Assembly: GCA_013151235.1 (NCBI GenBank)
Contig: JAADIO010000008.1
Coordinates: 3,627-67,626, forward strand
DNA from: Deltaproteobacteria bacterium
GTDB taxonomy: Bacteria; CG2-30-53-67
Length of the DNA stretch: 64,000 nucleotides
Direction: 5' to 3'
Positions 1-64,000 of the stretch are shown here, piece by piece. Positions within the stretch are counted from its first letter, which is position 1. Each line of letters opens with the position of its first letter. The position numbers and the translations under genes are program-made. Below the pieces are notes generated by a model. The model was not told where the DNA came from and ran no database searches. It saw nothing but the letters and a program-made list of their open reading frames with translations.

Positions 1-3000
1 CCGTGATCTCCGGATCGGAACCTACGACCGTATAGGTCAGGTTGTTCAGGTCGGTCTCTCCGGGGTTGCTGAGCTTGATCGGGACGACGATGGAACCGTT
101 CTTGCTCATCTGCCAGGTCTCAATGGAGGGAGAAATCACAAAACTGGAGATCGTAAAGGTATCCTGGACATAGTGATCGTAGATGTCGGGATGGGCGCCC
201 CAGACCGTATAGACACCGGCCTCGTTGGGGCGCGGCACAAACATCACCTGATAATTCCCGGAAGCGTCGGTGGTGGCCGTGAGGTAGCGGACGAATCCCT
301 GGACCGAAACCCCGACCTTGACCGGCACATAGGGCATGGGCTGACCCGTGGTGTTGCTTACAGCCAGACCGGTGATCAGCACCGGGTCGGTTTTGAAGAG
401 GGTTTTGTTTCCCGCAACCTGGGCGGACACCGAATAACTGGTGTCGGAGAGGAAGACCTCCTGCTCCCGGGCCGGTCCTGGGGCCTGGACCTGGTTGCTC
501 CCGTTATAGTCGTAATAGATGTTTGCAATGTTCGCACTCAGTTTAACAAGATTGGGGGAGGCCGAGGGAACGACAAATTGAATGGGGGCCAGTGTCAGGC
601 TCTTCCCGGGCTGTATGGCCGCCACAATCACATGGTTGGATTTAAGGATGAATTCCGGCCCGCCGAGGGACTGTTTCAGGGCGCCGGTCGCCAGGATGTT
701 TCCGTCTACATCGACAAGATCAACGCGAATATCAGGTGAGGGTTTCGCTCCGTCCTGTTCGGCTGTGACGATTTGAATGGGAATGTCACCGTTGTTTGAT
801 ACCTTGAGCTGTACGGAAGCCTGCCCACCTCGAAGCAGCGGATCGTTCAGGATCTCCACGGTAACGTCCGCATCCGTCAGACCGACTGTGGAGACGGTCT
901 CCAGTCGGACGGTACTACCGGGTTCGGGCCGCCCCACCAGGGCCAGATCGACGGTCTCCTGTGAGGCGGCGGAATCGGGCACCGCCACAACCTTCGCCAC
1001 GGTCAACTGTGAACCGGCGGGAACGGGACTGGAAAGCGGGATATGATTCGTCACGCCGTCTGTCCCCACGGTGACTTCAAGTTCATTGAAGGTCCAATCC
1101 TGAGATTCATGATTCAGAATCGAGACATTAAGCCTGGAAAGGGACCCGCGCCGCAGGACCTGGCCGGATGCGAGGGAGACGGAGACATCGGGCAGGGTCA
1201 CTTCCCGGACCGGGCTTTCATTGGTTCCATCGGTTACGGAGACTCCGTAGATCACTGAGCCGCCGGTGTAATAATTATCCAGATAGGGGCCCCCTGCCAG
1301 CGGCGTGGTAGTAACCTTGACGCCGTTTCTGTAGACGAAATAGCTCATGCCCGTGCTCACCGCCCAATCGAGGCGGACTTCTCCCAGGGAGGTGTGCGTC
1401 ACGGTCAGTTGAGACACCGGCGGCAGGGTGACGCCGATCTGGGCCGTGGTGGGAGCGCTTTCATTCCCCACGGCATCCACGGCCGTGACACCGTAGGTAT
1501 TGGGCCCGGCGGCAGGCATGTTGTCGATCAGCGTGAGGGACGCGGTCTCACCAATCAGCCGACTGACCCCCGGAACGATCGTACCTGTTGCATCCTGGTA
1601 AAGCCTGTAGGCTACGACATCGGCATCCACCGAAGCATCCCAGGCCGCCTTGATGCCGCTTCCCTGCTCCGTTAGGGTGAGTGTGGCCGGGGCGGCAGGC
1701 GGTGTGGAATCGAGGGTGACCGGGACCTCAACCGACGACAGGCCGGGGTCCCCCTCCAGGTCGATCCCTTCCACACTGTAGTAATAGGTATCTTCATACG
1801 GAGGGACGTCCTTATATGTTGTCGAGTTCACACCACCGATAACGAGGACCGCTTCCGAGGGGAGCTGGGCGGCCGTCCGGCGGTAGATATCATACCCCCC
1901 CACGGCGCCGTTCACTTGCGTCCAGTTCAGATCCACCTGCCCTCCGGCCAGGGCCACTGCGGTGAGTACCGGAGCATCCAATGGCGGCAGCTGCTTGTTA
2001 TAGATGACGAAGGTCTCCCCCTCGGTGATCACGGTATCGGTGTTGCCGACCAGGTCCGTGGCGGAGAGGATAAAGAGACATTGGCCGTTCTCCAGGCCTC
2101 CCAGCATGGAAAGAGTAAAGGTCTGCGCGCCGGTCCAGGACCCGTCAATCTGCCGGGTCAAGGCTATGGAGGAAACAGTGCCGTCGGGCGTGTTGAGGTC
2201 GAGGAGCGGGGTCCCGGAAACGATTTCATCAAACTGAACCGTGACTCCGACATTCACGTTTGTCTTCACGCTGAAAGGCGCCGCCGACGAGAGTGAAATC
2301 GTGGCCCTGGGACCCTGGTGATCAACAAATACCGTGGTCTCGCCGGTGGCAACGGTACTCCGGTTCCCCACGTAATCCTTGCCGGAATAGGTGATGGCCG
2401 CCGGGCCGTGCGGGGTCTGACCGTCCACGGTGAAGGTCCCGGTCCATGTGTTGGAGCCTGCGGCCTTCATGGCGATGGGAATGGGTGTACTGCCCGCCGG
2501 AATCACACTCACAAAGGGAAGTTCCGCCAAGTCTTCCGCGGCATTGACGGTGATGGTCACGTTCCCGCTGATCAACCGGTCCGGATCGACACTGATTGTT
2601 GCCGCAGGAGGCAAACGGTCGCCTGCGAGGGAGACGACGTTAGAGATAGGGCTTTCGTTTCCGGTCCCGTCCACGGATGTCACCGCATAGTAATAAAGGT
2701 CGTCATCCGCAGGCAGGTAATCGGTGTCGGCCACGGTGATAGCGCTGCTCACGGCCGTGACACCCGGATCCGAAGGAGATGTGAAACCGGCAGCGGACTG
2801 ATAAAGGACGTAATGATCCGGAACTTCGCCCGTTGGTGGAGACCATTGGAAGTGGATCACGCCGCCTGCCTGAGCTCCGGCGGTCAACGAAAGAGGCGCA
2901 CCGGGCGCACCGGTATCGAGGGTGACATAGAACGGCATCGAAGGTGCGCTGTCCCCTCGCCGGTCCGTAGCAATGGCCTTCAGCTCATTACTCCCTTCAG

Positions 3001-6000
3001 AAATGATCACATCCGGAAAGCTGAACTGTTTTGAACTTTTCACGACAGCTATCGAATCCCACAAAACGCCGTTGACCAGAAGGGTGATGATCTGCGCCTC
3101 TTCGGCGGTCCCGTCCACCGACGTCAGCGTGGGCGTTGAGACCGTGCCGCTCGGAACCGTGCCGGTCAGGACGGGGGGATCAGGCTGGGCGCCGCTGACG
3201 ACGATTCCGTAGCTATAGACCGCTTGGTTCCCGGCGGCATCGAAAGTCGTGATCTCGACGGTGTGGTTCCCATCCGCGTAAATGAGGTACGGCAGACCGA
3301 TATTGTAGAAGGCGGCGGCGGTATTGGTGGCGCTGGTCGCAAGATTGGTCCCGTCCACACCGATGGCTACCGATGCAACGGCGCTTTCGGTATCGGCCAC
3401 CGTCACGTTGATATTGTAGGGCTGATCAATCACCTGTCCGTCGGTGATATTGATGGAACTGATTTCCGGCGGGGTCGTATCACTTCTCGGAGCGGCGGAG
3501 ACCGGTATGACGGTCTTTCGTTCACCGCCGCTGATGTTCACCGTGGTGACGGCGAAATCATATTGCTGACCGTTGGTCAGGCCCGTAATCACGGCCTGGC
3601 CACCCATGCCGCTAACCGAAACCGTAGCAGCCGGGGTGAGACCGGTCACATCGCTGATCGGGTTGACGTCGTAGTAGACATTGTAGTGATCCACATAACC
3701 GAGCAGGCTGCTCGGCAGATCATCCCATGTCAGCGTCACCTGCCCGCTTGCCGGCGTTACGGCAAGATTGGCCGGATTCCTGAGCAGGGTCACGGGCTGG
3801 ATGACGGCGCCGTTGCTTTCATTCCCATCCTGGTCGGTCAGCGTGATCCGGAAGGTATACTGTGTTTCATCGGACAGTCCCGGTTTGGTGTAGGTATTAT
3901 CACCCAGAGGAACCGGCGTTCCCGAATCGTAACCGGTGCCGTCATTGAAGTAGAGGGTCTGCCCGGCCACATCCGGTTCCGTGGTGTTTCCGGTCCAGCC
4001 GAGAGTCACGGTATTGACCCGGCTGCCGTCTTCGGTGACGGACAGAACGGAGAGCGCTGTCACTTCCGCCGGGGCCTGGGTATCCATCGGGGTACCCGGT
4101 TTGGAGGTAACCGCCGGATCAAAGTGACCCATGTCATCAAAGGGAACCACCGCGAAATAATAGGTCTGCCCCTTGGTGAGTCCACCAACGGATGCGGTCT
4201 GTGTCCCGGCATTGACGGTCTGAACCGTGTTTAAGCCACTCACCGTGTTAAAGCTCGACAATTCTTTATATATCTGATAGAAGGCCACATCCGTTTCGGT
4301 ATAACCGGCCCAGGAAAGATGGACGGTGCTTCCGTCTCCATTTTCGTCTACCTGGAACAGATTGAGCGGGATCGGTTGCGGTGCAGAGCCATCATAGTCG
4401 ATGGTGACACTCCTGGTTACAGAGTTGCCCGCGGTGTCCACCGCAGTGAATGTAAATTGATTCGGCCCGTCACTCATAGCAGGTGTGTCGTAGGACCAGG
4501 CCCCATCGGGGTTCACCGTAATCGATGTGGCCACATTGACGGTCAGCGCGGCAGCGGCCTCCGTCGTACCACTGATCGTTTGCGTATTGACATCCGTCGG
4601 ACTGGTTACCGGATTAATGGTCAGGGAAGGCGGAATCGTATCCAGCGTGACGTTGTAGGTCAGTGCACCGCTTGCATTGCCCGCCGCATCCCGGCTCGTG
4701 ATGATCAGGCTCTGCGCTCCCTCATTCAGCCGGTAACTCACGGACCAGGCGGTATTCACACTGGGCGGAACCATCTGGGCCCCGTTGATCCGGATATCGG
4801 AATAGGCCTCCTTGGTCCCGGAGAGGGGCAACATGGTCGTGCCGGTCAGAGCGGGAACGGGGACATCTACCGTGGGGTCGGCCGGCGGAACCGTATCGAG
4901 TTCAAAAGAATAGGAGTTCGCAAGGAGCATGCTGTTATGATCAAGACCACGGGCGCCGGAAACGGACAGATGATAGGTGCCGTTTTGCATGGCCGGCGTA
5001 AAGGTATAGGTCCCCTGCCAAGTGTCGGTGTCGAGCCAGGCGCCGTCGGTAATGGTATATGGAACAGCGTTCGGATCGATCACGGAAACGGCGGGCAAAA
5101 TCGAAGGATCCATCGGTTCGGAGAAGTCGAGGGTGTATGTCACGGTCTCCGCCTTCACAGGGGAGGCGGGTGAAAGCTGTGTGAATGTAATAAAGGGGGC
5201 TTGAAAGTCCGTGGGGACGGCAAGGCGAAGGTCCGGCTCCCGGGACGACGAGCGGATATTATCCACAATCATATCGCAGGACGCATTGATTCCTTCCGCA
5301 CCGAAGACCAGGCCCGTGGCTCCGGTGAGATCCACCGGCGTTATACTATCGGCTTCCGAAACACCGTTTACATAGAGGAATGAACCTCCGGCGCCGTAGG
5401 TTACGGCAACCTGGTACCAGGCTCCCGGCACCAGGACCGTCGATGAAAGGATCTGCGTTCCATTGATGTCGAGCATGAGGGTTCCGGATTGGATATCGAG
5501 CGTCACGGGGGTTCCGGCGCCGTCGATGATGCTCAGGATGCGGCCGTCCGTTTCGTACCAGAGGAAATGGAATTCCAGGGTCCCCGCTGCGGCATGGATT
5601 ACCGCCGGATCATAATCGACCCGGTCCGTCCCGGTGAGCGATAGTCCCTGGCCCTGATAACCGTAGTCGAAGAGACCGCCGGTAATCACGCCCAGGGAGG
5701 ATCCTTCCAGGGAATCATTCAGCAGGGTGGTGACACGGTCCACGATAAAGGTGTGCGACGTATCGGGAGCCATGACGTTTCCAGCCCAATCCGTAGCCTG
5801 AGAAAAAGAGAGTGTATATGTGTCGTCGGCAACCGTCCCCGAATAGGTCCCCTCCCAGGTCCGGGCATCGAGCCACACGCCGCTTAAGACATAGATGTCG
5901 TAAGGAGCAGCCGTACCGAAGGTGACGACCGGCGAGACACCGGTATCCATGTCTTCGTTGAAGGTCGCCGCTACGGTTAAGACATTCGAGGCCTTGTCAT

Positions 6001-8992
6001 CCGTAATTGTAATATTATATGTTGATAAGGTAGTTGAAGCAGATATTGTTGCAGTAAAATTGGTCGCATCATAAGAATCATCTGCTTTGGGAGCAATCAC
6101 AAAATCCACTGGATCACCCAAATTTACGGGAACCGTTATTGCGTAGTTGAACCCCACAGAATCGTTGTAGGAAACCGATTGAGTCCAAACGACAGATCCA
6201 TTAACTATGATAGAACCGATGATTCCATCTCCACCAACAATTGCATCAGCTCTTTTGGCAATATGGCCGAAAATATTGATATTACCATTAACATTACTCA
6301 ACCATCGTCGGATTGCCCAATGCTCCTGTCCATTATTTATGCCGTTCGGATGCCCCCCACCTGCAAATAGACTAGTCCAAGGCGGGTTACCGTTATACCA
6401 ATTCCACACTATTCCATTCCAATAATCATTTGGACTTGTCCCAGGACCATCATCGTCTGGGAAAAGGGTAAAATCGCCGGGTTGATATATACCATCACTA
6501 TCCACAGTCTTATTATAATAACCATATTCCCAATTATCTTGGCCCTGGACGCCGGAAAATCCTGATACAGAATCGGTAATTGCAGTATTAGAAAATATTT
6601 TTGCTGTAAAATTGGTTGAATCATAATTTTCCGTTGCATTTGGAGCAATAGCAAAATCAACTGTTGCACCAACAGTGACCGGAAATTTAATCAAATAATT
6701 AATGCCCGTTGAATCATTATAAGCTACAGGGAAGGAAAATTTCTCCACACCGTTTACAAAAATATAACCTACCGTCCCATCTCCACCGGCTGTCGCGAGA
6801 GGATTCTTTGCCAACACTCCATAAATAGTCACATCCCCTTCATAGTCACTTATCCAACGTTTCATTGCCCAAAGTTCATTACCTGATTGAACACTATTGG
6901 GATGAAATACCTCAGAATATAATTCCACATACGGTGGCTTGACGTACCAGCCCCAGAATTCTTCCAGATTATTCCAGAAGTCCGTTGAGTTTACGCCGGG
7001 TCCGTCATCATCTGGAAAAAGAGTAAAATCTCCCTGTTGGAATATACCATCACTATCACCTGTCTTATTATAATAGCCATACTCCAAATTATCCTGACCC
7101 TGGACGCCGGAAAATTCTCTGACTGAATCAGCAAGCAAATCGCTGGAATCAACTTGAAAGGTCCAATTCAATATATCATGATTTTCCCATTGACCTCCTG
7201 TGCCACCGGTAAAGCCAACCCATGCTAAATCGCTTTGCAAATTCAGCAGGGTTTCCAAGTCGAGACTCACAGACAGCACCGGTGTGGAAAGATCATCGAT
7301 ATAGATATCTATGTTTCCACGGTTGTATGATATTTTCACAGAATGGATATTCCCGTCAGACAAGTTCGGAATGTTGGATGCACATCCCAAAGCGGCAGAC
7401 TGATCCTGGCTGTTGGGTGCTACCCCCATTGATTGTACGCAAATATGGTTATCATCAGAATCCCAACTGCTGTTCAGAAAAGTATCAAACTCAACGGCAA
7501 GACTAGCCGGGATATTCTTATACCCCAGTCCCCCACCATTTCCACCTAATGCTGCTGCACTATCATTTTGAATCACAAATGCAAATCCATCGGCACCACT
7601 ATTCGTGGGAGTAATTTGAAAATCAAAAGTGGTATCAAACCCCTTCTGAACCAGTTGCTTGTTTTGATACCAAAACGCACCTGCTTGATAACCTGTATTT
7701 GTGAGTCGTATTTTGTTATTATATTGGGTAGCACTTCCGGCCAAAGATAAATCTGTAGTGTCAGAAAAATCCAGAAAGTTAATATCCGGAATATGTTTTT
7801 CAAAAGTAATGCCTGCTAACATTAAGTGAGAGACAGAATCGGATCCATGATCAACGATTTCGATAGAAGTTATTGAATCATTCCAAAAAGAATGGGGTAA
7901 ATCCACACCCAGCATATCAAGCCGGCCTTCTACACCATTCACGTCATGTTGGGTTACAAATACAGGAACGCTGTTGGAATCGGTCACAGCATTGGCATTC
8001 CCAGCCTGGTTCCAGTCCCGAATATTAAACCCGGTAATCAAATCAACCGTATACAACTGACCACGTAGCGTTCGAAAAGTAATACTCCCTGCCCTGAATG
8101 GTGTACGTCCCCAAAATGTATTCAAAAGAAGATAGACTTTCTGAACATTGTTTGCAGAGGTAGTTATTGAGATTGTATTTCCATTCGTATTAATCCATGA
8201 ATCCGAAAAACAAAAAAAATCACTCCCGCTGGCTGGAATATCAAAAGGAATACCTCCCAATGGACTCACAGGTGAAGATAGATAGTAATTAGAAAGTTGT
8301 TCATTAAAAAGACCTCTCAAATCCACTGTTGAATATGAGCTATAAGCTTTTGGTTCAGTCTCCATCGTCACGCCGGCCAACCGGATATGGGAATAATTGT
8401 CCGAACCGTTATCCGTGACCGTAATGGAAGTGACCGTATCCCCGATAAAAGAAGCGGGCAGTGCGACTTTCAGCATATCGATCCGGCCTGGCAGATTATA
8501 CTTACCGGAAGTTACTTCAAAGACGGGGGTACTATTCGGGTCGGAAACAGTGTTCACGAAGGTACCGTTATTCCAGTCCCGGATATTTACTCCACCGACA
8601 AGGTTAATTGTGTAAGACTGCCCCCCCTGGGTTGTAAATGTGACACTCCCGGCGGCAAAATTAGAGACACCCCAATTGGAGTTGACAAGCAAATAAGCCG
8701 TTGTTGCATCCGGTGCATTCGTACTTAATGTCAGGCTATTTCCGTTTGTTGTGATCCAAATATCGGAAAAGCTAAATACATCGTTCCCGGTGGTGGGAAT
8801 ATCAAAGGGGACACCTCCGAGAGGACTGGGTGGTTTCGACAGATAATCGCTGATCAGTTGTGCATTGGCGGCACTGCTGATATCCGTGGTGATGTAAGTG
8901 GCGCTTGCTTCCTGGAATGTGACCAACCATAACGCCAGGAAAACAAAGAGCATGCACTTCATCTTAATGTTCTTGACAGCGGTGTGCCTCAT
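1..8992 (-). CDS. Giant secreted multi-domain surface protein (adhesin-like), 3' end outside window
   Basis: One reading frame stays open from an ATG at 8992 to the left edge, giving about 2,997 residues without the C-terminus. GAGG about 7 nt upstream supports this start; ATG 9004 and 8962 are in-frame alternatives. A signal peptide ends near AxA (TFQEASA, about residue 30). Domains in order: two related modules of about 180 residues (33-216, 228-400); an L-type-lectin-like domain (about 400-617; GADGFAFVIQ, AVEFDT, WVGFTGGTGG); two near-identical modules carrying LFPDDDGPG (about 618-988); a bacterial Ig-like domain; a LamG/concanavalin-like domain (about 1091-1251); further Ig-like domains; then some seven fibronectin type III domains and Ig-like linkers to the edge. 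The likely role is binding carbohydrate or other cells at the surface. Function and ligand are inferred from domains only; the export or anchoring signal would be in the missing C-terminus. Confidence 0.85.
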   Translation of the reverse strand, partial: MRHTAVKNIKMKCMLFVFLALWLVTFQEASATYITTDISSAANAQLISDYLSKPPSPLGGVPFDIPTTGNDVFSFSDIWITTNGNSLTLSTNAPDATTAYLLVNSNWGVSNFAAGSVTFTTQGGQSYTINLVGGVNIRDWNNGTFVNTVSDPNSTPVFEVTSGKYNLPGRIDMLKVALPASFIGDTVTSITVTDNGSDNYSHIRLAGVTMETEPKAYSSYSTVDLRGLFNEQLSNYYLSSPVSPLGGIPFDIPASGSDFFCFSDSWINTNGNTISITTSANNVQKVYLLLNTFWGRTPFRAGSITFRTLRGQLYTVDLITGFNIRDWNQAGNANAVTDSNSVPVFVTQHDVNGVEGRLDMLGVDLPHSFWNDSITSIEIVDHGSDSVSHLMLAGITFEKHIPDINFLDFSDTTDLSLAGSATQYNNKIRLTNTGYQAGAFWYQNKQLVQKGFDTTFDFQITPTNSGADGFAFVIQNDSAAALGGNGGGLGYKNIPASLAVEFDTFLNSSWDSDDNHICVQSMGVAPNSQDQSAALGCASNIPNLSDGNIHSVKISYNRGNIDIYIDDLSTPVLSVSLDLETLLNLQSDLAWVGFTGGTGGQWENHDILNWTFQVDSSDLLADSVREFSGVQGQDNLEYGYYNKTGDSDGIFQQGDFTLFPDDDGPGVNSTDFWNNLEEFWGWYVKPPYVELYSEVFHPNSVQSGNELWAMKRWISDYEGDVTIYGVLAKNPLATAGGDGTVGYIFVNGVEKFSFPVAYNDSTGINYLIKFPVTVGATVDFAIAPNATENYDSTNFTAKIFSNTAITDSVSGFSGVQGQDNWEYGYYNKTVDSDGIYQPGDFTLFPDDDGPGTSPNDYWNGIVWNWYNGNPPWTSLFAGGGHPNGINNGQEHWAIRRWLSNVNGNINIFGHIAKRADAIVGGDGIIGSIIVNGSVVWTQSVSYNDSVGFNYAITVPVNLGDPVDFVIAPKADDSYDATNFTATISASTTLSTYNITITDDKASNVLTVAATFNEDMDTGVSPVVTFGTAAPYDIYVLSGVWLDARTWEGTYSGTVADDTYTLSFSQATDWAGNVMAPDTSHTFIVDRVTTLLNDSLEGSSLGVITGGLFDYGYQGQGLSLTGTDRVDYDPAVIHAAAGTLEFHFLWYETDGRILSIIDGAGTPVTLDIQSGTLMLDINGTQILSSTVLVPGAWYQVAVTYGAGGSFLYVNGVSEADSITPVDLTGATGLVFGAEGINASCDMIVDNIRSSSREPDLRLAVPTDFQAPFITFTQLSPASPVKAETVTYTLDFSEPMDPSILPAVSVIDPNAVPYTITDGAWLDTDTWQGTYTFTPAMQNGTYHLSVSGARGLDHNSMLLANSYSFELDTVPPADPTVDVPVPALTGTTMLPLSGTKEAYSDIRINGAQMVPPSVNTAWSVSYRLNEGAQSLIITSRDAAGNASGALTYNVTLDTIPPSLTINPVTSPTDVNTQTISGTTEAAAALTVNVATSITVNPDGAWSYDTPAMSDGPNQFTFTAVDTAGNSVTRSVTIDYDGSAPQPIPLNLFQVDENGDGSTVHLSWAGYTETDVAFYQIYKELSSFNTVSGLNTVQTVNAGTQTASVGGLTKGQTYYFAVVPFDDMGHFDPAVTSKPGTPMDTQAPAEVTALSVLSVTEDGSRVNTVTLGWTGNTTEPDVAGQTLYFNDGTGYDSGTPVPLGDNTYTKPGLSDETQYTFRITLTDQDGNESNGAVIQPVTLLRNPANLAVTPASGQVTLTWDDLPSSLLGYVDHYNVYYDVNPISDVTGLTPAATVSVSGMGGQAVITGLTNGQQYDFAVTTVNISGGERKTVIPVSAAPRSDTTPPEISSINITDGQVIDQPYNINVTVADTESAVASVAIGVDGTNLATSATNTAAAFYNIGLPYLIYADGNHTVEITTFDAAGNQAVYSYGIVVSGAQPDPPVLTGTVPSGTVSTPTLTSVDGTAEEAQIITLLVNGVLWDSIAVVKSSKQFSFPDVIISEGSNELKAIATDRRGDSAPSMPFYVTLDTGAPGAPLSLTAGAQAGGVIHFQWSPPTGEVPDHYVLYQSAAGFTSPSDPGVTAVSSAITVADTDYLPADDDLYYYAVTSVDGTGNESPISNVVSLAGDRLPPAATISVDPDRLISGNVTITVNAAEDLAELPFVSVIPAGSTPIPIAMKAAGSNTWTGTFTVDGQTPHGPAAITYSGKDYVGNRSTVATGETTVFVDHQGPRATISLSSAAPFSVKTNVNVGVTVQFDEIVSGTPLLDLNTPDGTVSSIALTRQIDGSWTGAQTFTLSMLGGLENGQCLFILSATDLVGNTDTVITEGETFVIYNKQLPPLDAPVLTAVALAGGQVDLNWTQVNGAVGGYDIYRRTAAQLPSEAVLVIGGVNSTTYKDVPPYEDTYYYSVEGIDLEGDPGLSSVEVPVTLDSTPPAAPATLTLTEQGSGIKAAWDASVDADVVAYRLYQDATGTIVPGVSRLIGETASLTLIDNMPAAGPNTYGVTAVDAVGNESAPTTAQIGVTLPPVSQLTVTHTSLGEVRLDWAVSTGMSYFVYRNGVKVTTTPLAGGPYLDNYYTGGSVIYGVSVTDGTNESPVREVTLPDVSVSLASGQVLRRGSLSRLNVSILNHESQDWTFNELEVTVGTDGVTNHIPLSSPVPAGSQLTVAKVVAVPDSAASQETVDLALVGRPEPGSTVRLETVSTVGLTDADVTVEILNDPLLRGGQASVQLKVSNNGDIPIQIVTAEQDGAKPSPDIRVDLVDVDGNILATGALKQSLGGPEFILKSNHVIVAAIQPGKSLTLAPIQFVVPSASPNLVKLSANIANIYYDYNGSNQVQAPGPAREQEVFLSDTSYSVSAQVAGNKTLFKTDPVLITGLAVSNTTGQPMPYVPVKVGVSVQGFVRYLTATTDASGNYQVMFVPRPNEAGVYTVWGAHPDIYDHYVQDTFTISSFVISPSIETWQMSKNGSIVVPIKLSNPGETDLNNLTYTVVGSDPEIT
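6030..7140 (-). repeat. Second tandem module duplication (LFPDDDGPG modules)
   Basis: Two successive copies of about 185 codons share GVQGQDN-EYGYYNKT, GDFTLFPDDDGPG, a W-A-[IM]-[KR]-R-W motif, the pattern VGGDG or AGGDG and a closing FVIAP or FAIAP segment. They are much more AT-rich than the FN3 part of the same gene. No domain family is recognised with confidence. Confidence 0.7.
7790..8900 (-). repeat. Tandem duplication of an N-terminal module in the giant surface protein
   Basis: Two consecutive segments of about 180 codons encode related sequences. Both contain SPLGG[VI]PFDIP, a W-I-x-T-N-G-N motif, a NIRDWN motif and a closing segment with DxGSDxxSH. The second copy is more AT-rich and diverged, so this is an old domain duplication and not a recent DNA repeat. 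Confidence 0.7.
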
Positions 8993-9266
8993 AAGGTCCC
9001 TCATGGGTTTGGTTGTTTTGATGGTCTCCAATGATTCCAAGGGCTCTCTTCCTTGTCGTAGATCCCGCTGAACTTACGGGGATGAGCAAGGGCAGGGTTG
9101 AGGTTGAGCAATGCTGCAAATTCAGTCTGTTACAACCCCCTCCCCTTTATCCCCTCCCACCAGGGGAGGGGAAAATGGTGATCCCCTTGAGCGGATCGAT
9201 GTGCTCTCCCTCCTCTCCCGCATGGGAGAGAAAATATGACTTTTCAGGGTTCCGACCGTTGCGTTG
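8993..9266. other. Intergenic region with two GC-rich hairpins
   Basis: This gap holds perfect inverted repeats at 9151-9171 (CCCCTCCC, loop ACCA, GGGAGGGG) and 9213-9230 (CTCTCCC, loop GCAT, GGGAGAG). A third, similar palindrome occurs at 20580-20610. They resemble widely scattered CCCCTC-rich intergenic repeats of bacteria. No T-tract follows, so a role as intrinsic terminator is doubtful. The plus-strand open frame across this gap has no support as a gene. Confidence 0.55.
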
Positions 9267-10157
9267 TCAGACATCCGGTTTATTTATAATCCGGATTTTT
9301 GCCTTTTCTTTCAATTTTGTAAGTAATTCCTTTAAAAGTTTCTTCTCTTTTTCTACAGTGATTCTTCGCTGGATGATCGGTTTGAACTGTTCCAGGGAAC
9401 GTGAAATTCCTTCTCTTCGTTCGAGAAGCTGGACGATGTGATAACCTTGCTGCGTTTGAAACACGGGCGCAAACTGCATCGGTTTCTTGATGCCGTACAC
9501 GGCGTCCTCGAAGCTCTTTTCTCCGGTTCCCTTCCGATAAAGACCGATCAGGCCGCCCCGTGCCTTTGTCGCTGCATCGACGGAATACCTTCGTGCCATT
9601 TCCACAAAGCTGCCATCATCTTTGTTCAATTTGTTGTAGAGGTTCTTCGCCGTGACCGGATCGGATACCACAATCTGCCGGAGTTTCAGCATGGGGGGGA
9701 TATTAAATTGATCCCGATGGGTCTTATAGTAGGCCGCAATCTCCTCCTCGCCGACCCGGCTCGCGGAATCTCTCAAGCTGTTCTGAAGTTTCTCGATAAT
9801 CAGTTTCTTCTCGTAGCGCTTCACACGATCCTTAATGGTTGCGTCTTTATCCATCTTTCGACGTTCGGCCTCCTGCAGGAGGAGTGTTTCATCAATCAGC
9901 TCCTGAAGGACCCGTTGTTTTTCCGCTTTACTCGGGGCATGTACCTCATTCCGGTGTCTAGGCGATTCAAGTCTTTTCTCAACATCTCCCTCTGTTACAG
10001 GAGTTCCATTGACTTCGACCAGAACGGTTTCTTCAACGGGATGTTTCAATCCCGGCTGAGTCTGACCGGAGGCTTGTTTCTGCTCCGTCCGGTTACAAGC
10101 TTGTGTTGCAAACAGCATTATGAACAGCAAACTTACGGACAGGATCCGCTTTGTCAT
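9267..10157 (-). CDS. PpiC/SurA-type peptidyl-prolyl isomerase, lipoprotein
   Basis: A 296-residue periplasmic folding factor. The N-terminus is a lipoprotein signal ending in LFATQAC, so it is probably anchored by lipid at Cys. A SurA-N-like helical region with an E/K-rich segment follows (about 40-150), then a parvulin domain (about 150-260) with LKLRQIVVSDP, EMARRYS and the G-[YF]-HIVQL motif. The ATG at 10157 was chosen because GAGGAG lies at good distance; a TTG two codons upstream is possible. It overlaps the end of the dacB-like gene by about 65 nt, so the two are co-transcribed and may be translationally coupled. It probably assists envelope or outer-membrane protein folding; the client is unknown. 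Confidence 0.85.
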   Translation of the reverse strand: MTKRILSVSLLFIMLFATQACNRTEQKQASGQTQPGLKHPVEETVLVEVNGTPVTEGDVEKRLESPRHRNEVHAPSKAEKQRVLQELIDETLLLQEAERRKMDKDATIKDRVKRYEKKLIIEKLQNSLRDSASRVGEEEIAAYYKTHRDQFNIPPMLKLRQIVVSDPVTAKNLYNKLNKDDGSFVEMARRYSVDAATKARGGLIGLYRKGTGEKSFEDAVYGIKKPMQFAPVFQTQQGYHIVQLLERREGISRSLEQFKPIIQRRITVEKEKKLLKELLTKLKEKAKIRIINKPDV

Positions 10158-11547
10158 GGACAATCTCCTCTGGTTCTTTCACATTTTTTTGTAGGGCGAT
10201 CAATTGATTCAGAACATCCTCCGTGACGTTCTTGATGGTCCCTTGTTGCACTGCTTGTTTTTCCATCATGAAAACAAAGAGCAGACCTTTTTCGGGAGCC
10301 CCCACAAGACCTGCCATGTTGTAACTGTCCGGTAGATGCCCGCTTTTGATCCTGATTTCCGGCTTTGCGGGCACGTTGATCCCCCATGCATGATAGATCG
10401 GACTTTCAGCCAACGTGGAAAGCGTCCGAATAAAGGATGGGCCGTAGGATTCATCCTGAATCGCTGCAATGAAGATGTGCGCCAATATCTCCGGCGTCAC
10501 GGAATTGAAGCGGCTCAGGCCCGCACCGTCTTTGAGATTCAACGCATCCGCCTGGATGTGATGAGCCTTGAGAAACGATATCGTCAGATCTTGTATCGGG
10601 GCATTACACTTTTTTTCAAGGGTGTGACGCAATTGTTCCGCGATAAAATTATTACTGTATTTGTTCATTTTGGCCAGGATTTCAGGGAGGGGAACGGATG
10701 TGATCTCCGCAATCGGTGTGCCCCTGTCAGCATGTCCCCGGCGAATGGATCCTTTGATTGTGATGCCGACTTTTTCGAGTTGCTGCTTCAGGACCGTTGC
10801 CGTGTAAAAGGAAGGGGTGGCGACTGAGATGCGGCGCCGATAGGATTGATGATTCCTGTTCCCTCCGGAAACCGCCAACCAGCCGTTCGACGTCCACAGA
10901 AAGGAAGGGAGGCGCTCTCCGGATGCTGTGTCGATCACTTTGCTGATTGAACGTGGAGGATCGAAGGTGACATTTGTGCCGGCAATTTCATCTCCCTGGA
11001 GACTGACCTGGACCGTATTATAATTCAATGACAATGCACTGCTTGGCGCCAAGTAGGGGTCCGCATGACGATTCTCGGGCCATCCTTTTGCCATTGCGGG
11101 GCGAAAAAAGGAATCATCAAAGATAAGGTCCCCCTTCACATGGACAATGCCGGAATCACGTATTCGCCGGGCTAATTTTTCAAGTGAAGCCGTGCCTAAG
11201 GTAGGGTCGCCTGATCCAACGAGTATCAGGTCTCCTGAAAGCTCACCTTCCCGAACCCTGCCTTCCGAGAGTATTCGGGTCTGAAAACGGAAATCGGACC
11301 CGAGTTTTCCCAGTAAAAGGATGGTGATAACAAGTTTTTCAAGAGAAGCAGGAGGAAATGGATCGTTGGAGTGATAGTCTATAATGAATCGGCGGTGAGA
11401 AGCATCGTAAACACAGAAGCCAACCTGTCCATCATTACTTTCTATTTTGCTGAGCAAACACCTGGTTTGAATCTCAAACGCTTGAATGTTGATTATGGAA
11501 AGGTGCAATATGACACAAGAGATAACTATTTCTTTCAATGTATTCAA
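10093..11547 (-). CDS. dacB: D-alanyl-D-alanine carboxypeptidase/endopeptidase (PBP4, peptidase S13)
   Basis: A 484-residue periplasmic enzyme that trims or opens peptidoglycan cross-links. It begins with an N-terminal signal segment (ISCVILHLSIINIQAF). The serine-hydrolase triad of S13 peptidases is visible: PASLEKL (SxxK, about residue 80), KYSNNF (SxN, about 290) and KSGHL (KTG equivalent, about 400). The PBP4 insert domain lies between the first two motifs. Length fits the family (about 480). The start is a TTG with GAGGGG just upstream, as no ATG lies near the signal peptide. The 3' end overlaps the downstream isomerase gene. Confidence 0.88.
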   Translation of the reverse strand: MNTLKEIVISCVILHLSIINIQAFEIQTRCLLSKIESNDGQVGFCVYDASHRRFIIDYHSNDPFPPASLEKLVITILLLGKLGSDFRFQTRILSEGRVREGELSGDLILVGSGDPTLGTASLEKLARRIRDSGIVHVKGDLIFDDSFFRPAMAKGWPENRHADPYLAPSSALSLNYNTVQVSLQGDEIAGTNVTFDPPRSISKVIDTASGERLPSFLWTSNGWLAVSGGNRNHQSYRRRISVATPSFYTATVLKQQLEKVGITIKGSIRRGHADRGTPIAEITSVPLPEILAKMNKYSNNFIAEQLRHTLEKKCNAPIQDLTISFLKAHHIQADALNLKDGAGLSRFNSVTPEILAHIFIAAIQDESYGPSFIRTLSTLAESPIYHAWGINVPAKPEIRIKSGHLPDSYNMAGLVGAPEKGLLFVFMMEKQAVQQGTIKNVTEDVLNQLIALQKNVKEPEEIVHDKADPVRKFAVHNAVCNTSL

Positions 11548-11922
11548 TGCCCCTCTTTGCTCCTGTTTTCAAAGAATACAAATCTACATCCTGTAAATTT
11601 TAGAAAGCAATATTGACGCGTTTTCCTTTCATAAAACATAAGTAAATTTAAATTGTAATGAGAAAATGTTATGCAAATTTGTTGCCAAACTTGACACAAC
11701 TCGGAATGAAACATCTTAACATACTAAAGATTAATGCTATTATTTCATTATTCAGCAAATCCAAGTAGGTACCCAAAGAATCATAATATGAAATATTTTT
11801 CCACTATAAGGAAAAAAATTACCATTATTATGTAAAACTTTACCACAATGTGTATAACTTTCAAATTAACCTTAAGGTGGAATCGTCGTAGGCAATCAGG
11901 TCCCACACAACCAATCAAACCT
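11548..11922. other. AT-rich intergenic region between dacB and mgtE
   Basis: About 375 bp, clearly more AT-rich than the flanks. It must hold the dacB promoter, but no convincing -35/-10 pair, RNA gene or repeat is seen. The part closest to mgtE is the original mgtE 3' coding region. Confidence 0.5.
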
Positions 11923-11990
11923 TCATATACCAAGCATCAACTTCGCTGTAAAAAAATAAATCAACAGTCCGGTGATGTCCACGATGGTCG

Positions 11991-13316
11991 TCAGGGCCGG
12001 GCTCGCGGGCTCGCAACCACGGCCGGGTCCAGTTTCATGGATGTGGCAGCGAGGGGGAGGACTGCTCCGATCAGGGTCGCAGTCACCACCTGCAGGCTGA
12101 GTGCGATCGCGATGGCCGCCCCGACCTTTGCAAGGGTATAGCCCGCGGGCAGACCTGTCCCGTGGGACAGGAACATGACTTTGCCCCATGAAAGGATGCC
12201 CAGAACCAATGCAAGCATGACTGCAATCTTGAGTTCCTTCCAGAGCACTTTGAAAATATCCCGTAATGAGATTTCGCGGAGCGCCAGGGCGCGCACAACC
12301 ACCGTGGACGACTGGCTGCCCGTATTCCCGCCTGTGTCTGCCACCATGGGCATGTACAACGCAAGTATCAACATCTGCTTCAGGGTAGCCTCGAAGCTTC
12401 GGATGATCATACCCGACACAAGTTCCAGCGCGGCAAGACCGACGATCCAGTAAGCCCGGTTCCTAAAATGATTCCAGGATGACGTCTTCAGGTATACACC
12501 TACCTCATGGCTTCCGGTAATAGCCATGAATTTTTCCATGTCCTCGGTATGTTCCTGGGTGATGATGTCGATGGCATCGTCGTGCGTTATGATCCCCAGT
12601 AAGGCATCCTCGCTGTTGATCACCGGCAGGGCGATCAGGTCATATTTCTGGATTAACCTGGCTGCCTCCTCCTGGTCGTCTTCCACGCGGGCGAAGATGA
12701 CTTCTCTGTGCATGATCTCCTGAACAATGGCCTGCCGGTGGGCCACAACAAGGTCCTTCAGGGAAACGAATCCGAGCAGTTCGCGCCGCGGATTCACAAC
12801 ATAGGCGTAATAGATCGTCTCCCGGTCCGGGGCAACCTGCCGGAGATGTTCGATGGCCTGCAATGCGGTTAATCCGGGAGAGAGGGTAACGTAGTCGGAG
12901 GTCATGACCGCACCGGCCGTACCTTCCCTGTAAGCGGAAAGGCGGCGGATGTCTTCCCGCTCCGCCTGCGCCAGGGCCGGGAGTACGGATTCCCGGAGCT
13001 CCTCCGGCAGCTGATGAAACAGGTCCACCCGGTCGTCCGGGTGCATCCCGGTCAGGAGTAGAGCAATCTCACTGCGCGGCAGGGACTTGACCGTTTCCAC
13101 CTGGAGATCCTCGTCCAGATGACTGAAGATATCGGCACGAAGGGATGGGTCGGCATGACGAAGCACCTTCCAGATTTCTGCGGGCGTGAGTGCGGATATA
13201 AAATCTGCAACTGTTGCAGGGTGACCCGTATTACAGAAGTTTCGAAGGGATTTTGTGTCCCCGGCCGCAAGTATTTTACGAAGCTCAGGGAGAAGCAGTG
13301 GATTCCTGGTGTTCAT
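11991..13316 (-). CDS. mgtE: Magnesium transporter MgtE, frameshifted near the C-terminus
   Basis: MgtE is a homodimeric Mg2+ channel gated by its cytoplasmic domains. Visible parts are the N-domain (about 1-135), two CBS domains (VMTSDYVTLSPG; IMHREVIFARVED, about 140-265) and the membrane domain with MVADTGGNTGSQSS in the pore region. The reading frame stops after DPAVVASPRARP (441 residues). In another frame the expected last helix continues as LTTIVDITGLLIYFF and ends at 11923. An exact 8-bp tandem duplication (11999-12014) sits at the junction; removing one unit restores a 461-residue protein. The start at 13316 has GGAGGTGAA upstream. The gene lies downstream of a small leader ORF. It is either a truncated channel lacking its last helix or an assembly error. 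Confidence 0.88.
   Translation of the reverse strand: MNTRNPLLLPELRKILAAGDTKSLRNFCNTGHPATVADFISALTPAEIWKVLRHADPSLRADIFSHLDEDLQVETVKSLPRSEIALLLTGMHPDDRVDLFHQLPEELRESVLPALAQAEREDIRRLSAYREGTAGAVMTSDYVTLSPGLTALQAIEHLRQVAPDRETIYYAYVVNPRRELLGFVSLKDLVVAHRQAIVQEIMHREVIFARVEDDQEEAARLIQKYDLIALPVINSEDALLGIITHDDAIDIITQEHTEDMEKFMAITGSHEVGVYLKTSSWNHFRNRAYWIVGLAALELVSGMIIRSFEATLKQMLILALYMPMVADTGGNTGSQSSTVVVRALALREISLRDIFKVLWKELKIAVMLALVLGILSWGKVMFLSHGTGLPAGYTLAKVGAAIAIALSLQVVTATLIGAVLPLAATSMKLDPAVVASPRARP
11999..12014. repeat. 8-bp tandem duplication causing the mgtE frameshift
   Basis: GGGCTCGC occurs twice in direct succession at 11999-12006 and 12007-12014. Deleting one unit joins the two frames exactly within the conserved MgtE C-terminal sequence. 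Slipped-strand replication or an assembly artefact could create it. Confidence 0.85.
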
Positions 13317-13318
13317 GG

Positions 13319-13366
13319 TTCACCTCCATTTCAGCCGCAAAGAGAGCGCACACGGCCGGAGGTGAA
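13319..13366 (-). promoter_or_regulatory. Hairpin that can sequester the mgtE ribosome binding site
   Basis: In the RNA, UUCACCUCC (13366-13358) is perfectly complementary to GGAGGUGAA (13327-13319), which is the mgtE Shine-Dalgarno sequence two bases from AUG. Inside the loop GGCCG can pair with CGGCU, giving a second stem. The 5' arm starts about 11 nt after the stop of the small leader ORF. A ribosome terminating there would cover the arm, so coupling between leader translation and mgtE translation is inferred. Confidence 0.6.
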
Positions 13367-13376
13367 GGAGGGACGA

Positions 13377-13514
13377 TCAAGTGAGAAAGTGCCGTCCGGT
13401 CAGGTCGCCGGTCGCAAGGCGCGGGCATCGCGGTCCAGGGTCATCGGGTTCGTCTTGTATCAGTACAGAGTGACTGTGTTGCCGACAACTGTGACTGTCA
13501 TCCGATTTGCTCAT
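13377..13514 (-). CDS. Small leader ORF upstream of mgtE (45 aa, Asp/Glu/Pro-rich centre)
   Basis: A 45-codon frame starts at ATG 13514 behind a very strong ribosome binding site (AAAGGAGG, about 6 nt away) and ends 60 nt before mgtE. The first half is Ser/His/Gln-rich and the middle reads QDEPDDPGPRCP (about codons 20-31). Acidic and proline codon runs are known from MgtL-type leader peptides, which destabilise ribosomes at low Mg2+ and so report Mg2+ to downstream transporter genes. No homology to MgtL is claimed; the resemblance is in composition, position and the SD-masking hairpin that follows. It could instead be a short unrelated gene. Confidence 0.55.
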   Translation of the reverse strand: MSKSDDSHSCRQHSHSVLIQDEPDDPGPRCPRLATGDLTGRHFLT

Positions 13515-13569
13515 GGATTCCTCCTTTCCTCTTTCTAACAATCAGGAACAACATCGCTCATCCTCCCTT

Positions 13570-15264
13570 TCATGAAAGGATCTTCGCAACCGCTTCCTCC
13601 ACGGGGACCTTGGTCACATCCCCGCTTTTACGCTCCTTGATCTCCACGACCCCCTCCCTGAGTCCCCGGTCACCGATCACGATCCGGCGGGGGATGCCGA
13701 TCAGGTCGGCATCCTTGAACTTGAAACCGGGGCGTTCGTTCCTGTCGTCAAGGAGGACATCGACCCCCTTCTCCGTCAGTTCGTCGTAGAATTTTTCCGC
13801 CAGTTCGGTCACCTCCTTCGATTTCATGTTGAGGGGAAGAATCAATGCCGTGAAGGGAGCGATCGGTATGGGCCAGATGATCCCGTCGTCATCGTGGTTC
13901 TGCTCGATGGCGGCCGCGGCCGTCCTTCCCACCCCGATCCCGTAGCATCCCATGATCATGGGGCGGCTCTTGCCGTCCTCATTGAGGAAGGTCGCCCCCA
14001 TCGCCTCGCTGTATTTCGTCCCGAGCTTGAAAATGTGGCCCACCTCGATCCCCCGGGTGATCCGGAGCGTCCCGTCGCAACGGGGGCATCCATCCCCTTC
14101 CCGGGCGATCCGGATATCCTCGAAGGCGTCGGGCGCAAAATCACGGTTCACCCGTACATGCCGGAGGTGAAGATCAGCTCGGTTCGCACCCGTCACCCCG
14201 TCCGCAACGAAAAGGATCCCGTGATCGGCAATCACCGGGACACCGGTAAGTCCCACGGGACCGGAGAAACCGGAGGGACCGCCGGTCACGCGTTGTACGG
14301 TTTCTTCATCGGCCAGAGTAATTGTTTCCCAACCGAGACGGTTCTTCAGCTTGATCTCATTGAGTTCGTGATCTCCACGGACCAACCCGACAGCGGCATG
14401 CCCCTCCTCGTCCATGACGATGAGGGTCTTGATCAATCGCTCCGGTTCTATCTTCAGAAAGGCAGCGACTTCCTCAACGCTCTTTTTTCCCGGGGTTTCG
14501 ACCTCTTCAACCGCGTCCGCATCTCCGGAAGACTCTGCTGTTCCCTTCCGGATCTCAGCCCTCTCCGTGTTGGCGGCATAACCGCACGAATCACAGCAGG
14601 CCACGGCATCCTCTCCGGTCTCGGCCATGACCATAAACTCATGTGAGAAATTGCCGCCGATCGTTCCCGTGTCGGCCTCAACGGCCCGGAACGCAAGGCC
14701 GCACCGCTCGAAAATCCGGCAGTAGGCGTCGTACATCTTCCGGTAACTCTCGTCGGCGCCCGCCTCGTCCCGGTCGAAGCTGTAGGCGTCTTTCATAATG
14801 AATTCCCGTCCCCGCATGAGGCCGAACCGGGGACGGATCTCGTCGCGGAACTTCGTCTGGATCTGGTAGAGATTGAGGGGGAGTTCGCGGTAGGACCGTA
14901 CATTCATCCGGACGAGATCGGTGATCACCTCTTCATGGGTCGGGCCGATACAGAATTCCGTATCTTTCCGGTCGCGGACGCGAAGCAGTTCCTTCCCGTA
15001 GTGGTCCCACCTCCCGCTTTCTTTCCAGAGAGAGGCCGGCTGGACCGCCGGCATCAGAACCTCCTGGGCGCCGGCCCGGTCCATCTCCTCCCGGATGATC
15101 CGCTCAACCTTCCGGACCACCCGGTATCCGAGGGGAAGATAGGTATAGATCCCCGCAGCGAGTTTGCGGATCATCCCGGCCCGCATCATCAACCTGTGGC
15201 TGACGACTTCGGCTTCGGCAGGATCCTCCTTCAAAGTGGGAATGAGCAGTCTGGAATAGCGCAT
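13570..15264 (-). CDS. proS: Prolyl-tRNA synthetase
   Basis: Charges tRNA-Pro with proline in the cytoplasm (class II synthetase). It has the bacterial layout with an editing domain inserted in the catalytic core. Motif 2 is seen as [17 protein letters not shown] followed by MKDAYSFD. The INS/YbaK editing insert covers about 225-390 ([17 protein letters not shown]). Motif 3 is [17 protein letters not shown], and the anticodon-binding domain is C-terminal ([19 protein letters not shown]). The product is 564 residues from ATG 15264, which matches the usual MRYS start and has AAAGGA upstream; an in-frame start nine codons further up is less likely. It lies upstream of the mgtE leader on the same strand. 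Confidence 0.95.
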
Positions 15265-15311
15265 GCAAACCATCCTTTGGTGACGGATCAAAAAGAAAAA
15301 TATCCGGGAAG

Positions 15312-15494
15312 CTATTTTTTACAGGTCGAGATCCCGAACGGCAGATACACGGGACACCAGCCGATCACCGCGGTAAAGAGAGGAACAATCCCGACGGCAC
15401 CCCACCAATTTTTAAAATAAATCCCGGCTGCAATGATCACCAGTCCAACGATCACACGAAAAATACGATCCACGCCTCCTACGTTCTGTTTCAT
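15312..15494 (-). CDS. DUF2892/YgaP-like inner membrane protein
   Basis: A 60-residue protein with two hydrophobic helices. The N-terminal [17 protein letters not shown] and the ending W-C-P-V-Y-x-P-F-G-I-S-T are typical of the DUF2892 family, found alone or fused to rhodanese domains. ATG 15494 has GGAAGGAGAG upstream; the longer open frame upstream is not needed. Role unknown; it probably sits in the inner membrane. It precedes proS on the same strand. Confidence 0.85.
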
Positions 15495-15813
15495 TTTTCT
15501 CTCCTTCCTCAATCCCTGTGCATGGTTACACTTTTCCGGCCGCCCCTCACAGTCTGAACCCTGCAGACCCGACGGGAACACGGACGTCAATATACACTTT
15601 TTCAATGCATGTTGCAACCAAGGGAAATCGGGACAAAATTTTCTGCCGCAAACGGAACGGCCCGGATTGATTCCCTCGTTTTCCATCGGACAAGACATAC
15701 GGAGCAGACAGCATCGTTTGAAAGGGAGACTTATACAAAAGTTTTTTTGCCTTGACTTCGATCCAAAAATTGGGAAAGATGTCGGAAAAATCAACCTTCG
15801 AAAGGTAACAATT

Positions 15814-16194
15814 ATGAAACTCGTCGATTTTGCAAAAGGGAACGGTCTCATCCCTGCAATTGCACAGGATGTTGAAAGCGGTGAGGTCCTGATGCTGGCC
15901 TATATGAACGAGGCCTCTTTTCAGAAGACTCTCGAAACAGGCAGCGCCTGTTACTACAGCCGGTCGAGAAAAAAACTCTGGACCAAGGGAGAGACCTCCG
16001 GCCATGTCCAGAAAGTCAAAGAAATCTTTGTAGACTGCGATCGGGACACCATTCTTCTTCGTGTGGAACAAGTCGGCGGTGCCGCCTGCCACACCGGATA
16101 CCGAAGCTGTTTTTATCAGAGAGTCGACCAAAACAAACTGACACCTGTCGGTGAACGGGTCTTTGACCCCCAGGAGGTTTACGGTGAAAAATAG
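15814..16194 (+). CDS. hisI: Phosphoribosyl-AMP cyclohydrolase
   Basis: Third step of histidine biosynthesis: opens the purine ring of phosphoribosyl-AMP. The 126-residue single-domain form carries the metal-binding VDCDRDT (DxDxD type) and zinc-ligand CHTGYRSCF motifs, and W-T-K-G-x-T-S-G. The start [11 protein letters not shown] at 15814 fits the family; the upstream open frame is not coding. It overlaps hisG by 11 nt, so the two are one transcription unit. Confidence 0.93.
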
Positions 16195-17059
16195 ATTAAA
16201 ATTAGGAATCCCCAAGGGAAGCCTGGAAAAAGCAACCATCGCTCTCTTCGATAAGTCCGGCTGGAAAATCCGGCCCCATTCCCGGAATTATTTTCCTTCC
16301 ATTGACGACCCGGAAATTTCCTGCGCACTGGTCCGGGCCCAGGAAATGCCCCGCTACGTGCAGGACGGCACCCTTGATGTGGGACTGACAGGGAAAGACT
16401 GGCTCCTGGAAAACAATGCCGACGTGGAAGTTGTCTGCGACCTGATTTACTCCAAGGCCAGTCAGAAACCGGCCCGATGGGTTGTTGCCGTTGCCGGGGA
16501 TTCCCTCCTCCAAAAGATCGAAGACCTGGAGGGGAAAAAGGTCTCCACGGAACTGGTCCGATATACCGAAGCATACTTCAAGGAACGGGGAATCCATGTC
16601 GATATCGAGTTTTCCTGGGGAGCGACGGAGGCCAAAGTTGTAGAAGGACTGGTCGATGCCATTGTGGAGATTACCGAAACAGAGAGTACAATCCGGGCCC
16701 ACAGCCTCCGAATCATTCACGAAATGATGGAGACCAACACCCAGCTCGTGGCCAACAGGGACGCCTGGAACGACCCGTGGAAACGGAACAAGATCAGCCA
16801 GATTGCGACCTTGCTGCAGGGGGCACTGCGGGCCGACAGAATGGTGGGATTAAAAATGAACGTTCCCGAGGACAAGATCAATCATGTCGTCGATACCCTG
16901 CCAAGCATCACAGCACCGACCGTCTCCTCCCTTTACCAGAGTGACTGGGTCTCCGTGGAAACGGTCATCTCCGAAGCGGAGGTACGGGAACTGGTCCCGA
17001 GGCTGATGAAGGCGGGTGCGCAAGGAATTATTGAGTATGCACTGAACAAACTGATCTGA
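16184..17059 (+). CDS. hisG: ATP phosphoribosyltransferase, long (HisG-L) form
   Basis: First, committed step of histidine synthesis: joins ATP and PRPP. The 291-residue length and C-terminal ACT-like regulatory domain (about 215-291, [17 protein letters not shown]) mark the long, self-sufficient form that is feedback-inhibited by histidine and needs no HisZ. Catalytic-domain motifs [10 protein letters not shown] and [17 protein letters not shown] are present. A GTG start at 16184 was chosen because CAGGAGG lies just upstream within hisI. Confidence 0.94.
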
Positions 17060-17165
17060 ACGCTGCTGTCAACAACCAGCAAAGACATCTTGCGTAGAAG
17101 CAGGTAGAGTGGAAAGGCCTGTAGGAAAAGTCAAAAGCAGATTTGATCCCTTTGCTCGCGAATGA

Positions 17166-17615
17166 TTACTGACGACGGATGGATTGAATCACTTCGTCGA
17201 GTTGTTGAAGAAAGCGCGATCGGTCGCGTTGATTCAGCGGCGGCGGCCCGCCCGTTATCTCTCCTGCGCCGCGCAGTACCGACCAAAGGTCCCGGGTCGC
17301 GACGGCATCTCCGATATTGTCATCCGTGAACGGCCTGCCGGTTGGACCCATGACATGTGCACCCTTTTTCAGGCAGCGGCTCGCAAGCGGAATATCCGCG
17401 GTGACCACGATGTCGTGCAGTTGCACATGATCGACAATCCAATCATCGGCAGCGTCGAAACCGTCCTCTACAACTTCAAGTGCAATCCATTGTTCATTCG
17501 GTACCCGCATCCAGGAGTTGGTCACCAAAGTGACATCAAGACGATATCGGCCCGCAATGCGATACACCTCCTGTTTGACCGGACACGCATCAGCATCTAC
17601 AAAGATGTGCAGCAA
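17166..17615 (-). CDS. UPF0178 (YaiI/YqxD) family protein
   Basis: A 149-residue cytoplasmic protein of the YaiI family, a PIN-like fold of unknown activity. Acidic clusters typical of the family are visible: HIFVDADACPVK, DDWIVDHVQLHDIVVTADIP and FTDDNIGDAVATRDL. TTG 17615 (GAGGAG five bases upstream) gives the family's usual length and N-terminus; an ATG at 17675 would overlap the acyl-CoA synthetase gene. It is the last gene of the fatty-acid operon. Confidence 0.85.
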   Translation of the reverse strand: MLHIFVDADACPVKQEVYRIAGRYRLDVTLVTNSWMRVPNEQWIALEVVEDGFDAADDWIVDHVQLHDIVVTADIPLASRCLKKGAHVMGPTGRPFTDDNIGDAVATRDLWSVLRGAGEITGGPPPLNQRDRSRFLQQLDEVIQSIRRQ

Positions 17616-17649
17616 ACGAAGCTCCTCACCATTCCCCGGATGAGGGAGG

Positions 17650-19440
17650 TCAAAATTCTTTTTCGTACAGGGCATCCAAAAGATCGAAATATTTCCGGGT
17701 GACTTCTTTGCGGCGGATCTTCAAAGTTGGGGTCAACTCTCCGGCCTCCCGGGTCAGTTCATGATCGAGGAGGGCGATCTTCTTGATCTGCTCAAAACGG
17801 GCCAGGTCACGCAACTTTTCCCGGATCCGGGAGAAGAGAAAGCTTCGGGCACGGGGAGCTACCGAAAGCTCTGCGTCATCGGCAAAGGTAAGCCCTTCCC
17901 CTTTCAGAACCTCCGACAGGGCACCGAAATCGGGGATCACCAGAGCGGTAAGGTACTTCCGTTTGTCGCCATAGACCATCACCTGGCTGATATATTTGTC
18001 GGAGGTAAGGAGATTTTCGAGATATTGGGGTGCGACATTCTTGCCGCCGGAAGTCACGATCATATCCTTCTTCCGGTCGGTGATTCGCACGAATCCATCC
18101 TCGTCTATTTGTCCTACATCTCCTGTGTGGAACCACCCGTCCGGATCAATAACCTCCTTCGTCGCCGTTTCGTTCTTGAAGTACCCCTTCATGACGGAGG
18201 GACTCCGGGTCAGGATCTCGCCGTCGTCCATGATTGCAACCTCAACCCCGGGCAGCGCGGGACCGATCGTGCCGAAACGGATCATGTCATGCCGGTTCGC
18301 CGTAATCACAGGCGAGGTCTCCGTCAGGCCGTAGCCTTCGAGAATGGTGACCCCCGCCGCATAGAAGAACTCGGCGATCTCCCGGGAGAGGGGCGCACCG
18401 CCACAGATAAAGTACCGCAGCTTGCCCCCGATCCGTTCCCTGATCTTGTGAAAGACAAGCCGGTCCGCCAGGCCGTACTGAAGTCGTAATCCAAGGGGTC
18501 CTTTCTTCCCCTGCAGACGGTAAGGCGTGAGCTTGCGGCCGGTCTCAATACCCCAGGAAAATATCTTCCGCCGCGGGGAGGGCGCCGCGTTCACTTTTTC
18601 CATAACCCTTGCATACATCTTTTCATAGAGGCGGGGGACGGAAACAACGATGGTAGGCCTGACCTCCATCATGTTCTCGGCAACGGTATCGATCGACTCG
18701 GCATAGGCGATGGCGATCCCGTGAAAGATCATGAAGAACTGCCCCACCGTCCGTTCAAAGACATGGCTCAGGGGAAGGAAGGAAAGACACCGGTCCTCTT
18801 CGGTGACCGGGACGACCGATTCGGATGCCTGCACATTGAAGAGGATGTTTTCATGGGTCAGCATCACCCCCTTCGGTTCCCCGGTCGTGCCCGACGTGTA
18901 GATAATGGTCGCGACATCGGACGATACGGTCCGCCGTAGATGTTCTCCGAAAAGACCGGGCTCCGCCCCGGAACGCTCCCGTCCCGACTTCAGAAGGGCA
19001 TCGAAGAAATCAACATCCTTCTCGTCAACGGGGTCCATCATAATGATCCGCTCAAGCGACGGAAGATCGGACCGGATGGAGTCGATCTTTTCGAGCTGTT
19101 CCTTCGTCGAGACGATCACAACCTTTGCCTCGGCATCGTTCAGAATATAACCGACCTCTTTCGGGGAGTTCGTCTGATAAACGGGAATGGTGATCGCTCC
19201 TTCGGAAAGGATGGCAAGATCGGAGACCGCCCATTCCGGACGGTTCTCGGAGAGGATCGCCACCCGGTCGCCTCGCCGCACCCCGAGGTCCCAGAGGGCA
19301 AGGGCGAAATTGCGGACCTGCTCCTCGAACTGCCGGAAAGTGATCTCCCGGTAGGCCCCATCCGCTTTGTACATCAGGGCGGTCCGCGGACCGTAGTGAC
19401 GGGCGCACTCGATAAAATAGGAATGGAGTGTCTTGCTCAT
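17650..19440 (-). CDS. Long-chain acyl-CoA synthetase (AMP-forming)
   Basis: Activates fatty acids to acyl-CoA using ATP, feeding the beta-oxidation genes upstream. A 596-residue protein of the FAA1/FadD type. P-loop-like AMP-binding motif IIYTSGTTGEPKG (about 180), LPLSHVFERTVGQF, GYGLTETSP, WFHTGDVGQIDEDGF and RKKDMIVTSGGKNV with the downstream catalytic-domain hinge are visible. The start is ATG 19440. Its end lies close to the UPF0178 gene and its start is 4 nt from the etfA stop, consistent with one operon. Chain-length preference cannot be read from sequence. Confidence 0.92.
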   Translation of the reverse strand: MSKTLHSYFIECARHYGPRTALMYKADGAYREITFRQFEEQVRNFALALWDLGVRRGDRVAILSENRPEWAVSDLAILSEGAITIPVYQTNSPKEVGYILNDAEAKVVIVSTKEQLEKIDSIRSDLPSLERIIMMDPVDEKDVDFFDALLKSGRERSGAEPGLFGEHLRRTVSSDVATIIYTSGTTGEPKGVMLTHENILFNVQASESVVPVTEEDRCLSFLPLSHVFERTVGQFFMIFHGIAIAYAESIDTVAENMMEVRPTIVVSVPRLYEKMYARVMEKVNAAPSPRRKIFSWGIETGRKLTPYRLQGKKGPLGLRLQYGLADRLVFHKIRERIGGKLRYFICGGAPLSREIAEFFYAAGVTILEGYGLTETSPVITANRHDMIRFGTIGPALPGVEVAIMDDGEILTRSPSVMKGYFKNETATKEVIDPDGWFHTGDVGQIDEDGFVRITDRKKDMIVTSGGKNVAPQYLENLLTSDKYISQVMVYGDKRKYLTALVIPDFGALSEVLKGEGLTFADDAELSVAPRARSFLFSRIREKLRDLARFEQIKKIALLDHELTREAGELTPTLKIRRKEVTRKYFDLLDALYEKEF

Positions 19441-19444
19441 GATA

Positions 19445-20425
19445 TCAGTCGGGAAGCACCTTTTTCAGCTCCTCCGTCAGAAGAGGAAGAACCGTGAACA
19501 GGTCCCCCACAATCCCATAATCGGCCTTCTCGAAGATCGGAGCCTCCGGGTCGGAATTGATCGCCACGATCGTCCGGGCCGTCCCCATCCCCGCCAGATG
19601 CTGTACCGCCCCCGAGATCCCGCAGGCGATATAGAGCTTCGGGCTTACGACCTTTCCCGTCTGCCCCACCTGGTCGGAGTGGGGCCGCCACCCGGAATCG
19701 ACGGCCACCCGGGATGCGCCGACAGCCCCGTGCAGCAAGGAGGCCAGCTCCTCCAACATCTTGAAATTCCCGGCATTCTTCATCCCCCGTCCCCCCGAGA
19801 CAATCACCTCCGCCTCGGTCAGGTCGATCCGTCCGTCCCCCTCCTCAACCCTCTCAATCAAACGGGTACGGATCTCAGCACAATCACAGGGGACCTTCTC
19901 CGGCTCCACCTTCTCCGGCGGATCGGCGGGGTCGGCGGGAAAGACGTTCGGCCGAATCGTCGCAAAGGCGGGGCCGTCCCCCTCTACCGTCTCACGAACA
20001 AGGGCCTTGCCTCCGAAAACGGGACGAAGGACGGAAAGCTTTTCTCCTTCGAAGGCAAGTTCCACGCAGTCTGTCATAAGCCCGCACCCAAGCCGCGCGG
20101 CAAGGCGGGGCATCAGGTCCCGGGCGAGGATCGAGTTTCCCATCAGTATGGCCGCCGGCTTTTCTTTCACGATGAGGGGAGCAAAAACGGAAGCATAGCC
20201 ATCCGTCGAATAGGTGGAAAGCACAGGGTCCTCAATCACGAAAACCCGGCCGGCCCCGTACTTTCCGAAATCACCGGCCAAACCTTCCACCCCGTCACCG
20301 GCGAGGAGAACGGACAGTTCACCACCCCTCTCGCCGCAAAGGCGCCGCCCCTCCGATACCGCCTCAAAACTGCTCTTCTTGACCTTTCCATCCTTTATCT
20401 CGGCGATGACCATGACTCCGCTCAT
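19445..20425 (-). CDS. etfA: Electron transfer flavoprotein subunit alpha
   Basis: With EtfB it takes electrons from acyl-CoA dehydrogenases to the quinone pool. 326 residues. The C-terminal FAD-binding domain shows SGWRPHSDQVGQTGKVV, CGISGAVQHLAGM and AINSDPEAPIFEKADYG. The start MSGVMVIAEIKDG at 20425 follows AGGAGAAGAGGG; the 22 codons upstream are not part of the family. Unusually, it is separated from etfB by about 560 bp that carry a one-helix microprotein gene and a palindrome. Confidence 0.93.
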   Translation of the reverse strand: MSGVMVIAEIKDGKVKKSSFEAVSEGRRLCGERGGELSVLLAGDGVEGLAGDFGKYGAGRVFVIEDPVLSTYSTDGYASVFAPLIVKEKPAAILMGNSILARDLMPRLAARLGCGLMTDCVELAFEGEKLSVLRPVFGGKALVRETVEGDGPAFATIRPNVFPADPADPPEKVEPEKVPCDCAEIRTRLIERVEEGDGRIDLTEAEVIVSGGRGMKNAGNFKMLEELASLLHGAVGASRVAVDSGWRPHSDQVGQTGKVVSPKLYIACGISGAVQHLAGMGTARTIVAINSDPEAPIFEKADYGIVGDLFTVLPLLTEELKKVLPD

Positions 20426-20731
20426 ACCCTCTTCTCCTGTAAATGATCCTTCCATCCCGGAGAGGTCCGCACAATCTTCCCCCTTCGACAAGCCGGCGAA
20501 CGGTGCTTTGGGCCCCGGATCTCAAATTCCACAGTCAGCTTTCAGCAATCGGCTATCCGCATGACACCTGCGCCCCCTCATCCCAACCTTCTTCTCCCCG
20601 GGGGAGAAGGTGAAGCAATCGATATACTTAATAAGCTTTCCGGTTTTTCCCTGTGACTCCCCGTGTTCCCCGTGGTTGTATGCTTTTCGGTTTTGACTTC
20701 GCTTCTGTTTTCTTCCAGCCATTCATGTTCC
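20426..20731. other. Spacer between microprotein gene and etfA with a CCCCTC-type palindrome
   Basis: The gap contains a near-perfect palindrome at about 20580-20605 (CTTCTCCCC next to GGGGAGAAG) preceded by CCCCTCATCCC. It belongs to the same sequence class as the hairpins at 9151 and 9213. Short open frames here on both strands look non-coding. Confidence 0.5.
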
Positions 20732-20917
20732 TCAGCGAAAGATCCACCAGTGCAGTATTTGTTCGTTATGGGTCAACTCCGCGAAGGTCCCGATCCCCAA
20801 GAGGATCACATAAACAACCAGCACACCCAGAAGGATGTACGACCCGTAACGCCCCCAGAAAGTATCTTTGTTTTTCTCTTCTCCCTGTTCTTGATCATGC
20901 AAACCTTCACCCTCCAT
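20732..20917 (-). CDS. Single-helix membrane microprotein between etfB and etfA
   Basis: A 61-residue product with a charged N-terminus (MEGEGLHDQEQGEEKNK) and one hydrophobic helix (YILLGVLVVYVILLGIGTF, about 27-45), ending HWWIFR. ATG 20917 has GGAAGGAG seven bases upstream, which supports translation. It lies within the etf part of the beta-oxidation operon, where no such gene is usual. No family is recognised. A role linking ETF or a quinone oxidoreductase to the membrane is possible but only inferred from position. Confidence 0.65.
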   Translation of the reverse strand: MEGEGLHDQEQGEEKNKDTFWGRYGSYILLGVLVVYVILLGIGTFAELTHNEQILHWWIFR

Positions 20918-20989
20918 GTTTTAAGCTCCTTCCCGATTCCGGATCCCCGGTCCCCTTCCCCAAAATTTCTATTTCCTGATTCCCGGTTT

Positions 20990-21769
20990 TTACAGTGCCC
21001 CGGCCTCCTCTCTCAGCAGTCTCACCAGTTCCTTCACCGCCTCGGCCGGATCTCCGGGGATCTTGGTTCCACCCTTCCGCTCAGGCGGCGGTGACCAGGA
21101 TTGGGCCTTCACCCTGGCCGCCGGCACATCATCGAACCCCAATGCCGCCGCGTCAACAACTTTGATTTCTTTCTTCTTCGCCTTCATGATCCCAGGCAGA
21201 GACGCATAGCGGGGTTCGTTCAACCCTTTCTGCGCGGTCACGAGTGCCGGCAAAGGAATCTCCAGCGCCTCTTTTCCCCCTTCCACTTCCCGCTCCACGG
21301 TGATCGTCTTGCCGTCATCGGCGGGGGTGAGCTTTGTGGTCATCGTGGCTTGGGGAATTCCTAAAAACTCTGCAAGGGCCGGCCCCACGAAGCCGGCATT
21401 GTCGTCCACGGCCTCCTTCCCGCAGAAGATCAGATCGTACTCGATTCCCGAAATTGCCGCCGCCAGGGCTTTGGCCGTCACGAAAGGATCGGCATCTCCG
21501 AATAGCTCATCCTTGACATGGACCGCCCGGTCTGCCCCCATGGCGAGACAGGTCCGGATTGCTTCGGTTGCCCGGTCCGGCCCGAGGGAAATTACTATGA
21601 CCTCGCCGCCCAGCTTCTCTTTGATCCGAAGGGCCTCTTCCACGCCGTACTCATCATAAGGATTGACGACGTAACTCAAGTCCCCCGTCTCGATCCCCTT
21701 CCCGTCGGAGGAGACGGTAATCCGTGCCGCCGTATCGGGCACCTGTTTTACGCATACGATGATCTTCAT
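20990..21769 (-). CDS. etfB: Electron transfer flavoprotein subunit beta
   Basis: Partner of EtfA; binds AMP and contributes the interface to acyl-CoA dehydrogenases. 259 residues. Seen motifs: MKIIVCVKQVPDTA, YVVNPYDEYGVEEALRI, the AMP-loop region CGKEAVDDNAGFVGPALAEFLG, and the ETF-beta signature region V-E-R-E-V-E-G-G-K-E. ATG 21769 is the family start; four upstream codons are optional. It follows the two dehydrogenase genes after a palindrome. Confidence 0.93.
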   Translation of the reverse strand: MKIIVCVKQVPDTAARITVSSDGKGIETGDLSYVVNPYDEYGVEEALRIKEKLGGEVIVISLGPDRATEAIRTCLAMGADRAVHVKDELFGDADPFVTAKALAAAISGIEYDLIFCGKEAVDDNAGFVGPALAEFLGIPQATMTTKLTPADDGKTITVEREVEGGKEALEIPLPALVTAQKGLNEPRYASLPGIMKAKKKEIKVVDAAALGFDDVPAARVKAQSWSPPPERKGGTKIPGDPAEAVKELVRLLREEAGAL

Positions 21770-21865
21770 AGAAATCCCCATCCTCCATCAACAACATACC
21801 GCTCTGTTTATTCCATATCTGAATCAGTATTTGCAACGCCCCGGGTAAACAGAAAATTTATCAGT

Positions 21866-21924
21866 GGTCCTGTTCGTAAATACTGCAACCCTCTCGGCGC
21901 GTCACCGTATTTACGAATAGGGCC
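21866..21924. repeat. REP-like 18-bp inverted repeat
   Basis: The left arm (21866-21883) starts GGTCCTGTTCG and the right arm (21907-21924) ends CGAATAGGGCC. The 18-nt arms pair with only two mismatches around a 23-nt loop. The core TTTACGAATAGG recurs at 30398-30409 next to a decayed RAYT transposase. It begins 3 nt before the stop of the acyl-CoA dehydrogenase gene on the plus coordinate, that is just downstream of it in transcription. Confidence 0.6.
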
Positions 21925-21926
21925 GC

Positions 21927-23081
21927 TCAGTACCCGCCTTTTTTCAGCAGGTCCCGTGCGATGACGAGATGCTGTATCTCGTTGGTTCCCTCGAAGATCC
22001 GGTTGATCCGGGCGTCCCGGTAGAACCGCTCGATCGGCATATGGGTCATGTACCCCATCCCGGCATGAATCTGCATGGCCCGATCAACGATCTGACCCTG
22101 CCACTCGGTACAGAGAAGTTTCACCGTCGCCGACTCCCGTGAGAAGTTCTCCCCGGCGTCGGCCATCGCCGCCGTCCGGTAGACCATGCTCTCCATCGCG
22201 AAGATCTTCGCTCCCATCTCTGCGAGATAGAACTGGATGATCTGCTGATCGGCGATCGGGCGGCCGAACTGCTCCCGCTCCCCGGCATGGCGAATGGAGA
22301 GGACCAGCATCTCCTTCGACGCGCCGAGGGCCGCTGCGCCGAGACCGAGCCGGCCGTAGTCGAGGGTCCGCATGGCGTTTCTGAATCCGCCGCCGACGTT
22401 GCCCAGGACCTGGGACTTCGGGACCCGCATCTCCTCGAAGATCAGCTCCGCCGTGCTGGAGCCGCGAATTCCCATCTTCTCCTCAATCGTACCCACGGAA
22501 AATCCGGGGGTGTCCGTCGGAACGATGAAGGCGGTAATCCCTCCGTGGGGCCCCTTCTCCGGGTCGGTCACGGCGTAGAGGATCACGATGTCGGCGATCC
22601 CCCCGTTGGTAATCCAGATCTTGCTTCCGTTGATTACGAAGTCGCCGCCGTCCTCGACGGCGCGGGTCCGTATACTCCCGGCGTCGGAACCGGCCGAAGG
22701 TTCCGTCAGTGCAAACGCGCCCAACTTCTCCCCCGCTGCCATCGGGACAAGGAAGGTCCGCTTCTGCTCTTCCGTACCGTCGAGGAGGATCGGCATGCAG
22801 CCGATGCTCTGGTGTGCGGCAACGGTGATGGCGAAACTCGCACAGCCGTGCGAGAGCTCCTCCATCATGATGCAGTAACCGACCTCACCGAAGCCGCTTC
22901 CGCCGTGAGCCTCGGGGATGGCGATCCCGAAGAGACCGTTCTGTGCCCCTTTGGCGATCAGTTCCCCCGGGATCTCTTTTTCCCGGTCGATCAGCGCAGC
23001 AAGGGGGCGGACCTCCCGGTCGGTGAACTTCTTCACCATCTCCCGGATCATTCGCTGCTCGTCGGTGAAGTGGAAGTCCAT
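21927..23081 (-). CDS. Acyl-CoA dehydrogenase (short/medium-chain type)
   Basis: FAD enzyme making the first double bond in beta-oxidation and passing electrons to ETF. 384 residues, the usual length. Motifs: AFALTEPSAGSDAGS (about 125), WITNGGIADI, KMGIRGSSTAEL, and catalytic RIFEGTNEIQ with the base Glu near the C-terminus. ATG 23081 overlaps the stop of the preceding dehydrogenase by one base (TGATG), so translation is probably coupled. Confidence 0.93.
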   Translation of the reverse strand: MDFHFTDEQRMIREMVKKFTDREVRPLAALIDREKEIPGELIAKGAQNGLFGIAIPEAHGGSGFGEVGYCIMMEELSHGCASFAITVAAHQSIGCMPILLDGTEEQKRTFLVPMAAGEKLGAFALTEPSAGSDAGSIRTRAVEDGGDFVINGSKIWITNGGIADIVILYAVTDPEKGPHGGITAFIVPTDTPGFSVGTIEEKMGIRGSSTAELIFEEMRVPKSQVLGNVGGGFRNAMRTLDYGRLGLGAAALGASKEMLVLSIRHAGEREQFGRPIADQQIIQFYLAEMGAKIFAMESMVYRTAAMADAGENFSRESATVKLLCTEWQGQIVDRAMQIHAGMGYMTHMPIERFYRDARINRIFEGTNEIQHLVIARDLLKKGGY

Positions 23082-24823
23082 CACCCCTCCCCGGCCCGGT
23101 CACGGGATTGTACCGGGTAGGCGGACTTCTCCAGGGCCGCCCCCGCGATCCTCGTGAGAAGTTCATCGTCGTTTCCGTCGATCATCCGGCTGTTGCGCCG
23201 GACCCTGCGCCGGGCGAAATTGCAGAAGGTCCGGCAGATGTCGATCTCCGTCGCTGAAGGCTCCGCGCCGCGCCTGCGGATGGAGTCGGTCACGCGGGAG
23301 ATGACGCAGGTCATTACATATAAATCGATCACCATCCCGGCTATCCGCTCGAGGATGTATTCCCGTTCCACGATCTTCTTCCGGTACCGGCGGAGGACCT
23401 TCTCCGCCGCCTCGGGGAGATGGCGGACAGACTCCTCCACCCGCCGGACTTCCTCTTCCAGGAGGGGATCGGCCTTCCCGATCCGATCCCCCGCGAGGGA
23501 GGTAATCTTCCGGACAGCGTAGTCGGCCAGCTGTCCGATGTTGTGAAGGGGGTCCTTGATGGCCCGGGCAACCTCCTTCAGTTCTTCTCCCGGCCCCTGC
23601 AGCCCGGAAAGAGCAATGAAGAGCCGGAGGATCTCGTTGGTCCCTTCAAAGATCATGTTAATCCGGGCATCCCGGAGAAACCGCTCGTGGGGGTACTCCT
23701 CCATATAACCGTTTCCCCCCATGATCTGGAGGGCGTCGTTGATGACTTCCCAGACACGGTCGGTGGAAAAGACCTTGGAGATCGCCGACTCCAGGGAATA
23801 GTCGACATCCCCCCGGTCGACCAGTCCCGCCGTCATGTAGGTGACGCTCTCCATGGCGTAGGTATCGACCACCATGCGGGAGATCTTCTCCCGGATCATT
23901 TCAAATTCGGCGATCGGTTTTCTGAATTGCTCCCGTTCCTTTGCATGGGCGACGGAGGCCTCGATCATTCTCTTCGCCGCACCGACGCAGCCGGAAGCAA
24001 GTCCCAGCCGTCCCGAGTTCAGAACCTCCATGGCGACCTTGAACCCCTCCCCTTCAGCACCCAAGAGGTTTTCGAGAGGAACCTTGACATTTTCAAAAAT
24101 CACCGGCGTCGTGGAGGAACCCCGGATGCCTAATTTCTTCTCTTCGGGTCCGATGGTAATCCCGCCCAGATCCTTCGTCACGATAAAGGCGGTAACCCGG
24201 TTCTTCTTCTCTCCCTGCACCTCCACCTCGGTCTTGGCGAAAACGGTGAAATATTCGGCCATCCCGCCGTTGGTCACCCACTGCTTTGATCCGTTGAGGA
24301 GGTAGTGATCCTCCTTCCGGACGGCCGTGGCCTTCAGCCCCTGCGCGTCGGACCCGGCGCCGGGCTCGGTCAGACAGAAGGCGGCGATCATCTCCCCGGT
24401 GGCCAGTTTCGGCAGGTACTTCCGTTTCTGTTCCTCCGTTCCGAAGAGGAGGAGCCCCTTGAAACCGATCGACTGGTGCCCCCCCACGGTCACCGCCACA
24501 GAGGCACTGTGACGGGAGAGTTCCTCAATCACCCTGCAGTAAGCCCGTTGGGAAAGGGCGAACCCTTCATATTCTTCGGGAATGACCATCCCCATCAGAC
24601 CCAGTTCGGCCAGCCCCGCCATCACCTCGTCGGGGATCTTCTTTTCCCTGTCGATCTTCTCCGGATTGATCCGGTCGCGGCAGAACTTCCCCACCGAATC
24701 GACAATGATGTTGAGATTTTCCAGTTCCTCCCCCTCAAGGTGAGGATAAGGAAAGAGGAGATCCTCTTCGATCTTCCCCGCGAAGAGGGCCTTGCAGAAG
24801 CTCCTTTTTTCCTGGTCGGTCAT
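23081..24823 (-). CDS. Acyl-CoA dehydrogenase with C-terminal extension (VLCAD/ACAD9-like)
   Basis: A 580-residue dehydrogenase. A standard ACAD core (about 30-410) contains AAFCLTEPGAGSDAQG, WVTNGGMAEYF, KLGIRGSSTTPV and catalytic MIFEGTNEIL. About 180 further residues, rich in Arg and Glu (VRKITSLAGDRIG, RRYRKKIVEREYILERIAG), follow as in very-long-chain enzymes that bind membranes. ATG 24823 follows CAGGAGAG; a longer frame overlaps the gene upstream and is rejected. It probably acts on long chains, with the shorter neighbour acting on shortened acyl-CoA. Confidence 0.92.
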   Translation of the reverse strand: MTDQEKRSFCKALFAGKIEEDLLFPYPHLEGEELENLNIIVDSVGKFCRDRINPEKIDREKKIPDEVMAGLAELGLMGMVIPEEYEGFALSQRAYCRVIEELSRHSASVAVTVGGHQSIGFKGLLLFGTEEQKRKYLPKLATGEMIAAFCLTEPGAGSDAQGLKATAVRKEDHYLLNGSKQWVTNGGMAEYFTVFAKTEVEVQGEKKNRVTAFIVTKDLGGITIGPEEKKLGIRGSSTTPVIFENVKVPLENLLGAEGEGFKVAMEVLNSGRLGLASGCVGAAKRMIEASVAHAKEREQFRKPIAEFEMIREKISRMVVDTYAMESVTYMTAGLVDRGDVDYSLESAISKVFSTDRVWEVINDALQIMGGNGYMEEYPHERFLRDARINMIFEGTNEILRLFIALSGLQGPGEELKEVARAIKDPLHNIGQLADYAVRKITSLAGDRIGKADPLLEEEVRRVEESVRHLPEAAEKVLRRYRKKIVEREYILERIAGMVIDLYVMTCVISRVTDSIRRRGAEPSATEIDICRTFCNFARRRVRRNSRMIDGNDDELLTRIAGAALEKSAYPVQSRDRAGEG

Positions 24824-24851
24824 GAGACTCTCCTGTGTTGCACGGAAACGG

Positions 24852-26990
24852 TTAATAGAATGTTTTGCCCTGTTCCGCCATCTCAACGATCAGGGCCGCC
24901 GGTTTGAAACGCTCGCCGAACCGTTCGGCATAATCCTCCAGGTCTTTCCGGATCGCCGCAAGCCCCAGGGTGTCGGCATACCGGAGAAGCCCGCCCCGGA
25001 AAGGAGGAAAACCGGTGCCGAAGATCATTCCGGCATCGACCACCGACGGCCGGTCGGCGATCCCCTCTTCCAGGATCATGGCCGCCTCGTTGATCATGCA
25101 CAGGACCAGCCGCCCCGAGATCTCTTTTTCCAGGATCCCCGACGCACCCTTCCGGACGGAGGCGACAATCTTCTCCGTCTCAGGAGCGACGCTCTTCTCT
25201 TTTTTCCGGTAGACGTAAAAGCCCTTGCCGTTCTTCTTCCCGAGCCGGTCCGCCTCAACCATTTTTTCGAGGATCACGGAGGGCCGCATCCGGTCGCCGT
25301 AGGCCTCATGAAGGATCCCGGCCACCTTGAAGGCGACGTCGAGACCGATGGCATCGAGGAGGATGAAGACCCCCATCGGCATGCCGAAATCGAGCATGAA
25401 CCGGTCGATCCTCCCGATCCCGACCCCTTCTTCAACGAGCAACGCCCCCTCGTTCAGGTAGGGCATGAGGATCCGGTTGACGAGGAACCCTTCCCGGTCG
25501 CGCACCACGATCGGGGTCTTGCCGAGTCTTTGTGAAAGGGCGACGATCGTGGCCACCGTCTCGTCGGAGGTCTGTTTCCCCCGGATCACCTCTACGAGGG
25601 GCATCCTGTCCACGGGGTTGAAGAAGTGCATCCCAACGACCTTCTCCGGGTTGCGGGAGGCCGCGGCCATCTCCGTCACGGAGAGGGAAGAGGTGTTCGA
25701 GGCGAAAATCGCATGATCCGGCAGGACCTCTTCGATCTCCCGGAGGACCGCCTTCTTGATCTCCATCTTCTCTACGACCGCCTCGACCACAAGGTCCGTA
25801 CGGGCAAAGCCGGTCTTCTCCGTCGTCCCGCTGATGTAACCGAACTTGCGGTCCAGATCCTTGCGGCCGATTATCCGCTTTTTCTTCTTCCCGGCCAGGA
25901 CCCGGTAGGCGGCCCGGAGCCCGCCGGCAACGGCGGTCGTGTTGATATCCTTCATCCGGACGGGGATTTCCCCTTCGGCGAAGAGTTCGGCAATCCCGCC
26001 CCCCATGATGCCAGCGCCCAGGACCCCCACCTTCCGGACCGGCAGGGGTTCGATCGAATCATCGGACACGCCCCGGTCTTTCCTGAACTCCTCCCGGAGA
26101 TAGAAGACGGAGATCAAGTTCTTCGAGACCGGCGTCACCGCCGTCTCGCCGAGGTAACGGGCCTCGATGACGAGCCCCTCTTTCATGCCCCGGAGGAATC
26201 CCTGCTCCATGGCGTCGAGGGCGCGCAAAGGCGCCGGGTAGTGTCCCCGGCCCTGCTTCTCCGTCTGTTCCCGGGCCTTCCTGAACAGGATCTTCCGGCC
26301 GATGGGAGTGGTCTCGAGGAGCATCTCCATGAGATCCATCTTCCGGCGCATCCCCTCGGGACGTCGCCAGCCGGAACCCATGACCTTCTTTGCAAAGGCG
26401 ACGGCCGTATCGAAGAGGATCTCCCTGGGAACGACATCATCGGCAAGTCCGAACCGCTTTGCTTTTCCCGGATAGATATTCTTCCCCGTAAGGATGCAGG
26501 AGAGCGCCTTTTGAATCCCGATTAGGCGGGGGAGGCGCTGGGTGCCGCCGAACCCGGGGATGATCCCCAATTTCACTTCCGGCTGACCGAGGACGGTTTT
26601 GGGATGGTCCGTAATGATACGGTAGTGACAGGCCAGGGCGAGTTCCATCCCGCCGCCGAGGCAGACACCGTCGATGGCGGCGATCACCGGGATGGGAAGG
26701 CTCTCCAGACGGTCGAGGATGATCTGCCCCCGCCGGGCCAGATCCTCTCCGTGATGGGGCTCCGCAATTCCCTCGATCTCACGGATATCGGCTCCGGCGA
26801 TAAAGATTCCCTTCTTCGCGCTTTTAATGATGATCGCCTGCACATCGTGATTCGCAGCAAGGTCGTTGATCGCCTGCGAAAAGGACTCCATCACGGCGGA
26901 GGTGAGCTTGTTCACCTTTTCACCCGGAAGGTCAAAGGTCAAAAGCGCAATGCCGTCTTCACGAATCTGAACATCGATTGGAGAATCCAT
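24852..26990 (-). CDS. fadJ: Fused enoyl-CoA hydratase / 3-hydroxyacyl-CoA dehydrogenase (FadJ/FadB-like)
   Basis: Catalyses steps two and three of beta-oxidation. 712 residues. The N-terminal crotonase domain has the oxyanion motifs AGADIREIEG and GGGMELALACHYRI (about 65-120). The NAD-binding domain starts near 310 with GVLGAGIMGGGIAELF. The dehydrogenase catalytic region has MHFFNPVDRMPLVEV, and two C-terminal helical domains follow. The first of two adjacent ATGs (26993) is an equally possible start; GGAGGAATC precedes them. Upstream is the thiolase gene, separated by a 9-bp repeat array. Confidence 0.93.
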   Translation of the reverse strand: MDSPIDVQIREDGIALLTFDLPGEKVNKLTSAVMESFSQAINDLAANHDVQAIIIKSAKKGIFIAGADIREIEGIAEPHHGEDLARRGQIILDRLESLPIPVIAAIDGVCLGGGMELALACHYRIITDHPKTVLGQPEVKLGIIPGFGGTQRLPRLIGIQKALSCILTGKNIYPGKAKRFGLADDVVPREILFDTAVAFAKKVMGSGWRRPEGMRRKMDLMEMLLETTPIGRKILFRKAREQTEKQGRGHYPAPLRALDAMEQGFLRGMKEGLVIEARYLGETAVTPVSKNLISVFYLREEFRKDRGVSDDSIEPLPVRKVGVLGAGIMGGGIAELFAEGEIPVRMKDINTTAVAGGLRAAYRVLAGKKKKRIIGRKDLDRKFGYISGTTEKTGFARTDLVVEAVVEKMEIKKAVLREIEEVLPDHAIFASNTSSLSVTEMAAASRNPEKVVGMHFFNPVDRMPLVEVIRGKQTSDETVATIVALSQRLGKTPIVVRDREGFLVNRILMPYLNEGALLVEEGVGIGRIDRFMLDFGMPMGVFILLDAIGLDVAFKVAGILHEAYGDRMRPSVILEKMVEADRLGKKNGKGFYVYRKKEKSVAPETEKIVASVRKGASGILEKEISGRLVLCMINEAAMILEEGIADRPSVVDAGMIFGTGFPPFRGGLLRYADTLGLAAIRKDLEDYAERFGERFKPAALIVEMAEQGKTFY

Positions 26991-27017
26991 CATGATTCCT
27001 CCGGGGGTATAAAATCA

Positions 27018-27071
27018 GTTCAAACCGTTCAAACCGTTCAAGCTGTTTAAACCGCTCGAGCCGTTTGCACC
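27018..27071. repeat. Six imperfect 9-bp tandem units after the thiolase stop
   Basis: Read on the plus strand, units are GTTCAAACC twice, then GTTCAAGCT, GTTTAAACC, GCTCGAGCC and GTTTGCACC, in register for 54 bp. The array lies between the thiolase stop (27075) and the fadJ start. Several units are near-palindromic (GTTTAAAC, GCTCGAGC). Function unknown. Confidence 0.75.
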
Positions 27072-27074
27072 GGT

Positions 27075-28364
27075 TCATCTCTCCACGATCACGGCGCCCC
27101 CCTGTCCGCCGCCGATACAGAGGGTGGCCAGGCCGAGGTGCAACTTCCGCCGCTTCATTTCTTTCAAAAGGGTCAGGATCAACCGGGTGCCGCTGGAGCC
27201 CACGGGATGGCCCAAAGCGATCGCCCCGCCGTTGACATTCAGTTTTTTTCGGTCGATCTCTCCCAGAGGGGATTTCCGGTCGAGATGTTTTTTTGCAAAA
27301 TCCTCTGAGGAGATCGCCCGTTCGCAGGCCAGGACCTGGGCGGCGAAGGCCTCGTTGATCTCAAAAAGGTCAAGGTCTTCAAAGGCAAGCTGTGCCTTTC
27401 TTAAGGCCAGGTCCGTGGCAAAGACCGGTCCCAACCCCATCCGGCCGGGATCGCAACCCGCAAATCCGTACGAGCGGATGAACCCCATTGGTTCGTAACC
27501 GAGTTCGGCGGCCTTCTCCTCCGACATGACAAGGACGGCCGCCGCACCATCGGTAATCTGGGAGGAGTTCCCCGCCGTGACCGTGCCGTGGCGTTTATCA
27601 AAAACGGGCTTAAGTTTACCCAACGCTTCCAGAGACTGACCTCTCCGGACACCGTTGTCTTGCGCAACAGCCCCCTTGAATTTCGGCGGCACGTAGACCG
27701 GAACGATCTCATCACCGAGACGGCCCTCCTCAATCGCATTTTCGGCACGCTGGTGGCTCACGAGGGAAAAGGCATCCTGATCCTCCCTGGATATCCCGAA
27801 CTCCCTGGCGAGGACTTCGGCGGTCTGCCCCATGTTCAGGCCGCAGACCGGATCGGTCAGACCGAGAAGGAGGCCGATCACCGGCCTGAAATGAGCCGGG
27901 CGGAGGGAAGAGAGTACCTTGATTCGGGCGGGAAGAGATTTCGCACGCTGGAAGGCCTGAATAATTCCCTGAAGGGATTTCGAATAAAAGAAGGGGATGT
28001 TACTCATCGACTCCACGCCGCCGGCGATGATGACCCCGGACTCGCCGAGGATGATCTGGCGATACGCATTGATGACGGCCTGCATCCCCGAGGCGCAGTT
28101 CCGCTGGACGGTATAGGCTGGGGCCTCTCTCGGGATTCCGGCCTTGAGAGAGATTACCCGGGCGATATTCGCCGAATCTGCCGGCTGGCCCACATTTCCG
28201 ATGATCACTTCATTGACGACGGCAGGGTCGAGATCAAGACGCTCCAGCAGTTCCCGGACAGCGATGCAGCCGAGTTCCGATGCGGAGAGGTTATCAAAGA
28301 GGGTCCAGGCCTTGATATAAGGGGTCCTAACCCCATCCACGATCACTACCCTCTTCTTTTTCAT
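27075..28364 (-). CDS. fadI: Acetyl-CoA acyltransferase (3-ketoacyl-CoA thiolase, FadI-like)
   Basis: Last step of beta-oxidation, releasing acetyl-CoA. 429 residues, FadI-like length. Catalytic residues are visible: nucleophile Cys in TVQRNCASGMQAV (about 90), His in GGAIALGHPVGSSG (about 385) and the second Cys in TLCIGGGQGGA. It is the first gene of the fatty-acid operon, with a start ATG at 28364 and GGGGAGG upstream. Confidence 0.93.
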   Translation of the reverse strand: MKKKRVVIVDGVRTPYIKAWTLFDNLSASELGCIAVRELLERLDLDPAVVNEVIIGNVGQPADSANIARVISLKAGIPREAPAYTVQRNCASGMQAVINAYRQIILGESGVIIAGGVESMSNIPFFYSKSLQGIIQAFQRAKSLPARIKVLSSLRPAHFRPVIGLLLGLTDPVCGLNMGQTAEVLAREFGISREDQDAFSLVSHQRAENAIEEGRLGDEIVPVYVPPKFKGAVAQDNGVRRGQSLEALGKLKPVFDKRHGTVTAGNSSQITDGAAAVLVMSEEKAAELGYEPMGFIRSYGFAGCDPGRMGLGPVFATDLALRKAQLAFEDLDLFEINEAFAAQVLACERAISSEDFAKKHLDRKSPLGEIDRKKLNVNGGAIALGHPVGSSGTRLILTLLKEMKRRKLHLGLATLCIGGGQGGAVIVER

Positions 28365-28559
28365 AGAGCCTCCCCAGGAAGGACGTTGTTACATCTTTAT
28401 GACCTCAAATCTTCCGTTTGTCAAATCACCGAACAAACGTCGTATCTGCCCGGCAACCTTCTGAACAAGTATACCCCACAGGGTCTTTCCCTGTCAACGA
28501 AACCGTTGAATTTTCCGATAGTTGAGGTGATTCATTCATCCCCTGTATCAATTCATCGC

Positions 28560-28587
28560 TTGACATTCTCCCGGTAGATTTTATAGT
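28560..28587 (+). promoter_or_regulatory. Sigma-70-type promoter of the START-like gene
   Basis: TTGACA at 28560-28565, a 16-bp spacer and TATAGT at 28582-28587. A start ATG with AAAAAGGAG lies 30 nt downstream of the -10. The 252-bp region also separates this gene from the divergent thiolase operon. Confidence 0.7.
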
Positions 28588-28616
28588 TTGACTGAGAGAG
28601 AAAAAGGAGAAAATCG

Positions 28617-29261
28617 ATGCGGAAACCAAATGCCGGGACAGGATGGATCTTCCAGATACTTTTCTTAACCTGTTTTGTTGCGGCTGAGCCGGCAGCGGCC
28701 GTGAAACCAGTTGCAAAAGGGGTCATGCTGACCAACGTCACCTATTCCCTGAAAGATACCGGGGAAAAGGGGGTCAAGAAGTACACCATGGAAGCCGATT
28801 TTCAGGCTACGAAGGACAAGGTCTGCGGGGTCATCTGCGACTATTACAACCTGAACACCTTCATGCCGAAGGATATCCGGTCGAAAGTCCTTCATGGATC
28901 CTCAAACCGGCTGATCCTGGAGGTCGTCATGGATCTCCCCTGGCCTTTCGAAGATCTGAAAAGTACCCTTCTGGTACGGTTCGACAAGAAAAAGGCTATC
29001 GCCCGGTGGCAAAAGGTGGGCGGGAACATCCTTCGAAACGACGGAACCATTGAGATCACCGACCGGGGGGATCACTCCCACGTCAAGCAGGTCACCTATC
29101 TGAATATCGGGCGGTACTACCCCGGCTGGTTTATCAAAATGTACACCCGGACCCAGACCTACAAGATTATGCGGGCGATCCGGGGAAGGCTGGAAGCCGA
29201 GGAAAGACAGACCGCCCTGCCCCAGGGATTTACTTCACAAAACGCAGAGCCGCCGAATTGA
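28617..29261 (+). CDS. Secreted SRPBCC/START-like protein
   Basis: 214 residues. A signal peptide ([21 protein letters not shown]) is followed by a domain of about 150 residues whose pattern fits a START-like helix-grip fold: [51 protein letters not shown] and [19 protein letters not shown]. Such domains bind lipids or other hydrophobic ligands; the ligand is unknown. It is exported, unlike most bacterial members. It is divergent from the beta-oxidation operon and may share its control, by position only. Its 3' end overlaps an antisense MsrB fragment. Confidence 0.75.
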
Positions 29262-29340
29262 TACAGTAATGAAACCCGCTCGGTTCAGGACCGTCCCTGA
29301 AGACCTGTCCCTTCTTCTCACTCACCTTCACGGAAGTGCC
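29230..29340 (-). pseudogene. C-terminal fragment of a methionine sulfoxide reductase B (SelR)
   Basis: Reading 29340 to 29230 gives about 36 codons ending in [20 protein letters not shown] and a stop. This matches the conserved MsrB end that carries the catalytic Cys (R-[YF]-C-[IV]-N-S-A-A-L). The domain upstream, with the zinc CxxC motifs, is missing; the frame is closed by a stop within the MBL gene. It is a remnant left beside the MBL gene and antisense to the START-like gene's 3' end. Confidence 0.6.
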
Positions 29341-29957
29341 ATGAACTCCTCAAAGCTCCGGCAGGTCATCGCGGCATTCCCCTTTTTTTCTTTACCAATG
29401 GTGGAAGAAGGCCGTTCCCCGTAATCATGTCCCGGCCAGACCTCCACGGCATCATCGAGCAGCATCAGTTTTCCCTGAATGCTGTCGTAGAGGGCCTTTC
29501 CATCCCCGCCGGGAAGATCCACCCGCCCGCAGTCCCCTACAAAGAGGGTATCTCCGGTAATCAGTTTTTCCCCGTCCAGCAGCAGACAGAGCCCCCCCGG
29601 CGTATGACCGGGGGTATGGAGAACCCGAACAGAAACATCGCCCACCTTCACGACATCATTCTCATCCACCGCAAGATCGACAGGAAGGCCCGCTTGCCGG
29701 AGCCCCTCCACTTCGGCACGGTGCGCCACCACCCGGGCGGAAGTCACATCGATCATCTTCCGACAACCGCAGATATGGTCCCCGTGGCCGTGGGAGATGA
29801 AGATGTACCCGATCCGGTATTCATCAGCTCTGGACAAGTCCAGGATCTTTTCCACCTCAAATCCGGGATCCACGACCGCCGCAACCCGGCTCTTCTCACA
29901 ACCGAAAAGATAGGCGAAATTCCGCATCTTTCCTACCGAAACCTGTTGAAAATACAA
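29328..29957 (-). CDS. MBL-fold metallo-hydrolase (glyoxalase II / persulfide dioxygenase group)
   Basis: 209 residues. The metal-binding signature is complete: [11 protein letters not shown] (HxHxDH), [20 protein letters not shown] and VWPGHDYG. It probably hydrolyses a thioester or oxidises a persulfide; the sequence alone does not decide. The start is TTG 29957 with GGGAGGGA upstream. A remnant MsrB directly downstream suggests that it once neighboured a redox-repair gene. Confidence 0.88.
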
Positions 29958-30057
29958 TAGTTATCCCTCCCTTGTTCGTCCATCCAAGAGTGATACAGTA
30001 TTCTATCCAATCGTATCGGAATTCTTCACTTTTGAAAAGGGAGAGTCCTGGACTCAG

Positions 30058-30300
30058 GCTTTACTGAAGCCCCTACATGATTTTGGACAGGTCCGTTTCG
30101 TCTTGCTCAATCAACAGATGAACATGGTTCGACAGGAGGACCTAAGCGTAGAATGTACACGAATAGCATCTCTGATAGGTTATCAGGCGGTTCCGGTATT
30201 GCTGGTAATCTTCGGCATAAAGGAAGACCTCTTGACGCTGATTACCCCTAACAATAACATGATAGAAAACTCCCTGATATTGTACCTGAGGTTTTTCGGC
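30058..30300 (-). pseudogene. REP-associated tyrosine transposase (RAYT, Y1/HUH family) remnant
   Basis: The minus strand reads KPQVQYQGVFYHVIVRGNQR, then EVFLYAEDYQQYRNRLITYQ, and after an internal stop SNHVHLLIEQDETDLSKIM before two more stops. This is the typical N-terminal half of RAYT proteins, including the HUH motif (H-V-H) in NHVHLLIE. Three in-frame stops (after TFYA, KIM and GLQ) and the missing C-terminal half with the catalytic Tyr show that it is dead. Confidence 0.85.
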
Positions 30301-30379
30301 TATTATAAACCAGTAACAGACTCATATGCAGGTATCAATATAAAAATAACAAAGTTCTAAGAGGCTCTGTGCGTGTCCG

Positions 30380-30411
30380 TACAGATTGGTCACCTGTTTA
30401 CGAATAGGACC
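30380..30411. repeat. Degraded REP-like sequence near the transposase fossil
   Basis: GTTTACGAATAGGACC at 30396-30411 matches the right arm of the inverted repeat at 21907-21924, with 12 identical bases in the core. A shortened left arm (GTCCGTACAG) precedes it. Confidence 0.5.
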
Positions 30412-30476
30412 GCGAAGAATGTGGTGGAAGAAACGTAGCACCCCCCACTCTCACCCTATCCTATGGGCGTAGAGGA

Positions 30477-31487
30477 TTACCGATACCCCTGCAGAGTAAA
30501 GGCCCCAAAGACCACGGGCCGGGAACAGAGCACCACGAAAGAGCAGATCAACAGGATGGAGAGGAGAATCCATTTCTGTTCCGTCCCCTCAATCAACCCC
30601 TGGAGGGTTGCGATCTTCTTCATGGGATGAAAGAGGCCCGGCAGGATCCCGAAAAAGACCCCGCCAAAAAGAGTCAGGTAGATCGGGTAGCCGACAAAGT
30701 CATAACCTTGCTGCAGAATGTCGAAGGGGCAGTGGTGGGAGGGGAGTTCGTAGATATAGATCGATACGAAAGAGACGATCGATGCGATGGCAACGAAAAA
30801 AGTGACCACGGAGAAGAGCGCGAGGAGTATCCGACTCGTTCCGGAGGACGATTTCAGACAGAGCAGGGCAACCCCCAGGTCGGCGAGAAGGGTCCCGTAG
30901 AAGAGGCGCATCATCGGCCGGGGCGGAAGGGCCGCCAGACCGGAGGCGATGGTAAATCCCCTTTCGCTGAAGAGGGAACCGCAGCAGGAGGTGATGACCT
31001 CCGGATGAAGTCCCGTAAAGTAACGGAGTTGGAAATAGAGGTCGAGACCGACGAGGGGCGTCAGGAACAAAAGAGCCGTATATTTCGGTCGAACCAGGGG
31101 GAAGTCTTCGGCCCGCTGGTCCAGGATGTTTCCGGTGATCCAGAAGGCGGAGGCGAAACCGAGGATGATCTTCAGAAAAAGGACATTCCATCCTGCAGGG
31201 TTGGCGTTGAGGGAACCCGTGGCACACATGGCACCGACGAATTGCGGATGAAGCCTATCGGCGGTATAGAGAAAAAGAAGGAGCGAGAGAATTTGAAAAC
31301 CGAAGGTGTAGTTAACAATCGTCGAGACGAGGAAGGTCTTGCGTTCAAGCAGTAGTTGTCTTTCCGAACTGCTTGTGAAATCCCAGCCCCGAAGGATCTG
31401 AATGCCCGTTCCCGCGGCGTAGAGGAGCATGGCGAAGGTGATGACGGAGCCTGCAAGAAGGGCGAGGATGCCGGGATGGAGAATCAC
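30477..31487 (-). CDS. Polytopic membrane protein of the NosL operon, function unknown
   Basis: 336 residues with about eight hydrophobic helices. The N-terminus LHPGILALLAGSVITFAML starts a first helix; others include FLKIILGFASAFWITGNIL, LFLTPLVGLDLYFQL and IYLTLFGGVFFGILPGLF. Possible metal or thiol motifs are ITSCCGSLF (about 150) and SHHCPFDILQ (about 255). No family is recognised. GTG 31487 overlaps the ABC ATPase stop by 4 nt, so it is translated with it. By context it may be the membrane acceptor or sensor of a copper or thiol pathway; this is inference only. Confidence 0.75.
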   Translation of the reverse strand: MILHPGILALLAGSVITFAMLLYAAGTGIQILRGWDFTSSSERQLLLERKTFLVSTIVNYTFGFQILSLLLFLYTADRLHPQFVGAMCATGSLNANPAGWNVLFLKIILGFASAFWITGNILDQRAEDFPLVRPKYTALLFLTPLVGLDLYFQLRYFTGLHPEVITSCCGSLFSERGFTIASGLAALPPRPMMRLFYGTLLADLGVALLCLKSSSGTSRILLALFSVVTFFVAIASIVSFVSIYIYELPSHHCPFDILQQGYDFVGYPIYLTLFGGVFFGILPGLFHPMKKIATLQGLIEGTEQKWILLSILLICSFVVLCSRPVVFGAFTLQGYR

Positions 31488-32182
31488 GACGGGAGGGCTC
31501 CTTCAATCCGTCCGTCCTGTATCTCGATGATCCGGTTGACGAAGGGATGGTCATAGAGAAAGGGGTCGTGGGTGGCCATTATGACCGTTTTACCTTCCCG
31601 GTGGAGGGAGGAGAGGATCTCCACGAGGTCCTCCGCCAGTTTTCGATCCAGATGGGCCGTCGGTTCGTCGGCGATGAGAACTTCCGGATTGTTGATCAGC
31701 GCCCGGGCGATCGCGACCCGCTGTTGTTCTCCGCCGGAGAGTTGATGGACCTTCCGATGTCTTTTCCCGGTCAGCTCGAACCGGTCGAGGAGTGACTCCG
31801 CCCGTTCCCGGATCTCGGTGAAGGATCTCCTTCCCGGAAACAGGGGGAGGGTGACATTTTCCAGCACATCGGCCTTCCGAATCAGGTTGAACTGCTGGAA
31901 AATGAAACCGAAGGTCCTCCTGCGGATCTGCGTCAGGAAACGCTCCGGAAGTTTAGCCACATCCTTCCCGCGGACGATCACCCTGCCGGAGGTTGGACGG
32001 GCCATGCAGCCGATGAGACTTAAAAGAGAGGTCTTGCCCGAGCCGCTCGGTCCCTTGAAAACCGTTGTCTCCCCCGGTGCAATATGGAGAGAGATCCCCT
32101 CCAGCGCCCGGATCTCATCAGGTTGGTGGGCATTGTAGATCTTCGTCACTCCTTCCGTTTGGATCAGATTCGTTTCCCTCAT
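31484..32182 (-). CDS. ABC transporter ATP-binding protein (LolD/MacB type) of the NosL operon
   Basis: 232 residues. Walker A GPSGSGKTS (about 40), Q-loop FIFQQFNLI, signature [15 protein letters not shown], Walker B VLIADEPTAHLD and H-loop ATHDP are all present, so it should be an active ATPase. The type fits mechanotransmission ABC systems that pair with MacB/FtsX-like permeases, such as the gene just upstream (2 nt gap). ATG 32182 follows GAGGAG; the longer open frame lies inside the permease gene. Confidence 0.9.
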   Translation of the reverse strand: MRETNLIQTEGVTKIYNAHQPDEIRALEGISLHIAPGETTVFKGPSGSGKTSLLSLIGCMARPTSGRVIVRGKDVAKLPERFLTQIRRRTFGFIFQQFNLIRKADVLENVTLPLFPGRRSFTEIRERAESLLDRFELTGKRHRKVHQLSGGEQQRVAIARALINNPEVLIADEPTAHLDRKLAEDLVEILSSLHREGKTVIMATHDPFLYDHPFVNRIIEIQDGRIEGALPS

Positions 32183-32184
32183 GA

Positions 32185-33339
32185 TCAACTCCTCATTACC
32201 ATTTCCGGGTCCGTTACCGCCGCCTTCCAGGAAGGGATCACCGTGCAGGCAATGTAGGGAGCAACCGTCAACAATGCGATGACGAACACCTGGTAGAGAT
32301 CGATATAAGGCGTCAACCGGAAGGTCGGGAAAAGGACCGACCACCCCTTAAGGACCGGGGTCAACAGAGGGGCGTTGAAGAAAAAGACATGGACGAAGGC
32401 GGCAGTCAGTCCCCCCAGCAAGGCCGTGAAGGAGATGACGATCCCCTCCCAAAACTTCAGTTCCAGGATGTCCGCCGTGTCCCATCCCACGGCCTTGAGA
32501 ATCCCGATCTCATTCTTTTCCGCGCCGCTGATCCCCGTGGCCTTGTCCCAGGCGAGGATCGAAAAAGCGAAGAGGGCGGCGGAGAAGAGGGTGAGCATCA
32601 TGCCGCTCCGCCAGTTGAAGACCGAGTCATAGGTCCGGAAGATCTCGTCTTTGGCAATGGGGCGGGTGCCCGGCAGCATCTTTCTGATCTTTGCGGCCAC
32701 CGTGGAAATTTCTTCGGGATTGTAAACCTCGACAACAATGTCCGTCGCCCGGTTGGAGGGAAAGTCGAAGAATTTCTGAATGCCCTTCCGGGTCATCAGG
32801 ACCAGATCGTTACTCAGCAGGTTGGAGGCGGCATCAAAAATGCCGACGATGCGGAATTTGACACTCTTGTTCCGGCTGTCGATGAGGACCAGTTGGTCCC
32901 CCAGGCCGGTGAACTGCGCCCGGGCGACCCCCCGGCCGATGGTACATTCCCCCTCTTCGGCAGGCATTTGCCCTTCCACCAATTTGAGTCCGGGAAGGCC
33001 CTCCCGGATCCCCATGAAGGTATAGTTCGATTGGGAGAGGGCGTCGAAGTAGTAGCCCCAGTATCGCGGATGGACATCGCCGACACCGGGGATCTTGCGG
33101 ATCAAATGGATATCGTCCGTCGAGATGAGGTCGTGCCTGCCTGCGAAGAGCTTCTGGACGATCAGGTTCGGCGCATCGGAAAAAACCGCTTCGGCCTCTT
33201 GCTTCAATGCATGGGTGAGAAAAAGAATGGAGGCCAGGATCGAGATGGTCAAGGCATAGACGATCACGAGGGAGAGGTTCTTGTATTTTCTCCGCAGGAG
33301 GGAGGAAAGGGCGTATTCGAGGATCTTCAGACGTCGCAT
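32185..33339 (-). CDS. MacB/FtsX-like ABC permease of the NosL operon
   Basis: 384 residues. One N-terminal helix (LVIVYALTISILASILFLTH, about 25-45), a large extracytoplasmic domain (about 50-265) and three C-terminal helices (MLTLFSAALFAFSILAWDKA; VISFTALLGGLTAAFVHVFF; ending PYIACTVIPSWKAAVTDPE) give the FtsX/MacB layout. Such permeases do not move ions through a pore but transmit force to periplasmic partners. ATG 33339 was chosen over a frame extending 58 codons upstream into the next gene. Confidence 0.85.
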   Translation of the reverse strand: MRRLKILEYALSSLLRRKYKNLSLVIVYALTISILASILFLTHALKQEAEAVFSDAPNLIVQKLFAGRHDLISTDDIHLIRKIPGVGDVHPRYWGYYFDALSQSNYTFMGIREGLPGLKLVEGQMPAEEGECTIGRGVARAQFTGLGDQLVLIDSRNKSVKFRIVGIFDAASNLLSNDLVLMTRKGIQKFFDFPSNRATDIVVEVYNPEEISTVAAKIRKMLPGTRPIAKDEIFRTYDSVFNWRSGMMLTLFSAALFAFSILAWDKATGISGAEKNEIGILKAVGWDTADILELKFWEGIVISFTALLGGLTAAFVHVFFFNAPLLTPVLKGWSVLFPTFRLTPYIDLYQVFVIALLTVAPYIACTVIPSWKAAVTDPEMVMRS

Positions 33340-33349
33340 GATATAGACT

Positions 33350-33664
33350 TTACCGCCGGATTTGCAAGGTGGTTGTTGAATCCGCCGGCCTCCCCGGTGC
33401 CAGGATCGAGCCGGCCGGAAAATGCTCGAAGGCGGAAGGGGAATCCTGAAAAGGGGTGAAGCAGTCCGCCTGCGAAGGATGCCGGGTATAACGGGCCTCC
33501 GTCCAGATCGCAAGGTCCGTCAGTTCAAGAGTTTTCACCAGTTCTCTCTTTGCCGGGATTACCCGTTCTTCCCGGGTCAGGCAGACGCGGGAAAAAAAGA
33601 ATAACAGCCCCAGAACGAGGCACTCCACGATGGTGATGCCGAGAAAGATCTTGTGCTTCTTCAT
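33350..33664 (-). CDS. Single-helix periplasm-facing protein of the NosL operon
   Basis: 104 residues: a short basic start (MKKHK), one helix (IFLGITIVECLVLGLLFFF), then a soluble part with DLAIWTEARYTRHPSQADCF and a conserved-looking PFQDSPSAFEHFPAGSI. It probably faces the periplasm as a signal-anchored protein. ATG 33664 overlaps the stop of the NosL gene (ATGA). No family recognised; a single Cys in QADCF could be a metal or thiol site. Confidence 0.7.
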   Translation of the reverse strand: MKKHKIFLGITIVECLVLGLLFFFSRVCLTREERVIPAKRELVKTLELTDLAIWTEARYTRHPSQADCFTPFQDSPSAFEHFPAGSILAPGRPADSTTTLQIRR

Positions 33665-34140
33665 TGCATCCCCGGGAGGTCTAAAAGGGTGACCTCGTGG
33701 AAGGAAAGGATCCGTTTCCCACGGTGGTCCTTCCTGAAGGTTTCAGCCTTTTCCTGGCCCAACACCGGCACCAGTTCCGGCCCCATGGGGCCCATCACGT
33801 CACTTCCGACGACAAACAAGGCCTTTTCGGCAGGAACGGTTTGGGTCGTATAGTAGTCGGTGACATAGACCTCACGGATTTGATTCTTGTCCACATCATG
33901 GTCGTACTTCTTCGGTTCCAGGATATAACGGAAGAGGTCCTTGGGGCCGTCAAAGAAGCGGTGACGGCCGTCGGGAAGGACCACCTGTGCGAGCCATCGG
34001 TCATACTTCGCGACAAACATGCCGCAGACCGGACAATGATCCTTCGGACCCGGGTGGGCCGGGTCAGCATGGGCGATCCCCCCCGGAGTCATAAAGGTGA
34101 GAAAAAGGAAGAGCATTCGCAGGATGGTTGTTGTTTTCAT
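33661..34140 (-). CDS. nosL: NosL-family copper-binding protein
   Basis: 159 residues with a signal peptide (LRMLFLFLTFMTPGGIAHA) but no lipobox Cys. The NosL copper-site motif CPVCGMFVAKYDRW (C-x-x-C-G-M) follows, then FFDGPKDLFRY and SDVMGPMGPEL, which is the second Met-bearing motif of NosL. NosL proteins hold Cu(I) and deliver it to periplasmic copper enzymes, classically N2O reductase. No nosZ is in the window. ATG 34140 fits the signal peptide; the open frame upstream does not. Confidence 0.85.
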   Translation of the reverse strand: MKTTTILRMLFLFLTFMTPGGIAHADPAHPGPKDHCPVCGMFVAKYDRWLAQVVLPDGRHRFFDGPKDLFRYILEPKKYDHDVDKNQIREVYVTDYYTTQTVPAEKALFVVGSDVMGPMGPELVPVLGQEKAETFRKDHRGKRILSFHEVTLLDLPGMQ

Positions 34141-34313
34141 TCCGGTTTTCCCGCCGGGAAATATTATAAAAGGTCCGCCCCATTTCTGCTCGGGGCATTC
34201 AAGCACACGCCCTGTTCACCGTCAAACCAAAATCCTTACGAGCCGGAAGCTTTCAGCGTTTTGATTTGGCTTTTCAATTCCAAATTTTCAACTCTCATTC
34301 TTTCCCGGTCCTT

Positions 34314-35735
34314 TCAGAAGGTCCATTGCCACCCGGCGGTCAACTTCCAGTCGGTCTCCAACTGGGGTCCGTCGAGACGCTGGTAGAGGGGAAGTCCCCC
34401 TTCGAGGGTCAGACGGTGCCCCCGGTGACGGCCCCCGGAAGTATCGAAGGCCAACCCGAGGAGGAGGTCGAGACGGGTCCCTCCCCGCCGCTCGGGATCG
34501 GCCGTAGGAGTCATGGCGGTCATCGTCGGGGAGAGGTCGGAGTCGGCGCCATCGATCTTCCCCCAGGATGTTCCGTCGAGCCGTACGGAGAGGCTGAATT
34601 TCCGATTCACCCTGCGGGTGAGCCAGCCGGTCAAGTCGATTCGGTTCCCCAGGGTATAGTCGTTGCTGTTTTCCCCCAGCCGGAAGGTGGCGATCCCCTG
34701 GGCGCCCCAGAACCAGGGGTTGCTTCTCCCAAGGTAGGTAATGCCGGGGAGGAGATCGAAGGTCCCCGATCCGAGTTGCATGGGGTAAGGCAGATGCTGG
34801 TTCTTCCCGGTGGGGGTATCATCCTTCCGGTCGATGGAGCCGGTGGGGAGACTGAGGCCAACCTTTGCGATCAGGTCGTGCGTGTCTTGATGGAAGAAGT
34901 GACAGAGGACGCTCACCTTCACGTCACCGACCCCTTCCGATTTTGTTGTAAACCTCTGCACATTCATCATCATCTTCCGCTCGTTGTCCATTTTGATGAC
35001 AAGATAGGGGACCATAGCCATGAAGGTGAGGTCGGGGTCAGGGGCAACCATGGCACCGAGCATGTGCATCTCCATGGTCATCTTCTCGGGGACGACCATA
35101 AATGTCTTGTGAACTTCATCTTTCCCTATCCGCTCGGTCCCGTCCCGGTTTCCCTCCATCTTCATCGTCATATAGCGGTAGGAGAGCATGATCCCGCCAG
35201 GATGGTGGGTATGTGCCCCCATGACCCCGATCGGCTCGAACCCGCCCGTGTGGGCGAAGCCCCCCGTAGCGGAGAGTTCCGCCAAGGTGGTCGGTGTGAT
35301 CTCGTCAAAGGCGAGCAGGGCTGTTCCCCCCCGTTCGGCAAGAAAGGCCTTCGCCTCGCCCTTGGATCCGAAGGGAATCAGCTCTTCCCCCATCGGTCCG
35401 GAAACAGAGGATCCCAAAACGAACCAGGCCGATCGTGCATCAATCCAATCATGTGTTTTGTGGTCGGTCACGCGAATGACGGTGATGTCCGAGGATTTCC
35501 GCCCCTCGGCAGGAAGTTGAAAGATATAGGTAAAGAGGTCCCTGGGACCATCGAAAAAGAGACGGGAGCCTTCGGAGAATGTGAGCGAGCTGACCCAGCC
35601 GGGATAGGGGGCAACATACATCCCGCAGACGGGACAGCGTACTTTCGGCCCCGGCTGCAGAGGGTCGGCCACGGCGGAGGAAGTTACAAAAACAAGACAG
35701 AAAAACAGAGGAAGGATGCAATATTTTTCTTCCAT
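34314..35735 (-). CDS. NosL domain fused to a Met-rich outer-membrane beta-barrel-like domain
   Basis: 473 residues. A signal peptide (ILPLFFCLVFVTSSAVADP) is followed by a NosL domain (about 25-175) with CPVCGMYVAPYPGW, FFDGPRDLFTYIF and SSVSGPMGEEL. The rest (about 190-473) shows alternating beta-strands and ends with aromatic residues (TAGWQWTF), like an outer-membrane barrel. Its early strands are rich in Met and His (GAHTHHPGG, MTMKMEG, EKMTMEMHMLGAM), which suits Cu(I). It heads the operon, with AGGAGGTGAA before ATG 35735. The barrel assignment is from pattern only; a soluble beta-rich domain remains possible. Confidence 0.8.
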   Translation of the reverse strand: MEEKYCILPLFFCLVFVTSSAVADPLQPGPKVRCPVCGMYVAPYPGWVSSLTFSEGSRLFFDGPRDLFTYIFQLPAEGRKSSDITVIRVTDHKTHDWIDARSAWFVLGSSVSGPMGEELIPFGSKGEAKAFLAERGGTALLAFDEITPTTLAELSATGGFAHTGGFEPIGVMGAHTHHPGGIMLSYRYMTMKMEGNRDGTERIGKDEVHKTFMVVPEKMTMEMHMLGAMVAPDPDLTFMAMVPYLVIKMDNERKMMMNVQRFTTKSEGVGDVKVSVLCHFFHQDTHDLIAKVGLSLPTGSIDRKDDTPTGKNQHLPYPMQLGSGTFDLLPGITYLGRSNPWFWGAQGIATFRLGENSNDYTLGNRIDLTGWLTRRVNRKFSLSVRLDGTSWGKIDGADSDLSPTMTAMTPTADPERRGGTRLDLLLGLAFDTSGGRHRGHRLTLEGGLPLYQRLDGPQLETDWKLTAGWQWTF

Positions 35736-36087
35736 AAATTTCACCTCCTGATCTTGTATTAACGTTCTGGAGTATGTACGGATTAATGGAATCCAGAATA
35801 ACACAAGGTCGTGATCCGGGAATGCGGCAAATTGTCGCAAGAGGGAAAAATTGCTGAGGGGACGGTCGGTAATGACTCGCCCGGCGAAGAGAACGAATTG
35901 AATCACTGTGCGACCTGTTCGCGTGAGGCCCCTGAATGCAATGATCCAGGATTCATGTTACATTTGTTTTATTGTTATGCTATTTTGCTCTTTAGCCATT
36001 GCCGAAATACGTTGATCCGGACTTCCAAGTACAGGCCCTTGTTTTATTGAAAACGATTTACTCATTGCCTTCACGCAGGAGGTCTTC
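35736..36087. other. Divergent control region between the NosL operon and regB
   Basis: About 352 bp. It carries a perfect RegA/PrrA-type box (35824-35838) and the ribosome binding sites of both flanking genes. No clear sigma-70 promoter hexamers were identified on either strand. Confidence 0.6.
35824..35838. promoter_or_regulatory. Predicted RegA (PrrA) binding site
   Basis: GCGGC-AAATT-GTCGC fits the published RegA/PrrA pattern GCGNC-N5-GNCGC at every defined base and is a partial palindrome. It lies about 89 bp upstream of the NosL-barrel start and about 250 bp upstream of regB. The cognate regulator is encoded next door. Confidence 0.65.
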
Positions 36088-37488
36088 ATGCAAAATGCCG
36101 CTTTTCACCCTGGAAGGCAGATGGCTACCGCCCCGACTCAGATTGCATTCCGATGGCTGTTGCATTTGCGTTGGGGGGCGGTGGCTTGTCTGACCTTCCT
36201 GGTCTTGATCGTCCATCTCGCTTTTGCGATTGAGCTGCCCTGGGGCATCGTTGCCGCCATCATTCTTTTTGAAGCGGGGAGCAACATCTTCTTCCAATGG
36301 CTGGTGCATCGTGGGTCGACCATTCCGGGATGGCTCATCAACCCGGTCATCCTCCTCGATTTGGTTTTACTCACTGTCCTCTTGGCTGACACCGGTGGTC
36401 CGATGAACCCCTTCACCTTTCTTTATCTCGTGTACATCGTGCTTGCCACGATCCTTATGAAATCGGCTTGGGCCTGGGGGATGAGCCTCTTCGCTATTTG
36501 TTGCTACGGCAGTTTTTTTCTGTTGTCGTCACTCAGTCCACTGCCCTTGCCTTTTCCTCAGTGGGAAACCCTCTCCGGCAGCCCTTTTCATCTGCCCATG
36601 GCCCACGGTTCACATCTTGAGCTTCCCATGGTCATGCACTTGCAGGGGATGTGGGTCGCCTTTGCGATCACCGCCGTTTTCATTGTCTTTTTTGTCGGCA
36701 AGATCCGCAAAACATTGGAGTATCATCAGGAAACCTTGATCTCTTTGCAGCAAGAGAAGATGCGGGGCGAGAAGCTGGCATCATTGGCGACGCTGGCCGC
36801 CGGCGCCGCCCACGAACTCTCCACACCTCTTTCCGTGATTGCTGTGGCCACCGGAGAAATGTTACACTCACTCAAACGGCAAGGGGAAAGTTCGGAACAC
36901 ATTGACGACACAATCCTGATCCGGGAGCAGGTGGAGCATTGTCGTAGGATCCTCAACCAGATGGCCACGGATGCCGGCCAGCCGATGGGAGAGAAACTGG
37001 AGGAGATCAGCATCAATGCATTGCTTGCCGAAGCCGTTGAGCCGTTTTCGGAACAAGGGCACCGCCTGATTCTGCTTGACTCCGCGGCCGGCAACCTTGT
37101 GTTTCGTATCCCTTGTCGAACCCTGGCACGAGTGATCAGAGGTCTTGTCAAGAACGGCCTCGACGCCTCAAAACCGGATGGACAAATCCGGCTTTACTGC
37201 AACACGGACAGTCGATTTTTGTATATTATTGTTGAAGATCACGGAACCGGCATGGAAACGGAAACCCTCGACAAGGCGATCGATCCCTTCTTCACCACGA
37301 AAAGTCCGGGCAAGGATCTCGGTTTGGGGCTCTTTCTTGCCAAAACCGTTGCGGAACAATTCGGAGGATCTCTCCACCTTGATTCCGAGTTGGGAAAAGG
37401 CACCACGGCCACCCTCTCTTTCGCTCTTGAAAAAATCGCCATAAAACCGGCGAAAGCGAACGCTCTTCCCCCAGGAAAGGAATTGTAA
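36088..37488 (+). CDS. regB: Redox-sensing histidine kinase RegB/PrrB family
   Basis: 466 residues. About six N-terminal helices (30-220) carry the quinone-binding GGxxNPF motif (TGGPMNPFTFL). The phospho-acceptor His is in AAHELSTPLSVIAV (RegB style), and a Cys 43 residues later (VEHCRRIL) lies where RegB has its redox-active Cys. The ATPase domain has VKNGLDAS (N-box), EDHGTGM (G1), LGLGLFLAKTV and GKGTTATL. It should phosphorylate RegA in response to quinone-pool or redox state. CAGGAGG precedes the ATG. regA follows after 1 nt. Confidence 0.9.
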   Translation: MQNAAFHPGRQMATAPTQIAFRWLLHLRWGAVACLTFLVLIVHLAFAIELPWGIVAAIILFEAGSNIFFQWLVHRGSTIPGWLINPVILLDLVLLTVLLADTGGPMNPFTFLYLVYIVLATILMKSAWAWGMSLFAICCYGSFFLLSSLSPLPLPFPQWETLSGSPFHLPMAHGSHLELPMVMHLQGMWVAFAITAVFIVFFVGKIRKTLEYHQETLISLQQEKMRGEKLASLATLAAGAAHELSTPLSVIAVATGEMLHSLKRQGESSEHIDDTILIREQVEHCRRILNQMATDAGQPMGEKLEEISINALLAEAVEPFSEQGHRLILLDSAAGNLVFRIPCRTLARVIRGLVKNGLDASKPDGQIRLYCNTDSRFLYIIVEDHGTGMETETLDKAIDPFFTTKSPGKDLGLGLFLAKTVAEQFGGSLHLDSELGKGTTATLSFALEKIAIKPAKANALPPGKEL

Positions 37489-37489
37489 A

Positions 37490-38026
37490 ATGGAGCATTC
37501 GATCTTGCTGGTCGACGACGAGGTCGTTTTTAGAAATCGTCTGACCCGTGCATTCAAAAGCAGGGGTTACACGGTCTTTTCTGCCGGCAATTACGATGAA
37601 GCCGTGAGCAAAATCCGCTTCCATCAGCCCGCCATGGCGGTGGTTGACCTCAGGATGCCAGGAAAAAACGGCATCGAACTGATCAAAAAGACGCAGCAGA
37701 TCCATCCGAACATGAAAATAGTGGTACTCACCGGGTATGGCAGTATCGCTACCGCCATTGAAGCAACCAAATTAGGGGCCGTCTGTTATCTCCCAAAGCC
37801 TGCGGATGTAGATGACATCATTAGTGCTTTTGCCAGAAACACTGATCTGCGTTTGCAGCTTGAAGAAAGCGATTTTTCTTCCCCGTCACTGGCCAGGTCG
37901 GAATGGGAGCACATCAACCGTGTCCTCCATGATTGCCAGGGGAACATTTCCGCTGCGGCCCGCAAACTCGGTGTACATCGGCGCACCCTCCAGAGAAAGT
38001 TGCGCAAATATCCCCCCAAACAATAA
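37490..38026 (+). CDS. regA: Response regulator RegA/PrrA/ActR family
   Basis: 178 residues. Receiver domain (1-120) with acidic pocket LLVDDEVVF, phospho-Asp in AVVDLRMPGKNG and switch Lys in YLPKPADVDD. A proline-poor linker leads to the Fis-type helix-turn-helix (about 140-178): VLHDCQGNISAAARKLGVHR, then RTLQRKL, nearly invariant in RegA proteins. It binds GCGNC-N-GNCGC sites; one lies upstream of the divergent NosL operon. Confidence 0.92.
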   Translation: MEHSILLVDDEVVFRNRLTRAFKSRGYTVFSAGNYDEAVSKIRFHQPAMAVVDLRMPGKNGIELIKKTQQIHPNMKIVVLTGYGSIATAIEATKLGAVCYLPKPADVDDIISAFARNTDLRLQLEESDFSSPSLARSEWEHINRVLHDCQGNISAAARKLGVHRRTLQRKLRKYPPKQ

Positions 38027-38574
38027 TGATCCATCGACTTGCTCGGGTTCGTGCAGGGTTCCTCATGAGGGGAACCTTGCAGAGAAACTCAGGGAAAGTC
38101 GGCCAGGCCTGGGTGCCGGGCCGCATCCGTCTCGGCGATTGGGGGCAAAAGCATCATCTGATATACATTTTTTCCATGTGGCGAATGATCTTTGCATTTG
38201 TTTTTCGTTTTTCCCAATACTCTCCTCTGTCACACCTGCCTGTGTGTAGCATCGACTGAACAGATGTTTGAACCCAGCTGGAAAATTGGGGGAAGTCCAG
38301 GAAAATTATTTGGTTGACTTTATTTTTTTGTAATAGTAATATGCAGTGTTTGGATTCGGCTGGAAAGGAAAGGTCGGATTCAGGGGTTTTAAACAATATT
38401 TTGCAGGGAGTTGGAATCCAAGGGCAAACCGTATCACCCCACCTCTGATTGAGCCTGCGTGTTTCTTGCGGATTCACCCGAAAACATCAACGATCAGGTA
38501 ACGCCGTCAAAGGTTGTCGGCGTTTGGGCAATCTATATTGTCATGACATTGAGCAACATAAAGGATGCAGGAAG
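38027..38574. other. Long non-coding gap before EF-G
   Basis: 548 bp. It holds an imperfect hairpin just after regA (38053-38080; GCAGGGTTCC and GGAACCTTGC around eight bases, no T-tract) that may end the regBA transcript. A good promoter lies at 38314-38342. The long leader after the promoter (about 230 nt) shows no recognised RNA family. Confidence 0.55.
38314..38342 (+). promoter_or_regulatory. Sigma-70-type promoter upstream of the EF-G gene
   Basis: TTGACT at 38314-38319, a 17-bp AT-rich spacer, and TAATAT at 38337-38342. It predicts a 5' leader of roughly 225 nt before the EF-G start. Confidence 0.55.
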
Positions 38575-40659
38575 ATGAAACGAACAGACCAAAACAAAGT
38601 ACGCAACATCGGGATCAGCGCACACATCGACTCCGGGAAGACGACCCTGACGGAACGGATTCTTTTTTACACGAACCGGATTCATGCCATTCATGATGTC
38701 AAGGGGAAAGACGGCGTGGGTGCCACCATGGACTCCATGGAACTGGAAAAGGAGCGGGGAATTACGATCGCTTCCGCCGCGACCTATTGCGAATGGAAGG
38801 ACAGTTTCATCAACATTATCGACACCCCGGGACATGTGGACTTTACCATCGAGGTGGAACGGGCACTGCGCGTCCTCGACGGCGCCGTCCTCGTTCTCTG
38901 CTCGGTCGGCGGGGTGCAATCCCAGTCGATTACCGTTGACCGCCAAATGCGGCGTTACAACGTCCCCCGGATTGCCTTCATTAATAAGTGTGACCGTTCC
39001 GGAGCCAATCCTAACCGTGTCATCACCCAGTTGCGGGAAAAATTAGGACACAATGCCGTGGCCATGCAGATTCCCATCGGCCTCGAAGCCGACTTGCAGG
39101 GGGTCGTCGACCTGGTCACGATGAAGGCTTGCTACTTCGACGGTGATAACGGCGAGAAGCTGCACATCGAAGAGATCCCGGCGGAACTGCAGGAGGAGGC
39201 GGATGCGAAACGGGAAGAGATGCTTGATGCCGTCTCGATGTTTTCCGATGAATTGATGGAGGCAATCCTCGAAGAAAACGTCACGGAGGAGCTGATTCAC
39301 GAAGCCGTCCGCAAGGGGACGATTTCTCTGGAACTGACACCGGTCTTCATCGGATCGGCCTATAAAAACAAGGGGGTCCAGAATCTTCTTGATGCCGTCA
39401 TTCACTATCTTCCCAATCCTGAAGAAGTCACCAATACGGCCCTTGATCTCGATCAGGACGAAGCGGAAGTCACCCTCAGTTCCTCTCCGGAGGATCCGAC
39501 GGTCGCACTGGCCTTCAAACTTGAGGACGGCCGCTACGGACAGCTTACCTATATCCGGATCTATCAGGGAAAGATCGCCAAGGGAGATACTCTCTATAAT
39601 ACCCGGAGCGGGAAGAAGATCAAGGTCGGTCGGCTGGTCCGGATGCACTCCGACAATATGGAGGATATCGAAGAGGCCGCAAGCGGCGACATTGTTGCAC
39701 TCTTCGGTGTGGACTGCTCCTCGGGAGACACCTTCACCGCCCAGGAACTGAATTACACCATGACCTCCATGCATGTCCCGGCACCGGTGATCAGCCTGAC
39801 GGTGACACCGGAGGACAACAAGTCTCAGGTGAACATGTCCAAGGCATTGAATCGTTTCACCAAGGAAGACCCGACCTTCCGTACCTATGTGGATCCCGAA
39901 AGCGGCGAAACGATCATTTCCGGGATGGGTGAACTGCACCTGGATGTCTACATCGAACGGATGCGGCGGGAATACAGTGCCGCTGTAGAAACGGGTATGC
40001 CCCAGGTGGCCTATCGGGAAACCATTTCCGTGCGGTCGGATTTCAACTATACCCATAAAAAACAGACCGGCGGTTCCGGACAGTATGGCCGGGTAGCCGG
40101 GTTCATGGAACCCTATCCCGACGGCGAATACAACTTTATCGATGAAATTAAAGGCGGGGCAATTCCGACCGAATTCATCCCCTCCTGCGACAAGGGATTC
40201 AAGGGATGCATGGAGAAGGGACGGCTCATCGGTTTTCCCATCTCCGGCATTCAGATCACGATCAATGACGGAAGTTCCCACTCCGTGGACTCTTCCGACG
40301 TTGCTTTCCAACAGGCCGCCCGAGGTGCGTTTCTGGAGGCCTACGCCAAAGCCAAACCAGTCATTCTGGAACCGATCATGAAGGTCGCAGTGGAAGGTCC
40401 CTCGGAATTCCAGGGTTCCATTCTCGGCACCCTGAATCAACGCCGGGGGATGATCTCCGGGGTCACGGAAGACGGAAGCTTCTCCGTCGTCGAAGCCGAG
40501 GTCCCGCTGGCCGAAATGTTCGGATATTCTACGGTACTCCGCTCCTCCACGCAGGGAAAGGCGGAATTCACCATGGAGTTTGCCCGCTACAAGCAGGTCC
40601 CGCAAAGCATTGCGGAAGAACTGGTCAAAGAATATTCCGAGCAGAAAAAGAGCGCATAA
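38575..40659 (+). CDS. fusA: Elongation factor G, spd/mitochondrial EF-G1 type
   Basis: 694 residues. GTPase that drives translocation of tRNA-mRNA on the ribosome. G1 is seen as AHIDSGKTT, the switch region as [18 protein letters not shown]3 as DTPGHVDF, G4 as NKCDRSGA, and domain IV as [13 protein letters not shown]. The switch-region sequence [20 protein letters not shown] is the form found in spirochaete/delta EF-G1 and in mitochondrial EF-G1, not the common bacterial EF-G. It is not in a str operon, so another EF-G may exist elsewhere. ATG 38575 follows a GCAGGAAG site; upstream codons are outside the family. Confidence 0.93.
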
Positions 40660-40734
40660 GGTTTTGTGTAACCTCGCACGTTCTTCTTTCTGAAGATCCC
40701 CCGTCTGAGGAATCCTGAACCGGGAGACCGGACG

Positions 40735-41445
40735 ATGCTGAAACAGGAGTTCACCTTGAAGAGTCCGATGAGAATCTTGCAAAAAGCAACACAGGGAGGT
40801 TTGGGAAAAGGCAACCTCGGTGTCTTCATGGCCCGGGCGGGAGTCGGCAAGACGGCCTGCCTGATCCATGTAGCGCTGGACAGTCTGTTCAAGAACCAGA
40901 AGGCCGTCCATGTAGGAATCGGGGAATCGGTGGAGGAGATCCGGCTCTGGTATCGTGAGATACTTTCCGACCTCTGCACCGGTTTCGAAATCCAAAACCC
41001 GGAAAAGCTCTCCGAAGAGCTGGAACGGCAGCGCATCATTCTCTCCTATACTCCGGAGACCTTTACCGTACGAAAGCTCGCCCTGGATCTGGAGGACCTC
41101 GCCAAAGACGGCGGTTTTCTGCCGGAGATTCTCCTGATCGACGGTTTCGATTTTGAAAAGGAAGACTCCGGCTGGGATACGCTGGCGGCCTTTGAATATC
41201 TGGCCAAGGATCGATCACTGGAGGTCTGGTTCTCCGCCCGGACACACCGGGATTCAAAAATCATCAACGAGCGAGGAATTCCCGCTCCCTGTCACGAGGT
41301 GGATGACCTCTTCTCCGTCATCATCTTTCTGGAACCGAAAGAGGCGGTGATTCAACTCAAGCTCCTGAAAGATCATGACCATCCCGTTGAGGAAGATCTG
41401 CCGCTTCGTCTGAATCCGAACACCTTCCTTTTGATGGACGAATAA
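40735..41445 (+). CDS. P-loop ATPase of unknown function
   Basis: 236 residues. A Walker A motif (ARAGVGKT, about 35) and a Walker B-like segment (ILLIDGFDF, about 135) with flanking RecA-like strand pattern (KAVHVGIGES; SLEVWFSARTHRDS) indicate a RecA/KaiC-fold ATPase. No DNA-binding or other domain is seen. It follows EF-G by 75 nt and precedes a zinc-ribbon gene by 77 nt. The cellular role is not known; it may be part of the same transcript as EF-G. Confidence 0.75.
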   Translation: MLKQEFTLKSPMRILQKATQGGLGKGNLGVFMARAGVGKTACLIHVALDSLFKNQKAVHVGIGESVEEIRLWYREILSDLCTGFEIQNPEKLSEELERQRIILSYTPETFTVRKLALDLEDLAKDGGFLPEILLIDGFDFEKEDSGWDTLAAFEYLAKDRSLEVWFSARTHRDSKIINERGIPAPCHEVDDLFSVIIFLEPKEAVIQLKLLKDHDHPVEEDLPLRLNPNTFLLMDE

Positions 41446-41522
41446 ATACCTTTTGAAGGTTGCAATCCCTGTTCAATGCAGGTATGATCTAAGCACTTTC
41501 AATGAAAGAAAAAGGAGCCCCA

Positions 41523-41846
41523 TTGAAAAACGAAACCAACCCCACCTGTCCACATTGCAGCCGTACGATGGAAGAATATCAGATGCCGGATCTCCGGTAT
41601 TCCGAGATTCCGATCTGGGGGAGCAATTTTCTCTGGGTCTGCACCAACGATGAGTGCCCTCTCTTCGTTAATGGATGGAAAAACATGGCGGAAAAACATG
41701 GGCAACTGGCCTCCTTCCGCTACATGATTCAGCCCGATTCCGGTGAAGCCGGTGTCATCCCGGCCTTCAACGCCAATGTTTTTGACGTTCTGATGGAAGA
41801 ACGGAGAAGATACCGGGGAAGTTTCGATAACGGCAATCTCCTCTGA
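41523..41846 (+). CDS. Zinc-ribbon-like small protein
   Basis: 107 residues. Two Cys pairs, CPHCSRTM (about 9) and VCTNDECPLF (about 42), can form a zinc ribbon. The rest contains NGWKNMAEKHG and a D-V-L-M-E-E-R-R-R ending. A TTG start at 41523 is preferred because AAAGGAG lies five bases upstream; an in-frame ATG at 41502 has no ribosome site. Function unknown. Confidence 0.7.
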   Translation: MKNETNPTCPHCSRTMEEYQMPDLRYSEIPIWGSNFLWVCTNDECPLFVNGWKNMAEKHGQLASFRYMIQPDSGEAGVIPAFNANVFDVLMEERRRYRGSFDNGNLL

Positions 41847-41939
41847 CGGTACGACCGCTCTCCCGCGCAGAACCGACACTTCAGGGATATTTCTTCTTTC
41901 TCATCGGATAAAAAAATTTAACATTTCTTCGTTTTTTTC

Positions 41940-41966
41940 TAAAGTTCGCGCCGAGACTGCCGATAA
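41940..41966 (+). promoter_or_regulatory. Sigma-28 (FliA) promoter of flgM
   Basis: TAAAGTTC-N11-GCCGATAA matches the FliA consensus TAAAGTTT-N11-GCCGATAA at all but one base. It places flgM under the sigma factor that FlgM itself inhibits. Confidence 0.85.
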
Positions 41967-41991
41967 GATGTAAGAGAAAGGAGAGGAAGAA

Positions 41992-42030
41992 ATGCAAAAC
42001 TTAACACCAAACATGAGGTTAACCCCTTAA
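41992..42030 (+). CDS. 12-residue mini-ORF in the flgM leader
   Basis: ATG followed by eleven codons (MQNLTPNMRLTP) and a stop, with AAAGGAGAGG at good distance. It lies between the sigma-28 promoter and flgM. It could be a translated leader peptide or a chance frame; the strong ribosome site is the only support. Confidence 0.3.
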   Translation: MQNLTPNMRLTP

Positions 42031-42069
42031 CTATCTGTTTTTATTGCACGTTACTTCATGGGAGAAAAA

Positions 42070-42393
42070 ATGAAGATCCCCTCTTCAAACCAGATTCATA
42101 GTCAGGATCCCTTGCAACGGAAACCCGAGACGCAGGGCATTGAACCATCCTCCACTCAGGGACGGAAAAATACGGAGGTCAACAACACCCTGCAGGGAGA
42201 CCGGATTGAGATCTCCGGTCAGGCTCAGGGCATCCTGCAGGCCTCCGAAATTGTCCGGACGACCCCGGAGATCCGAGCCTCAAAAGTCGAAGAGGTTAAA
42301 CGGGCCGTCGATCAGGGTATCTACCGGGTGGACAGCAATAAAGTCGCAGGCCGGATGCTGGATCAAATAAGGGAGGAACTGCTGGAAATGTAG
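42070..42393 (+). CDS. flgM: Anti-sigma-28 factor FlgM
   Basis: 107 residues. Binds and inhibits FliA until the hook is complete and FlgM is exported. The conserved C-terminal sigma-binding part is clear: ASKVEEVKRAVDQGIYRVDS, then KVAGRMLDQI. The N-terminal half is polar and probably unstructured, as usual. ATG 42070 follows GGGAGAAAA; an ATG four codons upstream is possible. It is the first annotated gene behind a sigma-28 promoter. Confidence 0.9.
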   Translation: MKIPSSNQIHSQDPLQRKPETQGIEPSSTQGRKNTEVNNTLQGDRIEISGQAQGILQASEIVRTTPEIRASKVEEVKRAVDQGIYRVDSNKVAGRMLDQIREELLEM

Positions 42394-42457
42394 CACCACT
42401 CGATTGATCGCGGATTTTCCGCAGGAGGGTTCGGGAGTAGATCGGAGGTAAGACATC

Positions 42458-42808
42458 ATGATTGATGGATTGCACGCCGCCTACTCAGGTCTGGTTGCAC
42501 AGGGAAAAAAGGTCGGTGTCGGCGCAAACAACATCGCCAATGCTGAATCAAAGGACTTCAAGAGAAGCCGCCTCGCCTTCGAGACGAACAGCGAAGGAGG
42601 CGTCAGCTCTCAGGTGGAGCAGGTCAATACCGAGGAGGCCTTTTCTCAACCGGTGGAGGGAAACAGCAATACCGCAAGTTCCAATGATGTAGATCTCGGC
42701 AAAGAAATATTCGAAATGTCCAATGCCCAGCGAGGCTTCGAGGCCAACGCCGCTTTTTTCCGGACCGAGGAAGAACCCGTAGGGACACTGCTTGATATCA
42801 CGGCATGA
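42458..42808 (+). CDS. Small flagellar rod-family protein (FlgC/rod C-terminal type)
   Basis: 116 residues. The N-terminus has the rod/hook signature GANNIANAESKDFKRSR, and the C-terminus the heptad motif of rod proteins (GKEIFEMSNAQRGFEANAAF). It is shorter than FlgC (about 140-150) and stands apart from flgB and fliE, next to flgM. It may be a variant rod protein or a dedicated export substrate. GGAGG precedes the ATG. Confidence 0.75.
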   Translation: MIDGLHAAYSGLVAQGKKVGVGANNIANAESKDFKRSRLAFETNSEGGVSSQVEQVNTEEAFSQPVEGNSNTASSNDVDLGKEIFEMSNAQRGFEANAAFFRTEEEPVGTLLDITA

Positions 42809-42822
42809 TATTATGGCCAATC

Positions 42823-42852
42823 AAAAAAGCCGAGGTTCATCTCCGGCTTTTT
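42823..42852. terminator. Bidirectional intrinsic terminator
   Basis: AAAAAAGCCGAGG and CTCCGGCTTTTT form a short GC stem with A/T tails on both sides, between two convergent flagellar transcripts. Confidence 0.75.
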
Positions 42853-42889
42853 CCGTCTTGGTTCATACTCTGCTCGTCCGCCAGGCAGT

Positions 42890-43384
42890 TCATCTCCCCT
42901 GCTTTAATTCCAGAACATTGCCTTCCGGTTCCCCATGCCGGTCACCTCGCCCATGGCCGATTTCCTGCAGAATATCGTGACGGGGCGTATATTGATTCTC
43001 CAGCAGGATCACCTGTTTTCCCTGCCGTTTTTCCACATTAATCACCAGGGGCCCCTGAAGGTTCGCCGTGAGCGTCTTCGGTTCCCGGTAAAGGGTCACA
43101 ATGCAGAGGACCAGCGTTTCGGTCTCCTCCGTAATCCCGAGATGGGCGACTTCCTCCTGCTGCACCATCACATGATAGTCGGAACGAAAAACCTGTGGTT
43201 CCAAGGTCAGGAAGGCAATGGAAGGATCGTTCAGCGACTGCATCCACCGGAAAGGGCTGTCCTCCTCCCGGTCCAGCAGAATAAACCTTTTGAGATGAGG
43301 CATTCCCACAAGTCCGGACGGAAAGGTCAGGAGCTTCTCCTCTTCGATTTCAATCTCGCCGAACAACCTTGTTTGGATAATCAA
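42890..43384 (-). CDS. fliW: Flagellar assembly factor FliW
   Basis: 164 residues. Binds CsrA as an antagonist and flagellin, coupling flagellin synthesis to assembly. Family motifs: IQTRLFGEIEI, LLTFPSGLVGMPHLKRFIL, FRWMQSLNDPSIAF and LTANLQGPLVIN. A TTG at 43384 with AGAGGAG six bases upstream gives the usual N-terminus; a GTG at 43405 overlapping the csrA stop is the alternative. It is the last gene of the flagellar operon. Confidence 0.9.
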   Translation of the reverse strand: MIIQTRLFGEIEIEEEKLLTFPSGLVGMPHLKRFILLDREEDSPFRWMQSLNDPSIAFLTLEPQVFRSDYHVMVQQEEVAHLGITEETETLVLCIVTLYREPKTLTANLQGPLVINVEKRQGKQVILLENQYTPRHDILQEIGHGRGDRHGEPEGNVLELKQGR

Positions 43385-43404
43385 AAGGTTCTCCTCTCTC
43401 AACA

Positions 43405-43647
43405 CTATTCCGGTTTTTCTTTACGGTTCAGGAATTCCGCCATATCCCGGGCCTCCTCCAGGTTCATTGCAGAAGCCCGGCGATTTTCTTCCTGAATCTG
43501 GCGGTAAATTTCGCCGCGGTAAACGGAAACGAAGGCCGGCGCTTCAATTCCAATCCGCACCTGTTTTCCCTTGATCTCTTTGACAACAATACGAATCTCG
43601 TCGTTCAGAAAAATATCTTGGCCTAACTTCCTTGTCAAGACCAGCAT
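43405..43647 (-). CDS. csrA: Carbon storage regulator CsrA
   Basis: 80 residues. Dimeric RNA-binding repressor recognising GGA in leader hairpins, here probably flagellin mRNA. MLVLTRKLGQDIFLNDEIRI and GIEAPAFVSVYRGEIY are diagnostic. The C-terminus is about 20 residues longer than in E. coli, as is common where FliW controls CsrA. It sits between flgL and fliW, the usual FliW-CsrA layout. Confidence 0.95.
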   Translation of the reverse strand: MLVLTRKLGQDIFLNDEIRIVVKEIKGKQVRIGIEAPAFVSVYRGEIYRQIQEENRRASAMNLEEARDMAEFLNRKEKPE

Positions 43648-43688
43648 GGGGACCTCACCATCCTCTCCGGCGCAAAACCGGGGAAAGA

Positions 43689-44570
43689 TTATTTCAGAAA
43701 ATTCAATAAATTGGTCTGGAGGATTTTTGCCGAGGATGCCATCACCGCTTGAAGAGCAACCTCTTGTTTTGAAAAATTCATCATGGCCTGACTCATATCC
43801 ACATCTTCCGTATCGGAAATCAACTCCGTCGTGTCAAGGTTGATCTGATCAAGAACGTTGGAAGCACCATCAAGATTGTTCACCCGATAGCCCGTAATGG
43901 ACCAGGCGGACATGATCTGTTCTTCCGACGCATCAAGATTTCCGATGCTGGTCTGGATGCCGGAAAGATCATTTCCGGATAACGCGGTTTGCAGGTCGGT
44001 CAACGTCTGGAAGAGATCAACCCCCCCGGCCGCCCCCAACACATTCTCGCCGGGAAAGTTCAGTTTGATCGTACTGTTCTTCCCGATCCGGATCTCGATT
44101 TCGCCGTCGTCGCCGGAATAATTACCGCTGCTGTCATAAGGAGGGGAGGAGACGTCATATCCGCCGAAAATGTACTCATCCCCTACCTGGGTATTTGCCA
44201 AGCTTACCAGCTGCGATTTGATCGTCGCGATACTTTGTGCCATGTTATCCAGTTCCGTCGATGAATGATTCCCGTTGGCCCCCTGCAAAGCAATCTCTTT
44301 GGCGGAAACCCGTAGACTATTAATCAGGTTCAGCGTCGATTCCGTCTGATTGAGAAAGGTTCTCGCATGGCTGATATTTTCCTGGTATTGGGCCAGTCGT
44401 GAAAGATCCGCCCGGTAACGGGTGACGCGTCCGGCACCGTTTGGGTCATCGGAAGGCCGGTTGATTCTCTTCCCGGACGAGACCTGTTCGTTGGCATTAA
44501 AATAGGCCGTGGAAGTCTGCTCCAGGTAACGATTGGCCATATTGTAGATCTGACTGTTGGAAACACGCAT
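43689..44570 (-). CDS. flgL: Flagellar hook-filament junction protein FlgL (HAP3)
   Basis: 293 residues. Joins the hook to the filament together with FlgK. The N-terminal flagellin-like coil (MRVSNSQIYNMANRYLEQ, then SGKRINRPSDDPNGAGRVTR) and the C-terminal coil (EDVDMSQAMMNFSKQEVALQ) are present. The second of two adjacent ATGs fits the GAGGGAC ribosome site. It is 14 nt from flgK. Confidence 0.92.
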   Translation of the reverse strand: MRVSNSQIYNMANRYLEQTSTAYFNANEQVSSGKRINRPSDDPNGAGRVTRYRADLSRLAQYQENISHARTFLNQTESTLNLINSLRVSAKEIALQGANGNHSSTELDNMAQSIATIKSQLVSLANTQVGDEYIFGGYDVSSPPYDSSGNYSGDDGEIEIRIGKNSTIKLNFPGENVLGAAGGVDLFQTLTDLQTALSGNDLSGIQTSIGNLDASEEQIMSAWSITGYRVNNLDGASNVLDQINLDTTELISDTEDVDMSQAMMNFSKQEVALQAVMASSAKILQTNLLNFLK

Positions 44571-44584
44571 CATGTCCCTCGCAT

Positions 44585-46273
44585 CTAACGTCCCAGGTTC
44601 ACCAAAATATCCATCAAGTCCTTGGCAACATTGAACATTCGGGCGGCAGCACTATAGGCATTCTGATATTTTATCAGATTGACCGATTCCTCATCAATGG
44701 AGACCCCGGAGACCGAATCCCTGAGGTTCGTCAGTTCCTGGATGGAAAGGTCATAGAGGTTCTCATCCTTCTCCGCCTGGCTGGACGCATATCCGACGTC
44801 CGACACAAGAAAGCTGTAGGCCTCTCCAAAGGTCGCCGTACCGGCATTCATGGTGTCGCTGTCGGTCAGATCTCCGATGGCCAGTGCATTCCGGTTGTCC
44901 CCTGTTCCACTGACGGAGATGGGATCTTCCGTGGCCGCGGCAATTTTATCCGTCGAGGAGGCCACGGCGCTGCTCACGGAAATTCCTTTTGCCATACCGG
45001 TCTTATTGATCCCAACGGAAAAGATGTCACCTGCAGCCGGCGCTCCCCCCCCGTCGGTGATGACCACCGTAATGCCGGGGATATCCGTAATGTTTCCTCC
45101 CGAGGTATAGCCGGAACCGGTGGCAACGGTCGTCCCTGTCGTGGTATTGACGACATCATAGGCGGAAGACGAGGTGAATCGAATTTCATAATCGTCAGCC
45201 GTCAACGCGGTCGGGTCACTGATCGTTCCGGTACTAATCGAGGCTCCGCCGGTATTACTACTGTCGGCGGAGCTCGTCAGAGGAACCTGGGTAAAAAAGA
45301 GATTGCCTGTAGAACCGTCGAGACCGTACCCGCCATAGTGAACCTTATTCACTTCAATGACGATCCGTGCAGCCAGATCGTTTAAGGTATCAAGATAGCT
45401 TTTTATATCATCATCCCGGGCCTGGATATTGCCGCCCAACTTTCCCCCGCTGATCCGGCTCGTAATATCAGTGACCGTTCCCGTAGAATCAACCAGATTC
45501 ACAACACTGCCGCTACTGCCGTTCGTGACGGAAAGGGAGTTATAGGAAATTCCCTGGACCAAAGAGATTCCTCCAGGCAGGACGATGGAAACCAGCCCGT
45601 CATCCGCCTCCAGAGAATGAACGCCAACCAGTTCCGATATCTGTTGTATTAACAAGTCCCGTTTGTCACGCAGATCATTGGCATGTTGTCCCCCGGCCTC
45701 AATCGACTGAATCTGAACGTTCAGATCGGTAATCTCCGACGACAAGTCATTGATCTGGTCCACGACGCTGGAAATGGACCGATCCGATTCATCCTTGACA
45801 CCGCTGACATGCTCATAGACACGGGAGAACTCCGATACCAGATTGTTCGCGCTTTGTACCACTCCGGTCCGTTCCGCCGAACTCTCCGGACGTCCTGCAA
45901 GGCTCTCCCATGCATTGAAAAAATCGCTGATCGCGCTTCCCAGCCCTCCCCCGTTCGATTCGTTAAAGACCATCTCTGCTGCCGTCAGGGTCGCTTTCTT
46001 TGCCGTTGCACTCCCGTAGTACTGTTCCTGAAGATTAATCTGGTTGGTCGTAAAATTATCGTGAGTCCGTTCGATATGTGAAACCATGACTCCCGTACCA
46101 AGCTGACCGACCGATCCAAGAGAGGCAGGATTGGTCGTCTCCATCACGGCAGACTGTTTTGAATAGCCCGGCGTATTAACATTGGCAATATTATGCGAAC
46201 TCACTTCCAGCGCAATCTGCTGGCTCTGAAGCGATTTCAAGCTTGTATCGAGAATCCCGAGAATTGCACCCAT
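44585..46273 (-). CDS. flgK: Flagellar hook-associated protein FlgK (HAP1)
   Basis: 562 residues, typical size. The N-terminus IALEVSSHNIANVNTPGYSK is the rod/hook/HAP signature. Coiled segments cover about 150-220, a variable Ser/Thr/Gly-rich middle lies at about 330-430, and the C-terminal VNLIKYQNAYSAAARMFNVA is the family's closing helix. It is followed by flgL in the same operon. Confidence 0.93.
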   Translation of the reverse strand: MGAILGILDTSLKSLQSQQIALEVSSHNIANVNTPGYSKQSAVMETTNPASLGSVGQLGTGVMVSHIERTHDNFTTNQINLQEQYYGSATAKKATLTAAEMVFNESNGGGLGSAISDFFNAWESLAGRPESSAERTGVVQSANNLVSEFSRVYEHVSGVKDESDRSISSVVDQINDLSSEITDLNVQIQSIEAGGQHANDLRDKRDLLIQQISELVGVHSLEADDGLVSIVLPGGISLVQGISYNSLSVTNGSSGSVVNLVDSTGTVTDITSRISGGKLGGNIQARDDDIKSYLDTLNDLAARIVIEVNKVHYGGYGLDGSTGNLFFTQVPLTSSADSSNTGGASISTGTISDPTALTADDYEIRFTSSSAYDVVNTTTGTTVATGSGYTSGGNITDIPGITVVITDGGGAPAAGDIFSVGINKTGMAKGISVSSAVASSTDKIAAATEDPISVSGTGDNRNALAIGDLTDSDTMNAGTATFGEAYSFLVSDVGYASSQAEKDENLYDLSIQELTNLRDSVSGVSIDEESVNLIKYQNAYSAAARMFNVAKDLMDILVNLGR

Positions 46274-46288
46274 GCTGTCCTTGCCTTT

Positions 46289-46792
46289 CTATGCCCGCTG
46301 ATTCACACGACACTCCGATTCCTCTTTTGTCTCGATTTGTCCGTCCGGGCTGTAGACCGGTTGACCGGAGGGATGCTGAAAAATCGAGAGGGACCCGCGG
46401 ATAAAATCCAGGGAGGTCCCTACAAGACCTTCATTCATCTTCACAAGGTTCTGAACAGTCGTCAGGAGTTCACGCAATTCCCCCTGACAGGCGGACAGAG
46501 GTACCGAGCAGCGGCCGCCGGAGGCTTGAATGATCCGGGAAAGAGGAGGGTCCTCTCCGGGAATGCCGCAAAGGGAACAGATCTTCTCCACAAGGGTTTG
46601 ACGGCTCTCTTCCAGAAGTTTGCTTTTCAGATAGACCGTTTCTTTCTTTTTTTCAACCTCTTCGATCACTTCCAGGTCGGCCAGGATCAGCCCTTTCTGC
46701 TCTTCCTGAAGAAGATCAATGAGGGAACGGTAAATTCGGACCTCTTCCTGCAAAACATCAAGAAGGGCCTCGAAAGTTTCCATTTTCTTCAT
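46289..46792 (-). CDS. flgN: Flagellar export chaperone FlgN
   Basis: 167 residues, largely helical and coiled (MKKMETFEALLDVLQEEVRI, LADLEVIEEVEKKKETVYLK). FlgN binds FlgK and FlgL before export, and the gene sits directly upstream of flgK, as in most operons. Sequence conservation is low in this family, so the call rests on size, coiled pattern (the region 1-75) and position. ATG 46792 has GGGGAGG upstream; the frame extending further is not credible. Confidence 0.8.
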   Translation of the reverse strand: MKKMETFEALLDVLQEEVRIYRSLIDLLQEEQKGLILADLEVIEEVEKKKETVYLKSKLLEESRQTLVEKICSLCGIPGEDPPLSRIIQASGGRCSVPLSACQGELRELLTTVQNLVKMNEGLVGTSLDFIRGSLSIFQHPSGQPVYSPDGQIETKEESECRVNQRA

Positions 46793-46992
46793 GGGAACCT
46801 CCCCGGTCGGATGGGGTTTCATGTGACGGAAATGTCGATTCTGTCCCGGAAGTACACTGTACGTGATTGCATGTTCATTCCTTTTCATATTGCACCCGTC
46901 TCCGCCTCTCACAGCAAGGCTTTTTTTTTTCTTATCGGCAAACTCTTCCCGAAACTTTATGATCTGCCGCATTTTTCATTTCCGTCGGTCCC

Positions 46993-47787
46993 TCATATCA
47001 CTGCCATCCGGGAATGAATATAGCGGGAGGGGTTGACTGCCTTTCCAGCTTTTCTAATCTCGAAATGGAGATGAGGCCCGGTGGCACGGCCTGTGCAACC
47101 GACACGGCCGAGGATCTCCCCTTTCCGGACATACTCCCCTTCCCTGCATTCATTTTCTTGATTGTGGGCATAGACCGTTTCCACACCACCGGCATGACGC
47201 AGGATAACAACCTTTCCATACCCCCGTATTTCCCCACTGAATATCACCTTTCCGTTGCCGGCCGCCCGCACCGGAGACCCGGCTGGAAGAGCAATGTCGA
47301 TCCCGTCGTGCCATTTCCGCTCTCCGGTGAAGGGATCCCGCCGCCACCCGTAACCGGATGAAATTTGTGCCGAAACGGTAAGACCTAAATCCTGATTCAA
47401 ATGTCCCACCCCCTGCAGTGATGATTCGACTTTCAGGGGCGACGCATGTCTTGCTCCGGTTTGCCGTTCCAGTTGACGGCTGATCATGTCGGCCAGACCG
47501 AGTCCTCCCCGTTGAGAAAGTTCATGCGCAATCTGTTCATCGAGCATGGAACGATAAATATTTTCCGCCTTCCGGTTACCCAGAAGATCCGACTGCATCA
47601 CCGTATCGCGCATCTTTTTAATCATATAAGTCAGCAGGAAGGATTCAAACTCATGTCCCGCCTTGATGGCTTCTTTTTTGTCTTGGGAGTGAGGGGAGGT
47701 GCCGGCAAAGGTCTTTTCAATTCGTTCAGACTTTTCCATGAACCCGGATTGTGCGAACCCGGATTGAAGGGGCGAAATATTTTTCAT
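46993..47787 (-). CDS. flgJ: FlgJ rod-binding domain fused to an M23 (LytM) peptidase
   Basis: 264 residues. An N-terminal rod-scaffold domain (about 40-105: GHEFESFLLTYMIKKMRDT, ENIYRSMLDEQIAHELSQ) is joined to a zinc metallopeptidase M23 domain (about 145-255) with HDGID and HLHFE metal motifs. Classical FlgJ carries a GH73 glucosaminidase; here an endopeptidase would open peptidoglycan for the rod. It is positioned after flgI in the operon, as expected. Confidence 0.9.
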   Translation of the reverse strand: MKNISPLQSGFAQSGFMEKSERIEKTFAGTSPHSQDKKEAIKAGHEFESFLLTYMIKKMRDTVMQSDLLGNRKAENIYRSMLDEQIAHELSQRGGLGLADMISRQLERQTGARHASPLKVESSLQGVGHLNQDLGLTVSAQISSGYGWRRDPFTGERKWHDGIDIALPAGSPVRAAGNGKVIFSGEIRGYGKVVILRHAGGVETVYAHNQENECREGEYVRKGEILGRVGCTGRATGPHLHFEIRKAGKAVNPSRYIHSRMAVI

Positions 47788-47799
47788 ACGGTTTCCAAT

Positions 47800-48912
47800 C
47801 TAAATAATCTTCAGTTCCGCCTGCAAGGCCCCCGCCGCCTTGATGGCCTGAAAAATAGCGATCAAGTCCGAAGGGGAGACCCCGATGGAATTCAGGCCCC
47901 GCACGACCTCACCGATACTGACCCCGGCAGGAACGAGCATCAACTTTCTCTTTTCCTCCGAGACCTTAACCGTCGTATCCGGAACCGTCACGGTCTTCCC
48001 CGAGGCCAGTGCCCTCGGTTGGGAAACACCGACCCGTTCCTTGATCTCAATACTGAGATTTCCGTGGGAAATGGCCACCGTTGAGATCCGTACGTGTTCC
48101 CCCATAACGACCGTTCCGGTCCGCTCATTCAGGACGACACGGGCATAGGTATCAGGAGCCACATCAATCGCTTCCAGGCGGGAAATAAAGGAGACCGGAT
48201 TGTTCTGAAAGTCTTTCGGCAGCATCACCTCCAGTGTTCCACCATCAAGAGCATTCGCCGTATGCGCTCCAAAGTACTGATTGACGGCTTTAGCAATCCG
48301 GTTTGCGGTACAGAAATCAGCAGTCCGCAGGGCTGCACGAATGCGTCCCTGATGAAAAACGGTCATCGGCACCTCCCGTTCGACCAGTGCCCCGCCGGAG
48401 ATGACGCCGACGGTGGGATGGTTTTTCTGTACTCCTCCGCCCGACGCACCCCCAAAAGAGAAACCACCGACCGAAACCTCCCCCTGTGCTACGGCGTAAA
48501 CCTTACCGTCAGGTCCTTTCAACGGCGTCATGAGAAGGGTCCCCCCCCGCAGACTTGACGCATTCCCGATGGAGGAGATCTTGATATCCAGCCGGTTGCC
48601 ATTCCGGGCAAAAGGAGGAAGCGTCGTCGTCACCATCACGGAAGCGACATTCTCCGCCTTGATCCCCTTCACCTTAGCGGGGTTCACCGTTACCCCAAGA
48701 CGCTGGAGCATACTGGCCAGGCTCTGGTTGGTGAAGATCGTGGAGGTATCATCCCCCGTGCCGTCCAACCCGATCACCAGGCCGTACCCCAACAACTGGT
48801 TATCCCGGACCCCTTCGATGTTCACCAGATCCTTGATGCGCGCACCGAAAGCGAACCCCGGAAGTAACAGCATCCCCAACAACAGTATCCACACTTTAAG
48901 AGGCTGGATCAT
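47800..48912 (-). CDS. flgI: Flagellar P-ring protein FlgI
   Basis: 370 residues. Forms the periplasmic ring around the rod. A signal peptide (VWILLLGMLLLPGFAFGA) is followed by ARIKDLVNIEGVRDNQLLGY, LVIGLDGTGDDTSTIFTNQS and the C-terminal LNSIGVSPSDLIAIFQAIKA typical of the family. ATG 48912 was chosen; the open frame starts 13 codons earlier. Confidence 0.95.
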   Translation of the reverse strand: MIQPLKVWILLLGMLLLPGFAFGARIKDLVNIEGVRDNQLLGYGLVIGLDGTGDDTSTIFTNQSLASMLQRLGVTVNPAKVKGIKAENVASVMVTTTLPPFARNGNRLDIKISSIGNASSLRGGTLLMTPLKGPDGKVYAVAQGEVSVGGFSFGGASGGGVQKNHPTVGVISGGALVEREVPMTVFHQGRIRAALRTADFCTANRIAKAVNQYFGAHTANALDGGTLEVMLPKDFQNNPVSFISRLEAIDVAPDTYARVVLNERTGTVVMGEHVRISTVAISHGNLSIEIKERVGVSQPRALASGKTVTVPDTTVKVSEEKRKLMLVPAGVSIGEVVRGLNSIGVSPSDLIAIFQAIKAAGALQAELKII

Positions 48913-48972
48913 GGTTTCACTCCATGGGAAATTTTGATCGTTTTCATTCACGAAGTCATTCCTTTCCGAAAC

Positions 48973-49722
48973 TCAGAAGGGCCAGAACTTGTCGAATCCC
49001 CGGGCCAGCCACCCAGGCCGCTGTTTATCCCCCACGACTCCCATGCCGTAATAGGAAATACTGGCATCCGCAATAAACGTGGACAGGATGATGTTCTGCG
49101 CACTGATATCATCGGGACGGACCGTCCCGGTCAGGACCATAATCTGTTCCTCCCCGTTTACCGTGACCAGACGTCTGCCCCGGATTTTCAGATTGCCGTT
49201 CGGGAGGACCTCCGTCACAATCGCCGTCATCTTGCCGCTCAGCTTTCCACTGCGGGTTGTCTCTCCGCTTCCATCAAAGTCGTTTTTGGTGGACGCCCCG
49301 AGAATGTTGGCAAGATCAAGTGCGTTGGCACTGGTCGTTCCTGCACCATTGGAGGTTTGCAGCCGGGAGAGTCTCGAGTCCAGACGGGTTTCCTGACCGA
49401 AGAGATGTGGCATCCCGGCAGAAATCTGCGAGGAACGGCCAAGTTTGGTTGATGCCTTTTTGGTCGCTGTAGAACTTTCCACAATATCAATCGTCACAAT
49501 ATCATTGACCGTCCGGGCCTTGTTGTCGACAAAAAGCATGTTCCGATTCGATTCCCCCGTCCAGAGAGATCCGGTAGCCTGAGCCGGGGCCGACACAACC
49601 GGGGTCTGCACAATCGGCGTCGGCATTTTTGCTTTTTCGCGAAGTGATTTGTGAAACAGCCGGGTTGTTCCGGCACACCCCGCCATGAATATCATGAACA
49701 AAATCAGAAGATATCTCCGCAT
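48973..49722 (-). CDS. flgH: Flagellar L-ring lipoprotein FlgH
   Basis: 249 residues. Outer-membrane ring of the basal body. Lipobox FMAGC follows a short signal (RRYLLILFMIF). GSLWTGESNRNMLFVDNKAR, VNDIVTIDIVESSTATKKA, ILPNG-like VLPNGNLKIRGRR and DISAQNIILSTFIADASISY are family motifs. Two adjacent ATGs (49725, 49722) are possible; AGGTGA suits the second. It lies between flgA and flgI. Confidence 0.94.
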   Translation of the reverse strand: MRRYLLILFMIFMAGCAGTTRLFHKSLREKAKMPTPIVQTPVVSAPAQATGSLWTGESNRNMLFVDNKARTVNDIVTIDIVESSTATKKASTKLGRSSQISAGMPHLFGQETRLDSRLSRLQTSNGAGTTSANALDLANILGASTKNDFDGSGETTRSGKLSGKMTAIVTEVLPNGNLKIRGRRLVTVNGEEQIMVLTGTVRPDDISAQNIILSTFIADASISYYGMGVVGDKQRPGWLARGFDKFWPF

Positions 49723-49759
49723 CATCTCACCTGTTCCTCTGTGGTTTGTACACTCCATG

Positions 49760-50728
49760 CTACCATGTCTCGATCCGCACCGTGCTGCCGTCAATCACCT
49801 TGCCGTAGACTTCCTTCTTGGAGGCAATGTTCTGAACCCGTATCACGGCGCCTGGAATTCCGTTTTCCAGCACCTTTCCCCGTGCAATAATCCTGAACAG
49901 ATTGTTCTCGACTTGCATGGTGACCAGATCGCCCCGCCGGACCACCGGAGGAATCTCGACCTCGTTTTTACGAATCGGTTCCCCGGCCCGGATAAAACTC
50001 CGGCTTCGGGTTCCGACAATGTCCTTGACGGAGGAAAAATAATCCGAGTTCATGCCGGCCAGATTCCGTCGTTCCACAACAACATCATTTGCATCAATCT
50101 GGCTCATTCGGGCAATGGGATGGCGTGCCGTCACGACCGGTACATAAACCCGGATATCGGCGTTCACCCAAATCTGTTTCTTTTCCCCCGCCGTCTCAAG
50201 GATCACCTGTAGAGGTGTGGTCCCGAGAAAATCCGTATGCGGTTGGGAAATCACCTGCCAGGCAATCTTGCCAGCGGGCAGAAGCAGATCACGAGGCCCC
50301 GTAATCCGGCCGATTTCGACCTCGTTCGATCTCCAGGGAATTTCTTTCACAAGGTATTGTTTGACCACCCGGCGGATCTGCCTGGCCGTAACGGTCTGTG
50401 CATCTCGGAGGATGACGGTCTGTTCCGCACCGGAAAAATGTACGTCGCGGGCCCGGATCTTCCGAGATTTGAGGAGCAGCAGAAGGCGAGACCGTGTGAT
50501 GATGATTTTTTTCCCGGGAAGCGGTGCAGGACCGATTTCCAGGCTCCCAAGGTCGGGAACGACGGTGCCGGGATCCATATGGACCCGGGCAATCTCCTGA
50601 AGATAGAGGACTGTCTTTCGCACATGAACACGCTTTTGCAGAGTAATGTTCATCTTTGCACCGACCGCCCCGTCAGCAAGAATCAAGAGAAGAAAACTGT
50701 AAAGAACCATCTGCACCGGTCGTTTCAT
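49760..50728 (-). CDS. flgA: Flagellar P-ring assembly chaperone FlgA
   Basis: 322 residues, with signal peptide (LYSFLLLILADGAVGA). The C-terminal SAF domain (about 190-322: ARMSQIDANDVVVERRNLAG, IRAGEPIRKNEVEIPPVVRR) and the final FlgA segment with VENNLFRIIARGKVLENG are clear. It helps FlgI assemble in the periplasm. It is longer than E. coli FlgA because of an extra N-terminal region of about 100 residues. Confidence 0.9.
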   Translation of the reverse strand: MKRPVQMVLYSFLLLILADGAVGAKMNITLQKRVHVRKTVLYLQEIARVHMDPGTVVPDLGSLEIGPAPLPGKKIIITRSRLLLLLKSRKIRARDVHFSGAEQTVILRDAQTVTARQIRRVVKQYLVKEIPWRSNEVEIGRITGPRDLLLPAGKIAWQVISQPHTDFLGTTPLQVILETAGEKKQIWVNADIRVYVPVVTARHPIARMSQIDANDVVVERRNLAGMNSDYFSSVKDIVGTRSRSFIRAGEPIRKNEVEIPPVVRRGDLVTMQVENNLFRIIARGKVLENGIPGAVIRVQNIASKKEVYGKVIDGSTVRIETW

Positions 50729-50734
50729 TCGCTC

Positions 50735-51523
50735 TTACCTCTTGGTATTGTTGGCAGTCTGCATCATTTCATCGGCTGTCTGAATCGCTTTGGAGTTGAT
50801 CTCGTAGGCCCGCTGGCCGACGATCATATTGATTAGTTCCTCACTGATGTTCACGTTGGAAAGTTCCAGAAACCCCTGTGCGAGCGTCCCGACCCCGTTC
50901 TCACCGGGTGTCCCCGTTGTCGGGCTACCGGAGGAGGCGGTCTCTGTATAAAGATTCCTTCCGATACTTTTCAGTCCGGAGGGGTTGGCAAAGGATACAA
51001 GCTGTATCTGACCCACCTGGGTCGATGCGTTTTGTCCCGCCTGCATCACGGATACCGTTCCATCCGATCCGACGGTAATATTCAAAGTATCTGCGGGAAT
51101 CGTAATCTGCGGAACCAGCGGAAAGCCATCGGATGTCACGAGACGCCCCTGTTCATCCTGCTTGAAAGAACCGGCACGACTGTACCCGGTCTCACCGTTC
51201 GGCTGGAGGATCTGGAAAAATCCACGCCCTTCAATGGCAAAATCCAGCGGGTTCTGGGTCTGCTGGAATTCGCCCTGTTGAAAAATCTTCTGTATGGCGG
51301 CATTTCGGGTGCCGAGACCGATCTGCATCCCGGTCGGATAGATGGTACTGCTGGAAGAACTCGCTCCGGCCTCACGGAGGGTCTGATAGAGAAGATCCTG
51401 AAAATCCGCCCGGCTGCGCTTGAATCCCGTGGTGTTGACATTCGCCAGGTTATTCGCGATCACATCGATATTCAGTTGCTGGGCTTCCATTCCGGACGCA
51501 GCCGTCCATAATGCACGGATCAT
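50735..51523 (-). CDS. flgG: Flagellar distal rod protein FlgG
   Basis: 262 residues, the family length. [20 protein letters not shown] and [20 protein letters not shown] form the N-terminal signature, and the C-terminal [20 protein letters not shown] closes the protein. It is the second gene of the operon, 27 nt after flgF. Confidence 0.95.
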
Positions 51524-51550
51524 AATCGACTCCTTTCTACTGCGTTATCC

Positions 51551-52276
51551 CTACCCTCTTCCCAATTCCGATGTGACCGCCTTGGACGCATCGTCCATTG
51601 ACTGGATCACCTTCTGATAGGATTCATAAGAACGGGAGACATCAATTAACTGCAGCATCTCTTCAACCATATTGACATTCGATTTTTCAACATAGCCCTG
51701 CCGAACACTCACGTTCAGATCCTGTGTAAGATTCCCCGGACCGCCGTTGTTGATGAAGAGTCCGGCCCCGGCTTTTTCCAGCTTCGACGTATCGGCAAAG
51801 GAAACCACTTTTACCTGTCCCACCGAGGACTGATCGACCGTGACCTCTCCATCCGTGCCGATCGTCACATGCGCCCCATCGATCACAAGAGGACCACTGG
51901 AACCGGAGACCGGGTCCCCATCGGCCGTAACAAGCTGGTTGTCGGAATTCAACGTGAAGTCTCCCTGCCGGGTATAACGGACCCCTTGAGGCGTATCAAT
52001 TTCAAAGAAGCCATTCCCGCTCAGGGCCAGATCGAAGGTGTTCCCTGTCTTCACGATTTTTCCCTGACTGAAGTCGGTACGAAAATCGGAAATTCCCACC
52101 AGATCGGTCTCGCCGCGGGCACTCTGGGCATTATTCAGAAAAGACCGGAAGGAGAGAACATCTTTCTTGTAACCATCCGTGTTGATATTGGCCAGGTTAT
52201 TCGTCAGAATCTCCAGCCGCTTTTCCTGAGCCATTCCGCCCGATACGGCTGCATAAAAACCACCCTGGTTGGACAT
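51551..52276 (-). CDS. flgF: Flagellar proximal rod protein FlgF
   Basis: 241 residues. GGFYAAVSGGMAQEKRLEIL, TNNLANINTDGYKKD at the N-terminus and NVNMVEEMLQLIDVSRSYES at the C-terminus identify a rod protein; position before flgG indicates FlgF. ATG 52276 has GGAGGAGT upstream. It is the first gene behind the sigma-54 promoter. Confidence 0.9.
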   Translation of the reverse strand: MSNQGGFYAAVSGGMAQEKRLEILTNNLANINTDGYKKDVLSFRSFLNNAQSARGETDLVGISDFRTDFSQGKIVKTGNTFDLALSGNGFFEIDTPQGVRYTRQGDFTLNSDNQLVTADGDPVSGSSGPLVIDGAHVTIGTDGEVTVDQSSVGQVKVVSFADTSKLEKAGAGLFINNGGPGNLTQDLNVSVRQGYVEKSNVNMVEEMLQLIDVSRSYESYQKVIQSMDDASKAVTSELGRG

Positions 52277-52657
52277 AAGGGACTCCTCCAATCCGTTTTA
52301 TGCCGACGAATTACTGAAAACACCTCTCATAAAAGCAAGGTCCGTGCCAAATACCGACACCGGGAAGCATGTATTGTAAATACACCAATACACATATTGT
52401 TACAATAACTTAGAACATTTACTTCATCCTTTCTATAAAGCAATCCATCAATAATTCCCCGCAAGGAGATAGGAAGATTTTGCCTATCCCCGTCGTCTTC
52501 TGCCCCCGATATCCGATTGCAAAATCGGAAAATAAATTCCTCAAGTATTTCCAGCACAAATTCGATAAGAAAGTATCAAGCAGAATCTCTTCTTGTTTGC
52601 ACTGCTTTGACTTTTAACCCACAGGACTTCGGGGAATCCGGAAAGTTGAGGGAAACG
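52277..52657. other. Divergent control region flgF / cheV
   Basis: About 380 bp, fairly AT-rich near 52380-52420. It contains the sigma-54 promoter of the flgF operon. No sigma-28 or sigma-70 promoter for cheV was identified with confidence, and no RNA gene was seen. Confidence 0.55.
52334..52349 (-). promoter_or_regulatory. Sigma-54 promoter of the flgF operon
   Basis: On the minus strand TGGCAC-N5-TTGCT (52349-52334) is a full match to the -24/-12 consensus, about 58 bp upstream of flgF. It predicts control by an NtrC-family flagellar activator such as FlrC/FleQ, not seen in this window. Confidence 0.85.
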
Positions 52658-53611
52658 ATGAGTACAGGGCTCTGTAACGACGAACTCGTTCTGAAAGTCG
52701 GAACCAACAAGATCGAACTGCTGGAGTTCCACATTGACAAAGAGAGCGATGACGGTACGGTCTCGCAGGGAGTCTACGGAATCAATGTTTCCAAAGTAAC
52801 CGAAGTCATCCGGATGACCGATATTACGGAAGTTCCCCACGTCCCGGCCTTCCTCATGGGAATCATTCACCTGAGAGGGAAGACCATTCCCATCATCAAC
52901 CTTGCAAAATGGCTGGGGATTACCGAACCCAAACGTCCCATGGAAAAAAATAAGATCATCGTCGCGGAATTCAACAACACCCCCCTGGGCTTTGTCGTGC
53001 ATCAGACAACGAAGATCCGTCGGATCGAATGGGAGAAAATAAGTACCCCACCGGATATCATGAATGAAAAATACGATGGGAATATTACCGGCACAACGAT
53101 GATCGAAAATGATCGGCTCCTGCTGATTCTGGATCTCGAAAAAATCCTGGCGGAACTGACATCCAACAAAGAAAATTCGGAAGGGGCACTCCAGGCAGCA
53201 AAGAAAAAGGACGGCGCCCGACGAAGAATCCTCGTTGCCGACGACTCACTCGTCGCCCGGAAACAGGTCGCCAACATATTAAAGAAAGCAAATTATGAGG
53301 TTGATCTGGTTGTGGACGGCAAGCAGGCCTGGAACCGATTAAATGAGTTGTATGATGCCACCGAAGGTAAAAAAAGCTCATTCCGGGAGGTCGTCTATCT
53401 TGTTTTAAGCGATGTGGAAATGCCGGAGATGGACGGCTATACCCTGACGGAAAAAATCAAAGACGATGAACGGTTCAAAGAAATCCCCGTGATCCTCCAC
53501 TCTTCCCTGAGCGGAGAAGCCAATACGGAAAAAGGGAAGCAGGTCGGATGTGATCACTACGTGGTCAAGTTCGATCCGGAAGTACTCTTTCAGGCCATCA
53601 ACGAGTACTGA
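52658..53611 (+). CDS. cheV: Chemotaxis coupling/adaptation protein CheV
   Basis: 317 residues. An N-terminal CheW-like domain (about 10-165: ELLEFHIDKES, YGINVSKVTEVIR, HLRGKTIPIINLAKWLG) links receptors to CheA. A receiver domain (about 190-317) follows, with VADDSLVARKQV, phospho-Asp in LSDVEMPEMDG and Lys in YVVKFDPE. Phosphorylation probably tunes receptor-kinase coupling. ATG 52658 has GAGGG upstream; upstream codons are not part of the family. Confidence 0.92.
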   Translation: MSTGLCNDELVLKVGTNKIELLEFHIDKESDDGTVSQGVYGINVSKVTEVIRMTDITEVPHVPAFLMGIIHLRGKTIPIINLAKWLGITEPKRPMEKNKIIVAEFNNTPLGFVVHQTTKIRRIEWEKISTPPDIMNEKYDGNITGTTMIENDRLLLILDLEKILAELTSNKENSEGALQAAKKKDGARRRILVADDSLVARKQVANILKKANYEVDLVVDGKQAWNRLNELYDATEGKKSSFREVVYLVLSDVEMPEMDGYTLTEKIKDDERFKEIPVILHSSLSGEANTEKGKQVGCDHYVVKFDPEVLFQAINEY

Positions 53612-53829
53612 TTCCGGAACCATCTCCGGCACCCGACTGCATCCGCTTCCCGGAACGGGGTAAAATCCCTGGATCTGCAAAGCACCCTCGCCGCACAAAC
53701 CATGGACAATGAAATATCCTGAACTCGACAATGAAGCGGTCTGAACAACTCTGTCATTGAGAGATATCAATATTGCTTTACTTCCTGATTGCCCCTGTGG
53801 TAGAAACCTCCTAAAGGTGAGGAGAAACA

Positions 53830-54513
53830 ATGGCGACCGACAATGTACTGATCAAAGTCCGGGGGCTGGAAAAATCATTTCAGTCCGGTACGAAAAAGCT
53901 GGAGGTCCTCAAAGGGATTGATTTCACCATCCGCACAGGGGAAATGATGGCCGTCTGCGGCGCCTCGGGCGTGGGAAAGAGCACCTTCCTCCATATCTTG
54001 GGGACGCTGGAACGCCCCACGGCAGGACAGGTACTCTACGGAGAAAAGGATATTTTTTCACTCGACAACGGGGCGCTGTCTCAATTCCGGAATCGGGATA
54101 TCGGGTTTGTCTTCCAGTTCCATCACCTCCTGCCTGAGTTCACAGCGATGGAGAACGTCATCATGCCCCATCTGATTGCCGGTGCATCACGCCGGGCCTG
54201 TCTGGCCCGCGGCCGGGAACAGTTGGCTGAAGTGGGACTTGAGGATCGGGCCGAACACAAGCCGGGGGAACTCTCCGGCGGCGAGCAACAGCGGGTCGCC
54301 ATTGCCCGGGCCCTCTGTATGAATCCGAAGATCGTCTTTGCCGACGAACCGACGGGCAACCTCGACACCACCACGGGGGAATCCGTTCACGAACTGCTGA
54401 AGGAGATCAACCGAAAGCAGAACGTCACCTTCGTTCTGGCCACCCATAACGAAGATCTCGCACGGAAGAGCGACCGGATCGTCCAGATGGTGGACGGCAA
54501 AATTGCCGGGTAG
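53830..54513 (+). CDS. lolD: Lipoprotein-releasing ABC transporter ATPase LolD
   Basis: 227 residues. Powers release of lipoproteins from the inner membrane for sorting to the outer membrane. Walker [11 protein letters not shown], the LolD-like Q-loop [19 protein letters not shown], signature [15 protein letters not shown] and Walker [13 protein letters not shown] are intact. It lies alone: no lolC/E permease gene flanks it in the window. AAAGGTGAGGAG precedes ATG 53830. Confidence 0.9.
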
Positions 54514-54547
54514 ATACCCTTGCGGTTGATGCTTTCCGTCTTTGATC

Positions 54548-55508
54548 TTATCCTTTTTTTCTCTGCATCCTCACCGTCTTTCCTGTGATCTCCCATCTTC
54601 CTCTTTCCAGTGCCACCCCTTCAAGAAGACCATAATCACTCACGGTAATACGCTGCCCGGGAATCCTCAACAAGATTTCCAGGAGAAGAACTCCCCCGAA
54701 GAGTACAATATCCGCCTTGCCCGGTTCCAGAAAATAACGTTCCCGGATCGCATCCGCGGTGAGGGGGCGTACGGTTTGAAGAAGGGAAACCACATGAGGG
54801 GCCGTCAGCACCGTCCGATGGATCCTGTCCGAACGATATTGCCGCTCCCGCCGGAGCATAAAGGCCACGGTCGTCACCGACCCGCCCGTACCGACGGCCA
54901 TCAAGCGCCGGTCCGGAAAGAAGAAGTCGTCAACCCCGTCCAGTGTTTCCCCGATCCTCTCCCGCATCAGGTCATACTCTTTTTGCGTCAGGGGATCGCC
55001 GGAGCCAAACCGCTCCTTCAGAGTCAAAGCCCCGATGGGAAGACTCACAATGCGGTCCCCACTCCTCCCGTCCTGCCGGATCAGTTCGGTGCTTCCCCCG
55101 CCGATATCAAAGAAGAAGCAAGCCGACCGGTCGGACGGATCGAGCCCGCCCCGAGAGGGTATACCGACCTTCTTCTTTTCCGGAAATCACACGAATCGGA
55201 TGAGACAGCGCCCGGGACAACCGCTGGAGGACTGCGCCGGCATTCTTTGCAACCCTGAAGATGCCCGTTGCAACCGCCCGGACCTCAGCGACCCTCTCTT
55301 TGCGCAGGATCGCATCATACTGTCTGAGCACGGTCTCTCCCCGTTTGCAGGACGCCGGAGAAATCCGGCCCGATTCAGCGGCCCCCTCCCCCATCCGTGG
55401 AGTGTGCCGCTCCACGCGGAGCCGAGTCAATTTCCGAGCAGGATTCGAACGAAAGATGAGGAGGCGGAAGGTATTGGTGCCCAAATCGAGTACAGCCGAT
55501 GGGGACAT
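54548..55508 (-). pseudogene. ppx: Exopolyphosphatase/GppA family gene, interrupted by a frameshift
   Basis: Two frames together form one protein of about 320 residues. The N-terminal part (55508-55107) starts SAVLDLGTNTFRLLIF and stops after SVRPVGLLLL. From about 55145 the next frame reads DPSDRSACFFFDIGGGSTEL and continues to 54548 (SLPIGALTLKERF, GTGGSVTTVAF, YGLLEGVALERGRW). The break falls in a GGGGCGGG stretch; one extra base or two missing ones explain it. All ASKHA-fold motifs are present, so this may be a sequencing error or a recently inactivated gene. The product would degrade polyphosphate or pppGpp. Confidence 0.75.
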
Positions 55509-55545
55509 TACGGTTTCTCACAATCCGGAGAGAAAACAGGCCGGG

Positions 55546-56193
55546 TCACGGTACAAGCTGTCCTTTCAGTTCTTTGGCAGCGGGAACCCAGGGAGAATCA
55601 GAGTAGTTGTTGATCAAATCGTCAAGCGCCTTGACGGCCTTTCGTATCTTCCCCTGAGCAGCGTAGATTCGTCCCAGTTCCAGCAGGGCAAAATCCCGGA
55701 ACCGCTCCCCCACTTTATGGAAGGCCGCCTCCGCCTGATCGGGATGTCCCAAAGCGAGTTCCGTATCGGCAATCCCCTGATGGGCCAGGTCCTGAACCAC
55801 TTCAATTTTCTTGCTTCGGGCAATTTTCAGGGCCGCCTGGTAATGCTGTAAGGCTTCTTTATACTTCGCCTGGTCGTAGAAGATATTCCCCCGGTACATC
55901 TCCGCCCGGGCCGCAGCGAGATCCTCCTTCCCGGAAAACGCTTTCAGGAACTCCAGTGCATCCTTCAAGCGCCCCTGATGGAAAGCCGAGACGGCATTGT
56001 CGAGGGCGGTTGCTTCCTGAATGCGGGCGGATTTGACCTGATAGAGAACGAACAGGATAATCAGAACCGCCGCAAGGATTCCTCCGGCAATCATCGAGAC
56101 AAACTTTATGTTTTCCCGGACATACATGTAGCCCCGTTTCAGTGCCTCCAGAAATTCATCCGGTTCCTGTGTATTTGTTTTATGTTTTGCCAT
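55546..56193 (-). CDS. Membrane-anchored TPR protein (YfgM-like)
   Basis: 215 residues. A cytoplasmic start is followed by one helix (FVSMIAGGILAAVLIILFVL, about 33-53) and at least four TPR units in the periplasm (NIFYDQAKYKEALQHYQAAL; IADTELALGHPDQAEAAFHK; LGRIYAAQGKIRKAVKALDD). This layout fits YfgM/DUF2133-type proteins, which act near SecYEG and periplasmic chaperones. It precedes the ppx gene on the same strand. Confidence 0.85.
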   Translation of the reverse strand: MAKHKTNTQEPDEFLEALKRGYMYVRENIKFVSMIAGGILAAVLIILFVLYQVKSARIQEATALDNAVSAFHQGRLKDALEFLKAFSGKEDLAAARAEMYRGNIFYDQAKYKEALQHYQAALKIARSKKIEVVQDLAHQGIADTELALGHPDQAEAAFHKVGERFRDFALLELGRIYAAQGKIRKAVKALDDLINNYSDSPWVPAAKELKGQLVP

Positions 56194-56210
56194 TGTTCCT
56201 CCCTGTGAAC

Positions 56211-56858
56211 TTACGAAAGTTCATTGATGAATCGTTCTGAATGTTCAAATACTTTTTTCACCTCTGCTCCATGCAGACCCGCTCCCTGCAGGATCCTGCG
56301 AGCCATCTCTTTCGTCACCAGATCACCCGGCGCATGGGAATCGGTATTACACACCAGCGGCACTCCGAATTTGACGGCCAGGGAAGCCACATGACCGTTG
56401 GAGAGAGAATGCCCTTTACGGGTAGTAATCTCCAGCAGAACTCCACGTTCCCCCGCCTTTTTGACTTCCTCTTCCGTGATCAGCCCCGGGTGGGCCAGGA
56501 TATCGACACCGGCCTCGATGGCCGCCCGGTTGGTCCCCGCCCTGACCGGCTCAACCAGGGTCTCCCCATGTGCGACGATGATCTGCGCCCCTGACTTCCT
56601 TGCCCGCCGTACCAGGACGGCAAAATCGTCCGGGTGGACATGGGTAATCTCCACACCGGGGATCGCACGAAGGCTTCCTCTTTCGTTCAATGCCTTGCAG
56701 CCGTTGACAATGCCATGGAGGATCTGTTCGATGTTGGAATGATCGGCATGGTCCGTAAAGGCAATCGCCCGGTATCCGGCAACTTCAGCCCGCCGCGCCA
56801 ACTCTGCGGGGATGAGAACCCCGTCACTGAAAAGGGTATGTGTGTGGAGATCGATCAT
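56211..56858 (-). CDS. PHP-domain phosphoesterase
   Basis: 215 residues. All PHP metal motifs are visible: MIDLHTHTLFSDG, FTDHADHSN, IPGVEITHVHPD, VAHGETL, LAHPG and CNTDSHAPGD. It is therefore a likely trinuclear-metal phosphatase of the histidinol-phosphatase/YcdX-like group; the substrate is unknown. ATG 56858. It is 17 nt upstream of the TPR gene. Confidence 0.88.
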   Translation of the reverse strand: MIDLHTHTLFSDGVLIPAELARRAEVAGYRAIAFTDHADHSNIEQILHGIVNGCKALNERGSLRAIPGVEITHVHPDDFAVLVRRARKSGAQIIVAHGETLVEPVRAGTNRAAIEAGVDILAHPGLITEEEVKKAGERGVLLEITTRKGHSLSNGHVASLAVKFGVPLVCNTDSHAPGDLVTKEMARRILQGAGLHGAEVKKVFEHSERFINELS

Positions 56859-56970
56859 TTTTTTTCCCGTAACTACGATTCCCTGTCTTTCCGAACTTTA
56901 CGATTCCTAAGGATAAAATCTGATGAACTGTAGCAAAGTTCCCCTTTAAACTCAAGGGATTTGTATAAAA

Positions 56971-57873
56971 TCAACGAAAGATCCCGGCAAGATATCGCAG
57001 GGCAACAAAGAGGAGAGACAAAGTCAGGATCAATTTGATCACGACGACGGGAACATATTTCTGAACGCGGGCGCCGAGATAAATCCCGGCAAACCCTCCG
57101 GCTCCGAAGAGCACCCCGAGGGACCAGTCCGGGGCAATCGACATCTCCGGATGGAGGAGCGCCAACAGATGATAAAAACCCACACCGGCAATGGAGGTAA
57201 TCAGCGTTCCCATCAGGCAGGCCCCCGCCACTATGTAGACGGGGAGTTTGAGAAAAGTAATAAAAAAAGGAGCAATGATTACTCCGCCGCCAATCCCGTA
57301 GATCCCCCCCACGATCCCCACGATAAAGGTAAACGCCAGCACCCCCGGTACGGGGAAGGAATAGACCGTTCCGTTGAAGGTGAAGCGTACCCGGCGCAGT
57401 GAAAAGGAGGTTTCTCCCGCAACAAAGTCCCCCGCTCCGCCCGAGCCGGGACGATCCGTCCTGCTGTGGAGCATATCCAGAAGAAGTCGGAGCCCGATAT
57501 AGAGGAGAACAAACCCGGCAAAGAACTTGAAGTTTGTCGGATCGGGAAGATAACGGATCCGGACCCAGGCCCCGACAAAGACCCCCGGGAGGGTCCCTAT
57601 AATTACGGCCCATGTCAGAGGCCAGACCATCCGCCCCTCCTTGATGTATCGCCATACACCGCTGGGAATGGCAATGATGTTGAAAACCTGGTTGGTCGCG
57701 CTCACGGATGGAGCGGTATAGCCGAGAAAGCTGACCTGAAAAGGAAGAAGGAGAAAGGCGCCGGAGACGCCACCCATAGAGGTGAAAAAGGAGATCACAA
57801 AAGAAACCAAGGGAGGCAAAAGGAGGGAGGTCGTCACCCCAGACACCGGAAAGTGCCATAACAGAAACGCCAT
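56971..57873 (-). CDS. TauE/SafE family membrane transporter
   Basis: 300 residues with about eight helices. The family pattern GGVSGAFLLLPFQV near the N-terminus and its repeat GIGGGVIIAPFFITFL in the second half are seen, plus SVSATNQVFNIIA and LMGTLITSIAGVGFYHLL. These proteins export sulfite, sulfoacetate or other sulfur anions. ATG 57873 follows GGGGAG; the longer frame into the AT-rich operator region is rejected. It is divergent from hipBA and may share its control region. Confidence 0.87.
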   Translation of the reverse strand: MAFLLWHFPVSGVTTSLLLPPLVSFVISFFTSMGGVSGAFLLLPFQVSFLGYTAPSVSATNQVFNIIAIPSGVWRYIKEGRMVWPLTWAVIIGTLPGVFVGAWVRIRYLPDPTNFKFFAGFVLLYIGLRLLLDMLHSRTDRPGSGGAGDFVAGETSFSLRRVRFTFNGTVYSFPVPGVLAFTFIVGIVGGIYGIGGGVIIAPFFITFLKLPVYIVAGACLMGTLITSIAGVGFYHLLALLHPEMSIAPDWSLGVLFGAGGFAGIYLGARVQKYVPVVVIKLILTLSLLFVALRYLAGIFR

Positions 57874-57889
57874 AAACGCTCCCCACTTA

Positions 57890-57970
57890 ATTGATCTACA
57901 AATCAATAATACAAATATTCCAAACAATATTGATTTATATATCAATACACAAATAGACTTTTCTATCAAT
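57890..57970. promoter_or_regulatory. hipBA promoter with palindromic operators
   Basis: Two palindromes, ATTGAT-N6-ATCAAT, lie at 57890-57907 and 57929-57946, with centres 39 bp apart; the second extends to 7-bp arms. A half site ATCAAT occurs at 57965-57970, inside the spacer of a promoter TAGACT-N17-TATAAT (57954-57982). Binding here would block the hip promoter. The HipB-like protein encoded just downstream is the natural candidate, by analogy with known HipB autoregulation. Confidence 0.65.
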
Positions 57971-58012
57971 TTACGCTATAATGACCTTATTATAACGATG
58001 GGAGAGGAAGAA

Positions 58013-58258
58013 ATGCAATCCCTTATTTTTCCCCTTTTAGAACAGATCCTTATAACCGCTAAAGCGCAGGGGCTTTCACAGAAAGAGATCGCATTACGGG
58101 CCGGGATCAGCCCGGAGGCCCTGTCCCGAGCGAAGAAGGCCTCCGATATACAGCTTTCCACTCTGGTCCGGCTCGCCGGAACGGTGGGGCTGAAGGTCAC
58201 CCTCGCTCCCGACCGGCCCGTCCTGGAGAAGATCCTCTCCGGTGAGGTCTTTGAATGA
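58013..58258 (+). CDS. hipB: HipB-like antitoxin / HTH repressor
   Basis: 81 residues. A helix-turn-helix of the Cro/CI type (about 18-55) reads GLSQKEIALRAGISPEALSR followed by LSTLVRLAGTVGL. The closing segment KVTLAPDRPVLEKI is short. It probably binds HipA to neutralise it and represses the operon. ATG 58013 with GAGGAAG upstream is preferred to an ATG five codons earlier. The stop overlaps hipA by 4 nt (ATGA). Confidence 0.85.
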   Translation: MQSLIFPLLEQILITAKAQGLSQKEIALRAGISPEALSRAKKASDIQLSTLVRLAGTVGLKVTLAPDRPVLEKILSGEVFE

Positions 58259-59613
58259 TCACCGACCATGAAGCTGTTGTCTGGACACGTATCGGAATGC
58301 GCCCCGTCAAGATGGGACGGGTCTACATCACCGACCGGGAGTGCCGTTTCACCTACACCGAAGATTATGCCGAAAACGGCCTTCCGGGACTGGGACTGAT
58401 CTACCCGCCGAAGATCGTGCAGACCACCACCATCGTCCGGCAACGAACCGAATTTTTCGATCTGCTCCCACCGCTCCAGGCCCTGGTCCCTCCCCGGCGT
58501 GAGAAAAATTTTCAGCGGACCTTGATCCTCGCTCACCTGGCAAAGAGAGGGATTCTTCCCGCCGCCGGCTTCGAGGCGGACTGGGAGATTCTGAAGATCG
58601 CCGGCCACGGAGGGATGGGACATCTCGACCTGTTCGAAAACGACGAGAAGGCCGCCGAGTGGTACAGCGCCCCCGCTCGGCAGGAACTGCGGGAAGTCAC
58701 CCGGGACTTCGGCCTCTCCCTGAAGGATTTTCTCACCTGGTTCGATACCGATCCCGAATCGATCCTCGAAATCGTCGGGCCGACACCAACGGTGGGGGGT
58801 GCCATCCCAAAACTCCTCGTCTCCATCGCAGACGACGGATGGGACGGACGGCTCGGCCTTCCGAGGAGAATCGGCGCAAAAGGAATGACCGATGCCCTTC
58901 TGAAATTCGAGCAGGCCGGAACCTATCCGGGGATTACCGAGTTGGAGGCCCTGACCCTCGACATCCACACAGAAGCGGGATTCGAGGTTCCCCGGCACTG
59001 GCGGACGGAGATCAACGGGATACCCACACTGGTCATTGAACGCTTCGACCGGGACGTCGCCGGGATCCCCCGCTTCATGGAGACCCTTCATTCCATCTTC
59101 GCCTGCGGTGATCTCTCCATTACCCATCACTACAGCGGAAGCTACGATGCCATCGGGCGGGCCATCGACCGATCTCCCATTCCCCTCGTTGAGGACGGAA
59201 GGGCCGCGAAGGAGCATCTCTTAAAGAGACTTCTTCTCTCCTTCGCCACCGGAAACGGCGATCTCCACCTGGAAAACCTCTCCATTCTGGACCGAGAAGG
59301 CACCCTCGCCTTCTCCCCCGTTTACGATCCTACACCCATGCGGGCCTACGCCATCCACGACATGCTCGCCGCCATGCCCTTCGGCGCTTACGGCGAGGTC
59401 CGCTTTGAAGAGGCACTGCTCCGCTTGACCCGCAACCTCGGTTTCCGGAAGAAGGACCTTCTTCATGCCATCGAAGTGGTCCTGACCGTCACCCGGAGCT
59501 ACCCGGAACGAATCGAGGGGCTTTCAGCCCTCCCCGGAAAGAACAAGAAAAACCTGGTCGGAATCGTCGAAAAGATCCGTAAAGATCTCACGAAGATCCG
59601 AAAGAGTATTTAA
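58255..59613 (+). CDS. hipA: HipA-type serine/threonine kinase toxin
   Basis: 452 residues, typical for HipA. N-terminal subdomain (1-100), kinase-like core with IPKLLVSI (ATP-lysine region), IERFDRD, the catalytic loop GNGDLHLENLSI (D and N of the HipA loop) and metal-binding SPVYDPTP. Active HipA phosphorylates a tRNA synthetase or related target and halts growth; target unknown here. All catalytic motifs look intact. Translationally coupled to hipB. Confidence 0.88.
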   Translation: MITDHEAVVWTRIGMRPVKMGRVYITDRECRFTYTEDYAENGLPGLGLIYPPKIVQTTTIVRQRTEFFDLLPPLQALVPPRREKNFQRTLILAHLAKRGILPAAGFEADWEILKIAGHGGMGHLDLFENDEKAAEWYSAPARQELREVTRDFGLSLKDFLTWFDTDPESILEIVGPTPTVGGAIPKLLVSIADDGWDGRLGLPRRIGAKGMTDALLKFEQAGTYPGITELEALTLDIHTEAGFEVPRHWRTEINGIPTLVIERFDRDVAGIPRFMETLHSIFACGDLSITHHYSGSYDAIGRAIDRSPIPLVEDGRAAKEHLLKRLLLSFATGNGDLHLENLSILDREGTLAFSPVYDPTPMRAYAIHDMLAAMPFGAYGEVRFEEALLRLTRNLGFRKKDLLHAIEVVLTVTRSYPERIEGLSALPGKNKKNLVGIVEKIRKDLTKIRKSI

Positions 59614-59641
59614 TAGAGACCAAGAACAACACACAACGGCA

Positions 59642-60916
59642 TCAGGGATAGAGCCCCCGGGCAAGCATGGCATCGGAAACTTTTTTGATCCCCTTGATCA
59701 ACGCCGCCGTGCGCATACTGCTCTTTTCCCTTTCGGCAATACCGTAGACCTCATCAAAGGCGCGTGTGATGATCCGTTTCAACTGCATGAGAATTTCATC
59801 AATTTCCCAGAAGAAGTTCTGCAGGTCCTGGACCCATTCGAAATAGGAGACAATCACCCCGCCGGAGTTGGCCAGGATGTCGGGAATGACAAAGACCCCT
59901 CGGTCGTTCAGGATCCGGTCCGCCTCGATCGTCAGCGGCCCGTTGGCTCCTTCCGCCACGATCTTCGCCTGGATGCGATCGGCATTCTTGTCATGAATCA
60001 CCCCCGACACGGCGGCCGGAATCAGGACATCACAGGAAACGGTCAGAAGTTCTTCATTGGTAATCTGATCCCCCTCGTTGAAACAGGCAAAATTCCCGTG
60101 TTCCCTGTAACAGGCAACCAAATCCTGGAAGTTCAATCCGGAAGGATTGTAAATCCCGCCTTTGGAAGTGCTGACGGCCACGAGGGTCCCGCCCATCTCT
60201 TCGATGGTCTTTGCCGCATTGGCGCCGACATTCCCGAAACCGTGGATGGCGAAGGTCGTCTCTTTGTCGATGCGGCTCCCTCTTTTTTCCAGCGCCTTGA
60301 CGACAGTGTAGACCACCCCTCTCCCCGTCGCCTCGGTCCGTCCCTGCGATCCGCCGATCACGAGCGGTTTTCCCGTCACTACGCCGGGAACGGCATGCCC
60401 TTTCTGCTGGCTGTAGGTATCCATCAGCCAGGCCATCACCTGCGCGTTCGTTCCCATGTCGGGAGCCGGGACATCCTTCTCCGGACCGATTACATTCACC
60501 AGCTCCACCGTAAAACGTCGAGTTAGATGCTGCAACTCTTTCCGGGAAAGATCATGCGGATCGACCGTCACCCCCCCCTTGGCCCCGCCGAGAGGAAGCC
60601 CGGCAAGAGCGCATTTCCAGGTCATCAGCATTGCCAGAGCCGCCGTTTCACCGATCGTCACATCCGGATGATAACGGATTCCCCCCTTGAATGGGCCTAA
60701 AACATCGTTGTGCTGTACCCGGTAACCGGTAAAAATCTTGACATCCCCGTTGTTCATACGCACCGGGATAGAAATGATGATGGAGCGGTCCGGGACCTGC
60801 AGACGATTCACCACGTTGGGATCAAGATCGATACGCTGCGCGACCTCGAGAAACTGTTTCGTCACGTTTCCGTAGGCCGGACATTCCCAGATCGTATGAC
60901 AGCTTTTCCTCTCCAT
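59642..60916 (-). CDS. gdhA: Glutamate dehydrogenase (Glu/Leu/Phe/Val family)
   Basis: 424 residues. Interconverts glutamate and 2-oxoglutarate plus ammonia. GPFKGGIRYHPDV, catalytic Lys in LPLGGAKGGV, DVPAPDMGTNAQVMAWLMD, the NAD(P) motif GFGNVGANAAKTI and the closing EGANGPLTIEAD are clear. Length fits the hexameric class of about 420 residues. The cofactor cannot be fixed from sequence alone. Convergent with hipA. Confidence 0.92.
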   Translation of the reverse strand: MERKSCHTIWECPAYGNVTKQFLEVAQRIDLDPNVVNRLQVPDRSIIISIPVRMNNGDVKIFTGYRVQHNDVLGPFKGGIRYHPDVTIGETAALAMLMTWKCALAGLPLGGAKGGVTVDPHDLSRKELQHLTRRFTVELVNVIGPEKDVPAPDMGTNAQVMAWLMDTYSQQKGHAVPGVVTGKPLVIGGSQGRTEATGRGVVYTVVKALEKRGSRIDKETTFAIHGFGNVGANAAKTIEEMGGTLVAVSTSKGGIYNPSGLNFQDLVACYREHGNFACFNEGDQITNEELLTVSCDVLIPAAVSGVIHDKNADRIQAKIVAEGANGPLTIEADRILNDRGVFVIPDILANSGGVIVSYFEWVQDLQNFFWEIDEILMQLKRIITRAFDEVYGIAEREKSSMRTAALIKGIKKVSDAMLARGLYP

Positions 60917-61198
60917 CGGTGGTCTCCTTTCAACAAAGTTACTTCCATCCTACACCAAGCTGAAAAAGGAGGCAACCGGCATCACTCACCCGAAGACAGC
61001 GACTAAAGTGACAGGGGTTCCAACGGCTGTTGATCCGAAAGAAAATTTCTTCTTCCCGCCCAACGGCGGGTGTGTTATAAAATGCATGGAAAAAGAGAGG
61101 TGACCTGAGTAGTTACGACGGTTTTTTATCATCATCCGCACAACTTCAACCAATACCGGCATGCGCGGCAACCCCATGCCGCAGCGTATCCGTCATTC

Positions 61199-62509
61199 AT
61201 GACTTCTCTGGAAAAATACAACCATTCCGTCAAACGGCATCACCGGTGGAACACTTCCGTGGGGTGGCTGGACGGGATCTTTTTTGCCCTCGGCGGAAGC
61301 CTGGTATCGCATATCACCGTCCTGCCGATCTTTCTCCGTCTCCTCACGGAAAGCAAGGTAATCATCGGGCTGGTCCACACCTTTACCATGGTGGGGATCT
61401 TTCTTCCCCAGATCATCTCGGCACACCATATCGAATCGATGCCGAGAAAGAAGGGACTGGTCATCCTGATCTGGGCAGTGATGCGCCTCCCCTGGCTGGT
61501 CCTGGCCTTGATACTTCCCTTCATCGTCCACCTCCCGCCTCCCTGGCCGGCGGGAATCTTTCTTCTTCTCTATCTCGTTTTCACCCTCGGCTGGGGATTC
61601 GGCATTCCACCATGGCTTGACATGGTCGGCCGGATCATACTCCCACGGAAACGGGGGGCCTTCCTCGGCATCCGCTTCACCCTCGGACGACTCTTCGGTA
61701 TGCTCGGCGCACTGTTGTCGATCTACCTGATCGAAGCCTATGCCTTCCCCTACAACTTTGCGCTCTGCTTCGCCGCTGCATTTATTTTTATGAACATCTC
61801 TCTCTTTTTCTTTGCACTGACCCGGGAGATCCCCTACCCCGTCGTGAAAAAAAAGATCGCCTTTGTCGATTTCATGCGTGCCCTTCCCGATGTGTTCCGG
61901 CGGGATCATAACTTCTTTTTTTACAATCTCTCCTTTTCCTTCATCGCTTTTACCAATCTGACCCTGGCCTTTTATTCGGTCTATGCCGTGGAGCGATTCT
62001 CCCTACCGAACAGTTATGCAGGAATCTTCACCACTGTTTTCATGGCTGCACAGGTCGTAACCGGAGTGGTTTGGGGATTTATTGGAGACCGGCGGGGACA
62101 TAAATTCTGCCTGATCCTCTCCGCGATCATGAGTATTTTAGCGGCAGTGACCGCCTACATGGCACCCTCGGTCCACCTTTTCTACGCCACCTTCTTCTTT
62201 GCAGGCGGCTATATGAGCGGCGCTTTGATCTCGAACATGAACATCGTCCTGGAGTTCTGCTCCCCGGAGGAACGCCCTCTCTATATCGGCCTTTCCAACA
62301 GTTTTGCCGCTCCCGTCTTCATCGTTTCCCCGCTGCTCGGCGGATGGCTCGTCGACTACTTCTCCTACCGGACGGCCTTCGCCACAGCCGCTGTCATGAC
62401 GACGATCGGCCTGATGATCCTGATTTTCCTCGTCAAGGATCCCAGACATTTCCACCCATCCTGCAAAAAAGCACCTGTCGATTCACAAAACATGGAACCG
62501 GTGATATGA
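61199..62509 (+). CDS. MFS-type transporter, substrate unknown
   Basis: 436 residues with about 12 helices in two halves. The MFS loop motif after helix 2 is weak; GDRRGHKF between helices 8 and 9 is the clearer signature. The N-terminal half includes SLVSHITVLPIFLRLLTES and a RKRGAFLGIRFTLGR loop; a cytoplasmic stretch VVKKKIAFVDFMRALPDVFR links the halves. No Shine-Dalgarno is evident at ATG 61199. Substrate cannot be inferred. Confidence 0.82.
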   Translation: MTSLEKYNHSVKRHHRWNTSVGWLDGIFFALGGSLVSHITVLPIFLRLLTESKVIIGLVHTFTMVGIFLPQIISAHHIESMPRKKGLVILIWAVMRLPWLVLALILPFIVHLPPPWPAGIFLLLYLVFTLGWGFGIPPWLDMVGRIILPRKRGAFLGIRFTLGRLFGMLGALLSIYLIEAYAFPYNFALCFAAAFIFMNISLFFFALTREIPYPVVKKKIAFVDFMRALPDVFRRDHNFFFYNLSFSFIAFTNLTLAFYSVYAVERFSLPNSYAGIFTTVFMAAQVVTGVVWGFIGDRRGHKFCLILSAIMSILAAVTAYMAPSVHLFYATFFFAGGYMSGALISNMNIVLEFCSPEERPLYIGLSNSFAAPVFIVSPLLGGWLVDYFSYRTAFATAAVMTTIGLMILIFLVKDPRHFHPSCKKAPVDSQNMEPVI

Positions 62510-62786
62510 TACCGGTTATTGCAGGAATCAAAGATCAGGGACCTCACCGGAAACCTTGATGTGGCAAAATGGCACACAGGATGGGTCAAGCTTAACAATT
62601 CCTGGCAACAATAATTCAACAAAAGAGAATGTTTCTGGCTAACCTATTGATCTAAAAAGAAAGATGCTTTCGGGGTTATTCCCGGTTTCTCGGCACAATA
62701 ATTGCTGCCATAACAAATGATACGATTCACCGTACAGCAAAATTACTTTTCCAAAGAAACAATTCTCTACGGATTGGCTACCGGAT

Positions 62787-63875
62787 ATGTGCCCAAAAAA
62801 GATTCTCTGTATCGAAGATAATCCGAGCAGCCGGCTTCTGATCCGGAAGATTCTGGAACGAAACCATTTCGAGTTCCACGAAGCCGACAACGGAATTTCA
62901 GGGATCAAAAAGGCCCGTGAGATCCGGCCGGACCTCATCCTCATGGACATTAATATCCCCGGGATGGACGGCTATGAAACGACCACCCGGATCAAGGGGA
63001 TCCCCGATCTGAAAAACATTCCGATTGTGGCGCTGACGGGACAATCAGGCCAGGGCGACCGGGAACGGACCTTGATCGCCGGCTGTGACGGTTACCTGAC
63101 CAAACCGATCATCGCTCGTGACCTGCCCCGGAAAATTCAGGGATACCTGACCGGAAACCGCGAGCGTGTCGCCGGCGTGGAGGAAGGGAACTACCTCCGG
63201 GAATACAGTCAGCGGCTTGTCAACAAACTGGAAGGAAAAATCTTTGAATTAGCGGAGAAGAACCTTCAACTCCAGGAATACGGTCAGAAAATGGAACGGG
63301 TCTACATCGGCGTCATGAGTTCCCTGATGAATGCCCTGGAACAGAAAGACCCTTACACTGCCGGGCATTCTACACGGGTCACCCGCCTGGCGCTGACGAT
63401 GGGACGCAGGATGGGGCTCTCCTCCGAGGAATTGAACACCTTGACGCGGGCGGGAGAGCTACATGATGTAGGAAAACTGATTATCGATCTCTCCTCCATC
63501 AACAAAACCGCCCGGCTATCCGCAGAGGAATGGATCCGGATGAAAGAACATCCGACCATCGGCGCCCGTATTCTCATGCCGCTCACCTTCCTGCACCAGG
63601 AGATACCAATCGTCGCCCAGCATCATGAACGGTGGGACGGCCGGGGATATCCCAACGGCCTTGCCGGGGACGACCTCAACCTGATGACCTGCATTATCAC
63701 GGCGGCCGACAGTTACGACGCCATGACCTCGGCGCGTTGTTACCGCAAAAGCGTCACCCCCCCGGAAAAAGTCATCGAAGAGATCGATCGCTGCCGGGGC
63801 GCCCAGTTTCACCCTGAGGTCGCGGAGGCGCTGATCACTCTGATCGAAGGAAAGGAAGTCCCTCTTCCCCTCTGA
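62787..63875 (+). CDS. Response regulator with HD-GYP domain (cyclic-di-GMP phosphodiesterase)
   Basis: 362 residues. Receiver domain (1-120) with CIEDNPSS, phospho-Asp in LILMDINIPGMDG and Lys in GYLTKPI. A coiled linker (about 140-175) leads to an HD-GYP domain (about 185-350): HSTRVTRLAL, ELHDVGKLIID, QHHERWDGRGYPNGL and GAQFHPEVAEAL. The HD and GYP residues are intact, so c-di-GMP hydrolysis is expected. No histidine kinase gene is adjacent. It may link a signal to motility, by analogy. Confidence 0.9.
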   Translation: MCPKKILCIEDNPSSRLLIRKILERNHFEFHEADNGISGIKKAREIRPDLILMDINIPGMDGYETTTRIKGIPDLKNIPIVALTGQSGQGDRERTLIAGCDGYLTKPIIARDLPRKIQGYLTGNRERVAGVEEGNYLREYSQRLVNKLEGKIFELAEKNLQLQEYGQKMERVYIGVMSSLMNALEQKDPYTAGHSTRVTRLALTMGRRMGLSSEELNTLTRAGELHDVGKLIIDLSSINKTARLSAEEWIRMKEHPTIGARILMPLTFLHQEIPIVAQHHERWDGRGYPNGLAGDDLNLMTCIITAADSYDAMTSARCYRKSVTPPEKVIEEIDRCRGAQFHPEVAEALITLIEGKEVPLPL

Positions 63876-63892
63876 CCTCCCCCGGAACAGGA

Positions 63893-64000
63893 TCAGGAAT
63901 CCGGTGCATCGAAGGCCCCCCGGATCAGTTCAAATTTCCCGATTTGTCCATGCCCGTCCGTCCGGACGGCAATAACGTCAAAACGGCAGGGCGGCAACTC
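63893..64000 (-). CDS. C-terminal part of a YraN/UPF0102-type protein (runs off the right edge)
   Basis: The last 35 codons on the minus strand read PCRFDVIAVRTDGHGQIGKF and then ELIRGAFDA before a stop. The C-R-F-D-V-[IV]-A-V motif followed by a short strand and an A-F ending is the usual C-terminus of YraN nuclease-fold proteins. The rest is outside the window. Confidence 0.65.
   Translation of the reverse strand, partial: ELPPCRFDVIAVRTDGHGQIGKFELIRGAFDAPDS

Follow-up and report, generated by a model that had tools for sequence, protein, structure and literature searches.

In E. coli and Salmonella, acidic leader peptides are established sensors of Mg2+ that act through ribosome drop-off (PMC11282234, PMC8092293). 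The mgtL leader of mgtA begins with an acidic/proline stretch, EPDP, at which ribosomes drop off when Mg2+ is low, switching mgtA on; the mRNA forms mutually exclusive structures, and the output is Rho-dependent transcription termination (PMC11282234, PMC11552253). A study of EttA reports that acidic residues are effective if located among the first 30 of the peptide (PMC11282234). The mgtQ leader, an 8-aa ORF between mgtC and mgtB of Salmonella, works at the level of translation: its RNA folds either into stems 1:2 and 3:4, the latter holding the mgtB RBS, or into stem 2:3, and Asp2 and Glu5 favor 2:3 over 3:4, thus opening the RBS (PMC8092293). The corL leader of corA has two alternative folds, with translation of the corL uORF inverse to transporter expression, and is Rho-dependent (PMC11552253). 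Genes of the mgtE type are subject to Mg2+ control by the M-box (RF00380), which in mycobacteria can include uORFs and in M. tuberculosis follows an SD/anti-SD/anti-anti-SD logic (PMC12810186), and a predicted cis element that holds the SD and AUG in a stem, the SRC-65-1 mgtE motif, has been reported as a riboswitch candidate, in Thioalkalivibrio only (PMC11109978). In the openly licensed PMC literature, we found no paper joining mgtE with a leader peptide, a uORF, or ribosome destabilization in the present sense.

On the minus strand of the window (the whole 64,000-nt stretch of deltaproteobacterial DNA that was analyzed), the end of proS at 13570 is followed by a short ORF, a hairpin, and mgtE, laid out as follows:

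13520 to 13527, minus strand: SD of the leader ORF, AAAGGAGG, 5 nt ahead of its ATG, read from the sequence.
13377 to 13514, minus strand: leader ORF of 45 codons plus stop (stop codon 13379-13377), peptide MSKSDDSHSCRQHSHSVLIQDEPDDPGPRCPRLATGDLTGRHFLT (45 aa), with homologous leaders at 65/77 mgtE loci.
13494 to 13511, minus strand: acidic block of the N-terminus, SKSDDS (residues 2-7), which corresponds to the conserved DSDG/DDPG motif and is a putative ribosome-destabilizing site, its function inferred from MgtL and mgtQ (PMC11282234, PMC8092293).
13431 to 13454, minus strand: second acidic/proline motif, DEPDDPGP (residues 21-28), supported by the frequency of [DE][DE]PG in ORFs picked by SD strength.
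13393 to 13402, minus strand: strand 2, the ORF-tail segment UGACCGGACG, which could pair with 13375-13371 and 13365-13363, weakly in this copy.
13358 to 13366, minus strand: strand 3, the anti-SD UUCACCUCC, supported by sequence, MFE fold, and covariation.
13333 to 13357, minus strand: upper stem (arms GGCCG, 13357-13353, and CGGCU, 13337-13333) and apical loop of the SD-masking hairpin, supported by MFE fold and covariation.
13319 to 13327, minus strand: strand 4, the mgtE SD GGAGGUGAA, which pairs with strand 3, supported by sequence, MFE fold, and covariation.
11929 to 13316, minus strand: mgtE, with a frame shift near 12006 and coding in the other frame onward to 11929.

We posit that this leader is a translational attenuator of Mg2+ transporter genes in which three strands, namely the ORF tail (strand 2), the anti-SD (strand 3), and the transporter SD (strand 4), compete for pairing, and we put the chance of this at roughly two in three. 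When Mg2+ is sufficient, ribosomes would translate to the leader stop and cover strand 2, leaving strand 3 to pair with strand 4, so that the SD would be masked and expression would be low. When Mg2+ is low, ribosomes would drop off early in translation of the leader, at the acidic/proline stretch of the peptide; strand 2, now free and transcribed ahead of strand 4, would capture strand 3, and from the open SD MgtE or an MgtA-type ATPase would be made.

By mechanism, such a device would be a variant of the mgtL/mgtQ kind. It resembles mgtQ in its short ORF with early Asp/Glu residues, in a transporter RBS masked within a 3:4 stem, in a proposed alternative 2:3 stem that would free the RBS, and in a predicted action at the translational level; one copy, L212, likewise sits between mgtC, directly upstream, and an MgtB-like ATPase gene. 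However, whereas mgtQ has 8 residues and is described in enterobacteria, leaders of the window type encode 17-62 aa with DSDG or D[DE]PG, carry strand 2 in the ORF tail, and are found in about ten other phyla, for the most part ahead of mgtE; sequence homology between the two is not established, and we do not claim family membership by descent. An acidic/proline start is shared with mgtL, as are, on the proposed model, mutually exclusive mRNA structures, but Mg2+-dependent drop-off is only inferred for the window-type leader and its predicted output is SD masking rather than Rho-dependent termination. The corL leader would be alike in its two alternative folds and in uORF translation inverse to transporter expression, and differs in its Rho dependence, its fewer acidic/proline residues, and its gene. 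The M-box of M. tuberculosis offers the same strand logic, but the covariance models of the M-box and of Mg_sensor (RF01056) find no match here; more broadly, neither the window nor any of ten relatives matches an Rfam family at gathering score, and the window leader contains no credible sub-threshold match. The leader thus appears to lie outside the Rfam families, we found no description of it in the openly licensed PMC literature, and its relation to SRC-65-1 is not established.

The first-pass annotation of the window had described a 45-codon ORF with a very strong ribosome site upstream of mgtE, a perfect complement of the mgtE SD soon after the ORF stop, and a second stem inside the hairpin loop, and all three are borne out: the ORF and its SD are as listed above, the anti-SD follows the stop after a 10-nt spacer and pairs with the SD at 9/9 positions, and the MFE fold contains both the SD-masking stem and the upper stem. 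Its emphasis on the central DEPDDPGP stretch, which is indeed present, needs correcting: conservation of the acidic block at the N-terminus (residues 2-9) is no less frequent. The SD-masking hairpin is the dominant local fold, yet in the window sequence alone it is not beyond chance (z -1.54 for the 101-nt fold, with 14/200 shuffles equally good; z -1.96 with the SD strand fixed), and the case for it therefore rests on comparison with relatives. Structure is thus a local property, since the 281-nt leader folded in full gives nothing out of the ordinary (z +1.17). A check for tandem repeats was negative, and we found no sigma-70-like promoter just upstream of the window leader; judged by eye, several relatives have TTGACx...TATAxx upstream of theirs. 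Two other readings of the locus were discarded, the hairpin as an intrinsic terminator, as it has no U run, and an antisense ORF on the plus strand (13119-13538) that was mechanical and unsupported.

The naming of the downstream gene as mgtE stands: TIGR00400 (329 bits, cut-off 233) and matches to the MgtE_N, CBS, and MgtE domains agree, though an 8-bp tandem duplication (GCGAGCCC twice, tract GCGAGCCCGCGAGCCC, 12014-11999, minus strand) puts the last 26 codons out of frame, the remainder being coded in the other frame. Whether real (strain variation or a damaged gene) or introduced by the assembly, this duplication calls for caution with the window copy. A second MgtE gene in the same genome (G000:C33:52755-53957) is 33% identical to that of the window, and the hairpin model has no match elsewhere in that genome. 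The best MgtE in a genome of the same genus (G001) is merely 35% identical, while close relatives (60-77% identity, some 53-60%) lie outside the genus and family, in Planctomycetota, 'Deltaproteobacteria'/Desulfobacterota, Fermentibacter, Spirochaetes, Ignavibacteria, Acidobacteria, Hydrogenedentota, Aminicenantes, Ozemobacter, Marinimicrobia, and other lineages. By this distribution, the window mgtE looks horizontally acquired. A search of 98 genomes (own genus, family, and class, plus other lineages) with the window leader peptide returned only the peptide itself, which we ascribe to its shortness and to the apparent acquisition of the gene.

Comparison was made through the transporter. Of 77 distinct mgtE loci with sufficient upstream sequence (MgtE at least 51% identical), 65, from about ten phyla, have a homologous leader, whose N-terminus is acidic, M-x-DSDG or D[DE]PG, with typical starts MSDSDGSHSC, MNDDDGPCA, MDDPGGSCR, MHDSDEPGA, and MSKSDDPGS; in some leaders the acidic stretch is without proline, or acidic residues are few. 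As the curated leaders were partly selected on acidity, ORFs chosen by SD strength and start codon alone, with amino acids ignored, serve as an unbiased check. The ORF so picked is the leader in 64/65 loci, and its positions 2-9 hold 1.79 acidic residues on average, while ORFs in other frames have 0.78 there (p 2e-5). Of the picked ORFs, 31/72 start with DSD or D..G and 21/72 contain [DE][DE]PG; of those from other frames, 0/27 do either. Changes in N-terminal codons are mostly synonymous (83 vs 33; dN/dS 0.09), a ratio biased downwards since the pairs were selected for N-terminal identity. The loci thus fulfil the attenuator criterion of a conserved upstream ORF that could be translated, its actual translation being an inference. 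Of the criteria for an MgtL/mgtQ-type leader, they fulfil two, acidic/proline residues early in the peptide and a Mg2+ transporter gene downstream; the third, expression that responds to Mg2+ by way of drop-off, is inferred. The leader frame of L032 (Planctomycetota KatS3mg102), MNNSDGSHSC...LDDPGPQ, begins some 200 nt upstream and runs without a stop into mgtE, either through a frameshift or in a different layout. Short ORFs also lie upstream of more distant mgtE genes (L162, L167, L168, and L170 of Spirochaetes, with MgtE at 44-47%, and L144 and L145), with starts MEDGSCR, MEDGNCR, MEGGSCR, MDDGT, and MDDSSSHPR; they are possibly diverged versions of the leader.

The hairpin is likewise kept. 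Against shuffles of the upstream part that leave the SD strand intact, its mean z is -2.93 over 58 loci, across which the SD core has a mean pairing probability of 0.82, so that the loci fulfil the attenuator criterion of a hairpin masking the downstream SD. Across 15 sequences in a plain MAFFT alignment, pairing holds in 90.2% of cells, and 7/17 pairs carry two-sided, compensatory changes, values for pairing and covariation that 0/500 shuffles reach; when the partner strand is slid by one to three columns, pairing falls to 30-51%. The first-pass annotation had proposed looking for a conserved ORF and a covarying stem in relatives and had held that the absence of either would refute the idea; both are conserved in distant relatives, the stem with covariation, which supports its interpretation.

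Strand 2 is weak in the window. At many loci, the SD-side strand has a copy in the tail of the ORF (GGUGAAC, GGCAAACC, GGCAGAAC, and others; consensus (G)GUGAAC in relatives) that often begins 30-31 nt before the ORF end and is able to pair with strand 3; in Ignavibacteria the pairing segment takes in the stop codon itself (CACGGAAAUAA). The 2:3 duplex has z -0.81 +/- 0.18 over 55 loci and the 2:3 hairpin z -0.56 +/- 0.17; RNAalifold on 25 sequences picks exactly the helix (U/C)GAAC:GUUC(A/G), with two-sided changes in 4/5 pairs; in a 7-pair count, the paired-cell fraction is reached by 0/500 shuffles and the covariation score by 2/500; and ORFs fit their own strand 4 better than a foreign, different strand 4 (p 7e-4 and 1.5e-3). 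The reading frame of the copy is not constant, as L187/L188 show, and the copy so seems preserved as RNA. Overall, this comparative support for strand 2 is moderate: the mutually exclusive alternative hairpin is significant over the set, weak in the window, where it consists of UGA/UCA and, set apart from it, GGACG/CGUCC (z -0.6 to -1.5), and not dominant at equilibrium, where the masking hairpin is predicted to win at most loci with no ribosome present. With the ORF tail freed, the computed mean probability of an open SD rises to 0.20 from 0.13 (higher in 23 loci, lower in 4). The model thus needs co-transcriptional kinetics, with 2:3 forming before strand 4 is transcribed, and this capture is inferred.

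The same leader precedes a second, unrelated transporter. When the hairpin covariance model R1 was searched against 247 Desulfobacterota genomes, it matched, beyond mgtE loci, copies with leader ORFs such as MGDSDGSRSCNDMSQEHPSEEHDDPGS... and MENTAGENDDPHPRR... ahead of the gene for a magnesium-translocating P-type ATPase (TIGR01524; from partial sequences, E 4e-147 or better), and a search from the ATPase side, with reading of the upstream sequence, found leaders in 6/10 genomes, 4 of them new. In all, nine Desulfobacterota genomes have the leader before an MgtA/MgtB-type ATPase (L194, L197, L199, L206, L212, L223, L224, L225, and L229); those of L224 and L225 were recognized by eye only, the others matching the model. 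Where an R1 match scored under about 30 bits and had no leader ORF (L200-L205, L207-L211, L217), it was dropped as chance-like, and downstream of well-scoring copies we found Mg2+ transporter genes only. At L229, the unmasked SD would serve the ATPase directly; at five loci, L212 (G100:C23), L194, L197, L199, and L206, it would serve a short ORF or an in-frame extension, and as the short ORFs (about 20-47 codons, with peptides that are not alike) end at or overlap the ATPase start, translation there may be coupled. The L212 genome, in which an MgtC-family gene lies just upstream of the leader, also has an mgtE copy (L035). In this Desulfobacca locus, the leader ORF, about 130-160 nt before the hairpin on the minus strand, ends after ten codons (MNDSPGSLIA), and the leader may be broken or constitutively on. 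In L224 and L225, a promoter-like TTGACT...TATAAA lies so near the leader ATG that the ORF would be almost leaderless.

The sharing of one leader by two unrelated families of Mg2+ transporters argues strongly for Mg2+ as the signal and is the strongest reason to assume it, although the response itself is inferred. The direction of control, which the first-pass annotation considered unpredictable from sequence, is now favored by the conserved third strand in the ORF tail to be drop-off = ON; it nevertheless remains an inference, in the absence of expression or ribosome data. The predicted sign, on at low Mg2+, suits an importer.

Other arrangements of these parts can be imagined. The spacing of the leader stop from the hairpin (5-13 nt), short and fairly constant in most loci, the 43-73 nt from stop to mgtE start in all but a few, and the lack of an evident terminator at the hairpin are also what positive translational coupling would call for, with ribosomes that finish the leader opening the hairpin base and re-initiating at mgtE, so that low-Mg2+ drop-off would turn the gene off. 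We consider this unlikely: a terminating ribosome is expected to reach the lowest pairs only and not the SD core, the conserved strand 2 would be left unexplained, and the sign would be physiologically odd for importers. The three-strand architecture might be correct and yet operate by stalling instead of drop-off, or respond to another signal, such as an amino acid or ABC-F/EF-P activity. Acidic/proline motifs do pause ribosomes and respond to EttA (PMC11282234), and Ser/His/Cys residues are conserved after the acidic block, but the exclusive association of well-scoring copies with Mg2+ transporter genes leaves this a long shot.

Two further schemes dispense with the interplay of ORF and RNA. 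If the ORF encoded a small protein with a role of its own, such as regulating the transporter or joining it as an accessory subunit, with the hairpin as a separate constitutive brake, an N-terminal motif conserved across phyla with mostly synonymous changes would be accounted for; the product, however, varies from 17 to 62 aa, has no Pfam match, and ends in a tail that is not conserved as a peptide (0 synonymous and 7 non-synonymous codons between L187 and L188) but is constrained as RNA in varying frames, so we regard the idea as highly improbable. Least credible to us is an RNA that binds Mg2+ or another divalent ion directly, with an incidental ORF: the M-box is a precedent at Mg2+ transporter genes and the hairpin covaries, but beyond the lack of Rfam matches at gathering score in the window and ten relatives, there are two simple alternative hairpins only, with no aptamer-like junction, and the ORF start, stop, and acidic motif are conserved.

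The three-strand attenuator responding to ribosome drop-off remains our preferred reading, and the leader and its hairpin are probably a widespread switch that raises magnesium uptake when magnesium is scarce, with the Mg2+ response and direction inferred. We lean, with less assurance, toward the broader view that these leaders form an undescribed family of Mg2+-sensing leader-peptide attenuators, moving with its genes through about ten phyla and used by MgtE as well as MgtA/MgtB, and that intrinsic ribosome destabilization is a general bacterial Mg2+ sensor, not an enterobacterial peculiarity. If this is true, the natural variants of the peptide (DSDG, DEPG, DDPG) would form a large set for finding nascent chains that destabilize ribosomes at low Mg2+, the control of MgtE in many uncultured bacteria would be explained, and the ribosome itself would be a widespread sensor of Mg2+, including in deep, unrelated phyla.

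Follow-up and report, generated by a model that had tools for sequence, protein, structure and literature searches.

The window, a 64,000-nucleotide stretch of a deltaproteobacterial contig, encodes a protein that joins a NosL copper-chaperone domain to a predicted outer-membrane β-barrel rich in methionine (34314-35735, Table 1). The fusion exists in an intact reading frame; its parts belong to known families, the combination is new, and it is rare and apparently was made twice. Our proposal, to which we assign a probability of about 0.5, is that a single polypeptide here serves to acquire copper at the outer membrane.

The reading frame starts at an ATG at position 35735, downstream of a strong ribosome-binding site (AGGAGGTG). 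Residues 30-149 match the Pfam NosL model PF05573 (E 2.3e-28, 99.6 bits against a cut-off of 24) and residues 234-387 match PF13557, Phenol_MetA_deg (E 5.9e-6, 26.9 bits against a cut-off of 22). These are the only Pfam matches, and domains of TonB-dependent receptors are absent. The NosL part also aligns to solved NosL structures, the best being PDB 7og7 (E 5.7e-14), with the CxxCGM and GxMG positions retained, and so the complete NosL domain with CPVCGM and GPMG that was originally predicted from the sequence is confirmed. Inspection of the signal peptide by eye found no lipobox, and for this reason the protein is classed as carrying a NosL domain and not as a NosL lipoprotein. It thus shares with the known copper chaperone of NosZ (PF05573; PDB 7og7, 7osf and 2hpu) the domain, both motifs and a periplasmic location predicted from the signal peptide, but differs in that a barrel replaces the lipid anchor and that NosZ was not detected in the source genome.

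Another genome of the same genus (G005, locus L004) carries the same 473-aa fusion, identical at 379 of 473 positions (80%) with zero gaps. Between the two genomes dN/dS (Nei-Gojobori) is 0.29 for the NosL domain and 0.12 for both the linker and the barrel, and therefore both halves and the joint between them are maintained by selection. A sequencing or assembly chimera is ruled out by the presence of the same fusion, under purifying selection, in an independent genome. Promoter and terminator scans yielded no more than they did in shuffled sequence.

Table 1. Features of the fusion gene and its neighbours, in window coordinates
Feature	Position	Strand	Basis
NosL-barrel fusion protein, whole gene	34314..35735	(-)	473 aa; counterpart in sister genome, 80% identical over an ungapped alignment
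Sec signal peptide, SPase I type, residues 1-24	35664..35735	(-)	sequence MEEKYCILPLFFCLVFVTSSAVADP, by eye
NosL domain, residues 30-149, CPVCGM (34-39), GPMG (M115)	35289..35648	(-)	PF05573, PDB 7og7
Linker and conserved pre-barrel segment, residues 150-181, M172, H175, H177	35193..35288	(-)	conservation; plug position per PMC4493636, PMC5557850
Predicted outer-membrane β-barrel, residues 181-473, aromatic C-terminus WQWTF	34317..35195	(-)	AlphaFold2, Foldseek, PF13557
Met-rich strands 1-3, residues 183-256	34968..35189	(-)	M183, M189, M191, M193, M219, M221, M223, H224, M225, M229, M239, M241, M249
Free NosL, 159 aa, lipobox not seen	33661..34140	(-)	PF05573 E 6.1e-30
Small protein, 104 aa, one N-terminal hydrophobic segment, motif TEARYTRHPSQAD...FQD	33350..33664	(-)	conserved position
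FtsX/LolCE-type ABC permease	32185..33339	(-)	MacB_PCD 3.6e-13; lolCE 8.7e-12, under equivalog cut-off
ABC ATPase	31484..32182	(-)	ABC_tran 1.6e-34
Polytopic membrane protein of the cassette, 336 aa	30477..31487	(-)	recurs after ABC ATPase in other phyla
RegB/PrrB/ActS-like histidine kinase, divergent	36088..37488	(+)	NF033792 3.2e-60, 204 bits vs cut-off 350
RegA/PrrA/ActR-like response regulator, divergent	37490..38026	(+)	NF033791 1.3e-53, 182 bits vs cut-off 250

The C-terminal part is predicted to be an outer-membrane β-barrel. An AlphaFold2 model of residues 156-473, built from an alignment with 13 homologues, has a mean pLDDT of 80 and a pTM of 0.80, and a Foldseek search of the PDB places two 12-stranded outer-membrane channels of Pseudomonas, FapF (5o67, 4.6e-14) and Pput2725 (4rl8, 5.5e-13), clearly above other barrels. 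Against 4rl8 the TM-score is 0.62 normalised by query and 0.73 by target. DSSP assigns 13 long strand segments to the model, which we read as probably 12 membrane strands plus an extracellular hairpin, since P297-T-G corresponds to the PTG motif in loop L3, and GVGD is similar to the motif of loop L2. Of the homologous barrels tested against PF13557, several pass and two have no match. The original prediction took this β-strand region for a barrel and named a soluble, non-barrel fold as the outcome that would speak against it; the model gave an outer-membrane barrel instead, with FapF and Pput2725 as the nearest solved folds, so the proposal stands as a structural prediction.

In the COG4313 protein Pput2725 the barrel has 12 strands, with an N-terminal segment that occupies its lumen from the periplasmic side (PMC4493636). 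FapF begins with a periplasmic coiled coil, followed by a plug helix and then by the barrel (PMC5557850). As NosL sits on the N-terminus of the barrel, it would be placed in the periplasm at the barrel mouth. With the COG4313/Phenol_MetA_deg channels (Pput2725, 4RL8; FapF, 5O65) the fusion shares the predicted fold, the PTG motif and a segment preceding strand 1, and with FapF a periplasmic N-terminal domain on a barrel, NosL here taking the place of the coiled coil. It differs from these channels in its conserved ladder of methionines and histidines and in its copper-gene neighbours.

The Met-rich strands that had been picked out from the sequence are also real. Sixteen methionines fall within 85 residues (172-256) of the fusion, against at most 8 per 85 aa in other reading frames of the window, but as this stretch was selected post hoc, the sound evidence is the conservation of Met positions over 20 relatives. 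In the alignment of these homologous barrels M219, M221, M249 and M319 are present in 20 of 20, M193, M223, M225 and M241 in 19, M229 in 18, and M183, M189, M191 and M239 in 15-17, while H224 is also common, as are H175 and H177 ahead of strand 1. About a dozen methionines are thus nearly invariant among the close barrel relatives, and the conserved positions span cyanobacterial, proteobacterial, spirochaete, Bacteroidota and planctomycete homologues. By hydrophobic alternation the methionines of strand 3 point to the lumen, and strands 1 and 2 are ambiguous; the idea that this pattern makes all of them lumen-facing was dropped, as it worked for strand 3 alone.

A methionine ladder of this kind has a mechanistic precedent in OprC, an outer-membrane copper importer with a ‘methionine track’ (PMC8610252). 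The fusion resembles the OprC/NosA importers in being a probable outer-membrane protein with a row of methionines that may carry copper, but it is predicted to be a small COG4313-like barrel with no large plug domain and is not a TonB-dependent receptor. It is quite improbable that the barrel is a mere outer-membrane anchor with a copper site, on which NosL stores or senses copper with no transport taking place. The near closure of COG4313 barrels by their N-terminal segment (PMC4493636) would suit such a scaffold or sensor, but barrels of this kind that lack NosL have conserved these methionines too, which assigns them to a function of the barrel itself.

Standalone barrels with 33-58% identity to that of the fusion are found in Calothrix, Richelia, Zhongshania, a spirochaete, Filomicrobium, Bacteroidota, planctomycetes and others, as well as on Ruegeria plasmids, where they are annotated ‘transporter’. 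Several have copper genes as neighbours: PCuAC and SCO1 at L008 and L012, CusF with an RND set at L015, an MbnP gene at L013, and heavy-metal P-type ATPases at L083 and L087. No recognised copper gene is found near the barrels of L005, L011, L014 and L016-L018, and in this raw listing of neighbours the apparent association with copper genes is thus partial. A search of the open-access literature found no paper that ties COG4313 barrels to copper or reports a NosL-barrel fusion, and a copper-linked, Met-rich subfamily of COG4313 barrels appears to be undescribed.

The functions proposed so far for COG4313 proteins concern hydrophobic uptake; the crystal structure of Pput2725 is nearly closed, and it is thought to pass hydrophobic molecules (PMC4493636). 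In line with this, and with the MbnP gene beside the barrel of L013, the protein might conduct a hydrophobic molecule or a metabolite that binds copper, and NosL and the methionines would then have no more than an indirect part in it. We consider this very doubtful, as the fusion operon contains no catabolic genes, and the Met conservation and copper-gene neighbours would be unusual for such a role.

Two further proteins, both encoded on plasmids, were noted. In Methylosinus a 738-aa protein (L030:7780-9996 (+)) has an OMP_b-brl domain (PF13505) at its N-terminus and a Met-rich barrel at its C-terminus, possibly making two barrels per chain, and adjoins feoB and a PepSY gene. In Methylocystis a distant Met-rich barrel (L031:8025-8966 (+)) is labelled ‘alpha-amylase’, evidently a misannotation.

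The fusion itself is confined to one family. In a search of 386 genomes (327 genera) with a profile of the fusions, full-length matches were found only in the family of the window: two genomes of its own genus have the form called here type A, and two genomes of a sister genus have type B. The type B fusion has both domains (NosL 5e-17, PF13557 4e-7) and lies at the syntenic locus, with the same neighbours, namely the permease cassette, the ATPase gene and the EF-G gene; a PCuAC copper chaperone gene sits in its operon. C34, C37, M39 and M115 of the NosL domain are kept in both types. The source genome also has a second fusion gene, of type B (G000:C33, L003:604-1920 (-)), in which a frameshift, reflecting either decay or an assembly error, separates the NosL half from the remainder. 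It lies near a gene set for a cbb3-type oxidase, ~5 kb from the Cu-ATPase gene of that set.

Phylogenetic analyses favour two independent origins of the fusion within this family. In the NosL tree the type A domain clusters with the free NosL from these operons, and the type B domain clusters with the other tandem NosL from related operons. In the tree of barrels, type A branches from within the standalone sequences, and type B has a separate position. Trees that force the two types together are worse by 18 log-likelihood units for NosL (AU p 0.045, borderline) and by 24 units for the barrel (AU p 0.0048). A single common origin is thus disfavoured by the AU tests, if only at the borderline for NosL; given that the groups were named after the trees were seen and that branches are long, the evidence for two origins is good but not final.

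As originally predicted, a free NosL lies next door, adjoining the fusion gene and transcribed in the same operon direction. The genes that follow form a cassette that recurs in other phyla. No Pfam or NCBIfam match was found for the first 72 aa of the 104-aa small protein, the part that was scanned, or for the 336-aa membrane protein; in several phyla, the former is conserved between NosL and FtsX genes and the latter recurs after NosL-FtsX-ABC genes. There the FtsX-ABC-membrane protein cassette is preceded by a single NosL gene, by a pair of them, or by genes for double-NosL proteins. Examples of such proteins are L058:775-1887 (+) and L059:808-1854 (+), with two NosL domains per protein upstream of the same cassette, which parallel the tandem NosL genes seen elsewhere. 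The pairing of NosL with an ABC system is reminiscent of NosDFY, the ABC machinery for copper loading of NosZ, but the permease here is FtsX/LolCE-like.

The divergent two-component pair is called RegBA-like and not RegBA because both proteins fall under the NCBIfam equivalog cut-offs, although this is the best family for each. Such pairs are found next to the fusion gene of the window and next to three standalone barrel genes, those of the two Zhongshania genomes and of G327.

The source genome (G000) gave no match to the NosZ model TIGR04246, for which G005, G006 and G007 have matches (4e-143, 3e-157 and 3e-155) that are all under the cut-off of 625 bits and are thus NosZ-like. PF18764 as a further NosZ probe matched nothing, controls included, and carries no weight. 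PCuAC likewise has no match in the source genome, and so the fusion is retained there without either protein. A role as part of the nos (N2O) system was rejected, as the NosZ model has no match in this genome. Oxidases of the COX1 family are present.

In the mechanism that we propose, the Met ladder of strands 1-3 and the pre-barrel His and Met residues of a COG4313-type barrel would form a selective path for Cu(I) across the outer membrane. The tethered NosL at the periplasmic mouth would take the Cu(I), and the separately encoded NosL would receive it next. The FtsX-type ABC cassette, made up of the small protein, permease, ATPase and membrane protein, may then help to load copper enzymes of the periplasm or inner membrane, most plausibly heme-copper oxidases, for example of the cbb3 type. 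The operon would probably be controlled by the RegBA-like pair.

Import is preferred over export owing to the company of chaperones and the absence of an efflux pump from the fusion operon, and this direction is the weakest step of the mechanism. Were the flow reversed, the barrel would release Cu(I) or bind it at the surface, with the tethered NosL bringing excess periplasmic copper for detoxification, as the standalone homologues beside the CusF/RND set and the P-type ATPases (L015, L083 and L087) might suggest. Such a role is unlikely, however, as besides the missing pump, published work assigns NosL to enzyme maturation, as a chaperone (PMC7558416), other homologues have PCuAC and SCO1 as neighbours, and in the sister genus a PCuAC gene belongs to the fusion operon itself.

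For copper acquisition, a Met-rich barrel that occurs in many phyla, is often found beside copper chaperones and is here joined to one makes a concrete new candidate, and being physically fused to a chaperone is a much stronger sign that the barrel handles copper than having copper genes nearby. The apparently repeated origin of such a fusion within one family may point to an undescribed route for copper through the outer membrane. It is possible, if short of probable, that there is a widespread and undescribed group of TonB-independent, Met-lined outer-membrane copper channels of COG4313 fold, fused twice independently to NosL in one family to give a channel with a built-in metallochaperone.

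Elsewhere in the window, positions 1-9040 (-) hold an open frame of >3000 aa that extends past the window edge.
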